In this document: in pieces, positions 1 to 64,000 of the stretch
How positions within the stretch are numbered: the stretch's first letter is position 1
Layout of the letters: the number at the start of each line of letters is the position of its first letter
Notes under the pieces: model-generated
The model's database searches: none
Told to the model about the DNA's origin: nothing
Seen by the model: only the letters and a program-made list of their open reading frames with translations
Source of the DNA: Clostridia bacterium
Lineage (GTDB): Bacteria; Bacillota; Peptococcia; DRI-13; UBA5745
Direction of reading: 5' to 3'
DNA length: 64,000 bases
Assembly (NCBI GenBank): GCA_018436095.1
Contig: JAHDMJ010000018.1
Span: forward strand, 322,434-386,433
Program-made: the position numbers and the translations under genes

Positions 1-1516
1 TGCCGCCCTGAACGATAACCTGGCCGCCGTTCAATTCTACCACCCGGTTGACCGCCGCCGCCATATCCTCAAAGCTATCGCCCATAACGATGATGTTGTG
101 GTTATCGTGGCCCACGGAGGAAGCCAAAGCCCCGCCCCGCAGCTTAAAGCCGCCCATGAAGGCCCGGCCGATGTTGCCGTTTTTGCCGTAACGTTCCACC
201 TGGGCGATATAAAGCACGTCCTGATCGGGGTCGCACTGCACCACTTGATCTTGGACCTTCAGCTCTACTTCCCGGCGGATGGTAAAGGGAATGTGGGGTA
301 AGGTATCCATGACCAGAGCCTTGACTTTTTTTGCTCCGGCGGGAGCTTTGATATGGAAGCTTTCGGGAGTAATGGGAGCAAAGAGGCGGAGGGTGTTCAG
401 CAGGCAGGGGGCGTGCTCTGCCTGAGGATAATCCACCAGCAAAGTTCCGCCTTCGGCCACCAGACGGCCGCCGGCGATAACGGTTTTAACCTGGAAATCT
501 TCCGGGCCGGTGGTGATGTTGATATCTGCCCGGCGTCCCGGGGCTAAGCCGCCGATTTCCCGTTCCAGGCCGAAGGCCCGGGCGGCATTCAGCGTCACCA
601 TTTGAATGGCGGTGACAAAGCCGGCCCCCAGCTTCAATGCCGTGCGCACCGCATCGTCCAGGTGGCCCCGCTCCTCTAAATCAATGGCATGAAGATCGTC
701 GGTGACGATGCTGACCATGGAAGTGTCCAGCTTTCTGTCCAGAACGGCTTGCAGCAGCACCGGCATATTGCGGGCGGCGGAGCCTTCCCGCATCATCAGA
801 TGGCAGCCGCCCCGCAGCCGTTCCAGCACATCTTCTTCGCAATGGGATTCGTGATCCGTGGAAACGCCGGCGGCAATGCAGGCGCTCATATTGGGGCCCA
901 GCATTTCCGGCAGATGGCCTTGCAAGGATTTGCCCAGAGCTTTGGCAGCGTCCAGAGAATCCATGAGGTCGGGGAATTCCGCCAGAATATAGGGGCCTAC
1001 GCATTCGCTGAGGCCTACGGCATCCGGCCGGGCCAAGGCTTTCTTGATGATTTCCGTATCAAAGCTGCCGCCGCTGGTTTCCAAATTGGGGGAAAAGGGC
1101 ACATGAGAGGGCACCACAAAATACAGCTTCAAATCAGTAGCTTTGGCCTCCTCCAGGACGGCTTCAATGCCTTCCAGTCCGGCGACGACGCCGATTTCGT
1201 GAAGGTCTGTCATAATGGCGGTAGTACCATGAGCCAGTACAGCGCCGGCGAAATTTCGGATGGAAAGGGAGGCGCTTTCGGGATGGATGTGACCGTCTAC
1301 AAAGCCGGGGGTGATATACTGGCCCTGAGCGTCCAGAACTTTGGTATCCGGTCCGATGCAGTAGTCCACATCGCCGACGGCCGCGATGGTATCACCGCAC
1401 AGAGCCACACCCCCCGGATAGATCTCCCCGGAATAGACGTTGACGATCTGGCCGTTTTTGACCACCAGGTCGGCGGGACGGCTGCCTTTAGCCACGGCTA
1501 GTAATTGATGATTCAT
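1..1516 (-). CDS. ade: adenine deaminase, C-terminal part cut by window edge
   Basis: Hydrolyses adenine to hypoxanthine and ammonia in purine salvage; cytoplasmic metal-dependent amidohydrolase. Reading the minus strand gives an open frame of 505 codons that runs off the left edge, so roughly the last 70-100 residues are missing. Visible family marks are the metal-binding GHIHPES (about residues 75-81), the GTTAIMTDLHE stretch after it, a SHCEEDV loop and IVTDDLHA near residue 285, followed by the NAARAFGLEREIGG C-lobe of adenine deaminases. The ATG at 1516 is preferred over the in-frame ATG at 1522 because an AAGGAGGT ribosome site ends 8 bases before it. It lies about 50 bases downstream of another amidohydrolase gene on the same strand, so the two are probably one operon expressed from the MerR-type promoter near 3000. 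Family assignment is firm. Confidence 0.93.
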   Translation of the reverse strand, partial: MNHQLLAVAKGSRPADLVVKNGQIVNVYSGEIYPGGVALCGDTIAAVGDVDYCIGPDTKVLDAQGQYITPGFVDGHIHPESASLSIRNFAGAVLAHGTTAIMTDLHEIGVVAGLEGIEAVLEEAKATDLKLYFVVPSHVPFSPNLETSGGSFDTEIIKKALARPDAVGLSECVGPYILAEFPDLMDSLDAAKALGKSLQGHLPEMLGPNMSACIAAGVSTDHESHCEEDVLERLRGGCHLMMREGSAARNMPVLLQAVLDRKLDTSMVSIVTDDLHAIDLEERGHLDDAVRTALKLGAGFVTAIQMVTLNAARAFGLEREIGGLAPGRRADINITTGPEDFQVKTVIAGGRLVAEGGTLLVDYPQAEHAPCLLNTLRLFAPITPESFHIKAPAGAKKVKALVMDTLPHIPFTIRREVELKVQDQVVQCDPDQDVLYIAQVERYGKNGNIGRAFMGGFKLRGGALASSVGHDNHNIIVMGDSFEDMAAAVNRVVELNGGQVIVQGG

Positions 1517-1565
1517 GTACATACCTCCTTATTTATTCTTTGTGCTTTTGTCGGATCATGGTGAT

Positions 1566-2927
1566 TTAGACTTTTACCACCGGGAAGCGGTGGGGTATCC
1601 GGATATTGGCCCTGTCATAAATGGCGGCTCCCCGCCGGCAAGCCTCTTCTAAAATGGCGTCCTCATCGAGGGTCAGAATTTTTCTGTCCCGCATCAGCCA
1701 TTTGCCGTCGCACATGGTGGATTCCACATTTTCCGAACGCATAGCCGTGACTAAGGAGGCAATGGGATCATTAACGGGCATCATGGAAGGGCCGTAAGGA
1801 TTGATAATAATCAGATCCGCCTTCTTGCCGGCCTCCAGAGAGCCGTAGAGATCCTCGTCCAGCAGGGCCCGGGCCCCGTTTTTCGTCACCATCCGTAAAA
1901 TATCCTCAGAGGGCACTACCGTGGAGTCCAGCCGCCAGCCTTTATGAATCAATGAAGTAAGCCACATTTCATCAATGATGTTCATGCGGTTGCTGGAGGA
2001 GGCGCCGTCTGTACCGATGGTGACACAGATGCCTTCGTCCAGCATCCGGGGGATTTTGGCAAAGCCCAAAACCCGCATGGCGGAAGCCGGATTGTGGCTG
2101 ACTTTGACGTCCCGCTTTTTGAATAAGGCCACTTCTTCGTTGGTCAGCCAAACGCTGTGGACGGCCAGCAGGTTTTTATCGAGAACCCCCAGTTTTTCCA
2201 GGTGGGTCACCGTAGGTTCGCCGTATTTTTCCATAGTATAATCGATTTCGCTTTTGGCCTCGGCTACGTGCATATGGACGCCTACGCCATAGCGGTCCGC
2301 CAATTCCTTGGTGCGGACAATTAAATCGTCGGTATTGTTGAAAATAGTACGCAGGCCAAACCAGACTTGGACCCGGCCCCCGGCGGTATTATGGAAACGC
2401 TGAAAATCCTCTAATTGCTGCTCCAGTTCTTCGCCGGCGGTTTTTTGCCAGATAGCCGGCAGTCCTGTGCCGCAGTCCATGACGGACTTGGCCAGCTTTG
2501 CCCGCAGGCCGGCTTCTGCCACAGCCCGGGCCATACCTGATACGAACTGGCCTCCCGGCTCGGCAAAGGAGGTGACGCCGGAGCGGATCAGTTCAAGGCA
2601 GCACATCAGGGTAGAAACATAGGAATCCTCTTCCGTCATGTTGCTTTCGTAGGGCCACATCCGCTTATGGAGCCAGGTGATGAAATCCACGTCGTCGCCT
2701 ACGCCCCGGGAGATCTGCTGAGAAGTATGGACGTGGGTATTGACAAAGCCCGGCAGCACATACTTGCCTTTTAAATCCACAATCTCCGCCTGGGGAGATA
2801 TCAACTCAGGATCAATAGCCCCTACGGCGATAATGCGGTCCTTCTCAATGAGTACGCCGCCGCCATCGTAGACCCTTTCGTCCTTGCCCATAGTCACAAT
2901 ATAGCCATTTTTCAAATAAGTCTGCAT
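1566..2927 (-). CDS. amidohydrolase of the MTA/SAH deaminase - chlorohydrolase (TrzN/AtzA) group
   Basis: A 453-residue metal-dependent hydrolase, normal length for the cytosine-deaminase-like amidohydrolases. It shows the N-terminal beta strand region, the NTHVHTS metal site (His65 and His67), a third histidine in HMHVAEAKSE near residue 218, a fourth in AVHSVWL near 257 and the aspartate in GTDGASSSN near 305. These proteins deaminate purine-like or triazine rings; members include 5-methylthioadenosine/S-adenosylhomocysteine deaminase and guanine deaminase-like enzymes, and the substrate cannot be fixed from sequence. Being upstream of adenine deaminase in the same direction argues for a purine or purine-nucleoside derivative. 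The start has an AAGGAGGG site 6-7 bases upstream. Transcription probably starts from the divergent region shared with the MerR gene. Confidence 0.85.
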   Translation of the reverse strand: MQTYLKNGYIVTMGKDERVYDGGGVLIEKDRIIAVGAIDPELISPQAEIVDLKGKYVLPGFVNTHVHTSQQISRGVGDDVDFITWLHKRMWPYESNMTEEDSYVSTLMCCLELIRSGVTSFAEPGGQFVSGMARAVAEAGLRAKLAKSVMDCGTGLPAIWQKTAGEELEQQLEDFQRFHNTAGGRVQVWFGLRTIFNNTDDLIVRTKELADRYGVGVHMHVAEAKSEIDYTMEKYGEPTVTHLEKLGVLDKNLLAVHSVWLTNEEVALFKKRDVKVSHNPASAMRVLGFAKIPRMLDEGICVTIGTDGASSSNRMNIIDEMWLTSLIHKGWRLDSTVVPSEDILRMVTKNGARALLDEDLYGSLEAGKKADLIIINPYGPSMMPVNDPIASLVTAMRSENVESTMCDGKWLMRDRKILTLDEDAILEEACRRGAAIYDRANIRIPHRFPVVKV

Positions 2928-2952
2928 GACAACCCTCCTTATCTATGTAGAA

Positions 2953-2981
2953 TTGCTGACCGATAAAAATTATGCTATGAT
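2953..2981 (+). promoter_or_regulatory. predicted promoter of the MerR-family gene
   Basis: TTGCTG (2953-2958), a 17-base gap and TATGAT (2976-2981) preceded by TGc, which makes an extended -10. Transcription would start near 2988, immediately before the perfect palindrome at 2990-3010, so a protein bound there could block it (autorepression). Inference from sequence only. Confidence 0.55.
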
Positions 2982-2982
2982 C

Positions 2983-3013
2983 AGTTTACAACCTATAATA
3001 ATTATAGGTTCAA
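2983..3013 (-). promoter_or_regulatory. MerR-type operator and promoter for the amidohydrolase-adenine deaminase operon
   Basis: A perfect inverted repeat occupies 2990-3010: AACCTATAAT, one central A, then its exact reverse complement. On the minus strand TTGAAC (3013-3008) and TAAACT (2988-2983) stand 19 bases apart, with the palindrome filling the spacer. An overlong 19-base spacer carrying a dyad is the hallmark of promoters that MerR proteins activate by DNA distortion. The adjacent gene encodes such a protein. Box matches are moderate, the dyad is unambiguous. Confidence 0.65.
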
Positions 3014-3056
3014 GCCCTGTTTTATTTTTATTTTGTATTTATGGAGGGAAGGCAGC

Positions 3057-3839
3057 GTGAAAGAATACCTGACAATCGGTGAGATGGCGGAGATTTTTCA
3101 TATGGATGTGCAGCTTTTACGCCACTATGACGCCAAGGGGCTGCTGGTGCCCTCCCGCCGCAATGCCGCCAATGGCCGGCGTTTTTACTATTTCGACCAG
3201 GTTTACCCTTTGGCCACCATCCGCTACCTGCGGAAGCTGGGCTATTCTTTAGATAAAATCAATAAATTTTTATATGCCGACGACGTCAATAAGAATGTGG
3301 ATACTTTGGTTGAGCAGACCGTTATTTTGCGGCGGCGCTGTGAAGAGTTGATGGATACCATCAACATTATTCAAAAAAAGCTGGATTTCATTGAGGCAGA
3401 GAGCCAGTTCACCCAAAAGGACAGCTTCCGGATTAAGACCTATCCCCAGCGGCAGTTTATCCATATAGGCGACGAGCTTAATTTGTTTACCCATGAGTTG
3501 TTCTACTTCTATCCTACGGTAGGCTTTTATCAAGGGGAGAAAAAATGGTTTGGCGCTTATTTATTTGATGAGCTCTTTGATGGAGAAGCTGCCGGGCCGG
3601 CCCTGTCCCAAGGAGCGGAGCAGGCCGTCATCCCCGCTGTCATCCCCGGCGGCCGCTATTTATGCGGCTACCATTACGGGCCTTACCATAAGATTCAGGA
3701 AAGCATTGACAAGCTGTATGCCGCCGGCCGGGAGTACAAGCTGGAGGAATGTGTGGTGACCCTGAACATTATCGATCAGTTTGTAGAGGGCCATCCCGCC
3801 AATTACATTACAGCTTTAGAGGTTTTGATTAAAGAATAA
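3057..3839 (+). CDS. MerR-family regulator with GyrI/BmrR-like ligand-binding domain
   Basis: Residues 1-70 form a MerR winged helix (YLTIGEMAEIFHMDVQLLRHYDAKGLL, then NGRRFYYFDQVYPLATIRYL), followed by a dimerising helix (about 75-115) and a C-terminal GyrI-like effector domain that ends with GGRYLCGYHYGPYHKI and ANYITALEVLIKE. This is the layout of BmrR-type drug or metabolite sensors; there is no cysteine metal site of the MerR metal group. GTG at 3057 is chosen because GGAGGGAAGG lies just before it; an upstream in-frame TTG at 3033 would put the ribosome site inside the gene. Divergent from the amidohydrolase operon with a MerR-style operator in between, so it likely switches that operon in response to a small ligand, perhaps a purine-like compound (inference). 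Confidence 0.85.
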   Translation: MKEYLTIGEMAEIFHMDVQLLRHYDAKGLLVPSRRNAANGRRFYYFDQVYPLATIRYLRKLGYSLDKINKFLYADDVNKNVDTLVEQTVILRRRCEELMDTINIIQKKLDFIEAESQFTQKDSFRIKTYPQRQFIHIGDELNLFTHELFYFYPTVGFYQGEKKWFGAYLFDELFDGEAAGPALSQGAEQAVIPAVIPGGRYLCGYHYGPYHKIQESIDKLYAAGREYKLEECVVTLNIIDQFVEGHPANYITALEVLIKE

Positions 3840-3870
3840 GTCATCAATCTGCAATGAATAAGGATGAAAA

Positions 3871-3918
3871 AGAGAAAGGGGCCGGCCCAACAAAACAGTT
3901 GGATCAGTCCCTTTCTCG
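3871..3918 (-). terminator. hairpin between convergent genes, terminator for the leftward cassette
   Basis: GAGAAAGGG near 3872 pairs with CCCTTTCTC ending at 3917, with inner pairing around CCCAAC/GTTGG. On the minus strand the stem is followed by TTTTTC, giving a U-rich tail; on the plus strand there is no U run. It would stop leftward transcription of the 4278-5204 gene, although some 360 bases downstream of it. Confidence 0.5.
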
Positions 3919-4030
3919 TGGGCTTAAAACTCCTTGGCGAGTCGTTAAAACAAGGATTCCTGCGCTCTATCCTGTAACAGGTCCTTTTTAGGGAAATCAA
4001 AACGGTCTTAACCAGTAAACTGGGGACTCA

Positions 4031-4249
4031 CCTGTGCAAAAATTGCGATTGTATTCAATTGCCTAAGGCCAGGTGAGCAAAAATTGCGATTGTGTGTAAA
4101 ATGCAAGGAGGAAATCTGCGCACAACTGGAGTTTTTGAACAAATCCCGCCGAAAATAGGATTAAGTTGGCCTGCAATTTACACACAAACGAAAAAATTGA
4201 ACAGGCGGGGGCTGGAAACCGTATACAAACGAAAATTTTGCACAAAATC
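4031..4249. repeat. 40-base-period inverted repeat element, subtype B (intact copy)
   Basis: Fills the non-coding gap between two convergent genes (3840-4277). Two direct units, GCAAAAATTGCGATTGT, start near 4036 and 4076, 40 bases apart. After a centre containing GTTGGCC, two inverted units (ACAAACGAAAAAATTGAACA near 4183 and ACAAACGAAAATTTTGCACA near 4225) follow 42 bases apart. A related copy at 60708-61726 shares the centre (TAAAATGCA, GAAATCTGC) and the right units. No credible protein is encoded. Confidence 0.7.
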
Positions 4250-4277
4250 AGTGCTCTCCTTTTCATACGCTCCCAAT

Positions 4278-5204
4278 TTAACCGACAATAAAAACGGGAA
4301 AATATAAGCTGGTATCGTTAACGTCAACTTCCTTAACGGTTGTTCCGGAGGAATATATAATGAAGAATATTTTATCGTTAATCCTGTCATACAAAATATC
4401 ATAAGGGCCTATGGTGAATTTATAGAATCTGGATACCTCTCCGATATACAACATTCTATCTATTTCCTTTTTGATGCCTGCAAGTTCACTGTCAAACCTA
4501 TGGGGATTTTCCTTTGCGTTTTCAAGGTTTTGCCTTAGGCTTTTTGAAAAGTTTTCAAGCCCCTCAAGACACACAGCTTGTGTTTTTTTCATGGCTTCTT
4601 CTACCGTCACCGAATGGCTAAAATCATATTTTTCGTCAATGATTATGTTTGCAAAATCCCTGATTATAGTGTTGGCAGGAGACACCGGCATCAGCGTATC
4701 ATAATAATAGGTAAAATCCGGTGATAGCTCTGAGGAATAATCAACGGAAGCGTCTAAGTTTTCCGCAACAAATCTCAAAGGTACATAGGTAAGATCCTTG
4801 TATATTATGGCCGGATAACCTAAATCAATTTCTGCTTCGTTGACAAAAGCGGCGTTACTATCAATCGTCAGAACTATCTCTTTTTGAGTTTTTTTAATGG
4901 TAACTGTCCTCTTACTCCCGTCCCAATCTACAGCAGCCCCTAATTCCTGGGCAATTAACCGTACAGGCACTAATGCCCTGTCATTTCTGATGATTGTTTC
5001 ATAGTCCGTTATTGGAGTTCCGTTCAAAAATAAGAGGGCAGCATTCTCCTGCAAATCAACCTCAGTGCCGTTTGATAGAATAATTCTATCGGATGAATAT
5101 AATGCTGCCGGATTTCCTTTTTCAATAGCCGAAGCCTGTACGGCCCCAATGTTTGAACAAAGAATTAACATTGCCATAATTAAACAGGAAACAGATTTTT
5201 TCAT
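4278..5204 (-). CDS. secreted stalk-domain (copper amine oxidase N-terminal-like) protein
   Basis: 308 residues. The first 22-25 residues (MKKSVSCLIMAMLILCSNIG then AVQASA) form a signal peptide. Residues about 40-150 carry two copies of the stalk-type beta repeat known from PF07833 (ALVPVRLIAQELGAAVDW and TYVPLRFVAENLDASVDY), a cell-surface domain common in Firmicutes. The C-terminal half, rich in charged helices and ending in FPVFIVG, is not recognised. The start at 5204 is chosen because GGAGGTGG lies before it and the signal peptide begins there; the frame is open further upstream but overlaps the preceding gene. It is the last gene of an AT-rich leftward run with an FRG protein 40 bases upstream. 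Function unknown. Confidence 0.75.
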   Translation of the reverse strand: MKKSVSCLIMAMLILCSNIGAVQASAIEKGNPAALYSSDRIILSNGTEVDLQENAALLFLNGTPITDYETIIRNDRALVPVRLIAQELGAAVDWDGSKRTVTIKKTQKEIVLTIDSNAAFVNEAEIDLGYPAIIYKDLTYVPLRFVAENLDASVDYSSELSPDFTYYYDTLMPVSPANTIIRDFANIIIDEKYDFSHSVTVEEAMKKTQAVCLEGLENFSKSLRQNLENAKENPHRFDSELAGIKKEIDRMLYIGEVSRFYKFTIGPYDILYDRINDKIFFIIYSSGTTVKEVDVNDTSLYFPVFIVG

Positions 5205-5244
5205 TTGTACCACCTCCATTATAAAATTACATAATAATACCATA

Positions 5245-6042
5245 TTACCAGCGGGAATGCTCATATAATCCCCATTGGGCAGAATTAATGCTGCAAAAAC
5301 CTTCAAAGTCGGGAAACATAGAATTTAAAGTTATGTCAAAATAGCTGGTCAGAAATTCGTTGCAGGTTTTTTTAAGTTCTGGCGATATGGCGATAAAGTT
5401 ATAATAACAATCTTTATCCTCCATGCTTAGACTGCCGTATTTGCCATCTATGTATTTACTGCATAAAAAGACTGCATGCTGTGCAGATATTCTGCGGCTG
5501 ACAATGGGGGGAGAAATGCAATAGATATAATTATCGCCGCTTTCAGCTATCAGCTTTTGGAAATCTTTATAAGTAAAATCAAAATCAAAGTCATCTTCGT
5601 GGCCGCCAATTATATTGGTGTCTATTCCCAGCAAAAGACCGTATTCATTTAAACGTTCTTTATTATAACAACAAAAGAATAATCCGACCAACATACTTTT
5701 TGAGAAATCGACTAATCTTGTGGCGGCGCCATGATGTTGTAATTTGGCCAGCAGTTCAAAATCTGATAGTTTTCTGTTATGCTCGTCAAAATCAAAAAGT
5801 GTCTTCCTGGCCTTTTTTAATAGTTCTTGCTCATAATAAGCGATGTGCCATTCCGTAATCTTTTTTTCGCTTTGCTGATCGTTTTTAAGCCTTCTGGCCG
5901 CTCCCGAGTCAATTCTCCAACCAATATCCGACTGACCTCTCCAGAAGTTCACGTGTTTGCAATGGTGATTTACAAATTCCAAAAGCTCAATGAAGGATTC
6001 TGGGGAAGCAATACTTCCAAAAATAGAGTCAATATGTTTCAT
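5245..6042 (-). CDS. FRG-domain protein
   Basis: 265 residues with the FRG domain named after its Phe/Trp-Arg-Gly motif: FWRGQSDIGWRI at about 33-44 and LLAKLQHHGAATRLVDFS at about 94-111, the two most conserved blocks of PF08867. The biochemical role of FRG domains is not established; they occur in many accessory and mobile regions. There is no signal peptide or membrane segment. GGAGATGG precedes the ATG. It starts 18 bases after the stop of the HExxH gene, so the two are probably translated from one message. Base composition is clearly richer in A+T than in the flanking GGDEF/EAL and MerR genes, which suggests recent transfer. Confidence 0.8.
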   Translation of the reverse strand: MKHIDSIFGSIASPESFIELLEFVNHHCKHVNFWRGQSDIGWRIDSGAARRLKNDQQSEKKITEWHIAYYEQELLKKARKTLFDFDEHNRKLSDFELLAKLQHHGAATRLVDFSKSMLVGLFFCCYNKERLNEYGLLLGIDTNIIGGHEDDFDFDFTYKDFQKLIAESGDNYIYCISPPIVSRRISAQHAVFLCSKYIDGKYGSLSMEDKDCYYNFIAISPELKKTCNEFLTSYFDITLNSMFPDFEGFCSINSAQWGLYEHSRW

Positions 6043-6060
6043 CTAAGTACCATCTCCATA

Positions 6061-7509
6061 TTAGTCAGATATTTTCCAATTTGGCGCCAATAAATCACAC
6101 ATTGCCACTAACCAGTAACATTCGGGATGTTGGGGAGGCATAGAAAGTGGAAGTTTACCACAGGTTTCAATTTTTATTGAGCAAATATTTTTAAAAGGGC
6201 AAGTAAAATTAGTTTTATTTAATTCGAAAAGTTGGTCAATTGCATTAGTGATACTATACCATCCAAGACTTGCGTCAGTTTTGTCCAATATTATTATACT
6301 ATTTAAATCATAATGATTCTCTAAAGCTAGAGGAGAAGGCAGTGCTTTATAAAAATAATCTGCCGCCCAAAATATAGGATTTGCTTTATAATACTCAAAA
6401 AATTTGATGTGATGATTTAAGTAATAGATCAGGTAACTTTCTAATGAATCCGCTTCTCTGTTTTCTTCAATCAAGGTATGATTTATTTCATCTATTTTAC
6501 TTTTTGAGAACAATATATGCTGCTTTGCTATCTCAACAGGCATTGCCCAATTATTACTTTCAAATACGCTTATAATCCACTGCTTTATGTCTTGGAGGGA
6601 AGTGGGTGCAGCTTTTAACTCTGAAAGACTATCAAGAAACGCCTTGAATCTTTCGATAGGATTTGATTCTTTTGTACTTCTATTAATGGGATACATTAAA
6701 CAATTTGAAATAATAGCCAGCATTAGTTCGATTGATACGTTTTTTGTTGCATTCTTTAAACCGTTGATAACTGAGTTGTAAATCCAGAGATCAGGTTTTT
6801 GATATCTGTTCAAATATGAGTGAGACTCCGATTCCCCCAAAATGTCATACAGGCTAAAAAACTCTGTTAAAACAGCCGAGGCCTCCAGTAATGAAATCCC
6901 CGTTAAAGGTACATCACTAAAAAAATATTCTGGGTTCTTACCATTAGATGAAACAAAAGGCATATCTTTTAAATAAGGTAAGCTAAATGCCTTTTTTGTT
7001 ACTTCTCTTATATCAGAATCTATATTTTCAACTTGAAATACTTTCTGCTTTATGAACTTTTTATAAAGACTATTGTAATGCGAGAATTCCAAAGCATGTT
7101 GGTCACTGGCCATATGATAAAAAGTCTTTTTTAACGGCAAACTAATTTCGATGGACTCTGTGGATAAATGTCTTAAAATCATGATTATTCTTGAATAATA
7201 CTCTACCGATGACCAAAACAATTCAAAGCCCAATGTTGTACCAATGTAATCATGCCAATGTTTTCTTTCATGAATTGGTGTTGCAATACTTACTAAAAAG
7301 TGTTGACGGTCTTTAACATCAATATTGCTTAGTTCATTTTGTAAAAATAGGGCAATATCTTGGCTCGAATGTAATCTGGCAATTTGTTTTAGTGCACGTT
7401 GCGATAATTCAGGCTTCATATATAAGGAGATGATTCCCGACATAAAATTTAGTTTGCCGGCTGCTTTTTTCCAAAGTGCCAGCTCTCTTCTTTCAAAAGA
7501 TTTTTCCAT
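6061..7509 (-). CDS. unrecognised 482-residue protein with HExxH metallopeptidase-like motif
   Basis: I do not recognise the family. The sequence contains HERKH (His80-Glu81-x-x-His84) within ATPIHERKHWHDYIG, and SLLEASAVLTEF around residue 209, whose glutamate could be the third zinc ligand of a gluzincin-type peptidase. The rest is mostly helical, with no signal peptide. Near the C-terminus there is a cysteine group (CPFKNICSIKIETC and a fourth Cys before YWLV). The ATG at 7509 lies 8 bases after the stop of the GGDEF/EAL gene, and its weak ribosome site (AGAAAGG) overlaps that stop; the open frame continues upstream in another gene's sequence and is not used. AT-rich and Lys/Ile/Asn-rich, unlike the gene before it. 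Paired with an FRG-domain gene. Confidence 0.75.
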   Translation of the reverse strand: MEKSFERRELALWKKAAGKLNFMSGIISLYMKPELSQRALKQIARLHSSQDIALFLQNELSNIDVKDRQHFLVSIATPIHERKHWHDYIGTTLGFELFWSSVEYYSRIIMILRHLSTESIEISLPLKKTFYHMASDQHALEFSHYNSLYKKFIKQKVFQVENIDSDIREVTKKAFSLPYLKDMPFVSSNGKNPEYFFSDVPLTGISLLEASAVLTEFFSLYDILGESESHSYLNRYQKPDLWIYNSVINGLKNATKNVSIELMLAIISNCLMYPINRSTKESNPIERFKAFLDSLSELKAAPTSLQDIKQWIISVFESNNWAMPVEIAKQHILFSKSKIDEINHTLIEENREADSLESYLIYYLNHHIKFFEYYKANPIFWAADYFYKALPSPLALENHYDLNSIIILDKTDASLGWYSITNAIDQLFELNKTNFTCPFKNICSIKIETCGKLPLSMPPQHPECYWLVAMCDLLAPNWKISD

Positions 7510-7517
7510 GTTTATAA

Positions 7518-10484
7518 TTACCTTTCTGCGTAGGCTCTGCGTAAGGCCTGGGCCCGTTCCGGGGGAATAGGCAGGGGCTGCAGAGCCGGCTTGGCCAGGT
7601 AAAAGCCTTGGATGAAATCGGCGCCCAGGGATACCACAACCTCCATTTCCTTTTCTGTTTCCACCCCCTCGGCAATGACATGGATGCCCCGCTCCCGGCA
7701 AAACTTGGCCAAGTTGCGGAACAGCTCCTGGCGGTTGGGGTCTTGATAAATGTTGCGGGTGATATTCATGTCCACCTTCACAAAATCCGGCCTTAGTTCC
7801 AGTAAAATGACGTCGTTATTATGTCCCATTCCGAAGTCGTCCAGGGCTATTTTTGCGTAATGACGGCTGGTGAATTTCTGCTTGATGCGGTTGTTTTTAC
7901 GGTTAAGCTCGTCGTGCTCCGTCAGTTCCAGCACATACCGGGTTAAAAGGGAGGCAAAAGAGGCTTCAAATTGGCTAATATCCGCCGGAGATAGGGCTTG
8001 GCTGGGAATGGAATTGATAAACACCAGGCAGTCCTCAGGAATATCCGGCAGGACGTCAAAGGCTTCCATTGCGGTAAACCAGGTCAGGCGCTCGATTTGG
8101 TAGAGCTTGGACTGGGCCCTGGCCAGGCGCAGCACGTCCATGGGCTGAGAGAGGGTCTTGGAACGGGGGCGCATCAGCGCTTCATAACCGATGGCAGCCC
8201 CGGTTTGGCAGCTAACAATGGGCTGGAAAACAAAGTCTACCAGTTTCTCGTCAATTAAGCGGTTGAGTTCTTCCCGGCTATACAGCAGAAAGGCGTCCCG
8301 CTGGTAGCTGCCCACGTCAAAATCCTTTATGCCGCCCTTTACGGCGGTTTTTACCTCATACATCGCAAAGTCAGCGAACCGGATGAGTTCCGGCAAGGAA
8401 CGGCTGTCCTTAGGGTACCAGGCAATGCCGGCGGAAGCCCGCAGCTTTAGCCGTCTTCCTTCAGGCAGAGGCAGGTAGGTTTTGTCCATCTTCTCCCGCA
8501 TATCGCAGATGACCTGTTTTAGAGAGGCTTCGGTTTCATAGCCATAGAAAAACGCGTAAAACTCATCGCCGCTCATCCGGGCTACCAATGCGCTGTGGGC
8601 GTTGTAGCTGCGCAACACTTCCGCCGCCAGACGAATGTATTCATCCCCATAATCGTGGCCGTAGGTGTCGTTGATATGCTTTAGGTTATCCAAATCCAGC
8701 ATGATCAGGGCGGCGGTTTTGATTTGCTCTGGCTCCTCTTCCAGCCGGGTCAGGCAGTGGTTGAAAGCCCGGCGGTTAAGCAGGTTCGTCAACAGGTCAT
8801 AATCACGCTCATATTCGATGCGGCGCTTCTCCATGGTCTCTGCGGTGACGTCCACCACAACTCCCAGGATGGATTGATCGGTTTTCACCATCGTTAGGCG
8901 TATCCAGCGGAAAGAGCCGTCTTTATCCCTGAGCTTAAACACCTTGGTTTGGTCGGTGGCAGACTCCTCCTCTATGTACTGCTTCAGGTTCTCCAGGTGC
9001 TCCAGCAGGGCTGCTGCACTCATTTGCTCTGTGCAGTCCGTTAACTGAAATAGCTCCAAAAAACCCTTGGTGACATAGGCCGTTTGGGCAGCCAGGTTCA
9101 CATCAAAGGCGCCGATGGGGATAGCAGTCATCGCGATAATTTGGGATAGGCGGGAGGCATTATTCGCCACATTTTTGCTCAAGGATTCAATAGCGGCGGA
9201 AAGGTCGTCGATCTCACTGACATGAATAGGCGGCAGAGTAACGGGCACGGAGGGATCCAGCTTGCCAACTTGTTTTGCCAGGAACAGAATGGGCTTTGAC
9301 ACAAGATAGCCGACAAAACAAGCGACTCCCACCCCCAGCACCAGCAAGATGACAGAGAAGAGCAGCAGGGAGGAGACTACCTTGTTTGAGAAATGGAATA
9401 AATCTGTCTCCCGGCTCATGGCGATGAGGGCCCAGCGCTGCTGTTCAAAGGGAGTATTGGTATTATACAAATTGAAGTATTGAATGCTGGCATAGACCGT
9501 ATCGCTGGTGCGCTCCGGGTCTGTTTGCGCCCGGACTATGCCCTCCGGCCCTGAAAAGGGCTGGACAGTAAATGAGGTTGTTTCTCCAAATAATGCCCTG
9601 AAAATCGGCCCGGAATAAACCACAGGCTGAAAGCTTTTTCCGCCGTCCTCTGTTATGGCAATCAAATAAGCGCCGTTTCTATCCTGGTTTAGCTCCGTAA
9701 AAGGCAACTGTGCCTGCAGATAGTCCAACGTCACCTCAATGCCTATCACACCGTAGGGCTCCCCTTGAGGGCTCAATAAGGGCTGGGAATAAGTGATGGA
9801 ACGGCGGTTATCTTCGTTTAACATAAAGGGCCTGCTCCAATAGCCCAGATCTTGGGCTTGTACGCCGGGATAGGCCTGGGCTGCGGACAGAGGGGCTTGA
9901 TAAAAGGCAAGATTCTCCGAGCTGCGAAAAACGGGCTGCCAGCCTGTGTCCATGGGAATATTCAAGGATTGGCCCAAGGCCGAGGGGCCTCGCTCCAGCA
10001 GCAAGGCTGAGTTGTTGCCGGGGTTGGAAGTAGGATTCAGATCCCGCAGGTAAAGACCGGTTTGCATTTCCGCCTCCTTGTCCCCCTGGAACAGAACAAA
10101 GGCGCCGCTGACCACATTACGCCGCATTAGCTGGATCAACTCCTTGGATAAGAGGGCCAGCAAGTCTGCCGTCTGTTGGTTGCCGGGAGAGAGATCCCTA
10201 TAGGTTTTGCCCCGTTTAGACAAATAAAAGTCTACCTGGGCCTGGATGATTTCCTGGCTTTGCATTAGGTTGGACCAGCGCTCAACCATTTCATTTTGCA
10301 AATCGTTCTTACGGTTAATAGCCCGTTCATTTAAAATATCCAGCGCATTTTGGTTTAGCTGTTCCACGGTGCCGCCATGCAGGATAAACGCTGCAAACAA
10401 GAGGGCCTGCAGTGTCAGCACTGCTGCCAGAGATAGAATAATCCGGTTTATGATGGAATGGCGTTTCAAGTTAAGCTTTATCAT
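7518..10484 (-). CDS. membrane sensor with Cache, HAMP, PAS, GGDEF and EAL domains
   Basis: 988 residues. An N-terminal membrane helix (about 12-34), an extracellular sensor of Cache type (about 35-370), a second membrane helix (VVSSLLLFSVILLVLGVGVA), HAMP (about 395-440), a PAS-like segment, a GGDEF domain (from DYDLLTNLLNRRAFN, about 560-725) and an EAL domain (about 735-985). The GGDEF signature reads MSGDEF, so its first glycine is Ser; activity is uncertain. The EAL domain keeps YEALMRP, the LELTEH glutamate, DDFGMGH, FVKVDM and IAEGVETE, so it should hydrolyse cyclic di-GMP. It lies 32 bases after a solute-binding lipoprotein gene on the same strand, suggesting the lipoprotein feeds ligand information to this sensor. 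GGAGAT precedes the ATG. Confidence 0.88.
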   Translation of the reverse strand: MIKLNLKRHSIINRIILSLAAVLTLQALLFAAFILHGGTVEQLNQNALDILNERAINRKNDLQNEMVERWSNLMQSQEIIQAQVDFYLSKRGKTYRDLSPGNQQTADLLALLSKELIQLMRRNVVSGAFVLFQGDKEAEMQTGLYLRDLNPTSNPGNNSALLLERGPSALGQSLNIPMDTGWQPVFRSSENLAFYQAPLSAAQAYPGVQAQDLGYWSRPFMLNEDNRRSITYSQPLLSPQGEPYGVIGIEVTLDYLQAQLPFTELNQDRNGAYLIAITEDGGKSFQPVVYSGPIFRALFGETTSFTVQPFSGPEGIVRAQTDPERTSDTVYASIQYFNLYNTNTPFEQQRWALIAMSRETDLFHFSNKVVSSLLLFSVILLVLGVGVACFVGYLVSKPILFLAKQVGKLDPSVPVTLPPIHVSEIDDLSAAIESLSKNVANNASRLSQIIAMTAIPIGAFDVNLAAQTAYVTKGFLELFQLTDCTEQMSAAALLEHLENLKQYIEEESATDQTKVFKLRDKDGSFRWIRLTMVKTDQSILGVVVDVTAETMEKRRIEYERDYDLLTNLLNRRAFNHCLTRLEEEPEQIKTAALIMLDLDNLKHINDTYGHDYGDEYIRLAAEVLRSYNAHSALVARMSGDEFYAFFYGYETEASLKQVICDMREKMDKTYLPLPEGRRLKLRASAGIAWYPKDSRSLPELIRFADFAMYEVKTAVKGGIKDFDVGSYQRDAFLLYSREELNRLIDEKLVDFVFQPIVSCQTGAAIGYEALMRPRSKTLSQPMDVLRLARAQSKLYQIERLTWFTAMEAFDVLPDIPEDCLVFINSIPSQALSPADISQFEASFASLLTRYVLELTEHDELNRKNNRIKQKFTSRHYAKIALDDFGMGHNNDVILLELRPDFVKVDMNITRNIYQDPNRQELFRNLAKFCRERGIHVIAEGVETEKEMEVVVSLGADFIQGFYLAKPALQPLPIPPERAQALRRAYAER

Positions 10485-10516
10485 TACGTATCTCCTAAAA
10501 AACCATCAAACAGAGA

Positions 10517-12022
10517 TTAGTCTCCGCTGTTTCCCCTGGCTTGCGGTTCCGCCGGCAAGGTTTCCATCAACCGTGTACAAACCTCCCCGTACCAAGCGTC
10601 AAAATTGGCATCGGTATTATACTGGGCCACCGCCATGGTCCGGCTAATTCCCTGGGCCATGAGGGCAAGCACTTTTTCCCGGTCTGCCTTAGCCTGGTCG
10701 TTTAGGGCTTGATCCAGCACTATGCGGGCCTGGGTTCCCCCATCAAAAGCTTTATTGGCATAGAGAGTGCTGTTGTGGATTTGCTCCAGGGCGGCGGCAA
10801 AGGTGTGGCCCATGCGCTCCTTTGTAGCCTGATCCCCTTGACTGGCAAGAGCCTCGTTGATTTTATCCAATTGCAGAGCCTCCTGTTTGACGGGCAAATA
10901 GCCGGAACCTACAGCAAACTGGGTATTGCGCTCCGCATCCGTAAACCATTTTAAGAAAATGGTGGCGGCATACTCGGTTTTAGGGTCGCTTTTCGTGACC
11001 ACCATGCCTGCACCCTGTTGAATCGTTACTTGCTTGCCTCCGGCAAATATAGGGGCAGGCAAAACGAAGCAATCAATGGGGTAGCTTTCCACATCGCTGA
11101 CGGAGACCCGGTCCGGGAAATAGACGACGCTGGTGGAGGAGCCTACGAAGGAAATCAGCTTGCCGATTTTGGCGTCGTCGGAGCGGAACCTGCCAAAGGC
11201 GCCGTAGTAGCCGTTGATAAAGGGGACGTAGTATTGGTCCCAAAGACGGCGAAATACTGCTTTATCCGGGGTAATGACTCCTTGCCGGCCATAGCCGCTA
11301 AAAAGTTCCACTCCCAACTGCTGGCTGCCGATGATACAGTAGTTGGCCATGGCGTCACGGCCAAAAAGGGCTTTGCCGTCCTCCGGTATCTCCGGGGTTT
11401 GGGCATCGGTCCACAGATAATAGGCCTCCGCCGCCTGAACCAGCCCTTCCAGGGTATTAAGGTCCTCCAGCCGGCAGCCGGTGGCTGCGGCAAAGGGCGT
11501 CCAGTCGGTGGTATTGATAAACAGCAGCTCAATGGATTTGGCGATGGGAAAGATTTTTAAGGCTCCGTCCTGGGAGATCCGGCCTTCCTCAATAAATTCC
11601 GGGCGGTACTCTGCCAGCTCCTCTTCTGTCAGATAAGGGTCCAGGCTTGCTACCAGGCCAAGCTGGTCCACAGCGTAGGCAGTATCCGCATAGGCGGCAA
11701 AAATATCCGGCACCTGGCCGGCGCCTACCTTTTTATTGGCGGCGTCAATAACGGTATTGATCAGATCCGTAACGCTGCCCTGACCGTAACCCTCGACAAC
11801 GATACCCTCTTCCAGGCCTACGGATTCGTTAAAGGCCGTTACGAGTTCGTCGAAGGCGGCCTTTTGGGGACCGTTATAGTAATGCCAAACCTCCAAAATC
11901 ACAGGCTCTTCCCGGTTTAGCTGGGGAAGAGCGGCGGAAGAGCCGGTGGCAGGGGCGCAGGCCGCCAGGCCGGTACATAGCAGCAGCAAAAAGATACCGG
12001 GCAAACGGAGTCCTTTCATCAT
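10517..12022 (-). CDS. family 1 extracellular solute-binding lipoprotein
   Basis: 501 residues. Signal peptide with lipobox LAAC; Cys22 would be acylated and the protein anchored on the outer face of the membrane. The mature part is a two-lobe binding protein of the sugar/glycerol-phosphate ABC type (VILEVWHYYNGPQKAAFDELVTAFNE start; VPDIFAAYADTAYAVDQLG; YAATIFLKWFTDAERNTQFA). No permease or ATPase genes are next to it; the following gene is a membrane cyclic di-GMP enzyme, so it may be a ligand receptor subunit and not a transporter part. ATG at 12022 is chosen for AGAGG 7 bases upstream and for the signal peptide start. Confidence 0.85.
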   Translation of the reverse strand: MMKGLRLPGIFLLLLCTGLAACAPATGSSAALPQLNREEPVILEVWHYYNGPQKAAFDELVTAFNESVGLEEGIVVEGYGQGSVTDLINTVIDAANKKVGAGQVPDIFAAYADTAYAVDQLGLVASLDPYLTEEELAEYRPEFIEEGRISQDGALKIFPIAKSIELLFINTTDWTPFAAATGCRLEDLNTLEGLVQAAEAYYLWTDAQTPEIPEDGKALFGRDAMANYCIIGSQQLGVELFSGYGRQGVITPDKAVFRRLWDQYYVPFINGYYGAFGRFRSDDAKIGKLISFVGSSTSVVYFPDRVSVSDVESYPIDCFVLPAPIFAGGKQVTIQQGAGMVVTKSDPKTEYAATIFLKWFTDAERNTQFAVGSGYLPVKQEALQLDKINEALASQGDQATKERMGHTFAAALEQIHNSTLYANKAFDGGTQARIVLDQALNDQAKADREKVLALMAQGISRTMAVAQYNTDANFDAWYGEVCTRLMETLPAEPQARGNSGD

Positions 12023-12172
12023 CGGACAACCTCTTTCTATAGTCATTTTGCGATTTCTTTGGAATACAAATATGCATTTTATTATATAGGAAAGTTTTGC
12101 CGCAGTCAAAAAAACTTGTAAAATTAAACATTTTAAGGAAATTGATGGACAAAGCGAAAAAAATGTAGAAAA

Positions 12173-12214
12173 ACCAGGGGCTGCCGCAAATTTGCGATAG
12201 CCCCTGGTCTTTTT
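12173..12214 (-). terminator. bidirectional-looking terminator after the hydratase gene
   Basis: ACCAGGGGCT (12173-12182) pairs with AGCCCCTGGT (12199-12208). T runs lie on both sides (plus: CTTTTTT; minus: GGTTTTTC). It sits 32 bases past the stop of the leftward hydratase gene and upstream of the lipoprotein gene. Confidence 0.8.
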
Positions 12215-12240
12215 TGCTGTTATGTGATATCAGGAGGTTA

Positions 12241-14604
12241 TTATCCTTGCCGGTTGTAGTTGATCAAAGAGCCGGCTTGCAAAATCGCCGCCTCATCCTT
12301 GGTCAACGGTGCAATAGAGAAGAGGAGCCTTTGGGGCTGTTCTCCCAAGAGCCAGCCTTCGATAGCAGAGGTATCCCCGGCTATAGCTTCCCTAATGTGG
12401 GGGAAGAAAAGGGTATCTCCTTTGCCGAAAGGCGGCTGGCCTTCATAGAGGAAAGGCAGCATGCCCCAGTTCAGCAGATTGGAGCGGTAACGCTTAGTGG
12501 CATATTCGGCGGCAATGTTGGCGCCGGCGCCTAAAACCCGCTGGCAGCTGGCGGCCTGCTCTCTGGCGGAGCCGTCCCCCGGCTTTTTGGCGTAGATGGC
12601 GGAGCTGATGGCCAGGTCCTGCCAAGCCGCCTCACTAAAGCCCGGCACTTTTCTGACTAAATCCAGCAGAGCCTCAAGCTCTTTTTCTGTGGCGGATGCT
12701 GCTTGAGCGGCAGCGGCGGCAGCGTCCGCCTCCCTGCCGGCCCCTGAGCCTGCCCCCGTATCCGCCTCTTTTTCCGGCAGGGACTGCCGGGCCTTTTCCA
12801 GAGCCTGAATAGCTTTGGCATTGCCCACATAAGCGGGGTCCTTGCGGGATAAGGTAAACTCCGCCAGCCCCAAAGGATTGGAGCGGTAGGAGGAGGTTTC
12901 ACCGGAAGGAATCAGCTCGTCGGTGGTGGTCACCGGATCGTTGATGAAAGATACGATGGAGATCAGGGCATGCTTGGGCAGGGCGGGCATGGCCGGCCAA
13001 TCAGTGATGCCGGGGCCCAGCCGCAGAGTTTCCGCGGGCCGGGGCTTGCCGAAACCTTGGTAAACCCGGCTGTCGTAAGGGGCGCTGTCATAGGTGTAAG
13101 GCGGGATGGCAGCGTCGTAATCCAGCTCCGTGGCTGCAGTGAGCCGGCCTTGATTCAGGGAAGTGGCGGCAATGGAGCGGGCGTCCATCAGGGCCACTGA
13201 GGCGATTTGGCCATTAGCCGGCTTTGAGCCTTCCCGGCTGGGGAAGTTTCTGGTGGTGTGGCGGATGGAAAGGCTGTTGTTGGCGGGGACGTCGCCGGCG
13301 CCGAAGCAGGGACCGCAGAAAGCGCTGCGGATAATGGCTCCGGCACTCATCAAAGAAGTAAGGTCGCCGTTTTTGGTCAGGGCCAGCATTACCGGCTGGC
13401 TGGAAGGATAGACGCTGAGGCTGTAAGCCCCCTGGCCTGTAGGGCCTTTGCCGATGATGCGGGCAGCCTCGCTGATATTGGCATAAGTACCGCCGGCACA
13501 ACCGGCAATGACCCCCTGGTCCACCTGGAGCCGGCCGCCAATAATTTTATCCTGCAGGGAAAAGTTGATTTTGGGATTATCGATCAACTCCCGGGCATCT
13601 CTTTCGGTTTTGGCCAGAATGTCCTCCAGGTTTTCCTGAAGAGTCTTAATCGTATAAACATTGCTGGGGTGCATGGGCAGGGCGATCATGGGCTCCACCT
13701 TAGACAAGTCAAGGCGGATCAGGCTGTCGTAAAAAGCGCCGGCAGAGGGAGCCAGGCGGCGGTAAGCCTCCGGCCGGCCGTGGAGGGCCAGATATTCTCT
13801 CACGGCTTCGTCGGTGCGCCAAATGGAAGACAGGCAGGTGGTTTCCGTGGTCATGACGTCAATGCCGTTGCGGAAATCCATATCCAAATGGGAGATGCCC
13901 TCTCCGACAAATTCCACGATCTTGTTTTTCAGGAAGCCGTTATTAAAAGTGGCTCCGATAATAGCAAGGGCCACGTCCTGGGGACCCACCCCTTGCCGGG
14001 GCCGGCCGATAAGCTCTACAGCCACCACTTGGGGATAAGCCACGTCATAAGTCTTTTGCAGGAGCTGCTTGGCCAGCTCGCCGCCGCCCTCACCGATGGC
14101 CATGGTGCCCAAAGCGCCATAACGGGTATGGCTGTCAGAACCCAGGATCATAGAGCCGCAGGCTGCCATCTGTTCCCGCATGTATTGGTGAATTACCGCC
14201 AAATGGGGGGGCACATAAATGCCGCCGTACTTTTTGGCGGCGGACAGGCCGAAAAGGTGGTCGTCTTCATTGATAGTACCGCCTACGGCGCAGAGGGTAT
14301 TGTGGCAATTGGTCAGCACATAGGGCAGGGGAAAGGCGGTCATGCCGGAAGCTCTGGCCGTCTGAATGATGCCCACAAAAGTGATGTCATGGCTGGCCAT
14401 GGCGTCAAATTTAATTTTCAATTGACCCGGTTGGTCAGCGGTGTTATGGGCTTGCAATATATCATAAGCTATGGTCTTTTTTTTGCCTGCTTCCTGGTCG
14501 GCGGCTAAACCGGATTTCTCCAAAAGGCTGATGCCGGCGGCATCGTTGTGAACCAAACAGCCGTCAGGCAAAAGCCAGGCACCGTTTTCTACAAGAGTAA
14601 TCAT
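12241..14604 (-). CDS. aconitase-superfamily hydratase
   Basis: 787 residues. Iron-sulfur hydro-lyase of the aconitase superfamily: GSDSHTRYGALGTMAIGEGG near 150-170, iron-sulfur ligands in GCAGGTY near 365 and CGPCFGAGD near 430-438, and a C-terminal swivel domain (TTTDELIPSGETSSYRSNPLG). It resembles the YbhJ-type hydratases more than housekeeping aconitase or isopropylmalate isomerase, so the substrate is unknown; isomerisation or hydration of a tricarboxylate-like acid is the likely chemistry. An Ala/Gly/Glu-rich insert (about residues 620-645) interrupts the swivel domain. No partner TCA gene is adjacent. The ATG at 14604 is preceded by AAGGAGCCCTC, a usable ribosome site. Confidence 0.82.
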   Translation of the reverse strand: MITLVENGAWLLPDGCLVHNDAAGISLLEKSGLAADQEAGKKKTIAYDILQAHNTADQPGQLKIKFDAMASHDITFVGIIQTARASGMTAFPLPYVLTNCHNTLCAVGGTINEDDHLFGLSAAKKYGGIYVPPHLAVIHQYMREQMAACGSMILGSDSHTRYGALGTMAIGEGGGELAKQLLQKTYDVAYPQVVAVELIGRPRQGVGPQDVALAIIGATFNNGFLKNKIVEFVGEGISHLDMDFRNGIDVMTTETTCLSSIWRTDEAVREYLALHGRPEAYRRLAPSAGAFYDSLIRLDLSKVEPMIALPMHPSNVYTIKTLQENLEDILAKTERDARELIDNPKINFSLQDKIIGGRLQVDQGVIAGCAGGTYANISEAARIIGKGPTGQGAYSLSVYPSSQPVMLALTKNGDLTSLMSAGAIIRSAFCGPCFGAGDVPANNSLSIRHTTRNFPSREGSKPANGQIASVALMDARSIAATSLNQGRLTAATELDYDAAIPPYTYDSAPYDSRVYQGFGKPRPAETLRLGPGITDWPAMPALPKHALISIVSFINDPVTTTDELIPSGETSSYRSNPLGLAEFTLSRKDPAYVGNAKAIQALEKARQSLPEKEADTGAGSGAGREADAAAAAAQAASATEKELEALLDLVRKVPGFSEAAWQDLAISSAIYAKKPGDGSAREQAASCQRVLGAGANIAAEYATKRYRSNLLNWGMLPFLYEGQPPFGKGDTLFFPHIREAIAGDTSAIEGWLLGEQPQRLLFSIAPLTKDEAAILQAGSLINYNRQG

Positions 14605-14902
14605 AGAGAGGGCTCCTTATTTCTCAGATTTCCGCTGATAAAAGTAGTGAAGCAGCATAACAGCGGCATGGTGCTTCCATGATAACACTCCGGAGTTCAG
14701 CAAACAACAGAAAAAGCATATTAAAAACATGTATACATGTAGACATAAAATAGAGATAAAAATGATGTTCCCCGACTAGTGCAGGGACACCATTTGCTGT
14801 AGCGTAGAATGGTTGCGCAGGAGAAACCGCAAAAGCAGGCAGCCACCAGATAGCCGAGCCTGCAAGTGAGTCGATGGCGGCAGAAACCCCTTGGGAGGAT
14901 AG
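14605..14902. other. intergenic stretch upstream of the hydratase
   Basis: Presumed promoter and leader region of the leftward hydratase gene. A perfect 14-base palindrome ACATGTATACATGT occupies 14728-14741, a possible operator but with no evidence for its partner. No coding potential is seen; the open frames here overlap the repeat element and look accidental. Confidence 0.4.
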
Positions 14903-15239
14903 GGCAAAATTGCAAGTTTTGTTAGTTCTTCGCCGAGGTACTGACAATGACTGTTCAAAATTGCAGGTTTGTGCTTTGGCGAAGCGGTTTTTGAGCAAAA
15001 TTGCAAGTTTGTTTGTAGGATCGTAGCATTTTGAGCAAAATTGCAAGTTTGTAGGAGGTGCTTTGGCCTGAAAATAGGGTTTTCACCCCATTTTCAGGCT
15101 AAATCTATTATAAGGCAGCGATTTGAGGGTGACAAACCTGCAATTTTGCACAGTTAGCCTGTACTAACGACGACAAACCTGCAATTTTGCACAGTCAGTG
15201 CCCAGCGAACGACGACAAACCGAGGGCACTGAAAAAGTC
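14903..15239. repeat. 40-base-period inverted repeat element, subtype A
   Basis: Four direct units close to GCAAAATTGCAAGTTTGT begin near 14904, 14956, 14995 and 15035 (the last three at about 40-base steps). The centre is a hairpin, GCCTGAAAAT (15066-15075) with ATTTTCAGGC (15090-15099). Inverted units ACAAACCTGCAATTTTGCAC follow near 15132 and 15173 (41 apart), and a diverged third unit at 15215-15239 whose sequence recurs, inverted, at 31297-31321. Non-coding. Same architecture as 30981-31220 and 47564-47848. Confidence 0.75.
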
Positions 15240-15300
15240 ATTAAAATAGGGTATAGTATTGGTAATAAATCAGAAGGAAAGGCTGCTTTTTGGCGTTTTC

Positions 15301-15450
15301 TGCTCAATTTTTTAAGTAGTGCGGTCATCATTTGCTTGAAACAACCAAAAACGTCCGTATTCTACCGCATTAGTTCGTTTTTGAGTAATTTTACCTTATT
15401 CTTAACCCAAGCAGGGTCTCTGCCGCCGCACTACTTAAAAATTGGGAGCA
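15301..15450. mobile_element. 150-base MITE-like element with long terminal inverted repeats
   Basis: The left end (15301-15324, TGCTCAATTTTTTAAGTAG then TGCGG) is the reverse complement of the right end (15426-15450) apart from two extra bases and one T. The inner 16 bases, TTTTTAAGTAGTGCGG, match perfectly. The 100 bases between the ends carry no coding sequence. Long terminal inverted repeats on a short non-coding core are typical of a miniature inverted-repeat transposable element. I could not identify a clear target-site duplication. The rest of the gap to 15592 holds nothing recognisable. Confidence 0.6.
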
Positions 15451-15592
15451 GGACTGTGCTGCCTGGTGGGATCATTGGCCCATACATTGTTGATTCCGCG
15501 CGATTCATTGTCTCACTGCCTCAGCATCTCAGGCCTCCGCGGCTCATGCCTACGAATCTAAAATCTGCCGTCTGCTGCCCGTGCCCGCAGGC

Positions 15593-17125
15593 TTAAAACA
15601 ATGGAGCCAGCAAACGCAGTATAGCCTGAGCCAGCCGCTTGTAAGCAGGCACGGCATGCAGGTCTTGGGGAGTGATCAAGTGAGAGACTGCCTGGGTGTT
15701 TAAGAAGTCCTCTTTCACTTCGCGAACGATGGGGCCGCCATAGAATTCGGCGCAGCATTCAAAATGAAGGTACAGGCTGCGGAAGTCCAGATTAGCGGTG
15801 CCAACCACTGCTACCAGGTCGTCGCTGACGAACATTTTGGCATGGATAAAGCCGGGGGTGTATTCATAAATCTTGACGCCGGCCTGGACTAAAGGCGGAT
15901 AGTAGGATTGGGTCAGCATGAAAACAGTCTTTTTATCGGGGATGGCGGGAGTGATAATTCTGACGTCCACGCCGGAGACGGCAGCCAGGCAAAGGGCTTC
16001 CTTCAGCTCATCATCCAGGATTAAATAAGGCGTGGTAATATAAACGTATCTGGTAGCCCGGTTAATGATCTGCATATAGGCGTTTTGAGCGCTGCCCTTT
16101 ACCATAGGGTTGGAGCCAAAGGGCTGGACGTAGCCCACCTTATTTTTGGCGGGAAGAGGAAAATCTCTTTTATAAGAAAGGTAATCGGGCCTGCTGTCCG
16201 TAGTGAAATCCCAGGCCTGCAGAAAAAGCAGGGTCAAGCTCCAAACACCGGGTCCTTCCAGGCGAACCATGGTGTCTTTCCAATGGCCGAAACGAACCTT
16301 GGCATTGATATACTCATCAGCCAGATTGCAGCCGCCGGTATATGCCATCCGACCGTCGATGATCACGATTTTGCGGTGGTCACGGCTATTGATAAAGCCG
16401 TCGAGAAAAGGGGTAATGGGATTAAAGAGCCGGGCATCAATGCCCCGGCTGCGAATGGACTGGAGGTAACCGGGAGGCACAATAAATATGCTGCCGATAT
16501 CGTCGTAAAGGAATTTTACTTCAACCCCTGCTTTGACCTTGGCTTCCAGGAGATCAAGAAGCCGGTTCATGACCTGGCCGGGGCCGATAATAAAAAATTC
16601 CATAAAAATGAAGCTCTCAGCCTCGGCCAATTGAGCCATCATATCTTCAAACCAAAGTTCGCCCAGAGGGAAATACTTCGGATTGTAGCAATAATGTACG
16701 GGGGCCTGGGAGCTATTGAGCAATTGCTGAGCCTGGCAGGACAGGTGGGGGCAAAGAAGCTTTAATTCCTCCATGACTTGAGGGGACTGGGGATTGATGT
16801 CATGGGTCAACTGAAAGATTCTGAGGAAAGAACGCTGTAGCCGCCGGGGCATTTTTATTCTGTTCCACAATAGAAAATAGAAGCAGCCCAAAAGAGGGAA
16901 GATAAAAATTAAGAGGCCCCAGATCATTTTATACGAGGGGCTTAAGTCGCCGCTAAACAGCCAAAGAACCACAAAGGCGCTGAGAACGGTCAAGGTGGCA
17001 TAAATGGCGGCTCCTTGCTGGCTTAAAGCCAGAAATAAAAAGGAAATAAGGATGATTTGCAGTAAAAGCAAAGAGCCAAAGAAGAAGGCGCGGGAAAACA
17101 AGATTTTTTTGATCCGGCTAAGCAT
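15593..17125 (-). CDS. cls: cardiolipin synthase
   Basis: 510 residues, standard for the phospholipase-D type cardiolipin synthases that join two phosphatidylglycerols at the membrane. Two or three N-terminal membrane helices (about 8-70), a short linker, then two HKD motifs: HRKIVIIDGRMAYTGGCN near 250 and HAKMFVSDDLVAVVGTANLD near 425. The C-terminus ends in the LRLLAPLF tail usual for the family. CCAGGAGTGA precedes the ATG at a good distance. It follows the M23 peptidase gene by 54 bases on the same strand and may share its promoter. Confidence 0.92.
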   Translation of the reverse strand: MLSRIKKILFSRAFFFGSLLLLQIILISFLFLALSQQGAAIYATLTVLSAFVVLWLFSGDLSPSYKMIWGLLIFIFPLLGCFYFLLWNRIKMPRRLQRSFLRIFQLTHDINPQSPQVMEELKLLCPHLSCQAQQLLNSSQAPVHYCYNPKYFPLGELWFEDMMAQLAEAESFIFMEFFIIGPGQVMNRLLDLLEAKVKAGVEVKFLYDDIGSIFIVPPGYLQSIRSRGIDARLFNPITPFLDGFINSRDHRKIVIIDGRMAYTGGCNLADEYINAKVRFGHWKDTMVRLEGPGVWSLTLLFLQAWDFTTDSRPDYLSYKRDFPLPAKNKVGYVQPFGSNPMVKGSAQNAYMQIINRATRYVYITTPYLILDDELKEALCLAAVSGVDVRIITPAIPDKKTVFMLTQSYYPPLVQAGVKIYEYTPGFIHAKMFVSDDLVAVVGTANLDFRSLYLHFECCAEFYGGPIVREVKEDFLNTQAVSHLITPQDLHAVPAYKRLAQAILRLLAPLF

Positions 17126-17179
17126 GTATTCGTCACTCCTGGGGTTTGGACCGGGGCCGGATTAAAAGCGGCCGCAGTA

Positions 17180-18649
17180 TTAAGGCAGGGGGTCTGTAAA
17201 CAAAGGCGCATTAAAGGCGGTAACGGGATTAATATAGGTATCGCCAATGGAAAGATTTAAATGAAGATGAGGCTCCGCCGCAAAGCCGGTCTGGCCGGAG
17301 AGGCCAATGACATCGTCCTTTTTGACGCTATCGCCTACGTTTACCCTGAGCTCATCCATATGGTAATACCAGCTTTTGAGGCCCAGGCCATGTTCAATAA
17401 TAATCGTGTTGCCGGTGTAAGCTAAAAATTCCGCGAAGAGAACTTTGCCGTCGTTGACGGCCCTGACCTCTGTACCAATAGGGGCGGCCAGATCCAGGCC
17501 GGAGTGGCGGTAAGAATTGGCGTCGTCGTTTACATAGCGGCGGGAACCAAACAGGGTGAGAACCTTGCCTTCCGGCACCGGCAGAGAAGCCTTGCCCTGC
17601 CATAGCAACTGGGGCAGCTGCTCCGATAATATAGGCGTGATTTTTTCCTGGAACTCTTTGTTGGTTTCTTCCGTGCGGGTTTCCGACAGAATCTGAGGAT
17701 CCATGGTGACATATTGGACGGCAAATTCTTTGTCTTTAACAGTAATGTCAAAGGTTTGGCTGGTTTCGCCGGCGGTCAGGGTAGTGCTGTAAACCCCTGG
17801 ACGGATATCGTAGCTGATGGGCGCCAAAGCGATCATTTGCTTTTGGCCGTAGGGGGCAAATTGCAGGTTGAGAGGCAAGTTGCTTTGGACAGATACGGCT
17901 TCGCCGGGAGACAGATATTCGGCATAAAAGACCAGTAATTCCCCGGGATCGATGGATTCGGTATTTAAGGAAAAAACGGCGGGCCGGTCAAACTTGATGG
18001 CAAAACAATATACGCCGCTGCGGTCCTGCTGCCAGCTTTTTGCCGCCTTCCAGAGGGCTTCCACCACTACATAGCAGGTGCCGTCGCTTTCCGGCAGAAA
18101 GCTATTAATACTTTCCAGGGATTGGGCGGTAATGGTTTGGCCATTAAAGAACATAAGCACATTCATGGTGGAAGGCGCAGAGGCAAACTCTACCTTTTGG
18201 CTTAAACCTTGTTTTATCTGCAGCGTTTCCGGGTTATAATTGATCTTGGTGAGGAGTTTTTGAAAAGAGCTTTGGTTTTGCAGCTCGGTAACGCTGTTGC
18301 CGGTGTTCAGGGCCACAATGCCTTGGTTTTCCTGGCAGTTGGTGCTTAAATGATCGCATAGGGCCTGAGCGTTTTTGCGGCTCAGGGCGCTGACCTTATG
18401 CAGGTATTGGGCATCCTGGATAACCAGCTTGGGCAGGCCGGGGGTTGCTATATTGCGAAAAACCTGGCCTAACCGGTGGGCATTGCCGGAAAGCAGAGAA
18501 GATACGATAAAAGTGCAAAGAAATAAAGAAAACATTAAAATAAGCAAACGAAAATATTTTGCTAAACGGCGGCGGCTTCTGGAGCCGGCCCTTCTTTTCA
18601 GTTTTTGACGGGGAGGTCCTCCTTGCAGGCCTCGTTCGTTCATTGTCAT
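17180..18649 (-). CDS. membrane-anchored M23 family metallopeptidase
   Basis: 489 residues. Basic N-terminus, one membrane helix (LLILMFSLFLCTFIVSSLL, about 35-53), a long extracellular region of about 300 residues, then a C-terminal LytM/M23 domain. Zinc-site marks are HSGLDLAAP (about 383-391), the WYYHM stretch and HLHLN (about 462-466), all present, so it should be an active peptidoglycan endopeptidase cutting cell-wall peptides. The middle region resembles the extracellular segment of other clostridial M23 proteins but I recognise no named domain. GGGAG lies 10 bases before the ATG; an ATG two codons later is an alternative start. Confidence 0.87.
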   Translation of the reverse strand: MTMNERGLQGGPPRQKLKRRAGSRSRRRLAKYFRLLILMFSLFLCTFIVSSLLSGNAHRLGQVFRNIATPGLPKLVIQDAQYLHKVSALSRKNAQALCDHLSTNCQENQGIVALNTGNSVTELQNQSSFQKLLTKINYNPETLQIKQGLSQKVEFASAPSTMNVLMFFNGQTITAQSLESINSFLPESDGTCYVVVEALWKAAKSWQQDRSGVYCFAIKFDRPAVFSLNTESIDPGELLVFYAEYLSPGEAVSVQSNLPLNLQFAPYGQKQMIALAPISYDIRPGVYSTTLTAGETSQTFDITVKDKEFAVQYVTMDPQILSETRTEETNKEFQEKITPILSEQLPQLLWQGKASLPVPEGKVLTLFGSRRYVNDDANSYRHSGLDLAAPIGTEVRAVNDGKVLFAEFLAYTGNTIIIEHGLGLKSWYYHMDELRVNVGDSVKKDDVIGLSGQTGFAAEPHLHLNLSIGDTYINPVTAFNAPLFTDPLP

Positions 18650-18718
18650 CAGGTATGATGCTCCCTAAAGTAATTAATACGGTTTGCGAGAGAACCCGGC
18701 GGGCAAATCTCTTACTTC

Positions 18719-18747
18719 ATTATATATGAAAAATTGATTGCCTGCAA
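18719..18747 (-). promoter_or_regulatory. predicted promoter of the M23 peptidase gene
   Basis: On the minus strand TTGCAG (18747-18742), a 17-base gap and TATAAT (18724-18719). Back to back with the leuS promoter, only 5 bases between the two -35 boxes. Confidence 0.65.
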
Positions 18748-18752
18748 ATGAT

Positions 18753-18782
18753 TTGACTCAAGGACTGAAGCTGGAGTATAAT
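18753..18782 (+). promoter_or_regulatory. predicted leuS promoter
   Basis: TTGACT (18753-18758), an 18-base gap and TATAAT (18777-18782). The leader to the start codon is only about 60 bases, too short for a T-box, so leuS here appears not to be under T-box control. Confidence 0.7.
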
Positions 18783-18849
18783 AAGGCATTATTGCCCCGG
18801 TTTTAGTACATTATTATACTACATGGTTGAAATATGGAGGAGTGTTTCC

Positions 18850-21336
18850 GTGGAAGAACGATATCAGCATGAAAAGCTGGAAGCTAAGTGGCAAGCCCGC
18901 TGGCAGGAGACAAAGGCTTATAAGGTTTCCGAGGATCAGGACAAGCCTAAATACTATTGTTTGGAGATGTTCCCTTATCCTTCGGGCCACTTGCATATGG
19001 GTCATGTCCGGAATTATTCTATCGGCGACGTATTGGCCAGGTTCAAAATGATGCGGGGCTACAATGTCCTCCATCCCATGGGCTGGGATTCTTTCGGCCT
19101 GCCGGCAGAAAATGCTGCCATCAAAAACGGTACTCCTCCGGCAGATTGGACCTTGGATAATATCGCCAATATGCGGCGTCAATTAAAAAGCATGGGGATC
19201 AGCTACGATTGGGACCGGGAGGTTGCCACCTGTCTGCCGGATTATTACCGCTGGACCCAATGGTTGTTTTTGCAGTTTTATAAAAAGGGCCTGGCGTATA
19301 AAAAGCTGGGCTATGTGAATTGGTGTCCCGATTGTGCTACCGTACTGGCCAATGAGCAGGTGGTGGAAGGAGCCTGTGAGCGCTGCAGCTCTACTGTAGA
19401 GAAGAAGGCTCTGGAACAATGGTATTTTAAAACCACGGCCTACGCCCAGGAGCTTTTGGACAGCCTGGAGGACCTGCCGGGCTGGCCGGACAAGGTCAAG
19501 ATCATGCAAAGCAACTGGATTGGCAGAAGCGAAGGGGCCCAATTGATTTTTGAGGTGGCGGAGACCGGCGACCGGGTGCCGGTATACACTACCCGGCCCG
19601 ATACGATCTTTGGCGTTACCTATATGGTGTTGGCCGCCGAGCATCCCTTGGTGGAAAAAGTCATTGCCGGCACACCTTATGAAGAATCGGTCCGGGATTT
19701 TGTCCGCAAGGTGCAAAAACTGACGGATGTGGACCGCACTTCTACCGAAGTGGAGAAGGAAGGCGTCTTCACCGGCGCCCATGTTATCAACCCCGCCACA
19801 GGAGAGAAAGTACCCCTGTGGGTGGGCAATTATGTGCTGCTGGATTATGGCACCGGCGCCGTCATGGGCGTACCGGCCCATGATGAAAGGGACTTCGTTT
19901 TTGCAAAGAAATACCGTCTGCCCATGAAGCTGGTTATTCAGCCGGCGGGGGAGAATTTATATATGGAGACATTAAGGGAAGCTTATGTGGATGAAGGCTT
20001 CATGGACAATTCCGGACAGTTTGACGGCCTGACCAACCAAGAAGGCAAGCGGCAAATCGTGGACTGGCTGGAGCAAAAAGACTTGGGTAAGCGGCAAATT
20101 AATTTCCGCCTGCGGGACTGGCTGATCTCCCGTCAGCGTTACTGGGGCGCTCCCATTCCTATTGTCTATTGCCCTGAATGCGGACCTCAGCCGGTGCCTG
20201 AAGACCAGCTGCCGGTAGAACTGCCGCTGAATGTGGAATTTCGTCCTACCGGGGAATCACCGCTGAACCACTATCCTTCCTTCCACGAGGCTACTTGCCC
20301 CAAATGCGGCGGCAAGGCCCGGCGGGAAACGGACACTATGGATACCTTCGTTTGCTCTTCCTGGTATTTTCTGCGCTATACCGATCCCAAAAACGATCAG
20401 GAGGCCTTCAGCCGCAGCAAAACCGACTATTGGATGAACGTAGACCAGTACATCGGCGGTGTGGAGCATGCCATTCTCCATCTGATGTATGCCCGTTTTT
20501 TTGTCAAAGCTTTGCGGGATATGGGGCTGGCAGGCTGTGACGAGCCTTTCCAAAACCTGCTGACTCAAGGCATGGTGCTGATGAACGGCTCGAAGATGTC
20601 TAAGTCAAAGGGCAATACGGTAAGCCCGGAAGAAATCATTAAGAAATACGGCGCCGACACCGCCCGTCTCTTTATTTTGTTTGCCGCTCCGCCGGACCGG
20701 GATTTGGAGTGGAGCGAGCAGGGCGTGGAGGGCGCTTACCGCTTCCTCAACAGATTATGGCGTATTGTGGCCCTTTCTTTGCAAGAATGCCCCGAATTAA
20801 AATCCGCTTCACCCAGGCCTGAGGTCTCCCTTTTGCCAAAAGCAGAAAAAGATATTTTGCGGATACTCCACAGCACCATCAAAAAAGTCACGGAGGATGT
20901 GGAGAACCGCTTCAATTTCAATACTGCCGTCAGCGCTATCATGGAGCTGGTCAACGCCTTGTACCAGTACAAGGATAAGGGAGAGATGAATCCCGGCGTC
21001 ATGAGGGAGTGTTTGGAGCAGTTGGTGCGCCTGGCAGCGCCTTTTGCACCTCATATTGCGGAAGAGCTTTGGCAGGAGCTGGGAGGCCAGCATAGCGTCC
21101 ACGCCCAGGCCTGGCCTGCTTATGATGAGGCAGCCTTAGCCAAGGAGGAAATTGAAGTGGTCTTCCAGGTCAACGGCAAGGTCAGAGGCCGCTTGACGGT
21201 GCCGGCCTCCATGGAGCAAAGTGAGGTTCAGGAAACGATTTTGGCTATGGACCGGGCCAAAGAGGCTATCGGCGATAAGACGGTGGTCAAAGTAATCAGC
21301 GTACCCGGCAAGCTGGTCAATATTGTAGTAAAGTAA
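18850..21336 (+). CDS. leuS: leucine--tRNA ligase
   Basis: 828 residues, usual length. Charges tRNA-Leu with leucine. Signatures in order: [10 protein letters not shown] (HIGH class I motif, near residue 40), the CPDC and CERC zinc-binding cysteines, the CP1 editing domain with TTRPDT, and [12 protein letters not shown] (KMSKS, near 580), then the anticodon-binding and C-terminal domains ending in [16 protein letters not shown] at 18850 is chosen because GGAGG lies 9 bases upstream; an in-frame ATG at 18823 would place the ribosome site inside the gene. Single gene flanked by its own promoter and terminator. Confidence 0.97.
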
Positions 21337-21349
21337 TATAGAGATCGTT

Positions 21350-21395
21350 AAAACCTCCGATTCCAGGCCAAAAAAGCCGGGACCGGAGGTTTTCT
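21350..21395 (+). terminator. leuS terminator
   Basis: AAAACCTCCG pairs with CGGAGGTTTT, with additional pairing of GGCC/GGC around an A-rich loop, then TTTTCTTTG. It begins 14 bases after the leuS stop. Confidence 0.8.
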
Positions 21396-21520
21396 TTGTC
21401 CTAACGTTAGCTTTGGTTTTGTCTTTGCTTTGGCTTTAACGTATGGTAATCGGGATATTTGTTATACTAATTTGTGCAGAATTCTTTGGCCAATGAAACC
21501 TGCAAAAGGAGGACGGAAAA

Positions 21521-21772
21521 ATGAAACGTTATTTACACTGTGCCGACCGGTATATCAAAAAAATGGGAGTCTGTGATATAGCCCTGTTAAAAGGCTGTAT
21601 GATGTCTTTAGGCATGCTGGCAGGCTTATCGGTGGCCTTGCCTTTCAGGAGAAAAGCCAGAAATTGTGCAACGCTGCTTTTTGTCATGACCTATGTTCCA
21701 TTGATGACCGGCTTTTTTCAGCATATCCGAGAGGATATTGCTATAAGAAGAGGTGTGGAGGAGCAGGAGTAA
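21521..21772 (+). CDS. small two-helix membrane protein
   Basis: 83 residues starting ADRYIKK-type (HCADRYIKKMGVCDIALLKG), with two hydrophobic segments (about 25-43 and 52-66) separated by the basic loop RRKAR. Homologues of this size and pattern are common in Clostridia and are often labelled permease of phosphate ABC transporter, a name the sequence does not support. AAAGGAGGACG stands just before the ATG. Monocistronic between two terminators. Function unknown. Confidence 0.7.
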   Translation: MKRYLHCADRYIKKMGVCDIALLKGCMMSLGMLAGLSVALPFRRKARNCATLLFVMTYVPLMTGFFQHIREDIAIRRGVEEQE

Positions 21773-21800
21773 TTTGGGTTTTGACTGAAGGCAAGGGATA

Positions 21801-21838
21801 GGCAGGCCGGTTTTATTGGGCCTGTCTATTTTTTTATA
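21801..21838 (+). terminator. terminator after the small membrane protein gene
   Basis: GGCAGGCC pairs with GGCCTGTC around a T-rich loop, followed by TATTTTTTT. Confidence 0.75.
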
Positions 21839-21895
21839 GGCGGAGGATTATGGTTACCAAATAGAAAGACCCGGAATAAAATATGGCGTGTAAGC

Positions 21896-21937
21896 AAAGG
21901 CGCTTGCTCCTTTTTGGGGCGGCGCCTTTTATTTTTT
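21896..21937 (+). terminator. terminator-like hairpin in the asnB leader (possible attenuator)
   Basis: AAAGGCGC (21896-21903) pairs with GCGCCTTT (21922-21929), with further G-C pairing inside, and is followed by TATTTTTT. It ends about 18 bases before the asnB start codon, so unless disrupted it would stop transcription into asnB. Confidence 0.6.
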
Positions 21938-21954
21938 AGAATTGAGGTGTCGAA

Positions 21955-23799
21955 ATGTGCGGTATTGCAGGCTTTTGTGATTTTCAAGGGGATTTTACCC
22001 ATGAGCGGGGACGCTGGACCAAGGTCCTGATTGCGATGAGAGAAGCAATTGCCCATCGGGGCAAGGATCAAACGGGAGAATACCTGGATAAAAATATTGG
22101 CCTCTCCCATACCCGGCTGTCGATCCGGGACTTGTCAGGGGGACGGCAACCCATGTTGCGGCAGGTGCAAGGGGCCTGTTATGGGATTGTTTACAATGGG
22201 GAGGTTTATAATACGGATGAACTTATGCCCCAACTGAAACAAAAAGGATATGTCTTTGAAACCACCAGCGACACCGAGGTGATTCTTTATGCATACATGG
22301 AGTATGGTTTTGATTTTGTGTCAAAGCTTAATGGTATTTTTGCTTTCGCCATCTGGGATGGCAAAGAAAATAGGCTGCTCCTTTACCGGGACCGGGTTGG
22401 TGTTAAGCCGCTGTTTTATACAGTAAAGAATAAGGGACTTGTGTTTGGTTCGGAGATCAAGGCCCTGTTTTGCCATCCCCAAATAAAGCCTCAGGCGGAC
22501 ATGGACAGCTTTAGAGAAATATTTGGCTTAGGCCCGGCCAGAACTGCCGGCTGCGGCGTATTTAAAGGAATAAATGAGATAAAGCCCGGCTGCTTTGCTA
22601 TATTTTCAAAGGAAGGCTTTCGGGAGCACACTTATTGGAGCCTAAAGGCTATGCCTCATACCGATAGCTACAAAGAAACCGTGGATAAGGTATCTTATCT
22701 GATACGGGATGCCATTACCCGGCAAATGGTTTCCGATGTGCCGGTGTGCAGTTTTTTGTCCGGCGGCATCGATTCCAGTATCGTTACGGCGGTGGCGTCA
22801 AATTTTTTACAGGCTCAAGGCACAAGGCTTAATACCTTTTCCTTTGACTTTGCCGGTAATGATAAGTATTTTCGGGCCAACAAATTTCAACCCAGCCGGG
22901 ACCGGCCCTATGTGGATAAAGTATTGGCCTCTTATCCCCTGCACCACACTTATTTGGAATGCGATGAGACCAGGCTGGTGGATATGCTGCCCGCAGCCTT
23001 GCAGGCCAAAGATCTGCCGGGGATGACCGATGTGGATGCGTCGCTGATGTATTTTTGTTCTCTTGTCAAAAAACACAACAAAGTGGCATTGACAGGCGAG
23101 GCTGCAGATGAGATTTTCGGCGGATATCCCTGGTTTTACCGTGAGGAACTCTTGAACACAGAGGGCTTTCCCTGGTCCCCGGACTTGTCTGCCCGAACAG
23201 TGCTGCTGCGGGATGAGCTGGTTGCTGCCCTTGATCTGGAAGACTATGTGAGACAGCGCTATGAGGAGTCTTTGCAAATGGTGCCCTATCTCGGCGGCGA
23301 AAGGCCTGAGGAAGCATCCAGACGCAAAATCACTTGTCTCAATATACGCTGGTTTATGCAGACCCTGCTGGACCGTATGGATAGGGCAAGTATGGCCTGG
23401 GGGCTGGAAGCCCGGGTGCCCTTTACCGACCACCGGATTGTGGAATATCTTTACAACGTCCCCTGGAGCATGAAATACCGGAAGGGTATGGAAAAAGCGC
23501 TGCTTAGAGAGGCATGCAGTGACCTTCTGCCGGAGGAACTGCTTTTTCGCAAAAAAAGCCCCTATCCGAAAACCTATAATCCGGAATACGAAAAGCTCCT
23601 GGCTCGGAAGCTGCGGCAGGTTTTAAAAGACCGGAATGCTCCGGTAAACAGATTTGTAGATGGACGCAAGGCGGAAGCTTTCCTGTCGGCGCCGAAGGAT
23701 TACGGAAAACCGTGGTTTGGGCAGCTCATGGCCGGGCCGCAGATGATCGCCTATTTGCTGCAGGTAGATGATTGGATGAAGCGCTACAATGTGGGCTGA
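21955..23799 (+). CDS. asnB: asparagine synthetase, glutamine-hydrolysing
   Basis: 614 residues. The N-terminal class II amidotransferase domain begins MCGIAGF with catalytic Cys2 and has the HRGKDQTG and NGEVYN motifs; the synthetase domain carries the ATP-binding SGGIDSS near residue 263 and LTGEAADEIFGGYPW near 380. It transfers ammonia from glutamine to aspartyl-AMP to make asparagine. GAGGTG lies 7 bases before the ATG. The gene stands alone between a terminator-like leader hairpin and the convergent dinB gene, 14 bases away. Confidence 0.95.
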   Translation: MCGIAGFCDFQGDFTHERGRWTKVLIAMREAIAHRGKDQTGEYLDKNIGLSHTRLSIRDLSGGRQPMLRQVQGACYGIVYNGEVYNTDELMPQLKQKGYVFETTSDTEVILYAYMEYGFDFVSKLNGIFAFAIWDGKENRLLLYRDRVGVKPLFYTVKNKGLVFGSEIKALFCHPQIKPQADMDSFREIFGLGPARTAGCGVFKGINEIKPGCFAIFSKEGFREHTYWSLKAMPHTDSYKETVDKVSYLIRDAITRQMVSDVPVCSFLSGGIDSSIVTAVASNFLQAQGTRLNTFSFDFAGNDKYFRANKFQPSRDRPYVDKVLASYPLHHTYLECDETRLVDMLPAALQAKDLPGMTDVDASLMYFCSLVKKHNKVALTGEAADEIFGGYPWFYREELLNTEGFPWSPDLSARTVLLRDELVAALDLEDYVRQRYEESLQMVPYLGGERPEEASRRKITCLNIRWFMQTLLDRMDRASMAWGLEARVPFTDHRIVEYLYNVPWSMKYRKGMEKALLREACSDLLPEELLFRKKSPYPKTYNPEYEKLLARKLRQVLKDRNAPVNRFVDGRKAEAFLSAPKDYGKPWFGQLMAGPQMIAYLLQVDDWMKRYNVG

Positions 23800-23813
23800 G
23801 ATGAGGCATTGCG

Positions 23814-25055
23814 TTAAACTCTGGAGCCGGGCATTACGCCGAAATCACCCTGGTAAATCTCCGGCACGGCCATATCCAGCAGCAGGCTGGCTCTAAAGAT
23901 GCTGCCGGCTCCAAAACGCCGCCGCAGCTGATCCGTGACGGCCTCCAGCTTTTCTTCCTGCCTGCGCCGGTCCTCACCGCCCCATAAGCACTGCTGGAGG
24001 GGCGTATCATCGTGGATCAGGCTGCCGGCCTGCAGGCTTAAAGCCCGGATGGGCGTCTGCCAATCATGATGTTTGCGCAGAAGGGCCAGGGCCTCATCTA
24101 CAAGGAGCTGGGCGGAGCGGCCTGCCGGCTGCAAGGGGCACTGGCAGGAGCGAAAAGAGAGATCAGGCCTGCGGATAATTAAAGAGAGGGATTGGGCCAA
24201 AAAGCCGCTTTCACGAAGACGGCGGGCTACCCGCTGGGCAAGAAAATGGAGGATTTGCAAAGCCTCTTTCTCATTGCGCAAATCCCGGGTGCAAGTGATG
24301 CCGTGGCCTACGCTTTTGGCTTCGGCCATGGTCTCCAAAGAAAGCACGGGGCTCTCATCCCGGCCATTGGCATAGTCCCAGAGCTTGCGTCCATTAATGC
24401 CGAAGAGCTTTTCCAGCATGACGGGAGAAGCTTGGGCCAGCTGGCCGATATTATATATGCCGTAACGGTCCAAAGTAGTTTTGGTGGAGCGTCCCACCAT
24501 CATCATGTCATTGACCGGCAAGGGCCAAAGCAGAGAGCGGTAATTTTCCCTGGTGATAACCGTGGTGCCGTCAGGCTTCTTAAGATCGCTGCCCATCTTG
24601 GCAAAGATCTTATTAAAACTGACGCCTACGGATATGGTGAGGTCACGGTCTTTCACCAGCTGCCGCAAACGGTCGGCAATATCCCTGCCGCTGCCGAAGA
24701 GGTGGCTGCTGCCGGTGACGTCTAACCAGCATTCGTCGATGCCAAAGGGCTCCACCTGATCGGTAAACCTCCTGTAAAGCTCCTGGACTTTCTTGGAAAG
24801 CTCCGTATACTGGGGAAAATCCGGCGGCACCGTCACAAGGCCGGGGCACTTTTGTTGGGCCTGCCAAAGGACTTCTCCGGTTTTAACGCCATATTTCTTG
24901 GCCTCCTCGCTTTTGGCCAAGACGATACCGTGGCGGTGGGCGGGATTGCCGCAAACCGCCAGAGGAAGGCCTTTGAGCTCCGGATTTTGCCGGCAAGCCG
25001 CCGTAGCATAAAAATTATTCAGATCGCAATGTAAAATGACTCTATCTGTCTCCAT
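23814..25055 (-). CDS. dinB: DNA polymerase IV (Y-family)
   Basis: 413 residues. Error-prone lesion-bypass polymerase. N-terminal ILHCDLNNFYATA with the first catalytic aspartate, the SEEAKKYGVKTG finger region, GIDECWLDVTG with the second acidic pair, then SVGVSFNKIFAKMGSDLKKP, a helix-hairpin-helix thumb and the C-terminal little-finger domain. No clear QLxLF clamp motif at the end. The ATG at 25055 begins the METDRV stretch typical of the family; the frame is open further upstream only through the promoter region. Ribosome site AGAGG is weak. Its promoter and a candidate operator are shared with the divergent XRE/ImmA pair. Confidence 0.93.
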   Translation of the reverse strand: METDRVILHCDLNNFYATAACRQNPELKGLPLAVCGNPAHRHGIVLAKSEEAKKYGVKTGEVLWQAQQKCPGLVTVPPDFPQYTELSKKVQELYRRFTDQVEPFGIDECWLDVTGSSHLFGSGRDIADRLRQLVKDRDLTISVGVSFNKIFAKMGSDLKKPDGTTVITRENYRSLLWPLPVNDMMMVGRSTKTTLDRYGIYNIGQLAQASPVMLEKLFGINGRKLWDYANGRDESPVLSLETMAEAKSVGHGITCTRDLRNEKEALQILHFLAQRVARRLRESGFLAQSLSLIIRRPDLSFRSCQCPLQPAGRSAQLLVDEALALLRKHHDWQTPIRALSLQAGSLIHDDTPLQQCLWGGEDRRRQEEKLEAVTDQLRRRFGAGSIFRASLLLDMAVPEIYQGDFGVMPGSRV

Positions 25056-25088
25056 CAGGGATCGCCTCTGAATGTATAATGGAATATA

Positions 25089-25117
25089 TTGACGGAACGT
25101 AAATTCCACTATATAAT
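25089..25117 (+). promoter_or_regulatory. promoter of the XRE-ImmA pair with internal candidate operator
   Basis: TTGACG (25089-25094), a 17-base gap and TATAAT (25112-25117). The spacer contains GGAACGTAAATTCC (25094-25107), that is GGAA-N6-TTCC, the same pattern as at 25180-25193 beside the dinB promoter. A repressor bound here would block its own transcription. Confidence 0.65.
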
Positions 25118-25143
25118 AAAAAGCAGAAATATCGTTCGCCTTT

Positions 25144-25171
25144 ATCATACTTAATTTACAGGAGAAGTCAA
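25144..25171 (-). promoter_or_regulatory. predicted dinB promoter
   Basis: On the minus strand TTGACT (25171-25166), a 16-base gap and TATGAT (25149-25144). The leader to the dinB ATG is about 85 bases and overlaps the divergent promoter. Confidence 0.6.
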
Positions 25172-25177
25172 TACTTT

Positions 25178-25195
25178 CCGGAAAAATATTTCCGG
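25178..25195. promoter_or_regulatory. candidate operator of the XRE regulator next to the dinB promoter
   Basis: CCGGAAA, four bases AATA, then TTTCCGG: a perfect 7-4-7 dyad. Its core is GGAA-N6-TTCC as in the XRE promoter spacer. It lies 6 bases upstream of the dinB -35 box. Confidence 0.55.
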
Positions 25196-25236
25196 TTCCC
25201 TGAAGAGTTTGTTCAGGTTGAAGGAGGGAGACAGGG

Positions 25237-25707
25237 ATGAGTTTTGGAGAGAAATTGCGGTCTTTAAGGCAGGAAGCCGGCATGTCCCAAGCGGAGCTGG
25301 CCCGGCGTTTGGGAGTGACGGAGCGTTCCATTCATAATTATGAGGCTAATGCCAGATACCCCAAAGGCCAGGGCGTATTGCGGGGAATTGCCGCCACTTT
25401 TGGCGTCACCGCCGATTATCTTGTGGATGATACGATTCCCTTGCCGGCGGATAAGCAGCAGAAAAAGGATAAGACCTCCCGCCGTGAGGAGGTCAGCGAT
25501 TTTCTGTCGGCTGCCGGTGAAGCTTACGGCAGCAAAGGCCGCAAAGAGGCTGCCCGGCTATTGGAGGAGGCGGGGATGATGTTTACCGGCGGCGAGCTGT
25601 CCGAAGAGGATAAAGATGCTTTCTTCCAATCCATTACCCAGGCTTATTTTGCCGCTAAAAATAAGGCCCGGGAGAAGTTCGGCCAGAAAGAGAAGAAGTC
25701 CTTTTGA
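25237..25707 (+). CDS. XRE-family regulator paired with an ImmA/IrrE protease
   Basis: 156 residues. Residues 4-62 are a Cro/CI helix-turn-helix (SQAELARRLGVTERSIHNYE), followed by a charged linker and a helical tail (about 85-150). The organisation resembles ImmR of ICEBs1 and DdrO of Deinococcus, repressors that are inactivated when an ImmA/IrrE-type protease cuts their C-terminal part. AAGGAGGGAGACAGGG precedes the ATG. The stop overlaps the start of the protease gene by 4 bases. Divergent from dinB, so dinB is a plausible target (inference from the shared GGAA-N6-TTCC sites). Confidence 0.85.
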   Translation: MSFGEKLRSLRQEAGMSQAELARRLGVTERSIHNYEANARYPKGQGVLRGIAATFGVTADYLVDDTIPLPADKQQKKDKTSRREEVSDFLSAAGEAYGSKGRKEAARLLEEAGMMFTGGELSEEDKDAFFQSITQAYFAAKNKAREKFGQKEKKSF

Positions 25708-26207
25708 TTGCCAGGATCATCAAAGACACCGAAAAATTGTTAAAAGAGCTAGGGAGCCGGGATCCTAAAGATCTAGCGGCTTATTTTGATGTTTCTTTAA
25801 GGGAAGATGCCTTGGGCAGCTTAAAGGCCTACATTTTTTTTCAATCCCGGGTGGCCGTGATTTGTTTAAATTCCTCTTTGCCCGAGGAGCTGCGGCCCAC
25901 CGTTATTTGCCACGAAATGGGCCATTATCTTTACCACCAGAAACTGGCCAAAGGCCATACCTTCCGAGAGAAGCAACTCTTTTCTCCTCAGTACAGCAGC
26001 GAGTACGAAGCCAACTTATTTGCCGCTGAGTTTTTATTGGAAGACGAAGAAGTCTGGGAAAAACTGAAAGCCGGCGGCGATTTGTTTCGGGTAGCTTCAG
26101 AACTGGGCGTACCGCCGGAGTTGCTGGATTTTAAATTAAAGATGATGCATTACAAAGGATACGAGGTGCATAGCTGTCTGCAGGCTGCGGGAAATTTTTT
26201 GAAGTGA
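25704..26207 (+). CDS. ImmA/IrrE-family metallopeptidase
   Basis: 167 residues with the zinc motif in VICHEMGHYLYHQ (HEMGH, about residues 71-75) and the downstream glutamate in SSEYEANLFAAEFLLE (about 97-112), the two diagnostic blocks of the family. Such proteins cleave partner XRE repressors. Start is TTG at 25704, overlapping the upstream stop by 4 bases, which fits translational coupling; the ribosome site (GAGAAGAAG) is weak. There is no phage or integrative-element gene nearby, so this is not an obvious prophage immunity module. Confidence 0.87.
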   Translation: MIARIIKDTEKLLKELGSRDPKDLAAYFDVSLREDALGSLKAYIFFQSRVAVICLNSSLPEELRPTVICHEMGHYLYHQKLAKGHTFREKQLFSPQYSSEYEANLFAAEFLLEDEEVWEKLKAGGDLFRVASELGVPPELLDFKLKMMHYKGYEVHSCLQAAGNFLK

Positions 26208-26280
26208 AGAAAAGAGTGGCGGCGTCCGGCAGCTAAAAGGCTATTGCAGATTGAGCAGTCAGCAAATGGAATGTGGCAAT

Positions 26281-26325
26281 AAAAGACGGACTATCGGTAT
26301 AAAGCTGACAGCCCGTCTTTTTTGT
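26281..26325 (+). terminator. terminator after the ImmA gene
   Basis: AAAAGACGG (26281-26289) pairs with CCGTCTTTT (26313-26321) and is followed by TTTG. Confidence 0.75.
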
Positions 26326-26344
26326 TCGTATATTCAATTAAAAA

Positions 26345-26408
26345 TGTAAAAAGTATTTGACATATTTGGCGAGAAGTGTTATGCTCAAAATGTAAAAAGT
26401 ATTTTACA
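26345..26408 (+). promoter_or_regulatory. promoter flanked by twin operators for the small XRE pair
   Basis: TTGACA (26357-26362), a 17-base gap and TATGCT (26380-26385). Two dyads TGTAAAA-AGTA-TTTNACA lie at 26345-26362 (covering the -35; one mismatch) and 26391-26408 (perfect, at the predicted start of transcription). The pattern predicts negative autoregulation by the XRE protein encoded at 26731. Confidence 0.7.
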
Positions 26409-26431
26409 TAATTTTGTTTAGGGGGATTTGT

Positions 26432-26728
26432 ATGGATTGGTTATTGATTGGGCTAAGCGGCGTGTTTATCCTTTTGACAGTATTGATTATAGTGTTTTTA
26501 GTTTCACTGTCAAAGCAAGGGGATGAAAGATATGAGCATATAAAAACAAAAGCTATAGTGATTTCCTTTTATGCAACAGTTGGCGTTTTGATTGGAAATC
26601 TCGGCCGGGCTATTTTCAATATTGGCAACCAAACAAATGGGTTTATATCTAATCTAAGTTTACTAATAGTTGTAGCCGTTATATTTTTAGCTTCTTTAGT
26701 CTGGCAAAAAAGGAAATATGGTGGTTAA
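26432..26728 (+). CDS. small membrane protein upstream of an XRE regulator
   Basis: 98 residues with three hydrophobic segments (about 3-23, 40-60 and 73-91) and a basic C-terminus (WQKRKYGG). Small membrane proteins of this kind are often encoded just before a 60-70 residue XRE regulator in Firmicutes; their function is not known. ATG at 26432 follows AGGGGG by 7 bases; the frame is open a few codons further but without a ribosome site. AT-rich relative to its neighbours. Confidence 0.7.
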   Translation: MDWLLIGLSGVFILLTVLIIVFLVSLSKQGDERYEHIKTKAIVISFYATVGVLIGNLGRAIFNIGNQTNGFISNLSLLIVVAVIFLASLVWQKRKYGG

Positions 26729-26730
26729 TA

Positions 26731-26925
26731 ATGAAAAACCATATTCGGGATTTACGGAAAGAAAAGAAGCTATCCCAAGATGAGTTAGCAAAACTCTGTA
26801 ATGTTACCCGGCAAACAATTAACGCCATAGAGAACAATAAATATGACCCGACTTTAATATTGGCGTTTAGGTTAGCCTATCTATTGCAAACAACGGTAGA
26901 TGAATTATTTGAATTTGAACAGTAA
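26731..26925 (+). CDS. short XRE-family regulator
   Basis: 64 residues that consist only of a Cro/CI-type helix-turn-helix: RDLRKEKKLSQDELAKLCNV, TRQTINAIENNKYDPTL and a C-terminal TTVDELFEFEQ, the pattern of the YgzD-like regulators. It starts 2 bases after the stop of the membrane protein gene and has GGTGG upstream. It probably binds the two TGTAAAA-N4-TTTTACA sites at the operon promoter. No terminator is evident after it. Confidence 0.88.
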   Translation: MKNHIRDLRKEKKLSQDELAKLCNVTRQTINAIENNKYDPTLILAFRLAYLLQTTVDELFEFEQ

Positions 26926-27005
26926 AAAAACCTTGTTGCAGCTTATCGTTAATGTTGAGTAGTGCCAAAAGGCGGAGCGCGACTATCCGGCCCGGCGGGT
27001 TCCGG

Positions 27006-28355
27006 CTAAGCAGTGGGCAGCCAATGGACTTTCCGGTAGTACAGCCAAAGGCAAAGAGCTGCCCCGGCCCAGGAAAGGGGAAAAACGGCAATAACGCTTG
27101 AGGCTGATGGAAAAAATTCCATTACCGGATAAAGCAGAGCCGTCCGCAGTAAACAGATATTCAGCAAGACAATTACCATCGGAGGAAAGGTTTTGCCGGC
27201 GCCCCGAACAGTGGAGCCCAGCACCTCCAGGATAGCGTAAAAGAAATAAAAAGGGAAAGCGATGAGAGCCAGGCGCCGTCCAATGGCAATAACATCGGCG
27301 TCGTTAGAAAATAAGGCGAAGGCTTTGGCAGAGAGCAGCAAAGTGATAAGGCTGAGGCCGATCGTTGTGCATATGCTAATGGCAAGGCCGGTTTTGACCC
27401 CCTGTTGCACCCGGTCTATTTTTCCTGCGCCGATGTTCATGCTGGTGAAAGTAGTGGCGGCCTGGCCAAAGGCCAGAATAGGCAAATAGATAGAAAGCTC
27501 TACCTGGAAATAGGCGGTGAAGGCTGCAATGCTGTCCACTCCAAGGCCGTTGATATGGTATTGGACGACCAGGTTGGACAGGGTGATGACCATAGACTGT
27601 ACGCCTGCCGGTATGCCTATGTACAGTATTTTTTTGAATATGGTTGTATCGATGAGGATTTTCCTGAGAGTCAGGCTATAAGCGCTGTCCAGTTTCGTGA
27701 GTCGCCGTAAAACCAAAACCGCTGCCAGGGTTTGGGAAAAAAGGATAGCAATGGCCGCACCCTTTAAGCCCCAGCCTAAAAACCAGATAAAAAGAGCATT
27801 GGTACCGATATTGCTTAAGCCGCCAATAAGTTGGTATACCATCGGCGACTTAGAATTGCCCAAAGCCCGTAAAATGCCGGCGCCCATATTATAGGACACC
27901 AAAGAGACCAGGCTGAGAAAGTAAAGCCGAAGGTAATCAGCCGCCTGGTCTATGATGCCGGCAGGGGTATTCAGCAATCCCAGCAGGAAAGGGGTCAGCA
28001 GATAGCCTAAAACCGCCAAAAAAGCGCCGCCGGCCAGGCTCAGCGTCATTGACGTCTGGATGGTTTTCTTAAGGCCGGTCTCATTGCCGGAACCAAAAAA
28101 CTTGGCGGCAACAATACCGGAGCCAACGCTCATCCCCGTAAAAAAACCCACCACGCAGGAAACCAGCAGGCTGCTGGCTCCTACGGCGGCGGAAGCTTCT
28201 TTGCCGAGGATATGGCCCACAAAAATGAGGGAAAAGGTGCTGTAAAGCTGCTGAATTAAACTGCTGCCCAGCAGAGGCAAAGCAAAGAGGATCAGACTTT
28301 TTCCAATAGGGCCTTCGGATAGATTTTTATTGGCCGTTTCGTTATCTTTTATCAT
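27006..28355 (-). CDS. MATE family efflux transporter
   Basis: 449 residues and about 12 membrane segments, the standard size of multidrug and toxic compound extrusion proteins, which export cationic compounds in exchange for sodium ions or protons. It opens with the typical GPIGKSLILFALPLLGSSLIQQLYS segment and has the internal two-fold repeat (SLVSYNMGAGILRALGNSKSP in the first half, AFGQAATTFTSMNIGAG in the second). The start is the first ATG of the frame; the upstream ribosome site is poor, so the precise start is less certain. Convergent with the XRE pair. Confidence 0.9.
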   Translation of the reverse strand: MIKDNETANKNLSEGPIGKSLILFALPLLGSSLIQQLYSTFSLIFVGHILGKEASAAVGASSLLVSCVVGFFTGMSVGSGIVAAKFFGSGNETGLKKTIQTSMTLSLAGGAFLAVLGYLLTPFLLGLLNTPAGIIDQAADYLRLYFLSLVSLVSYNMGAGILRALGNSKSPMVYQLIGGLSNIGTNALFIWFLGWGLKGAAIAILFSQTLAAVLVLRRLTKLDSAYSLTLRKILIDTTIFKKILYIGIPAGVQSMVITLSNLVVQYHINGLGVDSIAAFTAYFQVELSIYLPILAFGQAATTFTSMNIGAGKIDRVQQGVKTGLAISICTTIGLSLITLLLSAKAFALFSNDADVIAIGRRLALIAFPFYFFYAILEVLGSTVRGAGKTFPPMVIVLLNICLLRTALLYPVMEFFPSASSVIAVFPLSWAGAALCLWLYYRKVHWLPTA

Positions 28356-28606
28356 ATAAAACCATAAACCGCCGGAGAATCACCAGGATTGGCTGCCAGT
28401 GCCGCATCATTAATAAAAGATAATGCCCTCATCCTTAGCGAAATATTCGGCCTTGACCTGGTTTACGGTGGGTAATTGATTAACCAAATTGTAAAAGATA
28501 TTCTGCTGTTTGCCCTAAATTTATAGCACAAAGTCAGTCGCTGCGTTATACTTATGGCAAAGGATTAATATTCACCACCGGTTCAGGTGATGATAAGGAG
28601 GCGGCA

Positions 28607-29086
28607 ATGAGAATAAAATTACCCTTTACCCTTTTTCATAAAATAATAGAAGGGCTGTGCTTTCTGGTGTTTTTGGGCTCGCTGATCTATCTGGCGGTAA
28701 ACTGGCGGTTTATACCGGATAGCGTACCCACCCACTTTAATGCTGCCGGAGCGGCCGATGCCTGGGGCGGCAAGAATTCATTGATCATATTGATTGCTGT
28801 TGATGCAATGCTCTATGTTGTAATGACGGTGGCCAGCCTGTTTCCTGCTGCCTGGAATGTACCGGTAAGGATTACGCCGGAAAACAGCTTGCGGGTATTG
28901 CCCCTGATAAAGGATATGCTTTCCCTGACCAAGCTCTACATTCTGGTTATGTTCGGTTATCTGATCGTAGCCGCGTCCCGGGCTATGCCTCTGGGAACCT
29001 GGTTTTTGCCGCTGGTGCTTGTTTTGCTTTTGGGTACGAATGTTGTTTATATTATTTTGGCCAGAAGGGCGGCGAAAGGCTTATGA
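28607..29086 (+). CDS. DUF1648 membrane protein
   Basis: 159 residues with four hydrophobic segments. Residues about 35-65 contain WRFIPDSVPTHFNAAGAADAWGGKNS, the defining block of DUF1648, a domain also found in the SdpI immunity protein family. Its role is not established. TAAGGAGGCGGCA precedes the ATG. The last four bases overlap the start of the serine dehydratase gene, so the two genes are co-translated, although no functional link is known. Confidence 0.8.
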   Translation: MRIKLPFTLFHKIIEGLCFLVFLGSLIYLAVNWRFIPDSVPTHFNAAGAADAWGGKNSLIILIAVDAMLYVVMTVASLFPAAWNVPVRITPENSLRVLPLIKDMLSLTKLYILVMFGYLIVAASRAMPLGTWFLPLVLVLLLGTNVVYIILARRAAKGL

Positions 29087-30720
29087 ATATCAGCGTTTTT
29101 AATGTTATTGGGCCTATTATGGTGGGCCCTTCCAGTTCCCACACCGCCGGCGCCAACCGCTTGGCCCGTATTGCCCGGCTCATTGCCGGCAAAACTTTTT
29201 CCCGGGTTTCCTTCGGTTTATATGGTTCCTTTGCCAAAACCTATCGGGGTCATGGCACGGATAAAGCCCTGGTGGCCGGAGCCCTTGGTTTTAAAGAAGA
29301 TGACGAGCGGTTATCCCAGTCCTTTGCTTTAGCAAAAGCAGCGGGCATGACCTATGATTTTTATGAGGCGGAGTTGGAAGGCCACCACGAAAATAGTGTG
29401 ATCATTACCTTTTATAATCAAGATGAGGCCATTGCCGAGGTTATCGGCTCTTCCACCGGCGGCGGCGGTATTCTGATTTGCTCCATTAACGGTTTTGAGA
29501 CTGAGTTTACGGCCCAGTCCTCCACGCTGGTAATCCGCCAATATGATAAGAAGGGCGTCATCAGCAACATCACTCATGTATTGGCAGAAAACAATATTAA
29601 TATAGGGATTATGAAGGTTTCCCGCAAAGCGAAAGGCGGTATTGCCTGCTGCATCATTGAAACCGACAGTCCCTTGCTGCCGGAGGTAGTGACTGCCATC
29701 GGCAAAGCCGAGGGGGTGATCAGCGTCCAGGCCATCAACCCTTTAGCTGAGGATGAGGGAGAGACAGGGGCTTTAGCCAATGGCGGCGGCCCGGTTCGGG
29801 AAAATGACGAGGCCGGGAAAGCCGGATATAGCAATCTAGCGGATTTGCTGCGGTTAGCCTCTGAGGGCGGCTTGCCCTTATGGGCGCCGGTGCTGCAAAA
29901 CGAGATGGAGTTAACAGGCCTTAATGAGGCCGCTATTTTCAAGAAGCTGGATCAGCACTATGAAGTGATGCTGCAGGCTGCCGGGCGGGCTGCCCTCACG
30001 TCCTTTTCAATTAAAGACAGCTTAATTGGGGGGCTGGCCCATCAGCAAAATACTTATGCCCTTCAGGGTGAAGGAATCAGCGGCAGTTTTATCAATAAAG
30101 TGATGGCCAGGGCATTGTCCTGCAGCGAAGTCAATGCCTCTATGGGCAGGATCTGTGCGGCCCCTACCGCCGGCTCCTGCGGCATCTTGCCCTCGGTACT
30201 GATTTCCTTAGGGGAAAAATATGGACTTGCCCGCCGGCAAATTCTGGAGGGATTGCTTACGGCTGCCGGCATTGGCGCCGTTATCACCTGCAATGCCACC
30301 GTGGCCGGCGCAGAGGGCGGCTGCCAGGCGGAGTGCGGTTCTGCCGCAGCCATGGCCGCGGCCGCCGCGGTGCAGATGGCCGGCGGCACTGCAGCTATGG
30401 CGGTACAGGCATGCAGCCTGGCCCTGATCAATGTTATGGGCTTGATTTGCGACCCGGTGGCAGGTCTTGTGCAAATGCCTTGTGCTCAGAGAAATGCTTC
30501 CCAGGCGGTTAATGCTCTGATCAGCGCCGATTTGGCTTTGGCCGGCATGTTTAGCATTATCCCCGCCGACGAGGTAATTCAGGCTATGTATAAGGTAGGC
30601 TGCCAGTTGCCCGAGACTTTAAGGGAAACGGCTATGGGAGGTATAGCGGCCACAGCCACCGCTAAGGAAATTACCTGCCGGATGTTTGCGCCGAGGCCGG
30701 AGGCCGCAGTGGAGAAATAG
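29083..30720 (+). CDS. sdaA: L-serine ammonia-lyase, fused beta-alpha form with ACT domain
   Basis: 545 residues. Converts L-serine to pyruvate and ammonia with an iron-sulfur cluster. Residues 1-220 match the beta subunit (FNVIGPIMVGPSSSHTAGAN, then an ACT regulatory domain VIRQYDKKGVISNITHVLAE), and residues about 235-540 match the alpha subunit (SLIGGLAHQQNTYA; cluster cysteines in CAAPTAGSCG, CNATVAGAEGGCQAECG and CDPVAGLVQMPC). In most Firmicutes these are two genes, sdaAB and sdaAA; here they are one, joined by an acidic linker at about 222-250. It differs from the single-chain proteobacterial type in keeping the ACT domain. Confidence 0.92.
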   Translation: MNISVFNVIGPIMVGPSSSHTAGANRLARIARLIAGKTFSRVSFGLYGSFAKTYRGHGTDKALVAGALGFKEDDERLSQSFALAKAAGMTYDFYEAELEGHHENSVIITFYNQDEAIAEVIGSSTGGGGILICSINGFETEFTAQSSTLVIRQYDKKGVISNITHVLAENNINIGIMKVSRKAKGGIACCIIETDSPLLPEVVTAIGKAEGVISVQAINPLAEDEGETGALANGGGPVRENDEAGKAGYSNLADLLRLASEGGLPLWAPVLQNEMELTGLNEAAIFKKLDQHYEVMLQAAGRAALTSFSIKDSLIGGLAHQQNTYALQGEGISGSFINKVMARALSCSEVNASMGRICAAPTAGSCGILPSVLISLGEKYGLARRQILEGLLTAAGIGAVITCNATVAGAEGGCQAECGSAAAMAAAAAVQMAGGTAAMAVQACSLALINVMGLICDPVAGLVQMPCAQRNASQAVNALISADLALAGMFSIIPADEVIQAMYKVGCQLPETLRETAMGGIAATATAKEITCRMFAPRPEAAVEK

Positions 30721-30980
30721 GCGCTGCGGCAATATTTAAGACGACGATATTAAGCCGATGATATTTAAGCGGGTGGCATTTAATCCTGCATTTGACCTGA
30801 CTTACTGGGAAATTCCGCTATACACGGCGTGGGCATGGAGCTCACGCCATTTTGGTATGTATAAGTGAGGAAAATTTTCGGTTGCGGGGAGCGCCCTGAA
30901 AAAGCAGGGCAAATCAACAGGCCCTATGTTTATATGTTTCAGCCTACGACGGTCAGCTTACCTGTTTGCCGGGCCTGACT

Positions 30981-31220
30981 GCTCAAAAATGCAGGTTTGT
31001 TACCATTCGCAAGGCTAACTGAGCAAAATTGCAGGTTTGTTACCGTTCGCTAGGGCTAACTGAGCAAAAATGCAGGTTTGTATGCCTCTAAATCCCTGCT
31101 TTGGCACATATTTGGCCCATAAATGGCCTGAAACCATATTTTCAGGCCAAAATACAGGTTACAAACTTGCATTTTTGCACCAAACACGTGAGTTGATGAT
31201 ACAAACTTGCATTTTTGCAC
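30981..31220. repeat. 40-base-period inverted repeat element, subtype A
   Basis: Three direct units close to AGCAAAATTGCAGGTTTGT begin near 30981, 31021 and 31062 (about 40 bases apart); the stretches between them are also alike (TACCATTCGC / TACCGTTCGC then GGCTAACTGA). A hairpin GGCCTGAAA (31125-31133) with TTTCAGGCC (31140-31148) forms the centre, as in the 14903 copy. Inverted units ACAAACTTGCATTTTTGCAC begin at 31161 and 31201, 40 apart. Part of the 1.4 kb non-coding gap 30721-32109. Confidence 0.75.
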
Positions 31221-31296
31221 AAAACAGATCATCTCCATGAGGAGCCTGGAAAGTCCTTCAACTTTTTCAGATTTAGACGACGTGATCAGTTTACGC

Positions 31297-31485
31297 GACT
31301 TTTCCAGTGCCCTCGGTTTGTAGATACCCCCTAAGGCTCAAAAATCAGGCAGAGATATATGCTTTGGCTGTATCTAGTGTCCTGGCAGAAACAATTCACT
31401 ATCAAACCCCCGAAAATGCTTAAAGCCTCTCCCATATTTCCTGTGATCGGGTCTCTCGACGATGACAAACCTGCAAAATTGCGCA
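31297..31485. repeat. diverged relative of the subtype A element
   Basis: The left boundary (31297-31321) matches the reverse complement of 15215-15239 in 24 of 25 bases (core AGTGCCCTCGGTTTGT). The right boundary is a single inverted unit ACAAACCTGCAAAATTGCGC near 31465. The 140 bases in between are not recognisable and encode nothing. Confidence 0.45.
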
Positions 31486-31609
31486 GAATTGAACCTCGAA
31501 AAGCTAGCTCCCCGCCGGTGGGGGCGGCAATCCCTTTACATTAGGGATTGGCCAATAGGGTTTACCTACTTATTCCCGCCGAAGGAAGTCTATAAATCTT
31601 AGCCGGAAC

Positions 31610-31877
31610 TGGCCAAGTCTTTTCCGGAAAAGCCCCTGGAAACGGCAGAACTGGAAGAAGAAATGCGCTATACCAAAGAGCGAGTGGAAGTCCTTGAGCA
31701 GCGGCTGGAAAGAAAACGGCTCGGAAACTGAGGGATAACATAGCGAAAATGCTCATGGACTCACGCGCTGGCAAGTATGTGGGCTTATTCGGTATACAAA
31801 TTCAGATGTATTTCACGGCTTTTGTGGCCAATGTAAAGCAGATTATCCGGTTAAAGGAGTTGGAGACAGCGCAATAA
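31610..31877 (+). pseudogene. possible transposase C-terminal remnant
   Basis: The frame ending with TAA at 31877 reads GKYVGLFGIQIQMYFTAFVA then NVKQIIRLKELETAQ, similar in character to the C-terminal helices of IS1182-type transposases. Upstream, a second open stretch in the same region reads EEEMRYTKERVEVLEQRLERK and stops at TGA, so the segment is broken. No inverted repeats or start are visible. Low confidence; the remainder of the gap up to comEA is AT-rich leader without features. Confidence 0.3.
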
Positions 31878-32109
31878 ACGCTTCTTCCTTTAACTTTTTA
31901 CCAAATTGATCATCCTTTTTCGCTGAATTTAGAAGAAGATAAAATTTACCTCTTCCAAAGGGGTGCTTTTTCAATGATCTCAGGAAGCTGCGTATGTAAA
32001 AAAATATATTTTATGGAAAATATTTGAAGGAAAAAGCTATCTGGTCGCGAAATAAATATAGCGAAGATGGAAGAGGGGGTAAAAAGGCGAAAGAAAGGCG
32101 GCGGCGGAA

Positions 32110-33000
32110 ATGAATCAGTTGCAGCGTATTGGTTTGACGAGCATGACGATCTTATTATTAATAGGATTTTGGGCGGGCTTGTGGTATCAGGGCCAGAGAA
32201 AAGGCGGAGCGGTAGTATTGGCGGCGGCTGGGGAAGCGCAGGCTGACGGGCGGGATGGGGAGCTGGCTGCAGAAGGGGAGACACCGGGGGATCAAGAAGC
32301 TGTAGCAGGGTGGCCGGCGGGGCTGGCGGCGGGAGATACTGTAACCGGCAAAGGACGGCAGCCAAAGGCAATGGTGAATCTTAATGGAGAAGCTGGGGGG
32401 GGCTCTGAGCCGGCTTCGGCAGATGCTGGGTCAGCAGCTTTTGGTACGGCAGGCCCAGGTATAGCCGCAGATGGATCAGACTTGCCCGCATCAGGAGGGA
32501 AAGCCGGCCTTCCGGCCTATGGCGAAGGGGATATGGCTGTTCATGTAGTGGGCAAAGTGGCTTCTCCCGGTCTGTATTTTTTGCCGCCGGGCAGCAGGAT
32601 TTATGATGCTGTGATGTTGGCGGAGCCGGAAAAGGATGCGGATTTGGGCAGAATCAATCTGGCTCTGCCTTTAGAGGATGGCATGCAGATACGGGTGCCG
32701 ATTACCGGCAAGCCTTCCTCTTGGGAGGATGGAGCTTTGATCCTAAGAGCCGGTGATAATGATGATCTATGGCAGGAAAGCGGTCAAAGCCAGGCCCCGG
32801 CAAAGGGAAAAATCAATATCAACAAAGCCACGGCGGCGGAATTGGAGACCTTGCCCGGTATAGGTCCTGCCTATTCCCAGCGCATCATTCAGTATCGGGA
32901 GGAAAAAGGCGGCTTTCGCACAGCAGAAGATCTGCTGAAGGTGAAGGGGATTGGCCGGGCCAAAATGGAGGAGCTAAAGGATTTGGTATGCTGCTCCTAA
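32110..33000 (+). CDS. comEA: ComEA-type DNA-binding competence protein
   Basis: 296 residues. One N-terminal membrane helix (about 8-26), a long Ala/Gly/Glu-rich linker (about 35-140), a SLBB domain (DMAVHVVGKVASPGLYFLPP, about 142-205) and a C-terminal double helix-hairpin-helix domain (INKATAAELETLPGIGPAYS and LLKVKGIGRAKMEELKDL, about 232-292). It binds incoming double-stranded DNA at the cell surface and passes it to ComEC. The linker is longer than usual and of low complexity. The gene overlaps comEC by 13 bases, a conserved pair for DNA uptake. Confidence 0.9.
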   Translation: MNQLQRIGLTSMTILLLIGFWAGLWYQGQRKGGAVVLAAAGEAQADGRDGELAAEGETPGDQEAVAGWPAGLAAGDTVTGKGRQPKAMVNLNGEAGGGSEPASADAGSAAFGTAGPGIAADGSDLPASGGKAGLPAYGEGDMAVHVVGKVASPGLYFLPPGSRIYDAVMLAEPEKDADLGRINLALPLEDGMQIRVPITGKPSSWEDGALILRAGDNDDLWQESGQSQAPAKGKININKATAAELETLPGIGPAYSQRIIQYREEKGGFRTAEDLLKVKGIGRAKMEELKDLVCCS

Positions 33001-35828
33001 AAGATGTTTTACCGGAACCAGCCCTGGCATTATGGACGGCTGCATTTGTGGCAGGGATTGCGGCCGCCGGCCTTATGGGCTTCAGCCTGCCGCCTCTGGC
33101 GGCTCTCGCCTTAGAGTTGACGGCTTTTCTGGCTTATTTCTTTTACTTCACCCTTAGCGCCGGCATGCGGCGGCAAAATTTAGCTATGCAAGCAGAAGAG
33201 GTAAAAAGATTAAGCCTTTGGCTGGGGCGGTTTTTTATGCTCCTTTGGTTTTGTCTAGGTTTTTTACAGCAAGGCGCCGCTGACTGGCCCCGGGGAGCGG
33301 CTGTTTTGCCTGAAGGATTGTATCTGTCAGGCAAAGGAGTTATTGAGGAATGCAAAGTTTTGGAGGCGACGGCTTACCAGGGGCCGGGCTTTCAGTTAGT
33401 TTTGCGGTTAGTAGATCATGGCGGCGAGGCGGAAGATCAAAAAAGCAGTACCAGGCCGGCGCTGCTGCCGCAGCAGCAAAGTCAAGCGCAGCAAAACCAA
33501 GACCAGCAACAAAGTCAAGCGCAGCAAAGCCAAGATCAGCAACAAATGCAAAAGCTATGGCAGAGGCAAAAACGCCTTTTGCTGACCGTTAAATTTGCTA
33601 AAGGGCCTGCGGAAGAGGCAAAGGCACTGTCCTTTGGCCGCCAAAGCTTGAGAGGAGCCCTTATCGCTTTTACCGCGGAATTAAAGCAAACGGAAGAGCC
33701 GGGCAATCCCGGCCAATTTGATTATGACCGCTATTTGCAGACGAAAGGTATCTATTGCCGGGGGCAGGCTTTAGGCGAGCAGGTTCTTATAATCAAAGAG
33801 CCTTCCGTTTATCAGCGTCTGCTGTCAGCTTTTCACCGTTATTTTAAAAATCAGATAGAGCGATACCTTGATCAGAAAGCAGGGGCTGTGATTGCCGGTT
33901 GCTTTCTTGGGGACCAGTCCTTTATGGCCCGGCAAGATCAAGACATTTACCGGCAAGCCGGTATTGCCCACTTGTTTGCCGTTTCCGGCACCCATGGCGG
34001 AATTCTGCTAAGCCTGGCCCTCCACGCGGAGCGACTGGGACCTTTGCGGCAGCGAAAGCTGTTGAGCCGGTTTTTTGCCCTAATGCTTCTGTTTTTTTAT
34101 CTTAGCTTGACCGGGTTTCCTTTGTCGATGTGGCGTACCTTCCTTATGGCCGCCATGATGCAAGGTGCTACGGTTTTAGGCCGCCGGGGCAAGACGGCCA
34201 ATGCTTTGGCCGCTGCGGCCCTGATTATGCTCTGGCTGCGGCCCCAAAGTCTTTTTAACGCCGGCTTTCAACTATCCTTCGGTGTTACTTGGGGCTTGAT
34301 CCATTTAGGTCCTTGGCTGCAAAGGCGTTTGCCGGGCTGGCTTGCTATTCCCTTGGCGGCCCAGCTGGCAGCCATGCCGGCCCAAGCCTTCTGGTTTTAT
34401 CAGTTGCAGCCGCTGGGCTTCCTGATCAATGCCTGGGCTGTGGCTTTGATGCCGCCGATTTTGCTCTTATCGGGACTTGCCGCCCTAGCCGGTCTTGCCG
34501 GTTCTCTGGCGGCCCAGCTATTTTGGCAGGCTCCCGGCTTTCTGGCTTTGCTTCTTGACCGCTCGGCCGGCCTCTGGACGGCCTTGCCTTTTTCCTCTGT
34601 AAATATAAAACTGATGCCTTGGCCTGCTTATATTTTATGGGCTATGGCTTTGTGGATTTTGCCCGGCTTAGCAGTTAAAGAGGTGGCAATCACTAAGTGG
34701 CTTTACCAGAGTCGAAAGCTAAAATACCGGCAGCAGAATTGGCAGCACTGGCAGGAGTGGCGGTTGGAAAAGCAAAGGCAGATCAAAGAAAAACAAAGAA
34801 GGATTGGGGAAAAGCATACGGAGGGGCGGGGCAAGAGTCAGAGCAAGAGTCAGGGACAGAGCCAGACGCAGGCTCAGGGCCAGACGCAGGCTCAGGGCCA
34901 GACGCAGGCTCAGGGCCAGACGCAGGGTCACAAAAGCTTTCCCGCCGCTTTCCAGCCTCTGCCGGCCAAACCGGATCTGCTCTGGTTATTATGGCAATGG
35001 CGGCGCCCCGCCTGTGCAGCGGCGGCTATATTAGGCTTTGCCCTTTGGCTGTTTTTGCCTAAAGCCTTGGCCATTCATATTTTGGATGTGGGCCAGGGAG
35101 ATGGTATAGTATTGACGATGCCTTCCGGCGGTATTTGGTTGGTGGACGGCGGCAGCAGCAGCGTTAAAGAGTTGGCCGCCTACCGGCTGGAGCCTTTTTT
35201 GCGCAGCCAGGGCGTCAATAGGCTGGATTTTCTCTTGGCCAGCCATACAGACGAGGATCATATTTCGGGGCTAAGGGAGGTTTTGGAGCGCTGGCCTGTT
35301 GGAACTTTACTTCTGCCGCCACAGGCAGCGGCAGAGGAAGCGGGCCGGGAACTCCTTGCCATTGCCGCCAGAAGGCAGGTAAAGGTAGTCTATCTGTCAA
35401 AAGGACAAATAATCAAAGACGGCAAGGTGGAGCTGGTCTGTTTGAATCCTCATCAAAGCCTTAGCCGGTTTAATGTGAATGAAGATTCTCTGGTATTGGA
35501 ACTGCGTTATAAAAAATTCTCGTTGTTATTGACGGGGGATATAGGCAGCCAGACAGAAGAAGAGCTGGCGCCCCAATGGAAAAGAGCCAGCGTATTGAAA
35601 GTGGCTCACCATGGAGCCGGCGGCAGTACGAGTAAGCCCTTTCTGGACAAAGTGAAGCCAAAAGTCGCCGTCATTTCCTGCGGCAGCAAAAATTTTTATG
35701 GTCATCCTCATCCGGATACAATGGAGCGGCTGCAGGATATAGGATGCTTAACCTATCTGACCATGGAGAAAGGCGCGGTTAAAGTCGTTACCCGGGGCGT
35801 TAAAATGAAAGTCAGCAGCCATCGCTGA
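32988..35828 (+). CDS. comEC: ComEC/Rec2 DNA-uptake channel protein
   Basis: 946 residues. Order: hydrophobic N-terminus, a DUF4131/OB-like extracellular region, the Competence membrane core (GAVIAGCFLGDQSFM, FAVSGTHGGILLSLALHAER, about 290-560) and a C-terminal metallo-beta-lactamase-type domain (ILDVGQGDGIVLTMPSGG, SHTDEDHISGL, VLKVAHHGAGGS). It forms the channel that imports single-stranded DNA; the C-terminal domain is thought to degrade the other strand. ATG at 32988 has AAAGGATTTGGT before it; a longer frame back to 32769 lies inside comEA. Two Gln-rich inserts encoded by tandem repeats (33470-33549 and 34861-34930) enlarge the protein. Confidence 0.92.
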   Translation: MLLLKDVLPEPALALWTAAFVAGIAAAGLMGFSLPPLAALALELTAFLAYFFYFTLSAGMRRQNLAMQAEEVKRLSLWLGRFFMLLWFCLGFLQQGAADWPRGAAVLPEGLYLSGKGVIEECKVLEATAYQGPGFQLVLRLVDHGGEAEDQKSSTRPALLPQQQSQAQQNQDQQQSQAQQSQDQQQMQKLWQRQKRLLLTVKFAKGPAEEAKALSFGRQSLRGALIAFTAELKQTEEPGNPGQFDYDRYLQTKGIYCRGQALGEQVLIIKEPSVYQRLLSAFHRYFKNQIERYLDQKAGAVIAGCFLGDQSFMARQDQDIYRQAGIAHLFAVSGTHGGILLSLALHAERLGPLRQRKLLSRFFALMLLFFYLSLTGFPLSMWRTFLMAAMMQGATVLGRRGKTANALAAAALIMLWLRPQSLFNAGFQLSFGVTWGLIHLGPWLQRRLPGWLAIPLAAQLAAMPAQAFWFYQLQPLGFLINAWAVALMPPILLLSGLAALAGLAGSLAAQLFWQAPGFLALLLDRSAGLWTALPFSSVNIKLMPWPAYILWAMALWILPGLAVKEVAITKWLYQSRKLKYRQQNWQHWQEWRLEKQRQIKEKQRRIGEKHTEGRGKSQSKSQGQSQTQAQGQTQAQGQTQAQGQTQGHKSFPAAFQPLPAKPDLLWLLWQWRRPACAAAAILGFALWLFLPKALAIHILDVGQGDGIVLTMPSGGIWLVDGGSSSVKELAAYRLEPFLRSQGVNRLDFLLASHTDEDHISGLREVLERWPVGTLLLPPQAAAEEAGRELLAIAARRQVKVVYLSKGQIIKDGKVELVCLNPHQSLSRFNVNEDSLVLELRYKKFSLLLTGDIGSQTEEELAPQWKRASVLKVAHHGAGGSTSKPFLDKVKPKVAVISCGSKNFYGHPHPDTMERLQDIGCLTYLTMEKGAVKVVTRGVKMKVSSHR
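33470..33549 (+). repeat. tandem repeat inside comEC (Gln/Ser/Ala insert)
   Basis: Two copies of a 39-base unit encode SQAQQNQDQQQ-like runs within the first extracellular region of ComEC. Unit length is a multiple of three, so copy changes keep the frame. Confidence 0.7.
34861..34930 (+). repeat. 18-base tandem repeat inside comEC
   Basis: About four copies of CAGACGCAGGCTCAGGGC encode QTQAQG repeats in a cytoplasmic linker between the membrane core and the C-terminal hydrolase domain. A multiple of three, so frame-neutral. Confidence 0.85.
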
Positions 35829-35975
35829 TTTTACAGCTTATTTATAGTCCGGGCTTCAATAGCGGCAGTTGTATAATTTTATTGTTTAAGTGCAAGGATA
35901 TTAATGGTATAATAAAGAAAAATTGCTTTAAGTCGGTATCGATCAGATACCGTCAAAAGATAGGAGGTAGTCAAC

Positions 35976-36290
35976 ATGGCCATTATTAAATTAAATGGTA
36001 AAAATTTTGAAGCAGAGGCCCTAAAAGCCAACGAACCGGTTTTGGTGGACTTTTGGGCCGAATGGTGCGGCCCTTGCCGGATGCTGTCTCCTTTGGTGGA
36101 TGAGATTGCCAGCGAGTTGGACGGTAAAGTAAAGATCGGTAAAGTCAATGTGGATGAGGAGCCGGAGCTGGCCCGGGAATATGGGGTTATGAGCATCCCC
36201 ACTCTGGTAGTGCTTAAAGAGGGCAAAGTTGCCGCTTCTTCCGTAGGCGTAAGGCCTAAGGAAGAGATTATCAAGCTGCTGGAGATGTAA
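35976..36290 (+). CDS. trxA: thioredoxin
   Basis: 104 residues, complete thioredoxin fold with the redox motif WAEWCGPCRM (Cys at about 31 and 34), the cis-proline in SIPTLVVLKEG and the C-terminal helix. Reduces protein disulfides in the cytoplasm. TAGGAGGTAGTCAAC before the ATG is a strong ribosome site. Followed 11 bases later by holA, possibly cotranscribed. A TATAAT at about 35908 could be its -10 box, but the -35 is unconvincing. Confidence 0.96.
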   Translation: MAIIKLNGKNFEAEALKANEPVLVDFWAEWCGPCRMLSPLVDEIASELDGKVKIGKVNVDEEPELAREYGVMSIPTLVVLKEGKVAASSVGVRPKEEIIKLLEM

Positions 36291-36301
36291 GCGGATAAAC
36301 C

Positions 36302-37474
36302 ATGGCGGAGAAAACAGGAAAAGGCGGAGCCAAAGGGCCTGTAAGCTATGACGCTGCATTGCGGCAAATAAAAACCGGTCAAATTAAACCGGTTTATTTG
36401 CTGTACGGTGAAGAGACCTATCTGCAGGAGAGCTTTCTTAACCAGTTAAAAATGGCCTGGCTGGGAGGCGAGGCCGACGCTTTCAACACCAATCGGGAAG
36501 ACGGCAGAAATATGACCCAAGCCCAGGTGGTGGATTTAGCATGCCAGTTGCCTTTTTTGGCGGAGCGCAAACTGGTGCTCATTGAAGAACCGGTTTTTAT
36601 TCCTTGCGGCAAAGATCAGGATAAAGGCAAGGGTGAACCGGAGCAAGAGGGCGAGGGAGAGCTTAAGGATGGCCCTGCCTCGGCAGAAGAAGACTTAACG
36701 GCAGGAAGGGCGCCTGCAGGCAAAAAAAAAGCAGCCGGCAGTTCCGCCGCCGGGTCTCAGCAAGCCCTTTTATCTTATTTAGCCCAGCCCTCACCTACTA
36801 CTTGCTTAGTGTTGCGCTGCAGTCAGGGCAAGCCTGACCGCCGCAACAAGCTTGTTGCCGAAATAGCCAAGCTGGAAGGCTTGGTAGAGGCGGCGGCTCT
36901 TACGGCGATGGAAATCCTGCCTTATTTGCAGAAAGCATTGCAACAGGCAGGCAAGGAATGCCACCAAAGCCTGCTGGAGCAAATTTCCCGGCAGCCGGGA
37001 GGCTTACGATTTTGTCTGCAAGAATTGGACAAGGTCATTGCTTACGCCGGTACAGAGATAAAGATTACGCCGGATATGTTGAAGGCTGTATTGACGCCTA
37101 GCCTGGAGGCAAATATCTTTCGGATGGTGGATGCTTTGGGCCAGCGGCGGCGGCCCCAAGCCTTGCAGGAATTGCGGTTGCTCCTTGCCAGCGGCCAGTC
37201 GCCTTATGCTGTATTTGCGATGATGCTGCGGCAGTTCCGGCTGATTTTCCGGGCAAAAGCCTGCCTCCAGGCGGGAATGGTCAAGGGGCAGATTGCCCAG
37301 GCCCTGGGTGTGCCCCCCTTTGTAGCAGAAAAAACAGCCTCCCAAAGCAAGCAATATTCTTTTGCTGAGTTGGAAGAGGCGATGAATGCATTCTTAAATA
37401 AAGATTTAGCCATGAAAAGCAGTGCTCCCCCTGCTCAGGTTTTAGAGGATCTGGTGATTGCCCTGGCCTCCTGA
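36302..37474 (+). CDS. holA: DNA polymerase III subunit delta
   Basis: 390 residues against a usual 330-345. The clamp-loader subunit that opens the beta clamp. N-terminal KPVYLLYGEETYLQE is the family entry motif; the C-terminal collar domain (LANIF-type EANIFRMVDALGQRR, then LLLASGQSPYAVFAMMLRQF) is clear. The extra length comes from an acidic, low-complexity insert at about residues 105-155 (rich in Lys/Glu/Gly, then APAGKKKAAGSSAAG). The ribosome site before ATG 36302 is weak. Followed by a promoter for fprA. Confidence 0.9.
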   Translation: MAEKTGKGGAKGPVSYDAALRQIKTGQIKPVYLLYGEETYLQESFLNQLKMAWLGGEADAFNTNREDGRNMTQAQVVDLACQLPFLAERKLVLIEEPVFIPCGKDQDKGKGEPEQEGEGELKDGPASAEEDLTAGRAPAGKKKAAGSSAAGSQQALLSYLAQPSPTTCLVLRCSQGKPDRRNKLVAEIAKLEGLVEAAALTAMEILPYLQKALQQAGKECHQSLLEQISRQPGGLRFCLQELDKVIAYAGTEIKITPDMLKAVLTPSLEANIFRMVDALGQRRRPQALQELRLLLASGQSPYAVFAMMLRQFRLIFRAKACLQAGMVKGQIAQALGVPPFVAEKTASQSKQYSFAELEEAMNAFLNKDLAMKSSAPPAQVLEDLVIALAS

Positions 37475-37542
37475 GGCTGCCGCTTTTAAGGTTTTTATCT
37501 TGCAAGAAATGAGCTGCGCCTGCGCCGGTACCGGCCATTACC

Positions 37543-37572
37543 TTGACGGCGGGGCCAACAAGAGCATATACT
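37543..37572 (+). promoter_or_regulatory. predicted fprA promoter
   Basis: TTGACG (37543-37548), an 18-base gap and TATACT (37567-37572), 75 bases before the fprA start codon. Confidence 0.6.
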
Positions 37573-37646
37573 TTAATCATGTGAAAATGATTACTAATAA
37601 ATATCCTGTGGCTATCGTGATAGCTGACGACATTGGAGGTATGAGA

Positions 37647-38831
37647 ATGATCAAAATCAGAGAAAACCTGTACTGGGTGGGCATCAAAGACTGGGAACTG
37701 AAAAAATTCCACGGCGACGAGTTTACCACGGAAAATGGCTCCACTTATAATTCTTATTTGATTAAAGGCGACAAAAAAACGGTGCTGGTAGATACCTGCT
37801 GGGGTCCTTTCAAAGACGAGTATCTGGGCCATTTGGAAAGTACCGTCGGCTTGGCTAATATCGATTGCCTGATCTGCCAGCATACGGAGACGGATCACAG
37901 CGGCGCTATGGTAGCACTGTTGGACAAGCGGCCGGATCTGCCGGTGTATTGCACGGCCAAGGCCAAACAATTCTTAGAGAGCCAATATCACAGAGAGTGG
38001 AACTGCACCATTATCAAGACGGGAGACAAGCTGGATATCGGCGGCTACGAGCTGCTGTTTATCGAAGCGCCCATGCTCCACTGGCCCGACAGTATGTTTA
38101 CTTACATTAACGGCATGGCCACTTTGCTGCCCAATGACGCCTTTGGCCAGCATTACGTAACGAGCAAGATGTTTAATGATGAAGTGGACCAGTGCCTGTT
38201 GTGGCAGGAGTGCATCAAGTACTATGCCAATATCGTTTCGCCCTATGCCAAAATGGTTAAGGCCAAGATCGACCAATTCAGGGGCCTTAATCTGCCTGTG
38301 GAGATGATCTGCCCCAGCCACGGTATTATCTGGCGGGAAAACCCCATGCAGATTATAGACAAATATGAAGAGTGGTCTTTAAACTACAAAGAAGACCAGG
38401 TATTGATCGTCTACGATACCATGTGGCAGGAAACCAGGGTCATGGCTGAGGCTTTGGCCAGAGGCGTTGAGAAAACCGGCATGACGGCAAAAGTGATTAA
38501 TGCCGCCCGCACCGATGAGACCCACGTCCTGACGGAAGTTTTCCGTTCCGCCGGTATTCTGGCAGGCTCGCCCACCATTAATAACGGTATTTCCCATGCT
38601 ATGGCTGCCGTCATGGAAGGCATTAAGCATTTGAAGCTTACCGGCAAGCAGGGAGCGGCTTTTGGTTCTTACGGCTGGAGCGGCGAAGGTCCCGCTATTT
38701 TGCAGGCCCGCTTGGAAGAAGCCGGCGTAAAAATTGCCGGCGGTCCCCTTAAACAGGTGCATCTGCCCCGGCCGGAAGATATTGCGAAGCTGGAAGAGTT
38801 TGGCCAGCAATTTGCCGAGGGCTTAAAATAA
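37647..38831 (+). CDS. fprA: flavodiiron protein (A-type flavoprotein)
   Basis: 395 residues. An N-terminal metallo-beta-lactamase-like domain holds the di-iron site (HTETDH near residue 80, then the LHWPDS and SHGIIW blocks), and a C-terminal flavodoxin domain binds FMN (YDTMWQETRVMAEAL, GSPTINNGISHAM, GSYGWSGEG). Such enzymes reduce oxygen to water or nitric oxide to nitrous oxide and protect anaerobes. ATG at 37647 is chosen because GGAGG lies 7 bases upstream; an ATG two codons earlier is nearly as good, and the frame is open further upstream without a site. The wecB gene begins right after the stop. Confidence 0.95.
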   Translation: MIKIRENLYWVGIKDWELKKFHGDEFTTENGSTYNSYLIKGDKKTVLVDTCWGPFKDEYLGHLESTVGLANIDCLICQHTETDHSGAMVALLDKRPDLPVYCTAKAKQFLESQYHREWNCTIIKTGDKLDIGGYELLFIEAPMLHWPDSMFTYINGMATLLPNDAFGQHYVTSKMFNDEVDQCLLWQECIKYYANIVSPYAKMVKAKIDQFRGLNLPVEMICPSHGIIWRENPMQIIDKYEEWSLNYKEDQVLIVYDTMWQETRVMAEALARGVEKTGMTAKVINAARTDETHVLTEVFRSAGILAGSPTINNGISHAMAAVMEGIKHLKLTGKQGAAFGSYGWSGEGPAILQARLEEAGVKIAGGPLKQVHLPRPEDIAKLEEFGQQFAEGLK

Positions 38832-39938
38832 ATGACGCAAAAAAAGATCATGCTGGTTTTCGGCACCCGGCCCGAAGCTATTAAAATGTGTCCTTTAATT
38901 CTGGAATGCCAGAGGCGGCAGACAGAGTTTGAGGTGGTGGTTTGCGTTTCCGGCCAGCATGCCCATATGCTGATGCCGGTGCTGGATTATTTTCAGATCA
39001 AGCCGGATTATGATCTGGCCGTGATGAAGGACGAACAAACCTTATCCGATATCACCGTAGCCGTATTAAATAAATTGGGGCCGGTGCTGGCTCAGGAAAA
39101 ACCGGATATCCTGCTGGTTCATGGCGATACCACCACCACCTTTGCCGCAGCTTTGGCAGCTTTTTATCAGCAGATTCCCGTAGGCCACGTGGAAGCGGGG
39201 TTACGCACCTATGATATGCTGTCCCCTTATCCCGAAGAGTTTAACCGTCATGCCGCCGGTATTTTGGCCAGCTACCATTTTGCCCCTACGGAATGGTCGG
39301 CCCAAAATCTCATCAGTGAGAAAACGGATCCCAGCCGGGTTTTTGTCACGGGCAATACGGTTCTTGACGCTATCAAAAGCACCCTGCGTCAGGATTACCA
39401 CCATGAAGAGCTGGATTGGGCCAAGGATTCTTCGTTGATCTTGGTTACGGCCCACCGCCGGGAGAATCAGGGCCAGCCTATGGCCAGGATGTTTGCCGCT
39501 ATCCGGCGGATAGTAGAGGACCATCCTGAAGTAAAGGTGATTTACCCTATTCACAAAAACCCCAAGGTGCGGCAGATGGCTGACCGCTATCTCCGGGATC
39601 ACCGGCGCATCCATCTGATTGAGCCTCTGGATGTTTTTGATTTCCACAATTTCATGAGCCGCTGCCATATCATCCTTACGGACTCCGGCGGTCTTCAGGA
39701 AGAGGCCAGCGCCGTCAAAAAACCGGTGCTGCTGATGCGAAATACCACGGAAAGGCCGGAAGGAGTAGAGGCGGGTATTATCGAAATGGTGGGCACCGAC
39801 GAGGAGCGGATATATCAGTCTGTTTCCCGGCTCCTTAAGGATCAGGAGCTTTACCATAAGATGGTCAGCGGCAAGAATCCCTTCGGCGACGGTTTTGCCT
39901 CCTGCCGTATTGCCGATATATTAGCTAAGGTGCTGTAG
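38832..39938 (+). CDS. wecB: UDP-N-acetylglucosamine 2-epimerase, non-hydrolysing
   Basis: 368 residues, full length. Interconverts UDP-GlcNAc and UDP-ManNAc for wall polymer synthesis. Motifs: FGTRPEAIKMCPL at the N-terminus, VHGDTTTTFAAALAAF, GHVEAGLRTYD, PEEFNRH, TAHRREN and DSGGLQEEASA with KPVLLMRNTTERPEG, all with the catalytic acidic and histidine residues of the family. The ATG follows the fprA stop with no gap, so it is translated from the same message although the functions are unrelated. A terminator lies 130 bases downstream. Confidence 0.95.
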   Translation: MTQKKIMLVFGTRPEAIKMCPLILECQRRQTEFEVVVCVSGQHAHMLMPVLDYFQIKPDYDLAVMKDEQTLSDITVAVLNKLGPVLAQEKPDILLVHGDTTTTFAAALAAFYQQIPVGHVEAGLRTYDMLSPYPEEFNRHAAGILASYHFAPTEWSAQNLISEKTDPSRVFVTGNTVLDAIKSTLRQDYHHEELDWAKDSSLILVTAHRRENQGQPMARMFAAIRRIVEDHPEVKVIYPIHKNPKVRQMADRYLRDHRRIHLIEPLDVFDFHNFMSRCHIILTDSGGLQEEASAVKKPVLLMRNTTERPEGVEAGIIEMVGTDEERIYQSVSRLLKDQELYHKMVSGKNPFGDGFASCRIADILAKVL

Positions 39939-40070
39939 TTGGCAGGCAGGATATAGTTGGTGAAGTAAGGTAAATCTGTTCTTGAAGAATAAACCATATT
40001 GTGATAGGAAATAAATAGAAATAGGAACTGCTGCTTTTGCTTGGGCGGCCAGATCCTAGTTGTTTACCGG

Positions 40071-40104
40071 CCGCTTATCTACGGATAGGCGGTTTTACTT
40101 TTTT
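40071..40104 (+). terminator. probable terminator of the fprA-wecB unit
   Basis: CCGCTTATC pairs with GATAGGCGG around a TACG loop, followed by TTTTACTTTTTT. The rest of the 39939-40253 gap shows nothing else. Confidence 0.65.
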
Positions 40105-40253
40105 GGCTTGTTTTGCAACAAGCAGCAATCATGTCAGGAAAATGCGGTATGCATAGTTAAAAGGCCGTTGTTGTGGTAAACTGCTGAGAAATGCTTATCC
40201 CGACATAATTCTATTTTGGATTGCGGAAAAAGAATTGGCCTAAAAAATTAAAA

Positions 40254-40279
40254 ACCCGCTTGGTAAAAACCAAACGGGT
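40254..40279 (-). terminator. rpsT terminator
   Basis: ACCCGCTTGGT pairs with ACCAAACGGGT; on the minus strand it is followed by TTTTAATTTTTT. It begins about 20 bases after the rpsT stop. Confidence 0.8.
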
Positions 40280-40299
40280 GATTTGTTTTCTTGTTCTCT

Positions 40300-40563
40300 T
40301 TAAGAAGCTTTATTCAAAGCCTTGGTCAAACGAGATTTTTTACGGCTAGCGGTGTTCTTATGAATAACGCCTTTCGTCTCGATCTTGTCAATCGTTTTGA
40401 TTGCCTTTACCAGCTCATCCTTGGCTTTTTCCTTATCGCCGGCTTTCAGGGCACCTTCGAAACGGCGGATAGCGGTTTTCATCATGGATCGGTAAGCAGC
40501 GTTCCGCTTAGCGCGAATACGAATTACCTGCGTACGTTTCATTGCGGATTTAATATTGGCCAT
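40300..40563 (-). CDS. rpsT: 30S ribosomal protein S20
   Basis: 87 residues, Lys/Arg/Ala-rich helical protein that binds 16S rRNA. Begins MANIKSAMKRTQVIRIRAKR and ends SRKKSRLTKALNKAS, as expected for S20. GGAGGTGAG lies before the ATG. Transcribed alone, opposite to the spoIIP side, which is the common arrangement beside this gene cluster in Clostridia. Confidence 0.97.
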   Translation of the reverse strand: MANIKSAMKRTQVIRIRAKRNAAYRSMMKTAIRRFEGALKAGDKEKAKDELVKAIKTIDKIETKGVIHKNTASRKKSRLTKALNKAS

Positions 40564-40610
40564 GCTCTCAACTCACCTCCTTCGTTTCAGAAACAGAGCT
40601 TAACAAAGTA

Positions 40611-40639
40611 ATGTTAACACTATCAATCCAATATTTCAA
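40611..40639 (-). promoter_or_regulatory. predicted rpsT promoter
   Basis: On the minus strand TTGAAA (40639-40634), a 17-base gap and TAACAT (40616-40611). Confidence 0.55.
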
Positions 40640-40740
40640 GGTTTATTTTCAGGATTTATTTTCAGGAATAAATTAAAAAAGGCGGCGTATCCATAAATAG
40701 AAGGGTGAAGGCCCGTTTTTGGTATATGAGGAGGTAGGAT

Positions 40741-41868
40741 ATGCTGCCCAGAAATTTCACTCGCATTGAGTTTCGCAAACGCCGTTTTCGCTATAGCCTG
40801 ATGGTTTTTCTTTTCATGTTTATCTTAACTTGCGTTTGGACAGGTTATATCTTACAAGGGGAAGGCAAGGCTCTCCTGGGAGCCGGCCAAGAAGAGGCAC
40901 ATCAACTGACCACAGATATACCGGGCTTGCCTTGGGTGGGAACGGAACTGATCTGGGCCGGCCGGCCTCAGAATCCGGGGGCGGCAGTCCGCCAGTTCCT
41001 CCTGGAAGCCGCTTTGCCGGGTAAAGAATACGGCGCTGAATTGCTTAACGTCTCCGGCCGGGAGACGAAAACCGACGTATTGAATTATACCAGCGTTGCC
41101 TCAGGAAAAAAAGGCTTGATTCCAAATTCCCCTTTGTCTGCCGACGTCCTGTCCGGCGCCGGCAGCGACCAGTCGTTTTTCGTCTCGGATTTAGAAGAGG
41201 ATTATACTCTTTACACGGATCCTTATGCGGAAAGCTGGCCGGAATACCCCATGGATAACGTAGTATTAATTCCGGAAGGCAATCCCAGGGTTTTGATTTA
41301 TCATACGCACAATAGTGAGGCTTATACCGGTGACGAAAAAAGGAAAGCCGTCGGCGGCGTAATCAGCGCCGGCCGGTTGCTGACCCAGACCCTGGAAGGT
41401 GATTTCGGTATCAAGACGGCCCATTCCGAAGCGGTAAATGACAGGCCGGATTTCACCAAGGCCTATATCAATTCCCAACAGCTATTGAAGCAATACGTAA
41501 ACAAATATCCCAATATGGAAGTGGTTATTGACCTCCACCGGGACGCCGGCATGAATAAACGGCAGGATACTTTGGTGAAAATAGAGGGTGTGGAATGTGC
41601 TAAGCTGCTTTTAGTAATGGGCGATGCCCATGAAGGTTATAAAACAAATCTGGCTTTTGCCCGCAAGGTCCAAGAAAAAGCCGATGAGCTTTATCCCGGC
41701 TTAATGAAACCCCTGCGGATAGCCAACGACCGCCGCTATAATCAGCAACTGCACCCCCATGCTATATTGCTGGAGGTAGGCAGCGATTTGAATACGGCAG
41801 AAGATGCGGCCAACTCCGTCAAGTTTTTTGCCCGGGTCATCGCCGAGGTTTTGCAGGAAGGCCAATAG
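40741..41868 (+). CDS. spoIIP: stage II sporulation protein P
   Basis: 375 residues. N-terminal membrane anchor (about 18-38), a variable extracellular stretch, and the SpoIIP amidase/endopeptidase domain (VLIYHTHNSEAYTGDEKRKAVGG type start near 183; VIDLHRDAGMNKR; HPHAILLEVGSDLNTAEDA). It removes cross-wall peptidoglycan during forespore engulfment, so its presence marks an endospore former. TGAGGAGGTAGGAT precedes the ATG. The gpr protease gene that often lies just upstream is absent; rpsT is the direct neighbour. Likely made under sigma E, but I could not find a convincing sigma E promoter. Confidence 0.93.
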   Translation: MLPRNFTRIEFRKRRFRYSLMVFLFMFILTCVWTGYILQGEGKALLGAGQEEAHQLTTDIPGLPWVGTELIWAGRPQNPGAAVRQFLLEAALPGKEYGAELLNVSGRETKTDVLNYTSVASGKKGLIPNSPLSADVLSGAGSDQSFFVSDLEEDYTLYTDPYAESWPEYPMDNVVLIPEGNPRVLIYHTHNSEAYTGDEKRKAVGGVISAGRLLTQTLEGDFGIKTAHSEAVNDRPDFTKAYINSQQLLKQYVNKYPNMEVVIDLHRDAGMNKRQDTLVKIEGVECAKLLLVMGDAHEGYKTNLAFARKVQEKADELYPGLMKPLRIANDRRYNQQLHPHAILLEVGSDLNTAEDAANSVKFFARVIAEVLQEGQ

Positions 41869-41915
41869 AGGATCAATAAAGGATACAGCAAAGCGATAAA
41901 AAATGGAGAAAAATC

Positions 41916-42242
41916 ATGACCGGTAAACGCAAGGTTCAAGACACTGGGGCTGGCAGCGGCAAAACTGCCGTTGCCGGCCCTAATGGACAAGCTTCCCGTC
42001 TTGACCGCACTATGCAAATAAAAAAAGAAAAAAAGAAACGAGAGAGCCAATTCTTAAGGATGCTGGCTATTTTTTGTCTTTTTATCCTGTTGCTTTTTGC
42101 CGGTCTAGCCCAAGTGGGCTACCGTATCCAGGAAACTACCGGTTATGACATGAAAGGCAGGATTAATCAGGAGTGGGCTGATTTCCAGGACAAGATGAGC
42201 GAACTGCTGGCGGCAATCAGGGCGGCCAGGGAGAATTTTTAA
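41916..42242 (+). CDS. small single-pass membrane protein of unknown function
   Basis: 108 residues: a basic, Lys-rich N-terminus (about 1-45), one hydrophobic helix (LRMLAIFCLFILLLFAGLAQ, about 47-66), and an amphipathic C-terminal tail. It resembles no family I know. ATGGAGAAAAATC before the ATG is a fair ribosome site. It lies between spoIIP and murJ in the same direction, 47 bases after spoIIP, so a role in the cell envelope is possible but not shown. Confidence 0.6.
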   Translation: MTGKRKVQDTGAGSGKTAVAGPNGQASRLDRTMQIKKEKKKRESQFLRMLAIFCLFILLLFAGLAQVGYRIQETTGYDMKGRINQEWADFQDKMSELLAAIRAARENF

Positions 42243-42368
42243 GTCAGGCTTATTGATGAGTAATGGACAAAGTGGACAAGTTCCAGTAAAATGAGACAGA
42301 ACGTTTAAGCAGAGCGTCTAAGACAATGACTGAGACCAATATAAATTTGGAACTTTCCAGGAGGGATC

Positions 42369-43931
42369 ATGGAGGCAAAAGGCAAGGCAACGGTAGTAAA
42401 GGCTGCCGGTTTGCTGATGATGTCCACCATATTGTCCAGGATACTGGGCTATTTGCGGGATATTATTATTGCAGCTTATTATGGCCAAACAAGAATTACC
42501 GACGCTTATCAGGCGGCTTTTTCTATTCCGGACTTCCTATATAATTTATTGGCTGCCGGGACGGTGACGGCGGCCTTTATGCCCGTGTTCTCCAGCTATA
42601 TTGCTACGGACCGGCAGGAGGAAGGCTGGGAGGTGGCCAGCACCGTATTTAATATTACCGTAACAGCCATGCTTTGCGGTATAGCGGCGGCCGGTCTGGC
42701 GGCGCCTTATATCGTATCCCGCTGGCTGGTGCCGGGCTTTGAGCCGGAATTCGTAGCTCTTACTGTCACCATGACGAGAATCATGCTGATCCAGGCCTTT
42801 TTTATGGCCTTAAACGGTATCAGTATGGGCATTCTCAATTCTTATCAGCGGTTTTTAGGGCCGGCCATCGCTTCGGTAATGTATAACGTAATGATTATTA
42901 TCTTTGGCGTGGCTCTGGGTCGGCGGCTGGGTATTGTAGGCTTTTCCCTAGGCGTTGTGGCCGGTGCTATGGTCCAATTTTTAATTCAGGTTGCGGGCTT
43001 GCGCAAAATAGGCCTCCGTTATAAACCGGTTGTCCACTGGCAACACCCGGGGGTGCAGCGGGTTTTCCATTTAATGATCCCGGTACTGCTCAGCTATACA
43101 TTGACCCAGCTAGGACTGTTTGTACAGCAAAATATTTCTTCCTCCCTGCCGGGAGGATCGGTATCGGCAGTCCGTTGGGCCCAGCGGCTGATGCAGATGC
43201 CCATCAGTATTTTCGCCGTCACTGTGGTGGTAGCGATTTTTCCCACCCTCAACGGCCAGGTGGCCCGCCGGGAGATGGATTTATTTAAAAAATCCTTTTC
43301 CTTCGGCCTGCGCAGCATCTTTTATATCACGGTTCCTTGTGCCGTAGGCCTGGCGGCCCTCAGCCAGCCGGTGGTGCGCCTGCTTTATCAGCAGGGCAAT
43401 TTCAGCGCCGAAAGCACCGCTCTGACGGCTTATACCCTGACCTTTTTTTGTATAGGCTTGTTTGCTCAGGGCGGCGTATTGCTGATGAACCGGGTGTTTT
43501 ATGCGCTGCAAAATACCTGGACGCCGGTACCCATTGGGGCCAGCGCCATAGCTTTGACTATTGTTTTAAACTTTCTTCTGGTAGGCCCTTTAGGTACCGG
43601 CGGACTGGCTTTGGCTCATTCCATTGCCGGCATCGCCAACCTTTTGGCTCTTTTGATCGTCGTCCGCCAGAAGATCGGTCCTATCGGCGGCAGGAGCCTG
43701 GCGGCCTCTTTCGTCAAAACCGTAGTCATTTCTCTGGTGATGGGGGCGGCAGCCTGGGGTACTTCTAAGGCCCTGGAGCTTTATGTGGTGGATATTCAGA
43801 CGAAAGCCGGCCAGGTCATCCAAGTAGGCGGGGCTGTAGCGGTGGGCTGTCTGGTCTTCTTTGGATTGAGCCTGCTGCTGAAAATGGAAGAGACCGCTAT
43901 GGTCAGAAGAATGCTGCGGAGAAAACGGTAA
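42369..43931 (+). CDS. murJ: lipid II flippase MurJ
   Basis: 520 residues and about 14 membrane segments of the MviN/MurJ family, which moves lipid II across the membrane for peptidoglycan synthesis. Typical segments include LSRILGYLRDIIIAAYYGQTRITDAY near the N-terminus with the conserved Arg and Asp, and the second-half repeat PVVRLLYQQGNFSAEST. The C-terminal basic tail MVRRMLRRKR is usual. CCAGGAGGGATC precedes the ATG. Insertion of murJ between spoIIP and lepA is a variation of the usual cluster order. Confidence 0.94.
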   Translation: MEAKGKATVVKAAGLLMMSTILSRILGYLRDIIIAAYYGQTRITDAYQAAFSIPDFLYNLLAAGTVTAAFMPVFSSYIATDRQEEGWEVASTVFNITVTAMLCGIAAAGLAAPYIVSRWLVPGFEPEFVALTVTMTRIMLIQAFFMALNGISMGILNSYQRFLGPAIASVMYNVMIIIFGVALGRRLGIVGFSLGVVAGAMVQFLIQVAGLRKIGLRYKPVVHWQHPGVQRVFHLMIPVLLSYTLTQLGLFVQQNISSSLPGGSVSAVRWAQRLMQMPISIFAVTVVVAIFPTLNGQVARREMDLFKKSFSFGLRSIFYITVPCAVGLAALSQPVVRLLYQQGNFSAESTALTAYTLTFFCIGLFAQGGVLLMNRVFYALQNTWTPVPIGASAIALTIVLNFLLVGPLGTGGLALAHSIAGIANLLALLIVVRQKIGPIGGRSLAASFVKTVVISLVMGAAAWGTSKALELYVVDIQTKAGQVIQVGGAVAVGCLVFFGLSLLLKMEETAMVRRMLRRKR

Positions 43932-44072
43932 AATGCCCAGAACCCTTTGTTTTGGGGCCCCGAATATTTGGCCCGCTCTTGCCAAATCCCCGTCCCACTG
44001 TTAGAATAAATTTTTGGAAGGTTTGTCGAAAGCCTTGGTCTGACCCTTTTTAAGGATCATGGAGGAATTTTA

Positions 44073-45881
44073 ATGAAGCAAGAAAAAATCCGTAATTTTT
44101 GTATTATCGCCCATATTGACCACGGCAAATCCACTTTAGCCGATAGAATACTGGAATATACCGGTACCTTATCCGCCAGAGAGATGAGCTCTAAGCAGAT
44201 CCTGGACCAGATGGACCTGGAAAAAGAGCGGGGCATCACCATTAAGCTGACGGCAGTGCGCATGAATTATCAAGCGCCGGACGGCGAAACCTATTTGTTG
44301 AACCTTATTGATACGCCGGGCCATGTGGACTTTACCTATGAAGTTTCCCGCAGCCTGGCTGCCTGTGAAGGGGCTCTCCTGGTGGTGGATGCCAGCCAGG
44401 GTATTGAGGCTCAGACCTTGGCCAATGTTTACCTGGCTTTGGAGCATGATCTGGAGATTATTCCCGTAATCAACAAGATCGACCTGCCCAGTGCAGAGCC
44501 GGAGCGGGTCATACAAGAGATTGAAGAAGTCATCGGCTTGGATTGCTCCGAAGCGATTTTGGCTTCCGCTAAGGATGGCACCGGTATTCCGGAAATTCTC
44601 CAGGCCGTAATTGACAAAGTGCCTTGCCCCAAGGGGAATCCGGAAGGACCTTTAAAAGCTTTGATTTTTGACTCCCATTTCGATGCTTACCGGGGGGCAT
44701 TATCCTATATCCGCGTGATGGACGGCCGGGTGGCCAAAGGTGATACCATTCAAATGATGTCCAGCGGCAAAAAGTTTGAGGTCATTGAAACCGGCGCCTT
44801 TGTTCCCAGCCCTAAGCTGACGGACAGCCTGGAGGCCGGCATGGTGGGCTATGTGGCTGCCAGCATCAAAAACGTCAAGGATACCCGGGTAGGCGACACC
44901 ATCACCAATGGCGACAATCCCGCCGCCGAAGCTTTGCCCGGTTACCGTCATGCTACGCCTATGGTATTTTGCGGCCTTTATCCTGTGGAAGCCAGCGATT
45001 ATGACCGGCTGCGGGATGCTCTGGATAAGCTGCAATTAAATGACGCTTCCTTGATTTATGAGCCGGAGACCTCCGTCGCTTTAGGCTTTGGCTACCGCTG
45101 CGGCTTTTTGGGCCTGCTCCATATGGATATTGTTCATGAGCGCCTGGAGCGGGAGTATGACCTGAATTTGATCACTACCGCCCCCAGCGTTGTCTATGAA
45201 ATACTTCAGACCGACGGCGAAAGGTTTCTGATCGATAACCCCACAAAAATACCGCCGGTTCAAAAGATTGAAGAAATCAGGGAGCCTTTCGTCAAAGCGT
45301 CGATTATGGTGCCTTCGGATTATGTGGGAGCGGTAATGGAATTGTGCCGGGATAAGCGGGGCGTATTTATTACCATGGAGTATATCGCCACCAACCGGGT
45401 TCATCTCCATTACGACCTGCCTTTGGCAGAAATCATTTATGACTTTTTTGACGAGCTGAAATCCCGGACAAAGGGCTATGCCTCTTTGGACTACGAGATC
45501 AAGGAATACCGGGCTTCCGACTTAGTTAAAATGGACATATTGATCAACGGCGATGTGGTGGATGCTCTGTCCATCATCGTTCATAAGGATAAAGCCCAGG
45601 TGCGGGGCCGCAAGCTGGTAGTCCGGCTGCGCAGCCTGATTCCCCGGCAGATGTTTGAAGTGCCGGTGCAGGCAGCTATCGGTACGAAGGTTATTGCCAG
45701 AGAATCTGTCAAAGCCTACCGGAAAAATGTTATCGATAAATGCTACGGCGGCGATATTACCCGAAAACGCAAATTGCTGGAAAAGCAGAAGGAAGGCAAG
45801 AAGCGGATGAAAATGGTGGGCAGCGTGGAGATCCCCCAGGAAGCCTTCATGGCCGTGCTGTCTTTGGATGATGAGGAATAG
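44073..45881 (+). CDS. lepA: elongation factor 4 (LepA)
   Basis: 602 residues, standard length. Ribosomal GTPase that back-translocates stalled ribosomes. G1 [14 protein letters not shown]2 region ERGITIK, G3 DTPGHVDF, G4 NKIDLPSA, followed by the EF-4 specific C-terminal domain ending in [40 protein letters not shown] precedes the ATG. Its stop is 7 bases before the first candidate hemW start, a conserved pairing in Firmicutes. Confidence 0.97.
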
Positions 45882-45888
45882 CCGTATT

Positions 45889-45942
45889 ATGATGAATGAA
45901 GCAATCATGATGAGTGAAGTAATCATAATGAATGAGGCAGCA
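45889..45942 (+). repeat. triple 18-base repeat at the hemW start
   Basis: Units ATGATGAATGAAGCAATC, ATGATGAGTGAAGTAATC and ATAATGAATGAGGCAGCA follow one another directly. They encode three related hexapeptides (MMNEAI, MMSEVI, IMNEAA) and offer up to five ATG codons in frame. Confidence 0.8.
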
Positions 45943-47541
45943 AAAAAACAGGGTATGGGCTTATACGTCCATATCCCTTTTTGTCTCAGCCGCTGCCATT
46001 ATTGCAGCTTTGCTTCCAGCGCCGGCCTGGGCCGCAACTGGCAGGAGCGGTATAAAAAGGGGCTGCTGCAGGAATGGCAGCTTTACCGGCAGCACTGGGG
46101 TAATGCGGGGGGATACAATGGCCCCGGGGCTTCCGCCGCTTTAGCCGAGGATGAAAACCAGGGCCGGCCTCAAGACTGGGCACAGGATTGGTCTCAAGAT
46201 TGGGCGCGGAATTGGGACACTATCTATTTTGGCGGCGGTACGCCTACTTATTTGGAAGAGGATATCCTGGCGGAGATTTTGGCCGGCTTGCCGGTGGCTG
46301 CAGAGAAAGTGAAGGCAGATGTTAGGCGGCCAGCGGTAGGAGCGAAAACGAAGGCGTCCCAAGGGGCGGCAAAGGCAATGCCGGCGAGGCCAGGAGCAGT
46401 TGCCGCGGGCCAGCCGGGAGTAGCCGCTGCGGGCAAGCCGGGAGCAGCCGCTGCGGGCAAGCCGGGAGCAGCCGTTGTATGCCAGCCGGGAGCAGCTGTT
46501 GTATGCCAGCCGGGAGTAGCTCCGAGAGAATTCACTGTGGAGGCTAACCCGGGCACTTTAAGCGAGGGTAAGCTGGCTTTGCTGCGAAAAGCCGGCTGCA
46601 ACCGCCTGTCTATGGGGGCCCAAAGCTTCGATGACCAATACTTAGCCTGGCTGGGCCGGGGCCACCGGGCCGCTGATTTTCGCCGGGCCTGGGAAATGGC
46701 CCGGCAAGCCGGTTTCCGCAATATGAGCCTGGATTTAATCTATGGCCTGCCGGGGCAATCCTTGGATCATTGGCGGCAAACTTTGGAGCAAGCCCTAGCC
46801 TTTTTGCCGGAACATATTTCTTTATATCAGTTGAATATAGAGGAGGAGACAGTATTGGCCCGCCGGGCTGCCGCCGGGGAAACCTGCCTGGCCGATGAAG
46901 AAACCTGCCGCCGCCAGTATTTGCTGGCCCATGAAGTATTGACGCGGGCGGGCTTCAGCCATTATGAGATCAGCAATTACGCCCTGCCCGGCAAGGAAAG
47001 CCGCCATAATAGCCTTTATTGGCGCAACGGCTATTATTTGGGGCTGGGTGCGGGGGCTGCCGGTTATTTGCCTGCGGGGGCTATGGCAGGCACTGGTGCA
47101 GGCAATAGCAAAGGCGGAGAGGCCAGAGCAGCAGCGGGAGAGGGGGCGGGTGCAGGGGCAGGCTCAGCCACGGACTTAATCTTAGGCGCAGGAATTGGCA
47201 CTGTACGGGCCCAAAGCAGCAGGGGCCTCCGCTATACCAATGAGGCGGATTTGGCAAACTATTTATCTGCTGTAGAGCAGGGCCGGCTGCCCTTGGCGGA
47301 GAAGGAGGCAATTACGCCCTCTCTGGGCCGGCAGGAAGAGCTGATGCTGGCTTTTCGTTTGCAGCAGGGCGTGGAGCCGGAAGCATTCCGGCAGCGCTGG
47401 GGTCTTGACCTATGGCAAGCCTATGGCCCTTTGCTGGAGCAGCATCTGGCTGCGGGCTGGCTGCAAGAAGCGGCGGGGCGGTTACGCCCCACCATTGAAG
47501 GATGGCTGGCATATAATTATTGGGTGCAGGATTACTTTTAA
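45889..47541 (+). CDS. hemW: radical SAM heme chaperone HemW
   Basis: About 550 residues against a usual 375-400. Radical SAM core with IPFCLSRCHYCSF (CxxxCxxC binds the iron-sulfur cluster), FGGGTPTYL, FTVEANPGT, GAQSFDD and DLIYGLPGQ, and the C-terminal HemW domain. HemW inserts heme into target proteins; its Cys arrangement separates it from true coproporphyrinogen dehydrogenase. Two low-complexity inserts account for the extra length: about residues 140-210 (repeats of GAAAAGKP and GAAVVCQP) and about 395-440 (Gly/Ala). The N-terminus is uncertain: three 18-base repeats at 45889-45942 supply several in-frame ATGs; 45889 is chosen for GAGG upstream, 45931 is also possible. Confidence 0.88.
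   Translation: MMNEAIMMSEVIIMNEAAKKQGMGLYVHIPFCLSRCHYCSFASSAGLGRNWQERYKKGLLQEWQLYRQHWGNAGGYNGPGASAALAEDENQGRPQDWAQDWSQDWARNWDTIYFGGGTPTYLEEDILAEILAGLPVAAEKVKADVRRPAVGAKTKASQGAAKAMPARPGAVAAGQPGVAAAGKPGAAAAGKPGAAVVCQPGAAVVCQPGVAPREFTVEANPGTLSEGKLALLRKAGCNRLSMGAQSFDDQYLAWLGRGHRAADFRRAWEMARQAGFRNMSLDLIYGLPGQSLDHWRQTLEQALAFLPEHISLYQLNIEEETVLARRAAAGETCLADEETCRRQYLLAHEVLTRAGFSHYEISNYALPGKESRHNSLYWRNGYYLGLGAGAAGYLPAGAMAGTGAGNSKGGEARAAAGEGAGAGAGSATDLILGAGIGTVRAQSSRGLRYTNEADLANYLSAVEQGRLPLAEKEAITPSLGRQEELMLAFRLQQGVEPEAFRQRWGLDLWQAYGPLLEQHLAAGWLQEAAGRLRPTIEGWLAYNYWVQDYF
46389..46520 (+). repeat. 24-base tandem repeat inside hemW
   Basis: About five copies of GCCGGGAGCAGCCGCTGCGG followed by GCAA and variants encode the GAAAAGKP/GAAVVCQP octapeptides. 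The unit is a multiple of three. Confidence 0.8.
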
Positions 47542-47563
47542 GGAAGAGTGGGGGCGGGATTGT

Positions 47564-47848
47564 GACTGCACAAAAATGCAGGTTTGTCACCGTTCGCTTT
47601 GGCTAACTGCACAATTTTGCAGGTTTGTAACCCTCGAATTGCCCCATTGAGCTAAAGAAAATCTGCAAATAGGGATTGAACTGCCCCTTGACACTAAATA
47701 AGGGTGAAAAGCGGAGGGTGGACAGTGCCGATTTAGAAAATGGTGTGACAAACTTGCAATTTTGCTCATTCCCGAACGAATAAGGTAACAAACCTGCAAT
47801 TTTGCTCATTTTCCAAGCAAAGGCGTAACAAACCTGAAAAATTGAACC
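47564..47848. repeat. 40-base-period inverted repeat element, subtype A
   Basis: Direct units TGCACAAAAATGCAGGTTTG and TGCACAATTTTGCAGGTTTG begin near 47568 and 47608, 40 bases apart, with CACCGTTCGC and GGCTAAC in the stretch between them, as in the 30981 copy. Inverted units ACAAACTTGCAATTTTGCTC and two variants begin near 47748, 47788 and 47828 (40-base steps). Lies between hemW and hrcA; no coding sequence. Confidence 0.75.
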
Positions 47849-47916
47849 GTACTGCATTTTAGTCACCGCTGCCCTTTAGACACCGCTGGCCCCTGGCGCC
47901 GGGGTTTGTTACGGCT

Positions 47917-48083
47917 AAGTGTGCAAAAATCGAGGTTGTGCACAAGGTTAGATGAGGCTAATATAAAGCAAGCCGAAAAAGTTAGCAAATCTGACCTAAA
48001 AATTACTATGAAACCGAAAAATTTACGATTATTAAGATTGGGAATCTTGGAAATCAGCACACAACTTCGATTTTTGCACACTT
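47917..48083. repeat. 167-base inverted-repeat element, variant of the same family
   Basis: The left end (47917-47942, core GTGTGCAAAAATCG) and the right end (48058-48083, core CGATTTTTGCACAC) are inverted copies over 25-26 bases with about two mismatches. Only one unit per arm is present here, and the interior is AT-rich with a small hairpin AAGATT-GGG-AATCTT (48033-48047). It directly follows the 47564-47848 element. Confidence 0.65.
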
Positions 48084-48193
48084 GGGGGTGTGGGGTTCTG
48101 CCTGCAGCCCTGCTGCCCTGCTGCCGCCGCTGCCGCTGCCGCCTCATCAAAATAAAAAAATTTGACTTTCCCTGACTTTTCTTTGTCAACCTA

Positions 48194-48222
48194 TTGACAA
48201 TGGTTTTTTTAAGTGGTAAATT
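48194..48222 (+). promoter_or_regulatory. predicted promoter of the hrcA-grpE-dnaK-dnaJ operon
   Basis: TTGACA (48194-48199), a 17-base gap and TAAATT (48217-48222), 15 bases upstream of the CIRCE operator. Confidence 0.65.
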
Positions 48223-48236
48223 TATCATTGTAAGGT

Positions 48237-48263
48237 TTAGCACTCGAAATGAGAGAGTGCTAA
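48237..48263. promoter_or_regulatory. CIRCE operator
   Basis: TTAGCACTC-N9-GAGTGCTAA, a perfect match to the HrcA-binding consensus. HrcA bound here represses the operon until heat stress titrates GroEL away (established for the family). Confidence 0.97.
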
Positions 48264-48345
48264 CAGCTTTAAAAAAAAGGGTCATGACTACGGTTTGATT
48301 TTTGGGAAAAGCTAAAGCGGAATCCCAAAAAGGGGGTGGCAGGTT

Positions 48346-49380
48346 TTGCAGTTAGAAGAACGGAAGAAAAAAGTTTTGGAAGCCATTATACTGGATTATA
48401 TTGCCACCGCTGAACCGGTAGGCTCCAGGACGATCACCAAAAAATACGACCTGGGCGTCAGCCCGGCCACTATCCGTAACGAGATGGCAGACTTGGAAGA
48501 TATGGGCCTTATTGAGCAGCCCCATACCTCTGCCGGCCGGATTCCTTCTCAGATCGGTTACCGCTACTATGTAGATTATCTCATGGAAAAGCAGTTGGTT
48601 ACCGAAGAAATTAAGAAGTATATCCGCAGCAATTTAAAGGATCAAATTAAAGTTAAAGAAGACCTGGTTCGGGGAGCTGTCAGGCTCTTGTCCCAGATCA
48701 GCAATTATACAGCTATGCTGATTCTCTCCGCCTTCAGCCAGAATGTGTTGACCCATATTCAGTTATTGCCCGTAGCCGAAAAAAAATTAGTATTGATTTT
48801 GGTTTTGGACAACGGTCATGTGGAGCACCAGGTTATTGATCTGCCTAAGCCTTTGAGCGACGACGAAATCGGGGAGCTCACCGATATGCTGCGGCAGGCC
48901 GTCTGCGGCCTTACGGTGGAGCAGTGGCGTAAAACCCCTCTGCAGTCCATTCGCCGCCAATGGGATGGTCAGATTCATTTGCTCAAAGAGATTCTGGAGG
49001 TCATTGAGGATACCCTGACCGTGGAGTATGAGCGAAAGCTCTACCTAAGCGGCACCCTGAACATCTTGAATCAGCCGGAATTCCGGGATGTGGATAAAGT
49101 TAAGCAAGTCCTTTCCCTGCTGGAAGAGCAGCGAATCATGGAAGACCTGATGCTGAAGATGGGCAGCACCGAGCGCCAGCCTATTTCCATTAAGATCGGT
49201 ACGGAAAATGACTACGAAAACCTGGCGGCTTGCAGTCTGGTGACGGCCACCTATCAGATCAGCGGCCGTGTTATCGGCAGAGTAGGGCTTTTGGGGCCTA
49301 CGAGAATGGATTATTCAAAGACTGCCGGCTTATTGGATTATATGAGCCAGTTTTTATCCGAAGGGCTCAAAGACAAATAG
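48346..49380 (+). CDS. hrcA: heat-inducible transcription repressor HrcA
   Basis: 344 residues, full length. N-terminal winged helix (LDYIATAEPVGSRTITKKYD and SPATIRNEMADLEDMGLIEQ with HTSAGRIPS), then the GAF-like dimerisation and insertion domains. It binds the CIRCE site about 80 bases upstream and so controls its own operon. The start codon is TTG, preceded by AAAGGGGGTGG. First gene of the hrcA-grpE-dnaK-dnaJ operon. Confidence 0.97.
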   Translation: MQLEERKKKVLEAIILDYIATAEPVGSRTITKKYDLGVSPATIRNEMADLEDMGLIEQPHTSAGRIPSQIGYRYYVDYLMEKQLVTEEIKKYIRSNLKDQIKVKEDLVRGAVRLLSQISNYTAMLILSAFSQNVLTHIQLLPVAEKKLVLILVLDNGHVEHQVIDLPKPLSDDEIGELTDMLRQAVCGLTVEQWRKTPLQSIRRQWDGQIHLLKEILEVIEDTLTVEYERKLYLSGTLNILNQPEFRDVDKVKQVLSLLEEQRIMEDLMLKMGSTERQPISIKIGTENDYENLAACSLVTATYQISGRVIGRVGLLGPTRMDYSKTAGLLDYMSQFLSEGLKDK

Positions 49381-49410
49381 CCGCAATGATATTATGGGAG
49401 GAGCATAGAG

Positions 49411-50034
49411 TTGAACGCAAAAAAGCACACCAAAGATCAGCAGGAAAAAAAGATAAAGACAGAAGGGCAAGCCAAAGAGGAAATGAAAAAGGAAACCCCT
49501 CAATCCCCACAGCATGACACGGAAGTTTTCGCCGAAGAGGCCGAGGCAGTGAGCGGGGAAGTTCTTGAGGGCTCAGAAGGCGACGCCAAATCCCAGCAGG
49601 AAATCGAGCAGTTAAAGGATCAGTTGCTGCGGCTCAATGCCGATTTTGATAATTTCCGGAAACGGACTTCCCGGGATAAGCAGGATTGGAGCCGCTATGC
49701 TTCCCAAACCATTGTCGAAAAGCTGCTGCCTGTGGTTGACGGTCTTGATGCGGCGGCCCTGGCCATAAACAGCTCCGGCCAGGAGGCTAAGAGTGTAGCC
49801 GAAGGCTTTCTGATGATCCAGAAGCAGTTGCTGGATATTTTAGGCCAGGAGGGTCTGGCGGAGATACCGGCTTTGGATCAGGAATTCGATCCTAATGTTC
49901 ATGAAGCGGTGATGACGGTAGCTTGTACCGGAGACCAGAAAGATAATCAAATTGTCATGGTATTGCGCAAGGGTTATATGTATAAAGATAAGGTACTGCG
50001 GCCTTCTATGGTTCAGGTGGCCAAGAAGGAATAG
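49411..50034 (+). CDS. grpE: nucleotide exchange factor GrpE
   Basis: 207 residues. A charged N-terminal tail (about 1-60, Lys/Glu/Gln-rich), the long dimerisation coiled coil (QLKDQLLRLNADFDNFRKR), and the C-terminal beta domain with FDPNVHEAVM and GYMYKDKVLRPSMVQV. It releases ADP from DnaK. TTG start at 49411 with GGGAGGAGC upstream. Part of the heat-shock operon. Confidence 0.96.
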   Translation: MNAKKHTKDQQEKKIKTEGQAKEEMKKETPQSPQHDTEVFAEEAEAVSGEVLEGSEGDAKSQQEIEQLKDQLLRLNADFDNFRKRTSRDKQDWSRYASQTIVEKLLPVVDGLDAAALAINSSGQEAKSVAEGFLMIQKQLLDILGQEGLAEIPALDQEFDPNVHEAVMTVACTGDQKDNQIVMVLRKGYMYKDKVLRPSMVQVAKKE

Positions 50035-50126
50035 CGCTCTAATAAAATAGGTTAAAAACAATCACCTGCGGATAGATGTACTAAGAATAAAAATTACTTC
50101 AACCAAGAAGACAGGAGGAAAATCAT

Positions 50127-51971
50127 ATGGCAAAAGTTATCGGTATTGACTTAGGAACCACAAATTCATGCGTTGCTTTCATGGAAGGCGGCGAAGCCGT
50201 TGTAATTCCCAATTCTGAAGGCGCCAGGACTACGCCTTCCGTAGTGGCTTTTTCGAAAACCGGTGAAAAACTGGTAGGCCAGGTGGCAAAACGCCAGGCC
50301 ATTACCAATTCGGACCGCACCATTCAATCCATTAAACGAGAGATGGGCAGCGACTATAAGGTGAAAATTGAGGACAAATCCTACAGCCCTCAGGAAATTT
50401 CCGCCATGATCCTGCAAAAACTGAAAGCTGATGCTGAGGCTTATTTAGGCGAGACGGTGACTCAGGCGGTCATCACAGTGCCGGCCTACTTTACGGACAG
50501 CCAGCGCCAGGCGACCAGAGATGCGGGCCAGATTGCCGGTATGGAAGTATTGCGTATCATCAACGAGCCTACGGCGGCCGCTTTAGCCTACGGTGTAGAC
50601 AAAGAAGGGGATCACACCATTTTGGTCTACGACTTGGGCGGCGGCACCTTCGACGTATCTATTCTGGATATCGGCGACGGCGTTTTTGAAGTAAAGGCTA
50701 CCAACGGCAACAACCGCTTGGGCGGCGACGACTTCGACCAGCGAATCATCGACTGGATGATTAGTGAATTTAAGAAATCCAACGGCGTCGACCTGAAAAA
50801 CGATAAGATGGCCGTACAGCGCTTGAAAGAAGCTGCTGAGAAGGCTAAACACGAATTATCCACGCTGATGACCACTCAGATTAACCTGCCTTTTATCACC
50901 GCTACTGCCGAAGGCCCTGTTCACATGGACTTGACTTTGTCCCGGGCTAAATTTGAGGATATGATCAGGGATTTGGTGGATCAAACTCTGGATTGCACCA
51001 AGAAAGCGCTGAAGGATGCGGATCTAAAGGCCTCCGATATCCACAAGGTGCTGCTGGTGGGCGGTTCCACCCGGGTGCCCATGGTACAGGAAGCTATTAA
51101 AAATCTTATGGGTAAGGAGCCTTTCAAGGGCATCAACCCTGACGAATGCGTAGCTATCGGCGCCGCTATTCAGGGCGGTGTTCTGGCCGGCGACGTCAAA
51201 GACGTGGTGCTGTTGGACGTAACTCCCTTGTCTTTGGGTATTGAGACTTTGGGCGGCGTTTTCACCCGGCTCATCGACAAAAACACCACCATTCCTACTT
51301 CCAAGAGCCAGATTTTCTCTACGGCCAGCGATAACCAGCCTTCCGTGGACATTCATGTGCTCCAGGGCGAACGGGAAATGGCCAATTACAACAAGACCCT
51401 GGGCCGCTTCCAGCTTTCCGGCATCGCTCCGGCACCCCGCGGCGTGCCTCAGATTGAGGTGAAATTCGATATCGACGCCAACGGTATTGTCCATGTTTCC
51501 GCTAAAGACATGGGTACCGGCAAGGCCCAGACCGTTACCATCAATGCCAGAACCGGCCTCACCGACGAGGAAATCGAGCGGATGGTGAAAGAAGCGGAGC
51601 AAAATGCCGCTGAGGATAAAAAGCATAAAGAAGAAGCCGAAATCAAAAACAACGCCGACAATCTGGTCTACCAGTCGGAAAAAATGTTAAAAGACGTAGG
51701 CGATAAAGCCACCGCTGATGAAAAGGCCAAGGTGGAAGAAGCTGCCGCTGCCCTGAAAAAAGTTATCGAAGCCAATGATTATGAAGGAATGAAGTCCAAG
51801 ACGGAAGAATTAACCACGGCCCTTCACGCCATCTCTGCCAAGCTGTATCAGCAGGCCGAGGGTCAGGGCGCCGAAGGCGATTACCAGCAGGAGGCTTCTG
51901 CCGGCGGCGGCAATGCCGGCGGGGATGAGACGGTGGTGGACGCAGACTTCGAAGTGAAAGACGATAAATAA
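50127..51971 (+). CDS. dnaK: molecular chaperone DnaK (Hsp70)
   Basis: 614 residues. The N-terminal ATPase domain has [25 protein letters not shown] and [12 protein letters not shown]; the substrate-binding domain starts near [14 protein letters not shown], and the C-terminal lid ends with a Gly-rich linker and the acidic EVKDDK tail. Folds proteins with DnaJ and GrpE in the cytoplasm. ACAGGAGGAAAATCAT precedes the ATG. Third gene of the CIRCE-controlled operon. Confidence 0.98.
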
Positions 51972-51997
51972 CAAGGCAATTGCGGAGGCATTAAACC

Positions 51998-53158
51998 ATG
52001 GCAAAACGGGATTATTATGAAGTCCTGGGCGTTCAAAAGGGCGCCCAGGACGCCGACCTGAAAAAAGCATACCGTAAGCTGGCCATGCAATACCACCCGG
52101 ATAAGAATCCCGGCAACAAAGAGGCAGAGGAAAAGTTCAAGGAAATCAATGAGGCTTATGAAGTCCTCAGCGACGCCGACAAACGGGCCCGTTATGACCA
52201 ATTCGGCCATGCCGGTGTGGACGGCCAGGCCGGCGCCGGAGGCTTCGGGGGTTTCGGAGGCTTTGGCGGTTTTGGCGATGGCGGCGGTTTCGGCGATATT
52301 TTCGACATGTTTTTTGGCGGTGAAGGCGGTTCCATGGGTGGCGGCAGGCCTAAAGGCCCTCAGCGGGGCGCCGATATGCGCAAGGACATTGAGCTATCCT
52401 TTGAAGAAGCGGCTTTCGGCGCAGAAAAGGATGTGGAAGTGGTACGGGCCGAATCCTGCAGCCGTTGTCAGGGCACGGGGGCCAAAGAAGGCACTACCAA
52501 GAAGCGCTGCGAGAAGTGCGGCGGCAGCGGCCAGGTAAAAACCATGCAAAGGACGCCTTTAGGCACCTTCCAGTCCGTACGTCCCTGTCCCGATTGCGGC
52601 GGCGAGGGTGTGATTATTGAAACTCCCTGTCCGGAGTGCAATGGCCAGGGAAGGGTGCGCAAGCGCAAAACCCTCAAGGTCAAAATCCCTGCCGGCGTGG
52701 ATAATGATTCCCGCATCCGCCTTTCCGGGGAAGGGGAGGCCGGGGCCAGAGGCGGTCCCTCCGGCGATCTGTATATCTTTGTCCGGGTCCGGCCTCATAA
52801 GCTTTTTGAGCGGCGGGGCAACGACGTATATATGGAGATGCCCATCACCTTCACCCAGGCGGCTTTGGGAGCCGATATTCAGGTGGATACCCTGGACGGC
52901 AAAGCCACGCTGAAGGTGCCGGAAGGAGTGCAAACCCATACGCTGCTGCGGCTGAAAGGCAAGGGGATACCCCAGCTCAGAGGCAGCGGCCGGGGGGATC
53001 AATTGGTACGGGTGATTATTGCTACGCCTACTAAGCTGGACCAGCGGCAAAAGGATTTGCTCAAAGATTTCGCCAAAAGCTCCGGCGAGGAAAATTACCG
53101 CTCCCAGGGGAAAAACGGCAAGAAAAACTTCTTTGAGCGGCTCTTTGATAAAGAGTAA
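51998..53158 (+). CDS. dnaJ: co-chaperone DnaJ (Hsp40)
   Basis: 386 residues. The N-terminal J domain has the YHPDKNPGN loop (HPD stimulates DnaK), followed by a Gly/Phe-rich segment, four CxxCxGxG zinc repeats ([32 protein letters not shown]) and the C-terminal peptide-binding domains. Last gene of the heat-shock operon, closed by a terminator 25 bases after the stop. In most Clostridia prmA follows directly; here the neighbour is an accessory island. Confidence 0.98.
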
Positions 53159-53183
53159 GGGGCGTTAAAACAGGCAAATCAAT

Positions 53184-53237
53184 ACAGGGTGTGATAAAAG
53201 AGCTTTGTTAAGCTGATTTACCGCACCCTGTTTTTTT
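53184..53237 (+). terminator. terminator of the heat-shock operon
   Basis: ACAGGGTG pairs with CACCCTGT, with AGCT/AGCT pairing inside, followed by a run of seven T. Confidence 0.8.
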
Positions 53238-53288
53238 GATGCCTATTAATTAGCTATCAATTACCGTCAATGATTTGAGCCAATGGCT

Positions 53289-53631
53289 TTAATATCTGCC
53301 CAGAAGCCGCAGGAGCCCTAAAGAGGTTATGGGCAGATAAGTGACGATTATCAGGGCCGAAATGGATGGGATCCACGCCGTAAAGCTTGAGGGCCGCCCG
53401 CAAAATAACAACCTTATTGCTGGAAATACCGAACAGTAAATTGCTCCTGCCGGCATAAAGGCAGGAATGGCGGTCACCGGAAGGGATTCAAAGCCGGAGT
53501 ACATGGAGAAAGGTCAGGTTTGTAGTTTGAAAGCCTAGGGTACAGCTACCATGCCCAGGCCCAGAGAGATTCCTACAGGTACGCCGGGCCAGCAAGACAA
53601 ACGCAACGAGAAATAGTACTGCTGTTGCCAT
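53289..53631 (-). pseudogene. decayed TRAP transporter large permease (dctM-like)
   Basis: From ATG 53631, after a GGGAGGGAGG ribosome site, the minus strand reads MATAVLFLVAFVLLA, then in the next frame PGVPVGISLGLGMVAVP and a stop, which together match the N-terminus of DctM permeases. Further on another frame reads ALKLYGVDPIHFG and continues after a frame change as LIIVTYLPIT, matching the late membrane region (compare DPIHFGVIMVVNLAIGF in the intact dctM at 57093). Most of the middle is missing. Just upstream, a frame ending KKIKELEQQTQGSGQDG may be the tail of a dctQ. The remnant is opposite in direction to the intact TRAP genes. Confidence 0.65.
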
Positions 53632-53781
53632 TTAAAAACCTCCCTCCCCGTCTTGGCCAGAGCCTTGGGTCTGCTGCTCCAGCTCTTTGATTTTTTTGAA
53701 CTTCTATCCGGGTGCTCCAGCCTTCAGATAGGGGTAAAAGACAACAAAGTCCTTGTAATGATCATAAGATGGTATTACCTC

Positions 53782-53810
53782 TTGACAACATAGTAGCCTG
53801 GTGTTAAGAT
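53782..53810 (+). promoter_or_regulatory. predicted promoter of the catabolic island operon
   Basis: TTGACA (53782-53787), a 17-base gap and TAAGAT (53805-53810). The leader to the first start codon is about 110 bases. Confidence 0.7.
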
Positions 53811-53820
53811 AGTGCTGAAA

Positions 53821-53837
53821 TCAATTGAGAGAATTGA
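53821..53837. promoter_or_regulatory. candidate operator of the island regulator
   Basis: TCAATT-GAGAG-AATTGA is a perfect 6-5-6 dyad lying at the predicted start of transcription. The FadR-type regulator encoded at 59809 is the likely binder (inference). A half site AATTGA recurs near 55443, upstream of the dehydrogenase gene. Confidence 0.45.
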
Positions 53838-53852
53838 ATAAAAATTAAAAAA

Positions 53853-53867
53853 GCCGCTGTCAGCGGC
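53853..53867. promoter_or_regulatory. GC-rich palindrome in the island leader
   Basis: GCCGCTG-T-CAGCGGC, a perfect 7-1-7 dyad in an otherwise A-rich leader, 60 bases before the start codon. It lacks a T run, so it is more likely a protein site or RNA stabiliser than a terminator. Confidence 0.4.
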
Positions 53868-53927
53868 GGAGAATTCCCAGCAAAGTAGCTTAAAGAAAAG
53901 AATTAAGATAAGGGAGGAGAGTGCTTA

Positions 53928-55199
53928 ATGAAAGAGGTTACCAAAATGGATGTCCTGGAAGGGATGGAGCTCTATGGCAAACCCTGGTTTAACAAGGATT
54001 ATTGGGTATCGCCAATCAATCATGAAGCCGGTATACGGGGGCAGTATCCTGATGAAGTACTGGTCTATGACGTTACGCTCAGGGATGGGGAGCAGACCCC
54101 CGGCGTCTGCTGGAATGAGGACGAGCGGGTTCGCATTGCCCTTGCTTTGGAGGAAATCGGCCTGAAAAGAATTGAGATCGGCATGCCGGTGGTGTCGGAT
54201 ACGATAGGAAAGGCGATTAAGCGTTTGCAGGCCCTGGGCACAAAGCTGGACATGGCGGCGCTGTGCCGTTCCAAAAAGGAGGATATTGACCTTTGCCTGG
54301 ATTTAGGTCTGGGCTCCGTTATTGTGGAGCATCCCATCAATCCTTATCTGTGCCAGCATGCCTTGGAACTCAGTGTGGAAAAATTGCTGGAGCGGTTGAT
54401 TACTTCCATCAGTTATGCCAAGGAAAAAGGCCTTCATGTCAATTTCTTTGGTTGGGATGCGTTTCGCTGCAGTATTCCTTATTTGCAAAAGATTTACGGC
54501 ACGATAATCAAGGAAGCCAAGCCGGATTCCGTGACCCTGACGGATACTTTTGGGGTAGCCTTGCCCGCTGCCGTCAAATACACGCTACAGGAAATGAAAA
54601 AGGTTACCGGTGATACGCCTCTGGAATTCCACGGCCATAATGAATTCGGCTTTGGTACGGCGGCGGCTTTAGCAGCCATCGAAGGGGGAGCCTCCGGTGT
54701 TCATACCGCTATTAATGGTTTGGGAGAACGGACCGGCAATGTACCTACCGAGGAAATCGTGATGTCTTTGGAGGTTTTGTTAGGTGTAAAGACCGGCATC
54801 GGACTGAGTCGGCTTTGTGAAACCTCTAATCTAGTGTCAGAAATTGGCAAGGCGCCTTTGGCAGGAAATAAACCTATCGTCGGAAAATGTTTATCTCAAG
54901 TGGAATCGGGCCTTGTTTCGGATGTGGCCTATCGTATGCGCAAGCTGGGTATAGAGACGGGTATGTCGCCATTTACTCAGGAGTTGGTGGGGGGCCAGCC
55001 TCAGCAGTATTCCATTGGCAAGGGCAGCGGTAAAGCCAACATTATGTATTATCTGGAGAAAAACGGCATTGATCCTGCCGGCGTCAGCAAAGACGAAATG
55101 GCAGATATCCTGGAAGAAGTAAAGACAGAGAGCCGGGTCAGGAAGGCCTTGCTCAGTGAAGCGGATTTGTTGACCATTGTCAATAAAGTCAAAAAATAG
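53928..55199 (+). CDS. DRE-TIM metallolyase, homocitrate/2-isopropylmalate synthase-like
   Basis: 423 residues. A TIM barrel of the HMGL-like family: VYDVTLRDGEQTPGV (catalytic Arg and metal Asp) near 45, HGHNEFGFGTAAALAAIEGG with the metal-binding His-x-His near 230 and INGLGERTGNVPTEE near 262, then a lid and linker region but no LeuA regulatory domain. The Claisen-type branch makes or cleaves 2-alkylmalates from a 2-oxo acid and acetyl-CoA; relatives include NifV, citramalate synthase and Re-citrate synthase, and which of them this resembles most cannot be told by eye. Its place at the head of a TRAP uptake operon suggests a catabolic or anaplerotic use. GGGAGGAGAGTG precedes the ATG. Confidence 0.82.
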   Translation: MKEVTKMDVLEGMELYGKPWFNKDYWVSPINHEAGIRGQYPDEVLVYDVTLRDGEQTPGVCWNEDERVRIALALEEIGLKRIEIGMPVVSDTIGKAIKRLQALGTKLDMAALCRSKKEDIDLCLDLGLGSVIVEHPINPYLCQHALELSVEKLLERLITSISYAKEKGLHVNFFGWDAFRCSIPYLQKIYGTIIKEAKPDSVTLTDTFGVALPAAVKYTLQEMKKVTGDTPLEFHGHNEFGFGTAAALAAIEGGASGVHTAINGLGERTGNVPTEEIVMSLEVLLGVKTGIGLSRLCETSNLVSEIGKAPLAGNKPIVGKCLSQVESGLVSDVAYRMRKLGIETGMSPFTQELVGGQPQQYSIGKGSGKANIMYYLEKNGIDPAGVSKDEMADILEEVKTESRVRKALLSEADLLTIVNKVKK

Positions 55200-55218
55200 G
55201 TGAAAAGGAGGAATAGAT

Positions 55219-55398
55219 ATGCCGGTAGTAAGAATTGATTGGACGGAAGGCAGAACGGTAGAGCAGAAAAAGAAGTTAATCCAAAACATTACAAAAGAAA
55301 TTCACGAGACCACAGGAGTGCCGAAAGAACGAATCATTATACTGATTAATGATCTGCCTGCTACCAATGTGGGGCTGGATGGCGAACCCAGAGGATAA
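55219..55398 (+). CDS. 4-oxalocrotonate tautomerase-like enzyme
   Basis: 59 residues beginning MPVVRIDW, so removal of Met exposes the catalytic Pro1 of the tautomerase superfamily; the RTVEQKKKLIQNITKEI helix and the VPKERIIILINDLP strand are also typical. These small oligomeric enzymes move double bonds in 2-oxo acids (enol/keto) or act on related unsaturated acids. AAAAGGAGGAATAGAT precedes the ATG, 19 bases after the upstream stop. Short, but pattern, ribosome site and operon position all support it. Confidence 0.85.
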   Translation: MPVVRIDWTEGRTVEQKKKLIQNITKEIHETTGVPKERIIILINDLPATNVGLDGEPRG

Positions 55399-55490
55399 AA
55401 GGTGTATTTTAAAAAATCAAAATAGTATGATAAGACCTATTTGAATTGATACTACCACCATATATACCATGGAAAAAGGAGGGGTAACCG

Positions 55491-56564
55491 ATGTCTGTTG
55501 AATACATAGCAGAAAGTGATAAATTGACCGAGTTTTGTAAGGAATTACTTATACAGTATGGGATGTCCTCATCTGATGCCCTAGTTTTGGCTCAATCCTT
55601 AGTGACGGCGGATATGCGAGGGGTCAAAAGCCACGGTGTCATTCGGATCCAGCTCTATCTTGATCAGATAAGGACAGGCTCCATTAATGTCAATGCCCGC
55701 CTTTGCCTGCTTAAAGAAACAGCAACCACAGCAGTGTTGGATGGCGATAATGGTTCCGGCCAGGTAATCAGCCAAAAGGCTGTTGCTCTAGCAAGGGATA
55801 AAGCCCAAAAGTCCGGTTTGAGCTTTGTCACTGTTCGGCGGTCTAATCATTTTGGAGCGGCCGGCTATTGGAGTCAGCTATTGGCCGGAGAAGATATGAT
55901 TGGTTTTGCCGCAACCAATACTCAGCCTGTATTAGCCGCCCCGGCCGGTAAAACTGCTATATTAGGCAATAACCCTTTTTCAGTGGCTATACCCTCCGGA
56001 AAGCATGCCGGTTTTTGCTTGGATATAGCCAATGGCATTATGGCATTAGGCAAAATCATGGAATACCAACAACTGAAGAAGCCCTTTCCGGAAAATTGTT
56101 GGCTTGATTCCCAAGGTAATCCGACCACTGATTCTATGGCTAATTATTGGTCAAAATTTATCGGCTTGCCTTTCGGTCTTCACAAAGGCTTTGGCTTAGC
56201 CGTTATCATAGAAGCCATCACTTCTTTACTTGCCGACGGAGCTGTAGCAGCGGCTATACCCGACGCTTACGAGGTTGAAAAGAAAAATGAAGTTACCCAT
56301 AGCTTTGTTGCTATTAATATTCAGAACTTTAGTGAGTTGGAGGCCTACAAACAAAGAGTTGACCAATTTATTGATTACCTTCATCAGTGCCCTGTCCGGG
56401 AGCCAGGGGAGAGGATTTATTATCCCGGGGAAATTGAGCAGGTGTCTTATATACGGTCTGCAGAAAAAGGCGTTCGGGTAGCTCAGGCAACCCGGGATTA
56501 TTTGATCGAAAAAGCGGCGGCTAAAGGATTGGACGGCTCTCAGGTATTTTTGCCGCTAAAATAG
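55491..56564 (+). CDS. Ldh family (malate/L-lactate-type) dehydrogenase
   Basis: 357 residues of the NAD(P)-dependent Ldh_2 family (PF02615), unrelated to classical lactate dehydrogenase: DMRGVKSHGVIRIQLYLDQI near 37-56, SNHFGAAGYWS near 115 with the catalytic His, AATNTQPVLAAPAGK and NNPFSVAIPSG. Members oxidise malate, lactate, sulfolactate, ureidoglycolate or 2,3-diketogulonate. The TRAP genes next to it suggest the substrate is an imported 2-hydroxy or 2-oxo acid. AAAGGAGGGGTAACCG precedes the ATG. Confidence 0.87.
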   Translation: MSVEYIAESDKLTEFCKELLIQYGMSSSDALVLAQSLVTADMRGVKSHGVIRIQLYLDQIRTGSINVNARLCLLKETATTAVLDGDNGSGQVISQKAVALARDKAQKSGLSFVTVRRSNHFGAAGYWSQLLAGEDMIGFAATNTQPVLAAPAGKTAILGNNPFSVAIPSGKHAGFCLDIANGIMALGKIMEYQQLKKPFPENCWLDSQGNPTTDSMANYWSKFIGLPFGLHKGFGLAVIIEAITSLLADGAVAAAIPDAYEVEKKNEVTHSFVAINIQNFSELEAYKQRVDQFIDYLHQCPVREPGERIYYPGEIEQVSYIRSAEKGVRVAQATRDYLIEKAAAKGLDGSQVFLPLK

Positions 56565-56598
56565 CGGGTGTACAAACATTAATAAGGAGAGGTTGCCA

Positions 56599-57096
56599 AT
56601 GAAAGTTTTAAAATGGCTGGATCGTTATGGCGAAGAAGTATTAATATCCTTACTGCTGGCGGTTATTGTTCTGCTGATGACGATTCAAGTCATCATGAGG
56701 TATTGCTTTAGCAATTCGCTGTCTTGGTCCGAGGAACTTTCCCGTTACCTGTTTATTTGGTTCACTTTTCTAGGTATTAGCTATTCCATCCGCTACAATC
56801 TTCATTTAAAAGTAGATATTATTTACAACCTGCTGCCAAAATACAGGCCATATTTGATGGCTATTTCTGACTTCTTATTTCTTGTCTACCTCCTTTATAT
56901 GATCGAGCCCGGCTTCCGGATGCTGAACACATTGAAAAATACCGGTCAGACCAGTACTGCTATAAAGATACCTATTTATATCGTCTATGCTTCACTATTG
57001 ACCGGATATTTACTTGCTATTTTGCGTTTGGCACAAAAGTACCTACAAAAATACAAAGAAGGAAGACAATCTGATGGGGAGATGACGAAATCATGA
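56599..57096 (+). CDS. dctQ: TRAP transporter small permease
   Basis: 165 residues with four membrane segments and the family motif SWSEELSRYLFIWFTFLG (about 46-63). It couples with DctM in tripartite ATP-independent periplasmic transporters, which import organic acids with sodium ions or protons. ATG at 56599 has AAGGAGAGG before it; a TTG six bases earlier is not needed. The last four bases overlap the dctM start. Confidence 0.9.
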   Translation: MKVLKWLDRYGEEVLISLLLAVIVLLMTIQVIMRYCFSNSLSWSEELSRYLFIWFTFLGISYSIRYNLHLKVDIIYNLLPKYRPYLMAISDFLFLVYLLYMIEPGFRMLNTLKNTGQTSTAIKIPIYIVYASLLTGYLLAILRLAQKYLQKYKEGRQSDGEMTKS

Positions 57097-58382
57097 TTCT
57101 TATTCTATTTGCAGTATTTTTCTTTCTACTATTGATTTCAGTTCCAATAGGAATATCAATCTCCATTACCTCTTTAATTCCTTACTTTTTGCAGCCCAGT
57201 TTTGCGGCCAGCTCCGGCTATATTTTTCGCAATCTGGTTTCAGGAATTGATTCTTATGTCCTTTTAGCCATTCCGTTATTTATCCTTTCCGGCAACTTAA
57301 TGGCTAAAGGCGGCATTTCCGAACGCATTTTTAATTTTTTTGCCTATTTTATTGGGAATAAGACAGGCGGCCTACCCACCGCCGTCATTATCAGTTGTTT
57401 GTTCTATGGCGCTATTTCCGGCTCAGGACCTGCTACAGTAGCGGCAGTAGGCGCAATGACCATTCCCTATCTAACCAAGTTGGGCTACGACCAAAAATTT
57501 GTGGTAGCTATGGTAGCTACTGCTGGCGGTTTAGGAGTTATCATTCCTCCTAGCATTCCTTTTGTTGCCTATGGTCTTTCTTCTGGTCAATCGGTGGGAG
57601 ATTTGTTTATTGCCGGCGTGTTTCCCGGTCTTCTTATTGGGCTTTGCCTGATAATCTATTCCTATTATCATTGCCGCAAGCACGGAGAAGACAAAGAGAA
57701 GCTGGAACAGGCTCATCATCAGTTAAGGGCAAAGGGTTTTTTTCAGCTCTTTAAGTATAGCTTTTTTGCTTTGCTAGCGCCGGTAATCATTTTAGGAGGT
57801 ATCTACGGGGGGATCGTTACTCCTACAGAAGCAGCAGATATTTCTGTGGTCTACGCTTTCGTCGTAAGCTTCTTTATCTATAGAAGCCTGAAGCTTACTG
57901 ACCTTAAAGAAATTTTTCGGGACACTATCCGCTCTTCGGTACCCATGCTGATGATCGCTTCTGCTGCTACCGTCTTTGGGCGTGTACTGACTCTGCTCCA
58001 AGCACCGCAAAATATAGCAGCCGCCATTACCGGCACTATCTCCTCGCCTCTGCTTATCTTATTGATCATCAATATATTCCTCTTATTTGTAGGGATGATC
58101 ATGGATGCGATGTCGGCCATTCTTATTCTCACTCCGATTTTTTTGCCTATAATTATAGCTATAGGTATGGATCCCATCCATTTTGGGGTGATCATGGTGG
58201 TAAACTTGGCTATCGGCTTTGTCACCCCACCGGTGGGGGTCAACCTTTATGTAGCTAGCACTATGTTCAAATTGCCTATAACAGAGGTATCTAGGCGAGC
58301 CCTGCCCTTTGTTGGCGCCTTTATCTTTGCGTTGCTACTTATCACTTACATACCGGCCATTAGCCTGATTTTGATTCCCTAA
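57093..58382 (+). CDS. dctM: TRAP transporter large permease
   Basis: 429 residues and about 12 membrane segments, full length for DctM, the transport channel. Family blocks: SVPIGISISITSLIP at the N-terminus, IPLFILSGNLMAKGGIS, SGSGPATVAAVGAMTIP, GVIIPPSIPFVAYG, and the late DPIHFGVIMVVNLAIGFVTPP. The start overlaps dctQ by 4 bases. A degenerate second copy of such a gene lies at 53289-53631. Confidence 0.95.
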   Translation: MILILFAVFFFLLLISVPIGISISITSLIPYFLQPSFAASSGYIFRNLVSGIDSYVLLAIPLFILSGNLMAKGGISERIFNFFAYFIGNKTGGLPTAVIISCLFYGAISGSGPATVAAVGAMTIPYLTKLGYDQKFVVAMVATAGGLGVIIPPSIPFVAYGLSSGQSVGDLFIAGVFPGLLIGLCLIIYSYYHCRKHGEDKEKLEQAHHQLRAKGFFQLFKYSFFALLAPVIILGGIYGGIVTPTEAADISVVYAFVVSFFIYRSLKLTDLKEIFRDTIRSSVPMLMIASAATVFGRVLTLLQAPQNIAAAITGTISSPLLILLIINIFLLFVGMIMDAMSAILILTPIFLPIIIAIGMDPIHFGVIMVVNLAIGFVTPPVGVNLYVASTMFKLPITEVSRRALPFVGAFIFALLLITYIPAISLILIP

Positions 58383-58406
58383 ACATCTTATAAGGAGGAT
58401 ATGTTT

Positions 58407-59483
58407 ATGAAAAAAACCATGTTATCAATCTTAGCTGTTTTATTACTCTTCTTTTTGGCCGGCTGCGGTGCTAGTGCTAATTCCGGTGCAGCGCCCGATG
58501 GTACCGGTGCTGCTAACGGCTCTGCCAACCTTGCTGCATCGCCGGCTAATCAACCGGAAGCATATGTTATCACTTTGGGGCACTCTACAACCGAGCAATC
58601 TTCTAATCAGTTTGGATCCTTAAAATTCAAGGAGTATGTGGAGGAAAAATCCGGTGGCCGTATTACTGTCCAGATTTATCCCAATGCTCAGTTGGGCGCT
58701 GATCGGGAAATGTTGGAAGGAGTACAAACAGGCCAAATCACCATGATGAATACTGGCAATGTAGCTCATGCCAATTTTGTTAAAGAGATTTCCGTGTTGG
58801 ATTGTCCTTTCGCTTTTGAAGATAACCTAGAAGCCAGAGCAATTTTTGCGGAGCCCAATTTTCTGGCAGCTTTATCTCAGCGGTATGAAGCCAACGGCTT
58901 TAAATTTCTAGGGATGACGGACCAAGGATTCCGTACCTTAACAGCTAATAAAGCGGTGCACATCCCCAATGACATCAAAGGAATGAAGATTCGCACAGTA
59001 GAAAACAAATATCAAATGGCTATCTGGAAATACCTGGGTGCTAATCCTACCCCCTTGGCCTTCAATGAGCTTTATACAGCCTTGCAGCAAGGTGCGGTAG
59101 ATGCTCAAGAAAATCCTATTGAGTTGATTTATACTCAGAAATTTTATGAACAGCAGAAATATGTCATTTCTACCAATCATATCTTCCAGGCCACTTTATG
59201 GGTTATGAATCTTGACTTTTTTAATAACTTACCGGTGGAACTCCAGAAGATCGTAACTGAAAGTATGGCTCTAGCAGCCCAAGAAACCAATGAATATAAT
59301 GACGAAAATGTGGCTGGATTCAAACAAGTCATAAGCGATTATGGTGCCCAATTCATTGAGTTGACTACAGAAGAATTAACCCAGTTTAAAGAAATGGCTA
59401 AAGGAGTTTGGGATATGGTTGAAGCCGATTATCCGGAAATGTATGCAATATTTGCGTCGTCGTTAGAAGCAATAAAGCAGTAA
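58407..59483 (+). CDS. dctP: TRAP transporter substrate-binding lipoprotein
   Basis: 358 residues. Signal peptide with lipobox FLAGC (Cys20), a Ser/Ala/Gly linker, then the DctP fold: LGHSTTEQSSNQFGSLKFKE, GGRITVQIYPNAQLGADREM, and the carboxylate-binding arginine region KGMKIRTVENKYQM. It delivers an organic acid to the membrane permeases. ATG at 58407 has GGAGG 8 bases upstream; an ATG at 58401 is too close to that site. Gene order Q-M-P is less common than P-Q-M. Confidence 0.92.
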   Translation: MKKTMLSILAVLLLFFLAGCGASANSGAAPDGTGAANGSANLAASPANQPEAYVITLGHSTTEQSSNQFGSLKFKEYVEEKSGGRITVQIYPNAQLGADREMLEGVQTGQITMMNTGNVAHANFVKEISVLDCPFAFEDNLEARAIFAEPNFLAALSQRYEANGFKFLGMTDQGFRTLTANKAVHIPNDIKGMKIRTVENKYQMAIWKYLGANPTPLAFNELYTALQQGAVDAQENPIELIYTQKFYEQQKYVISTNHIFQATLWVMNLDFFNNLPVELQKIVTESMALAAQETNEYNDENVAGFKQVISDYGAQFIELTTEELTQFKEMAKGVWDMVEADYPEMYAIFASSLEAIKQ

Positions 59484-59590
59484 TTTAATACCGGTGAAGG
59501 AAGGTATGAAGCTGTTATAAGTCGGCGTAAAATAGTTGGATATTCCAAGTTTTAAGGTGTATGTAATTTCCTTGTGTAGGCTGTCTTTCC

Positions 59591-59622
59591 GTACAAACGA
59601 AACTTGAAATTGTGCACAAAAT
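59591..59622. repeat. solitary unit related to the intergenic repeat family
   Basis: ACAAACGAAACTTGAAATTG followed by TGCACAAAA matches the inverted-arm unit of subtype B (compare 4225 and 61704) but stands alone in the gap between dctP and the FadR-type gene. Confidence 0.5.
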
Positions 59623-59714
59623 CCAAAGGGGGGTGAGGCACTAGCTTTTTGATGTGCCTAGGCGAGGATAGCACACTTACGCTCTGTCCTGATTAATCCT
59701 CTTATAAAAGAATA

Positions 59715-59744
59715 TTGGCGGTAAATCGTATCCTATGTTATACT
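59715..59744 (+). promoter_or_regulatory. predicted promoter of the FadR-type regulator
   Basis: TTGGCG (59715-59720), an 18-base gap and TATACT (59739-59744). Confidence 0.5.
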
Positions 59745-59808
59745 TATTAAGGATTGGCATTACCATCATACAGTAATGCCTAGAAAACATGGGATTGGTG
59801 GGATAAGT

Positions 59809-60516
59809 GTGGAGGATAAATTCAAAAAAATAAAGCGTTCGACGGTTTCTGATACGATTATTGAGCAAATAAAGCAAATGATTCTGGAAGAAAAGCTGTT
59901 GCCCGGCGAGAGATTGCCCTCGGAAAGAGAGTTGGCAGATATGCTGGGAGTCAGCCGGCCGCCGGTGCGGGAAGCCCTTAAAGCTCTTGCTACTTTAAAA
60001 ATCGTGGATATTCGAGTTGGCGAAGGCACTTTTTTAAACAGTGGTGAAGATAAATTGATATTAGATTTTTTCCAGCTGAAAAATCTCCAAATGAAATTTG
60101 GTGTTTCCGGTCTGGTGGAAGCTAGATGTTTTTTAGAGGCTGCTATTGTGGATCTGGCAGCTCAGCGCCGGGATGAGCGGGATCTGGAACGTATAGAGGA
60201 GAGCTTCAATAATACCTTAAACTATGAAGAAAATCCGGAAGCCTTTTTAAAAGCAGATTTTGAGTTCCATATGGCGATTGCCGAGGCAGCAAAAAATGCT
60301 TATTTGTCGGAAATGCTGGATACCACTAGGGATCTTTTGCTGGAATACAATAAAACGGTGATTGCTCGGCCCAACCAGATGGTTAGAGCAACTGAGGGCC
60401 ACCGCAATATTTTTATGGCGATTAAAGAAAAGGACACAAAAAAGGCTAAGCAGGAAATGAGGAGACACATAGAAATGCTGATGCTGGAGGAGAATCTGCC
60501 GGCGGCTGAAAATTGA
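59809..60516 (+). CDS. FadR/GntR-family regulator with FCD domain
   Basis: 235 residues. An N-terminal GntR winged helix (LLPGERLPSERELADMLGVS and RPPVREALKALATL) and a C-terminal FCD ligand domain with the metal-binding pattern DFEFHMAIAEAAKN and GHRNIFMAIKEKD. Such regulators sense organic acids, often the substrate of the operon they control; the dicarboxylate-like TRAP operon upstream is the natural target. GTG at 59809 is preferred because GGTGGG lies upstream; an ATG at 59776 has no ribosome site. A strong terminator follows. Confidence 0.87.
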   Translation: MEDKFKKIKRSTVSDTIIEQIKQMILEEKLLPGERLPSERELADMLGVSRPPVREALKALATLKIVDIRVGEGTFLNSGEDKLILDFFQLKNLQMKFGVSGLVEARCFLEAAIVDLAAQRRDERDLERIEESFNNTLNYEENPEAFLKADFEFHMAIAEAAKNAYLSEMLDTTRDLLLEYNKTVIARPNQMVRATEGHRNIFMAIKEKDTKKAKQEMRRHIEMLMLEENLPAAEN

Positions 60517-60543
60517 GCGCGGAAAAGTTCGTAAAACAAAAAT

Positions 60544-60599
60544 AAAATAAAATCGGAACATCATCCTATGAAGGGACGAGGTTCCGATTTTATTTTTGC
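60544..60599 (+). terminator. terminator of the FadR-type gene
   Basis: A 15-base stem, AATAAAATCGGAAC with GTTCCGATTTTATT, followed by TTTGCA. The stretch 60600-60700 after it holds only short imperfect repeats of AAAGCCTGAA type. Confidence 0.85.
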
Positions 60600-60707
60600 A
60601 TACTAGCTATTTTTTTATGCAGATGCATCAAACTAAAGCCTGAAGCTCAAGCTTGCGCCTAAAGGCTGAAACTAAAGCCTAATCCCGGCTGGTAATGGGC
60701 AGTAACC

Positions 60708-60766
60708 AAAGCAAATTCCATTTGTGTTCAAGGAATCCATAGCTGGGTGAGCAATTTTTACGTTTG
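60708..60766. repeat. left half of a subtype B repeat element, split by a group II intron
   Basis: Two direct units, GCAAATTCCATTTGTG near 60709 and GAGCAATTTTTACGTTTG ending at 60766, about 41 bases apart. The sequence stops at the intron boundary and resumes at 61573. Joining 60766 to 61573 restores the arrangement of the 4 kb copy. Confidence 0.6.
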
Positions 60767-61572
60767 GTGCGCGCTGACAGTACAGCGAGCTTAAGATAAA
60801 TAAGCACGTGGGTAGCGCGATACTGGCGAACGTGTACCTGCACTACGTGCTGGACGTGTGGTTTGAAGCAGCCGTGCAGAAAGAACAGTACAGAGGAGAG
60901 GCATATCTGACGAGATATGCAGATGACTTTGTGGCCTGCTTTCAGCACAAAGAAGATGCGGAAAAGTTCTACGAAGCCCTTGGCGAACGAATGGAGAAGT
61001 TCGGCCTGGCGCTGGCGCCGGAGAAGACACGAATCCTAGAGTTCGGGAGGTATGCAGAGGAGAACCGGAACAACAGAGGACAAGGAAAACCGGAGACGTT
61101 CAACTTTCTGGGATTCACGTTTTATGGAGGAAAAGACCGCAGCTATGGCAGCTTCCGGGTAAAAGTAAAGTCGGATCGGAAGAAGAGCAAGGCGAAGCTG
61201 AAGAAAATGAAAATCTGGCTGGAGGAGAACCGGAACAAACTGGATGTGACGGGGCTAATCGCCAGGATAAACCGAAGCCTGCAAGGCTATTACAGTTACT
61301 ACGCCGTGAGCGGAAACCTCCGCTAGGTGTCAGCCTTTCGGCACCATGTGGAGGGGCTCTTGAAGAAGAACCTAAACCAGCGTAGCCAGCGTAAAAGCTA
61401 CAACTGGACGGAATTCAGCGAGCTGCTAAAGAGACTACCGATTGTCCGCCCTAAACTAAAGCATTGTCTGTATACCTAACTCACCCAATGACGCCCGGGG
61501 AGCTGGATGCCTTAATAGGGCACGTCCGGTTCTGAGGAGGGAGGTTAGGGGTAACCCCAACCCCTACTTCAC
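60767..61572 (+). mobile_element. internally deleted group II intron
   Basis: Starts GTGCGC, the conserved 5' end of group II introns, and ends ...TTCAC (an AY end). Near the 3' end a domain V-like hairpin is visible (GAGCTGGATGCC ... GGGCACGTCCGGTTCTGAG, about 61499-61538), followed by a domain VI-like stem (GGTTAGGGGT / ACCCCAACCCC). Only about 40 bases separate the 5' end from the middle of the reverse transcriptase gene, so most of the ribozyme domains I-IV and the start of the ORF are deleted. It cannot move by itself. Ends were placed by comparison with the uninterrupted repeat at 4031-4249. Confidence 0.8.
60808..61479 (+). pseudogene. group II intron reverse transcriptase/maturase fragment
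   Basis: The frame starts inside RT motif 4 (GSAILANVYLHYVLD), and continues through the catalytic YADDF motif, LALAPEKTRILEFGR, FNFLGFTFYGGKDRSYGSF and the maturase X domain (RINRSLQGYYSYYAVSGN). A TAG at 61324-61326 interrupts it; the same frame then continues with VSAFRHHVEGLLKKNLNQRS and ends at 61479 with the usual C-terminal RPKLKHCLYT. About 240 N-terminal residues are missing. Non-functional. Confidence 0.88.
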
Positions 61573-61726
61573 TATATAAAATGCAGGGAAGAAATCTGCA
61601 TATAACCGTAAAAACTGCACGGAATTGGCCTAAAATTGGCTTTTTTCTAATGCAATTTACATACAAGTGGAAAATTTGCACACTGCCCACCAAAAATCCG
61701 TATACAAACGAAAAAACTGAACAAAG
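61573..61726. repeat. right half of the intron-split subtype B repeat element
   Basis: Begins TATATAAAATGCAGGGAAG, aligned with GTGTAAAATGCAAGGAGG in the copy at 4089-4110, has GAAATCTGC and GGCC in its centre and ends with inverted units ACAAGTGGAAAATTTGCACA near 61663 and ACAAACGAAAAAACTGAACA near 61704, 41-42 bases apart. The rest of the gap up to prmA shows no features beyond an AT-rich leader. Confidence 0.65.
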
Positions 61727-61966
61727 TCAGCACTACCGCTCAATGCCGCCACGGTCAGGGGGCAGCGCTCTCAAAGGATATTTGCCCCTGGTTTCCTCCA
61801 TATTTTGACTCTTAACTAAATGACATTGCGGCCCGGCTTACCCCTTTCTCTTGCTTTGCCTTTCCTTTTGTATTGAAAAATTTCTACACTCGAAATTTTT
61901 CTCTTGAGGCGTTATAATATTAATTTATAGTGATGATGCCATGAGCAAGAAAAGAGGAGGTCCGCA

Positions 61967-62950
61967 ATGGACTGGATAGAAATAAAGATAGAAACAGGCA
62001 GCGAGGCGGTGGAGCCCATTACCGGCCTGGTTTTGATGGCCGGCATACCCGGCCTGGTGGTAGACGACCCCAAGGATCTGAAGAATTACCTGGAGAGCCC
62101 CCAGGCCGCCCGCTGGGACTACGTGGAAGATAGTTTATTAGAAAACCCTGACCGGTTGACAGTGATTCGGGTTTATATTGCCGACAATGAACAAGGCCGC
62201 CGCCAATGGACGGCCCTGAGCAGTGACCTGGCCGCTTTGAAGGCCGATGATCAGGAAGGGCTTTATGGTGAACTTAGCTGGAGCCTTACCAACGTGAAGG
62301 AAGAAGACTGGGCCAACAACTGGAAAGCCTATTTTAAGCCCTTTGCCGTAGGCCGCCGTTTAGTAATCAAGCCTACCTGGGAAAGCTGGGAGCAGGAAGA
62401 AGGGCAGATCATACTGGAGATCGATCCCGGCTCCAGCTTTGGCACAGGCCAGCATCATACCACCCGTTTATGTCTGGAACTTTTAGAAAAACAGGTTAAG
62501 CCGGACATGAAGGTGCTGGACTTGGGCTGCGGCAGCGGTATCCTGATGATTGCCGCATTGCTTTTGGGAGCGGGGCAGGCTATTGGCGTAGATGTAGAGG
62601 AAAATGCTGTGCGTACAGCCAAAGAAAATCTGGAGCAAAACCGCATTTCACCGGATAAGTATGCTTTGCATTGCGGTGATTTAACGGCGGATCAGGAACT
62701 TCTCGAGCGCTTAGGCGGCAAGGCTCAAGCTGCGGACATGATTACTGCCAATATTGTGGCTGATGTGATTCTGGCTATGACGCCATACTTTACCGGCTTT
62801 TTGAAGCCGTTAGGCAAGCTGTTGGTATCCGGGATTATTGACGAGCGTCGGCAGGAAGTGCTGTCCGAGGTGGAGCAGGCCGGTTTTGCTTTACTGGAAA
62901 GCGGCTCGTCCGGGGAATGGAATGCCTTCGTTTTTGAAAAAATAAAATAG
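61967..62950 (+). CDS. prmA: ribosomal protein L11 methyltransferase
   Basis: 327 residues. N-terminal substrate-binding domain (WIEIKIETGSEAVEPITGL), a linker with NWKAYFKPFAVG, then a SAM-dependent methyltransferase fold: DPGSSFGTGQHHTT, VLDLGCGSGILMIAALLLG and ANIVADVI. It trimethylates L11 on the ribosome. GAGGAGGTCCGCA precedes the ATG. Normally adjacent to dnaJ; here separated by the island and a repeat element. rsmE follows after 35 bases. Confidence 0.96.
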   Translation: MDWIEIKIETGSEAVEPITGLVLMAGIPGLVVDDPKDLKNYLESPQAARWDYVEDSLLENPDRLTVIRVYIADNEQGRRQWTALSSDLAALKADDQEGLYGELSWSLTNVKEEDWANNWKAYFKPFAVGRRLVIKPTWESWEQEEGQIILEIDPGSSFGTGQHHTTRLCLELLEKQVKPDMKVLDLGCGSGILMIAALLLGAGQAIGVDVEENAVRTAKENLEQNRISPDKYALHCGDLTADQELLERLGGKAQAADMITANIVADVILAMTPYFTGFLKPLGKLLVSGIIDERRQEVLSEVEQAGFALLESGSSGEWNAFVFEKIK

Positions 62951-62985
62951 GATTTTGTACATAGAAGGGAAAAGAAGAAAACAAG

Positions 62986-63747
62986 ATGGAAAGGTTTTAT
63001 GTAGAGCCCCAGGCTTTTGGCCAACGGGAAGCCAGAATAACAGGAGAAGAGTTCAACCATCTGAAAAAAGTGCTGCGGCTCAATGCCGGAGATCAGGTGG
63101 AGATTTTTGACGGCGCAGGCGTTGGCTTTGCCGGCCAGCTAATCTCGGTGGGCCAGGGAGAAGCCGTCGTATCCCTGGACGAGCCGGTACTGCAAAAAAG
63201 GGATAGCTCTCTCAAGGTCTGCCTGGCCCAAGGCATACCCAAGGGGGAGAAGATGGAGTGGATCGTACAGAAGGCCACGGAGCTGGGAGTTGCCGCCATC
63301 CTGCCTTTGGAGCTCAGCCGTTGTGTGGTTCGGCTGGAAGGGGACAAGAAGCGCCAGGAAAGGCAGGCCCGCTGGCAGAAAGTAGCCCGGGAGGCTGCCC
63401 GGCAGTGCGGCCGCTTAACGGTGCCGGAAGTAATGGCCCCTATAGATTTGGCGGCTTTTCTCCGTCAAATAGAGACCTCAGACCTGCTGCTGATTCCCTG
63501 GGAAGAGGGGGGGCAATCCCTGAACAAGTTTTTTGAGGAGGCCGGCCTATCCCCGGAAGGGAAAAAGGTATACATGATGATTGGGCCGGAAGGCGGCATC
63601 AGCGAAAAAGAAGTGGAGCAGGGCCGTCAAGCCGGCGGCCAAACCCTGACTTTGGGTCCCAGGATATTGCGGACGGAAACAGCAGGCTTGATGCTTTTGT
63701 CGGTGCTGCAATACCAATGGGGGGACACGGGAGGCCGAATTGAATAA
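62986..63747 (+). CDS. rsmE: 16S rRNA (uracil1498-N3)-methyltransferase
   Basis: 253 residues, full length. SPOUT-class knotted methyltransferase with an N-terminal PUA-like domain (HLKKVLRLNAGDQVEIFDG). Family motifs are QGIPKGEKMEWIVQKATELG, MIGPEGGISEKEVE and LGPRILRTETAGLMLLSVLQ. It methylates U1498 of 16S rRNA. The ribosome site (AAGGGAAAAG) is modest. The last eight bases overlap the start of mtaB. Confidence 0.96.
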   Translation: MERFYVEPQAFGQREARITGEEFNHLKKVLRLNAGDQVEIFDGAGVGFAGQLISVGQGEAVVSLDEPVLQKRDSSLKVCLAQGIPKGEKMEWIVQKATELGVAAILPLELSRCVVRLEGDKKRQERQARWQKVAREAARQCGRLTVPEVMAPIDLAAFLRQIETSDLLLIPWEEGGQSLNKFFEEAGLSPEGKKVYMMIGPEGGISEKEVEQGRQAGGQTLTLGPRILRTETAGLMLLSVLQYQWGDTGGRIE

Positions 63748-64000
63748 AACCATTGCAATTTATACCCTGGGCTGCAAAGTAAATCAGGGAGAAAGCCAGG
63801 CCATACTGGACGCCTTTCGGCAAAGGGGTTGGCAGCCCGTGGATTTCGACCAGCCGGCAGCGGTTTATATCATTAATACCTGCACAGTTACCCAAGCCGC
63901 GGATCAAAAGTCCCGCAAAATGATCAGAGGCGCCAAAAAAAGCAATCCCCGGGCCTTGCTGGTGGTTACCGGCTGCTATGCGGAAAGCGGCGGGGGAGCG
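63740..64000 (+). CDS. mtaB: tRNA threonylcarbamoyladenosine methylthiotransferase MtaB, N-terminal part
   Basis: 87 codons are visible before the right edge. The N-terminal UPF0004 domain has its three cluster cysteines: TLGCKVNQGES (Cys12), NTCTVTQAAD (Cys near 46) and VTGCYAE (Cys near 80). The radical SAM part lies outside the window. MtaB adds the methylthio group to t6A37 of tRNA. Start is TTG at 63740 with GGGAGG 5 bases upstream, overlapping rsmE by 8 bases, which is the conserved rsmE-mtaB arrangement. Confidence 0.93.
   Translation, partial: MNKTIAIYTLGCKVNQGESQAILDAFRQRGWQPVDFDQPAAVYIINTCTVTQAADQKSRKMIRGAKKSNPRALLVVTGCYAESGGGA

Follow-up and report, generated by a model that had tools for sequence, protein, structure and literature searches.

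Helically phased arrays of 21-bp units in a Clostridia bacterium resemble miniature transposons with multi-site ends

Introduction

Prokaryotic MITEs are shorter than 500 bp, carry terminal inverted repeats of 4–30 bp and insert into AT-rich intergenic DNA, and their young copies have flanking direct repeats; the review that describes them makes no mention of helical or periodic lengths (PMC10969869). In the IS21-family element IS5376, the transposase site occurs twice at each end, as direct repeats, and integration requires both copies (PMC10122671). REPINs and REP elements, which go with RAYTs, are inverted pairs of short intergenic repeats, at times in ordered clusters, and they are expected to act as hairpins and are tied to Y1 transposases (PMC3116915).

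That lengths can be quantised at the helical repeat is already known from laboratory transposons and ciliate eliminated sequences. The internal eliminated sequences of Paramecium show a size periodicity of about 10 bp, credited to looping between ends that lie on one helix face (PMC3464196). For short IS50 (Goryshin 1994) and IS1 (Lane 1994) transposons, activity is periodic in the end-to-end distance, as cited in PMC3464196.

Here we describe intergenic repeat arrays found in a 64-kb stretch of a Clostridia genome (the window) and their relatives elsewhere. They are MITE-like in being shorter than 500 bp, in having terminal inverted repeats within 4–30 bp, in their intergenic AT-rich insertion and, in the sister species, in flanks that would fit short direct repeats. 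Unlike MITEs as reviewed, their lengths are quantised by the helical turn and their ends consist of two to four direct units. They share TG...CA type tips and repeated direct sites per end with the IS21 family (IS5376), but in IS21 a gap of 23 bp separates the repeats and the target duplication is 5 bp long, whereas here the steps are 40–42 or 61–62 bp and the putative duplication comprises 3 bp. Paramecium eliminated sequences are likewise short, transposon-derived and periodic in size at about 10 bp; they belong, however, to a eukaryote, depend on a domesticated piggyBac transposase for their excision, are bounded by TA and have no site arrays. The IS50 and IS1 work on helical twist used laboratory constructs, whereas the length classes reported here are natural. 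The open-access literature yielded no previously described family with this plan; an earlier description elsewhere is possible.

We argue that the arrays are probably non-autonomous (MITE-like) transposons whose ends are made of multiple 21-bp putative binding sites.

Materials and Methods

G000 is the window's own assembly (3.71 Mb, 38 contigs, draft). G023 is the draft assembly of a sister species of the same genus (JAHDPO01, MAG isolate SM1-B15.1). The unit was searched in G000 with an 18-mer core at up to 3 mismatches and in 46 genomes of the class with a stricter 21-mer; the reversed pattern served as the chance control. Array statistics come from a base-by-base sample of about 1.5 Mb (about 40% of G000), partly picked around known matches, and gene calls for array context were made with a simple hexamer scorer.

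For the test of unrelated centres, the period was left free between 9.5 and 11.5 bp. Because shared ancestry could inflate the Rayleigh signal, centres of similar sequence were grouped and each cluster contributed a single length. The flanking 3-mers of G023 elements were compared with 2000 shuffles of the flanks. Transposases of the rve type were sought in both genomes with PF00665, IstA in G000 with NF033546 and Y1 transposases with PF01797.

Results

Arrays in the window

The first unit family, u1, has a 21-bp unit, TGWGCAAAATTGCARGTTTGT, with sharp borders in the base counts of 180 G000 sites. In G023 the unit reads TGNGCAAAATTGCARGTTTAA and runs on into AGTGT (121 sites). A preliminary description of the window had reported direct units on the left and inverted units on the right at a period of about 40 bp, and the unit positions bear out this plan at 14901–15221. 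Two of the three steps between its left units measure 40 bp and the step on the right 41 bp, but the first left step is 51 bp. The features of the window are as follows.

14901–14921, forward strand: degenerate u1 unit (4 mismatches to the 21-bp consensus; next unit 51 bp on)
14952–14972, forward strand: direct u1 unit (1 mismatch)
14992–15012, forward strand: direct u1 unit (0 mismatches, 40-bp step)
15032–15052, forward strand: innermost left direct u1 unit (0 mismatches, 40-bp step; 121-bp core to the inner right unit)
15065–15100, no strand: central palindrome GGCCTGAAAATAGGG...CCCCATTTTCAGGC, as read from the sequence, belonging to a 14-member centre cluster
15132–15152, reverse strand: innermost right inverted u1 unit (0 mismatches)
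15173–15193, reverse strand: inverted u1 unit (0 mismatches, 41-bp step)
15215–15221, reverse strand: remnant ACAAACC of a third inverted u1 unit, cut off by a different repeat, GAGGGCACTGAAAAAGT, from 15222
30980–31221, no strand: u1 array of 3 direct (30980, 31020, 31061) and 2 inverted units (31161, 31201)
31465–31485, reverse strand: lone u1 unit downstream of the 30980–31221 array (1 mismatch)
47567–47848, no strand: u1 array of 2 direct (47567, 47608) and 3 inverted units (47748, 47788, 47828)
47920–48080, no strand: u2-family direct/inverted pair of 161 bp (units 47920–47940, forward, and 48060–48080, reverse), absent from the preliminary description
4033–4244, no strand: u4/u5-family array of 2 direct and 2 inverted units with 41-bp steps
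61662–61723, reverse strand: two inverted u5-family units, 41 bp apart (4 mismatches each)

The two further u1 arrays had been placed earlier at 30981–31220 and 47564–47848; only their bounds needed a small correction, and the array with another unit sequence, formerly 4031–4249, was recovered as well. For a fifth, at 60708–61726, motif search recovered only the right side; by eye, its left part resembles weaker units. Between the two halves of this u5-type array lies a reverse-transcriptase fragment (RVT_1, 60748–61662), which begins after GTGCGCGCTGACAG, a sequence resembling the 5′ end of a group II intron.

The repeat that interrupts the third inverted unit belongs to a second family with ends GAGGGCACTGAAAAAGT...ACTTTTTCAGTGCCCTC, 190–320 bp long and often with u2 or u3 units inside. 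Its copies include 15222–15238 of the window, 6338–6657 of locus L051 and, in G000, 34851–35094 of contig C17 and 29058–29291 of the stretch of contig C37 from 60001. In some cases such a repeat has inserted into a u1 unit, behind ACAAACC. Exact 9-bp duplications, CGATGAACC and GGCTGGGTC, flank two of the copies, and a part of the arm, GTCCGTATAGTGG, is similar to the end region next to an IS256-type gene of G000. In composite elements (L071 2463–2664, L143 5131–5320, L085 17866–18066 and G000 C4 287694–287885) the u1 core is seemingly nested in another miniature element, since it sits between GAGGCCACTGAAAAAGT...TTTTTCAGTGGCCTC ends.

Copy number, layout and distribution

The u1 units form an organised family rather than a handful of copies: the core gave 461 matches in G000 versus 2 for the reversed pattern. 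The period of about 40 bp is kept in other copies too, with 109 of 125 same-strand neighbours in the sampled part of G000 lying 40 or 41 bp apart. The elements, which are short and apparently mobile, number on the order of a hundred per genome in G000.

Across the 46 genomes of the class, the 21-mer matched 357 times in G000, 168 times in G023 and otherwise only once, as an isolated match with 1 mismatch in G004. No stretch with a two-unit array was found in the GTDB collection, from which the window's own genome was possibly left out; the single units among the matches listed came mostly from the sister MAG, plus scattered singles at about the number expected by chance. No u1 units were found in IMG/VR viral contigs.

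Common layouts in G000 are ++--, +++--, ++--- and +++---, with units oriented towards the centre and up to four of them per side. Further unit families, u2–u5, of which u4 and u5 overlap, follow the same plan in both genomes; their steps are 41 bp (u4/u5), 41–42 bp (u3) and 61–62 bp (u2). Within families u2–u5 there are no inverted-then-direct pairs less than 300 bp apart; with every family and the neighbouring elements taken together, 35 of 478 adjacent pairs have this order. Both a u2 unit, ACAACCTCGATTTTTGCACACTTAGCC (47920–48280 of the window and L071), and a CIRCE-like operator before hrcA are recognisable in the sister's orthologous region; the u2 unit indicates that some u2 copies predate the species split.

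As had been claimed for the window, the arrays lie between genes: in 1.48 Mb, 61 of 62 have no overlap with a called gene and one does. Fifty-four arrays between called genes comprise 22 in convergent, 27 in tandem and 5 in divergent positions, against a background of 68 convergent, 247 tandem and 74 divergent intergenic regions of at least 150 bp, which includes spaces made by the arrays themselves. Arrays are enriched between convergent genes and under-represented between divergent pairs, which makes a promoter role unlikely.

A helical lattice of lengths

Element lengths group near 120, 130, 141, 151, 162, 172 and 194 bp (Rayleigh peak 10.5 bp, R = 0.84). The 113 distinct u1 cores, each reaching from the innermost direct unit to its inverted counterpart, cluster at 111, 118–122, 130–133, 140–143, 150–153, 160–162, 171–172 and 193–194 bp; only three, of 98, 178 and 186 bp, fall outside these classes. 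The peak lies at or near 10.5 bp in each species (R = 0.87, n = 46; R = 0.88, n = 64), and the lattice persists in 18 clusters with unrelated centres (R = 0.78 at 10.5 bp, permutation p ~1e-4). The absolute phase is nearly equal across families (u1 4.4 bp, u2 3.8, u3 3.5, u4/u5 4.1). The preliminary description had concluded from the 40-bp steps that all units face one side of the helix; this holds, and the centre lengths, too, are in helical register.

Could the 40-bp period and the stepped lengths be mere by-products of 40-bp and 10-bp tandem repeats, free of functional constraint? Some arrays do contain identical tandem copies of 40–41 bp (e.g. L063, L069), and many G023 centres carry 10-bp minirepeats such as CCAAATACAG. 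Against such slippage, linkers of very different sequence preserve an equal step length, and unrelated centres and unrelated unit families have one absolute phase in common. Since slippage of tandem repeats predicts no common phase in unrelated sequences, we regard this explanation as very unlikely.

It is worth adding that the lattice by itself does not discriminate between transposon synapsis and a looping protein of the host.

Hairpins and pairing

It had also been suggested that each array, when transcribed, folds into a long segmented hairpin. The variable positions of left and right units do not covary, so this reading is unsupported. At unit position 14 (A/G), identical left and right letters are in fact rarer than expected (29 versus 38 in G023 and 16 versus 22.5 in G000), and the pairs in G023 are A/A 29, G/A 17, A/G 17 and G/G 0. 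In the innermost u1 units this position is asymmetric: in G023, G is possible at one end, never at both. The inner flanks in G000 pair asymmetrically as well, AAC with AAA and TTT with GTT.

Inverted symmetry, the central palindrome and the enrichment between convergent genes would suit transcribed hairpins acting in RNA processing or termination, or single-stranded DNA hairpins of the REPIN/RAYT type, and a u1 and a u2 element lie close to the one Y1 transposase gene of G023. Paired RNA arms, however, would require the covariation that is absent, position 14 is anticorrelated, spacing by helical turns is not expected for RNA, and Rfam has no match within the 64-kb window. A Y1/RAYT origin was rejected: PF01797 has 0 matches in G000 and 1 in G023, so that no Y1 transposase accompanies the units in the genome where they are most numerous. 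In both the lack of covariation and the missing Y1 gene of G000, the units differ from REPINs. We find hairpins of either kind highly improbable. The sole Y1 gene (G023, L154 87–774) lies within about 1.5 kb of a u2 pair and a 141-bp u1 element, possibly by chance.

Evidence for mobility

The G023 copies are mostly single direct-inverted pairs of 118–162 bp with TG...CA tips and inverted repeats of about 26 bp; like MITEs, they are short, have terminal inverted repeats and lack coding capacity. Flanking 3-mers match in 27 of 62 cases, whereas the shuffles average 15.1 and never exceed 24. The flank pairs are AAA/AAA (14), TTT/TTT (13), AAA/TTT (5) and TTT/AAA (0), a pattern that fits a 3-bp target duplication in A or T runs; the test is purely statistical, as AAA or TTT duplications are of low complexity.

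No target duplication is visible at the flanks of whole G000 arrays. Two of these (L062 and L065) have a common core whose identity runs exactly from TG to CA, with different sequence outside, and many others align with one another across two units per side and stop near the tips of the outer units.

Orthologous regions were mapped for 15 G023 elements, and in 8 of the 15 both species have u1 units. Alignment of four of these eight shows that the two species do not have homologous elements inserted at one position. The comparison of loci with and without the element, proposed earlier as a check for target duplications, yielded no clean empty site, either in the four aligned regions without u1 units in G000 or among all 15 mapped regions.

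Search for a partner transposase

No autonomous parent with matching ends was found in G000 or G023; the ends of the candidates differ or do not match. Because the assemblies are drafts, the missing parent is no proof of absence, and the partner may be lost, unrecognised or hidden in assembly gaps. Contigs C10 and C24 of G000 start inside arrays.

An IS21 origin was rejected, as G000 has no IstA. The PF00665 search for integrase-core (rve) transposases, the kind used by Tn7 and Mu-like elements, yielded only IS3-type copies: an intact one in G000 and a broken one in G023, neither with unit-like ends. An IS3 origin, or an IS3-derived MITE, was also dismissed: the G000 copy lacks such ends, and its homology to a relative extends beyond the candidate tip. 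The ISL3 copy of G023 has ends of its own, GGCTCTATAA. Other transposases of G000 are an IS256-type and a partial DDE_1. Where contig C17 begins (1–1450, L153), the IS256-type gene directly adjoins a pair of inverted u1 units, probably through insertion into an array.

Discussion

The likeness to multi-site transposon ends proposed at the outset survives in part. The TG...CA tips and the duplication statistics of the sister species speak for it, but no transposase with such ends was found and G000 shows no duplications. A function like that of a multi-site transposon end is nevertheless the best-supported one; membership in the IS21 family or among RAYT-associated elements was not borne out.

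The main alternative is that the arrays are a platform for a host DNA-binding protein, perhaps a domesticated one, which would assemble on one face and form a small loop between the halves, in chromosome organisation or local insulation, with mobility a thing of the past. Bound proteins that loop the DNA between them would predict a helical lattice just as well. The lack of a transposase with matching ends in either genome, the G000 arrays of up to four units per side without visible target duplication and the joint occupation of 8 of 15 orthologous intergenic regions would fit as well. On the other hand, simple G023 copies have duplication-like flanks, the four aligned shared regions have no homologous elements at one position, and the scarcity of arrays between divergent genes speaks against a promoter role. 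We judge such a platform rather unlikely, though worth keeping in mind.

For the favoured reading, that of non-autonomous transposons, we infer the following course. A transposase supplied in trans would bind left and right units and join the ends, and the element would move into short A or T runs with duplication of 3 bp. The DNA of such short elements is stiff and would have to be bent and twisted for the ends to join, so that only copies with both ends on the same side of the helix would function well. This need for synapsis may account for length steps of one turn and for the spacing of the extra outer units, which sit about four turns (40–42 bp) or six turns (61–62 bp) farther out.

A broader and, in our opinion, unlikely extension is that u1, u2, u3 and u4/u5 form a superfamily with distinct 21-bp site specificities, one lattice and a dedicated one-face nucleoprotein system, be it a new class of multi-site transposase or a domesticated protein that organises the chromosome by looping.

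Because the distances between sites step by one helical turn, these helix-phased arrays are a natural experiment on how transposon ends meet. Natural bacterial elements with a lattice across several unrelated site families would open end synapsis to comparative genomics, and they would point to a protein, as yet uncharacterised, with specificity for TGNNCAAAA-type sites.

Follow-up and report, generated by a model that had tools for sequence, protein, structure and literature searches.

The closest described systems to the locus presented here are pairs of a metallopeptidase and a repressor. IrrE (PprI) of Deinococcus cleaves the repressor DdrO, a reaction stimulated by single-stranded DNA (ssDNA), and ssDNA likewise activates the cleavage of CapH by CapP, a pair known from CBASS islands (PMC10904395). 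For ICEBs1 of Bacillus subtilis, the proteolytic inactivation of ImmR requires ImmA (PMC2701414 and PMC8072749).

In the window, i.e. the whole 64-kb stretch of DNA analysed here, adjacent genes code for an M78 peptidase with an HExxH motif and for a Cro/C1 helix-turn-helix (HTH) repressor, and a dinB gene is located divergently to both. With IrrE/DdrO this locus has in common the M78 metallopeptidase and its fold, a Cro/C1 repressor, repair-gene targets and a presumed independence from LexA. However, the protease of Deinococcus is larger and its repressor has a wide regulon, whereas the peptidase of our locus is short, shares a transcript with the repressor and has essentially one polymerase gene as predicted target. 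A short protease encoded together with the repressor is also the arrangement of ImmA/ImmR, and ImmR of ICEBs1 is by sequence the nearest solved relative of the HTH domain found here. Yet ImmR governs the excision of a mobile element, whereas the subfamily described here is predicted to control dinB and is seldom found in plasmid or phage records (among 72,556 plasmid records 2 had an ImmA relative, among 50,697 phage records 3). CapP/CapH, ssDNA-activated according to PMC10904395, provides the best fold match for the peptidase and a close match for the HTH, but its target is an immune operon, and we recognised no immune genes at our locus. Finally, the LexA/SOS system of Firmicutes, with uvrB and bypass polymerases, also combines damage-inducible repair genes with a repressor using GAA-N6-TTC-like sites. 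It differs by another repressor fold and by RecA-assisted self-cleavage, whereas here a separate protease is present and the operators need not resemble SOS boxes. The dinB-xre-immA unit is probably a local switch of the known IrrE/DdrO, ImmA/ImmR and CapP/CapH kind, dedicated to a bypass polymerase and having conserved face-to-face promoters. Our literature search, covering open-access papers, yielded none on such a unit, and dinB, DinP and UmuC are absent from the main text of a 2009 survey (PMC2701414).

Organization of the locus

The dinB gene on the minus strand and xre-immA on the plus strand are separated by an intergenic gap of 181 bp (25056-25236). Pfam upheld the identities that the initial annotation had given to DinB, the XRE protein and the M78 metallopeptidase. 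The features are:

23814..25055, minus strand: dinB, Y-family lesion-bypass DNA polymerase IV, 413 aa (Pfam IMS 1e-42, IMS_C 2e-19)
25089..25117, plus strand: predicted xre-immA promoter TTGACG-N17-TATAAT (both hexamers unchanged in the congener G004)
25094..25107, plus strand: operator O1 GGAACGTAAATTCC, within the 17-bp spacer of the xre promoter (14/14 bases same in G004)
25125..25138, minus strand: operator O2 CGAACGATATTTCT, in the gap separating the facing -10 boxes (13/14 bases same in G004)
25144..25171, minus strand: predicted dinB promoter TTGACT-N16-TATGAT, -35 box TTGACT at 25166-25171 (both hexamers unchanged in G004)
25180..25193, plus strand: operator O3 GGAAAAATATTTCC, immediately 5' of the dinB -35 box (12/14 bases same in G004)
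25237..25707, plus strand: xre, Cro/C1-type repressor with two long C-terminal helices, 156 aa (Pfam HTH_3 4e-12)
25704..26207, plus strand: immA-like M78 metallopeptidase, TTG start, 167 aa (Pfam Peptidase_M78 5e-16)

The start of dinB at 25055 was chosen by comparison with relatives, from the conservation of the protein and the arrangement of the genes; a longer open reading frame reaching 25331 is mere read-through across the intergenic region. The TTG start of immA overlaps the stop of xre, and the two genes share four bases. The xre and dinB promoters face each other, with 26 bp separating their -10 boxes, and O2 covers the start sites that these boxes predict for both genes. The outer bases of O3 vary (in G004 the site reads GGAAAGATATTTCT), with the GAA-N6-TTC core kept. 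Outside the promoter hexamers and O1-O3, 94 of 116 bases of the gap are the same in G004, and conservation of the operators is only marginally above this background (p 0.054). A weaker fourth inverted repeat, TGAA-N7-TTCA, was noticed by eye at 25201-25215.

Residues H70, E71, H74 and E100 of the ImmA-type peptidase are invariant in 46 of 46 relatives. Its structural model (pLDDT 87) is nearest to CapP among solved folds (Z 12.4, rmsd 3.2, 138 residues aligned), followed by IrrE (Z 11.9, 4.4, 150) and PprI-ssDNA (Z 11.4, 4.3, 152). In the XRE model (pLDDT 86) the C-terminal helices span residues 71-116 and 123-148; the GG at positions 118-119 between them is invariant in 52 of 52 sequences. 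The XRE HTH is close to the CapH-type HTH (Z 12.0). A match to DdrO extended over the HTH only (residues 1-68), a comparison by which the C-terminal helices were barely probed.

Operator sequences

The initial annotation had proposed GGAA-N6-TTCC as the operator shared by both promoters. Its two copies exist as described, one (25094-25107) inside the spacer of the xre promoter and the other (25180-25193) beside the dinB -35 box, within the perfect dyad CCGGAAA-N4-TTTCCGG (25178-25195). The pattern as such is ordinary: it occurs 3 times in the 64-kb window, with 1.82 expected and at least three reached in 28 of 100 shuffles, and 108 times in the 3.7-Mb genome, where the reversed control gives 93. 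These counts near control rule it out as a genome-wide signal. A better description of the core is GAA-N6-TTC, which includes O2 as a third, previously overlooked copy. The 181-bp gap has three copies of this core (at 25095, 25126 and 25181), a number that 3 in 20,000 dinucleotide shuffles attained; this figure is no blind test because the core was chosen after seeing the earlier pattern and the relatives. No other 181-bp stretch of the window holds such a three-copy cluster. A spacer control is more independent than this shuffle figure. Over 28 non-redundant gaps, a spacer of six nucleotides gave 26 sites and each other spacer from 3 to 11 gave 1 to 7; L013, five near-identical Faecalibacterium-type loci and L006, which is the same as L057 and was dropped ahead of every gap count, had been left out. 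Repeated 8-mers were as frequent as observed in at most 5 of 100 shuffles for 19 of 33 gaps of the relatives (L006 and L013 left out). For the gap of the window this was the case in 85 of 100 shuffles, which is not significant.

Conservation among relatives

When 60 relatives were searched with XRE, 48 had some match, mostly to the HTH alone. Nine loci with long XRE matches were inspected, the window's own included; dinB is located beside xre in six of these and not in L009, L011 and L012. In a broader scan, an ImmA alignment was run against the genomes of 84,980 species; it confirmed 139 relatives, of which the best 80 were kept. Eleven of the 80 were set aside (five without an xre hit, six with less than 1500 bp upstream), leaving 69 usable loci with xre present and at least 1500 bp upstream. 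A divergent dinB is found in 29 of these 69 (from the best 80 of 139 ImmA relatives) and not in the other 40, a fraction that does not apply to all M78 pairs because the 80 loci were chosen by similarity to the ImmA of the window. The 29 include L132 and L134, though their polymerases are only 23-27% identical.

A promoter pair was recognisable in 27 of 34 gaps. In 24 of the 34 it is arranged face to face with the -10 boxes 23 to 60 bp apart, and in most face-to-face cases an operator is seen by eye within the gap separating these boxes. In the non-redundant set, excluding the five near-identical Faecalibacterium-type loci, 19 of 29 gaps have face-to-face promoters; 300 shuffled sets gave 0.01 on average and never more than 1.

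Several other layouts were observed. A distant Y-family polymerase of a different subfamily is located 3' of immA on the same strand in L084 (4549-5946), L131 (4568-5977) and L108 (5718-6938), in the last case about 1.2 kb further downstream; therefore, the pairing of xre-immA with a bypass polymerase arose in more than one layout. In L062, a divergent ORF of 185 aa (2690-3244) begins like DinB and then jumps, with xre-immA and the operators retained; apparently this is a dinB that has lost its middle by an internal deletion. Many loci without dinB instead have a protein of approximately 170-205 aa divergent from xre (L058, L061, L074, L076, L090, L093, L095, L099, L101, L115, L120). Four of these were scanned against Pfam: L058 and L076 are weakly like DUF1492, and L074 and L115 gave no match. 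Perhaps this protein is another target of the same switch.

Operators follow the repressor

By eye, the operators fall into types according to lineage: GAAC-N4-TTTC types, ACGAA-N6-TTCGT, CGGAAGTT, GAAGTT direct repeats and TGCA types. The recognition region of XRE pairs with the operator, for instance RTIQNYE with ACGAA-N6-TTCGT and SERSLYTYE with CGGAAGTT. Across 26 loci (without L006, L013, L132, L134 and the five near-identical Faecalibacterium-type loci) the 6-mer similarity of the gaps correlated with XRE at 0.58, with ImmA at 0.50, with the recognition helix at 0.36 and, lowest, with DinB at 0.19. The correlation with DinB falls to zero once ImmA and the recognition helix are fixed. That of the recognition helix is weak after fixing DinB and ImmA (r 0.145, 34 of 2000 in a partial Mantel test), and single recognition residues are not proven as determinants of the operator. 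Since the operators track XRE and ImmA and hardly DinB, they follow the repressor operon.

Genome-wide, these patterns are not enriched in the relatives. GAAGTT-N3/4-GAAGTT occurs at 18 places versus 33 for the reversed motif; half of them (9 of 18) belong to xre loci. ACGAA-N6-TTCGT occurs at 34 sites versus 79 in the control; 18 of the 34 were retrieved and at least 13 are at dinB or xre loci, four of the 13 having been placed by matching their letters with the L118 and L126 gaps. Sites with an operator pattern are often at the dinB/xre locus of the respective genome, namely 3 of 3 in G007 and 2 of 3 in G008. In G077 the dinB gene is apart from the xre locus (L088), yet two operator sites are present in its promoter region. 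In G073, a cluster of three ACGAA-N6-TTCGT sites is also located outside the dinB-xre locus, at C8:13865-14227 (L213, L225), near genes that by eye code for a Crp-like regulator and a phage-terminase-like protein.

LexA and its sites

The imperfect LexA-like box GAACGTAAATTC reported by the initial annotation turned out to be O1 itself, and GAAC-N4-GTTY is indeed absent from the gap of the window. LexA-type boxes were present in 2 of 34 gaps, one of them in G025, and absent from 32. O1, O2 and O3 all lack the GTTC half and resemble SOS boxes in one half. In a LexA family search of two genomes which have the locus, none was found in G058, and G025 gave only a weak fragment, GntR-like by eye and not credible. 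GAAC-N4-GTTC occurs 26 times in the window's genome (33 in the control) and 13 times in G025 (17 in the control), there with two sites in the dinB-xre gap; with counts below control in both genomes, this motif was ruled out as an SOS regulon. As judged by eye, the lexA promoters of the canonical genomes G009 and G038 contain CGAAC-N4-GTTY boxes; those of the window's genome (G000), G004, G007 and G008 do not.

The LexA of the window's genome (G000:C34:335589-336230; L037, L038) reaches 109.2 bits, where the cut-off is 110.95. In the alignment, Ser is replaced by Thr and Lys by Arg at the positions which we take to be catalytic, the Lys change being common to G004, and the Ala-Gly that presumably is the cleavage site is not aligned. 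The DNA-binding domain, a winged helix, is intact, and its SSSTVH block is the same in 6 of 6 sequences. Judged from the changed residues, this LexA may be unable to cut itself. The loss of self-cleavage by a LexA would be interesting in its own right.

Extent of the switch and the uvrB site

The enrichment near repair genes that the initial annotation envisaged did not emerge: the raw GGAA-N6-TTCC fails, and a tightened motif, SGAAMRWWWWTTCY, adds only uvrB as a conserved intergenic match. The tightened motif is not enriched (19 rows in G000 versus 31 in the control, 13 in G004 versus 29). Among the sites in G000, of which 17 of 18 were inspected, three recur at the corresponding position of G004, namely those of dinB-xre and uvrB and one within a coding gene. 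No operator shared by many repair genes, as in IrrE/DdrO, was found among these 17, the conserved intergenic sites being only dinB-xre and uvrB. Since uvrB is the sole additional conserved intergenic match, the switch is narrow and not a regulon. In the window's genome, no operator was seen by eye at the promoters of recA and lexA.

The uvrB site, GGAACGAAATTTCC (in G004 GGAACAAAATTTCC), is located directly 3' of a TTGCAT-N17-TATAAT-like promoter, approximately 200 bp upstream of uvrB. At G000:C38:68364-68377 (L178) and G004:C62:7701-7714 (L169) it was kept while the surrounding sequence, including the stretch up to the gene, diverged. The XRE switch may also act on uvrB in the window's genome, but the reader of this site could be XRE or LexA, because uvrBA of C. 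difficile is under LexA control (PMC4234289). As a general member of the switch uvrB was rejected: the site occurred only in G000 and G004 among 13 promoters inspected, and no full-length uvrB was found in G007. G062 (Papillibacter) has a LexA-type box at uvrB instead and GAAGTT-type sites in the dinB-xre gap; therefore, two regulators plausibly coexist there.

A proposed repressor-protease switch for dinB and its alternatives

We consider it likely that the locus is a self-contained, LexA-independent switch, in which XRE acts as repressor of dinB and of its own gene until it is removed by the ImmA-type protease after damage. XRE would bind O1, O2 and O3 and so repress both xre-immA and dinB, with O2 able to block both promoters at once; as a prediction from the comparison of related loci, this step is well supported. 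Upon DNA damage, probably perceived as ssDNA, the metallopeptidase would become activated and cleave XRE, by analogy with the known pairs. Then dinB and xre-immA would be derepressed together, and freshly made XRE would reset the switch. LexA would be unnecessary for all of these steps. The proposal of the initial annotation, operators common to dinB and the XRE/ImmA pair in place of a LexA box, is well backed by the conserved locus, by the face-to-face promoters, by operators that track XRE and by the occurrence of the locus where LexA was not found. Against the XRE/ImmA switch we count the weak signal of the recognition helix, the null result of the 8-mer test for the window, the p of 0.054 for operator conservation in G004, the 40 of 69 loci without divergent dinB, the intact DNA-binding domain of LexA and the half-SOS-like sites.

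It is unlikely that instead LexA is the main repressor here, O1-O3 and the uvrB site being weak SOS boxes and the XRE/ImmA pair only a neighbour or tuning itself. The winged helix of the window's LexA, intact with the SSSTVH block in 6 of 6, would allow for this, and uvrB, which has a similar site in G000 and G004, is a LexA target in C. difficile, where GAACnnnnnTTC was also employed in LexA searches (PMC4234289). However, the GTTC half is missing from all of O1-O3, operators in most relatives are unlike SOS boxes and the same arrangement occurs where LexA was not found. Moreover, the catalytic residues of the window's own LexA are changed, and no such box was seen by eye at the lexA promoters of G000, G004, G007 and G008, whereas the canonical ones have it. 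All dinB loci target a lesion-bypass polymerase, and the nearest folds of the peptidase, CapP and IrrE/PprI, act in DNA damage. Both points speak against a protease that answers another signal, such as metal or oxidative stress, and against a removal of XRE without cleavage; XRE would then still repress dinB and itself, but dinB would not be damage-inducible via the pair. We regard this as quite unlikely, even though a role as toxin-antitoxin-like or oxidative-stress modules has also been considered for M78/XRE pairs (PMC10538038 and PMC2701414) and the C-terminus of XRE is without an assigned relative. That dinB is located beside an XRE/ImmA pair by chance, with AT-rich dyads devoid of meaning, is highly improbable. 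Such a coincidence would agree with the unenriched GGAA-N6-TTCC in window and genome and with the non-significant 8-mer repeats of the window, but not with three cores in 181 bp (3 of 20,000 shuffles), the preference for the N6 spacer over 28 gaps, face-to-face promoters in 24 of 34 gaps and divergent dinB in 29 of 69 loci.

Beyond the single locus, we tentatively suggest that in a broad, Clostridia-like set of bacteria control of the bypass polymerase passed from LexA to a repressor-protease switch of its own, whose promoters face each other and whose private operators change fast. Where LexA is missing or has ceased to cut itself, as may be the case for that of the window's genome, the XRE/ImmA switch might be the remaining damage control of mutagenic repair and have started to capture genes once under SOS control, such as uvrB. 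If so, a protease-repressor pair instead of LexA would govern induced mutagenesis in many Clostridia of the gut and the environment, and work on SOS- or antibiotic-induced mutation in these bacteria would address the wrong regulator. It would also show a polymerase leaving one regulon for another and, as repressors and operators co-vary, offer a compact system in which rules of recognition can be tested.

As a minor observation made by eye, the window contains at 26341-26925, 3' of immA and downstream of a repeated TGTAAAAAGTATTT, genes for a small membrane protein and a short XRE protein, which look like a second, separate autoregulated pair.
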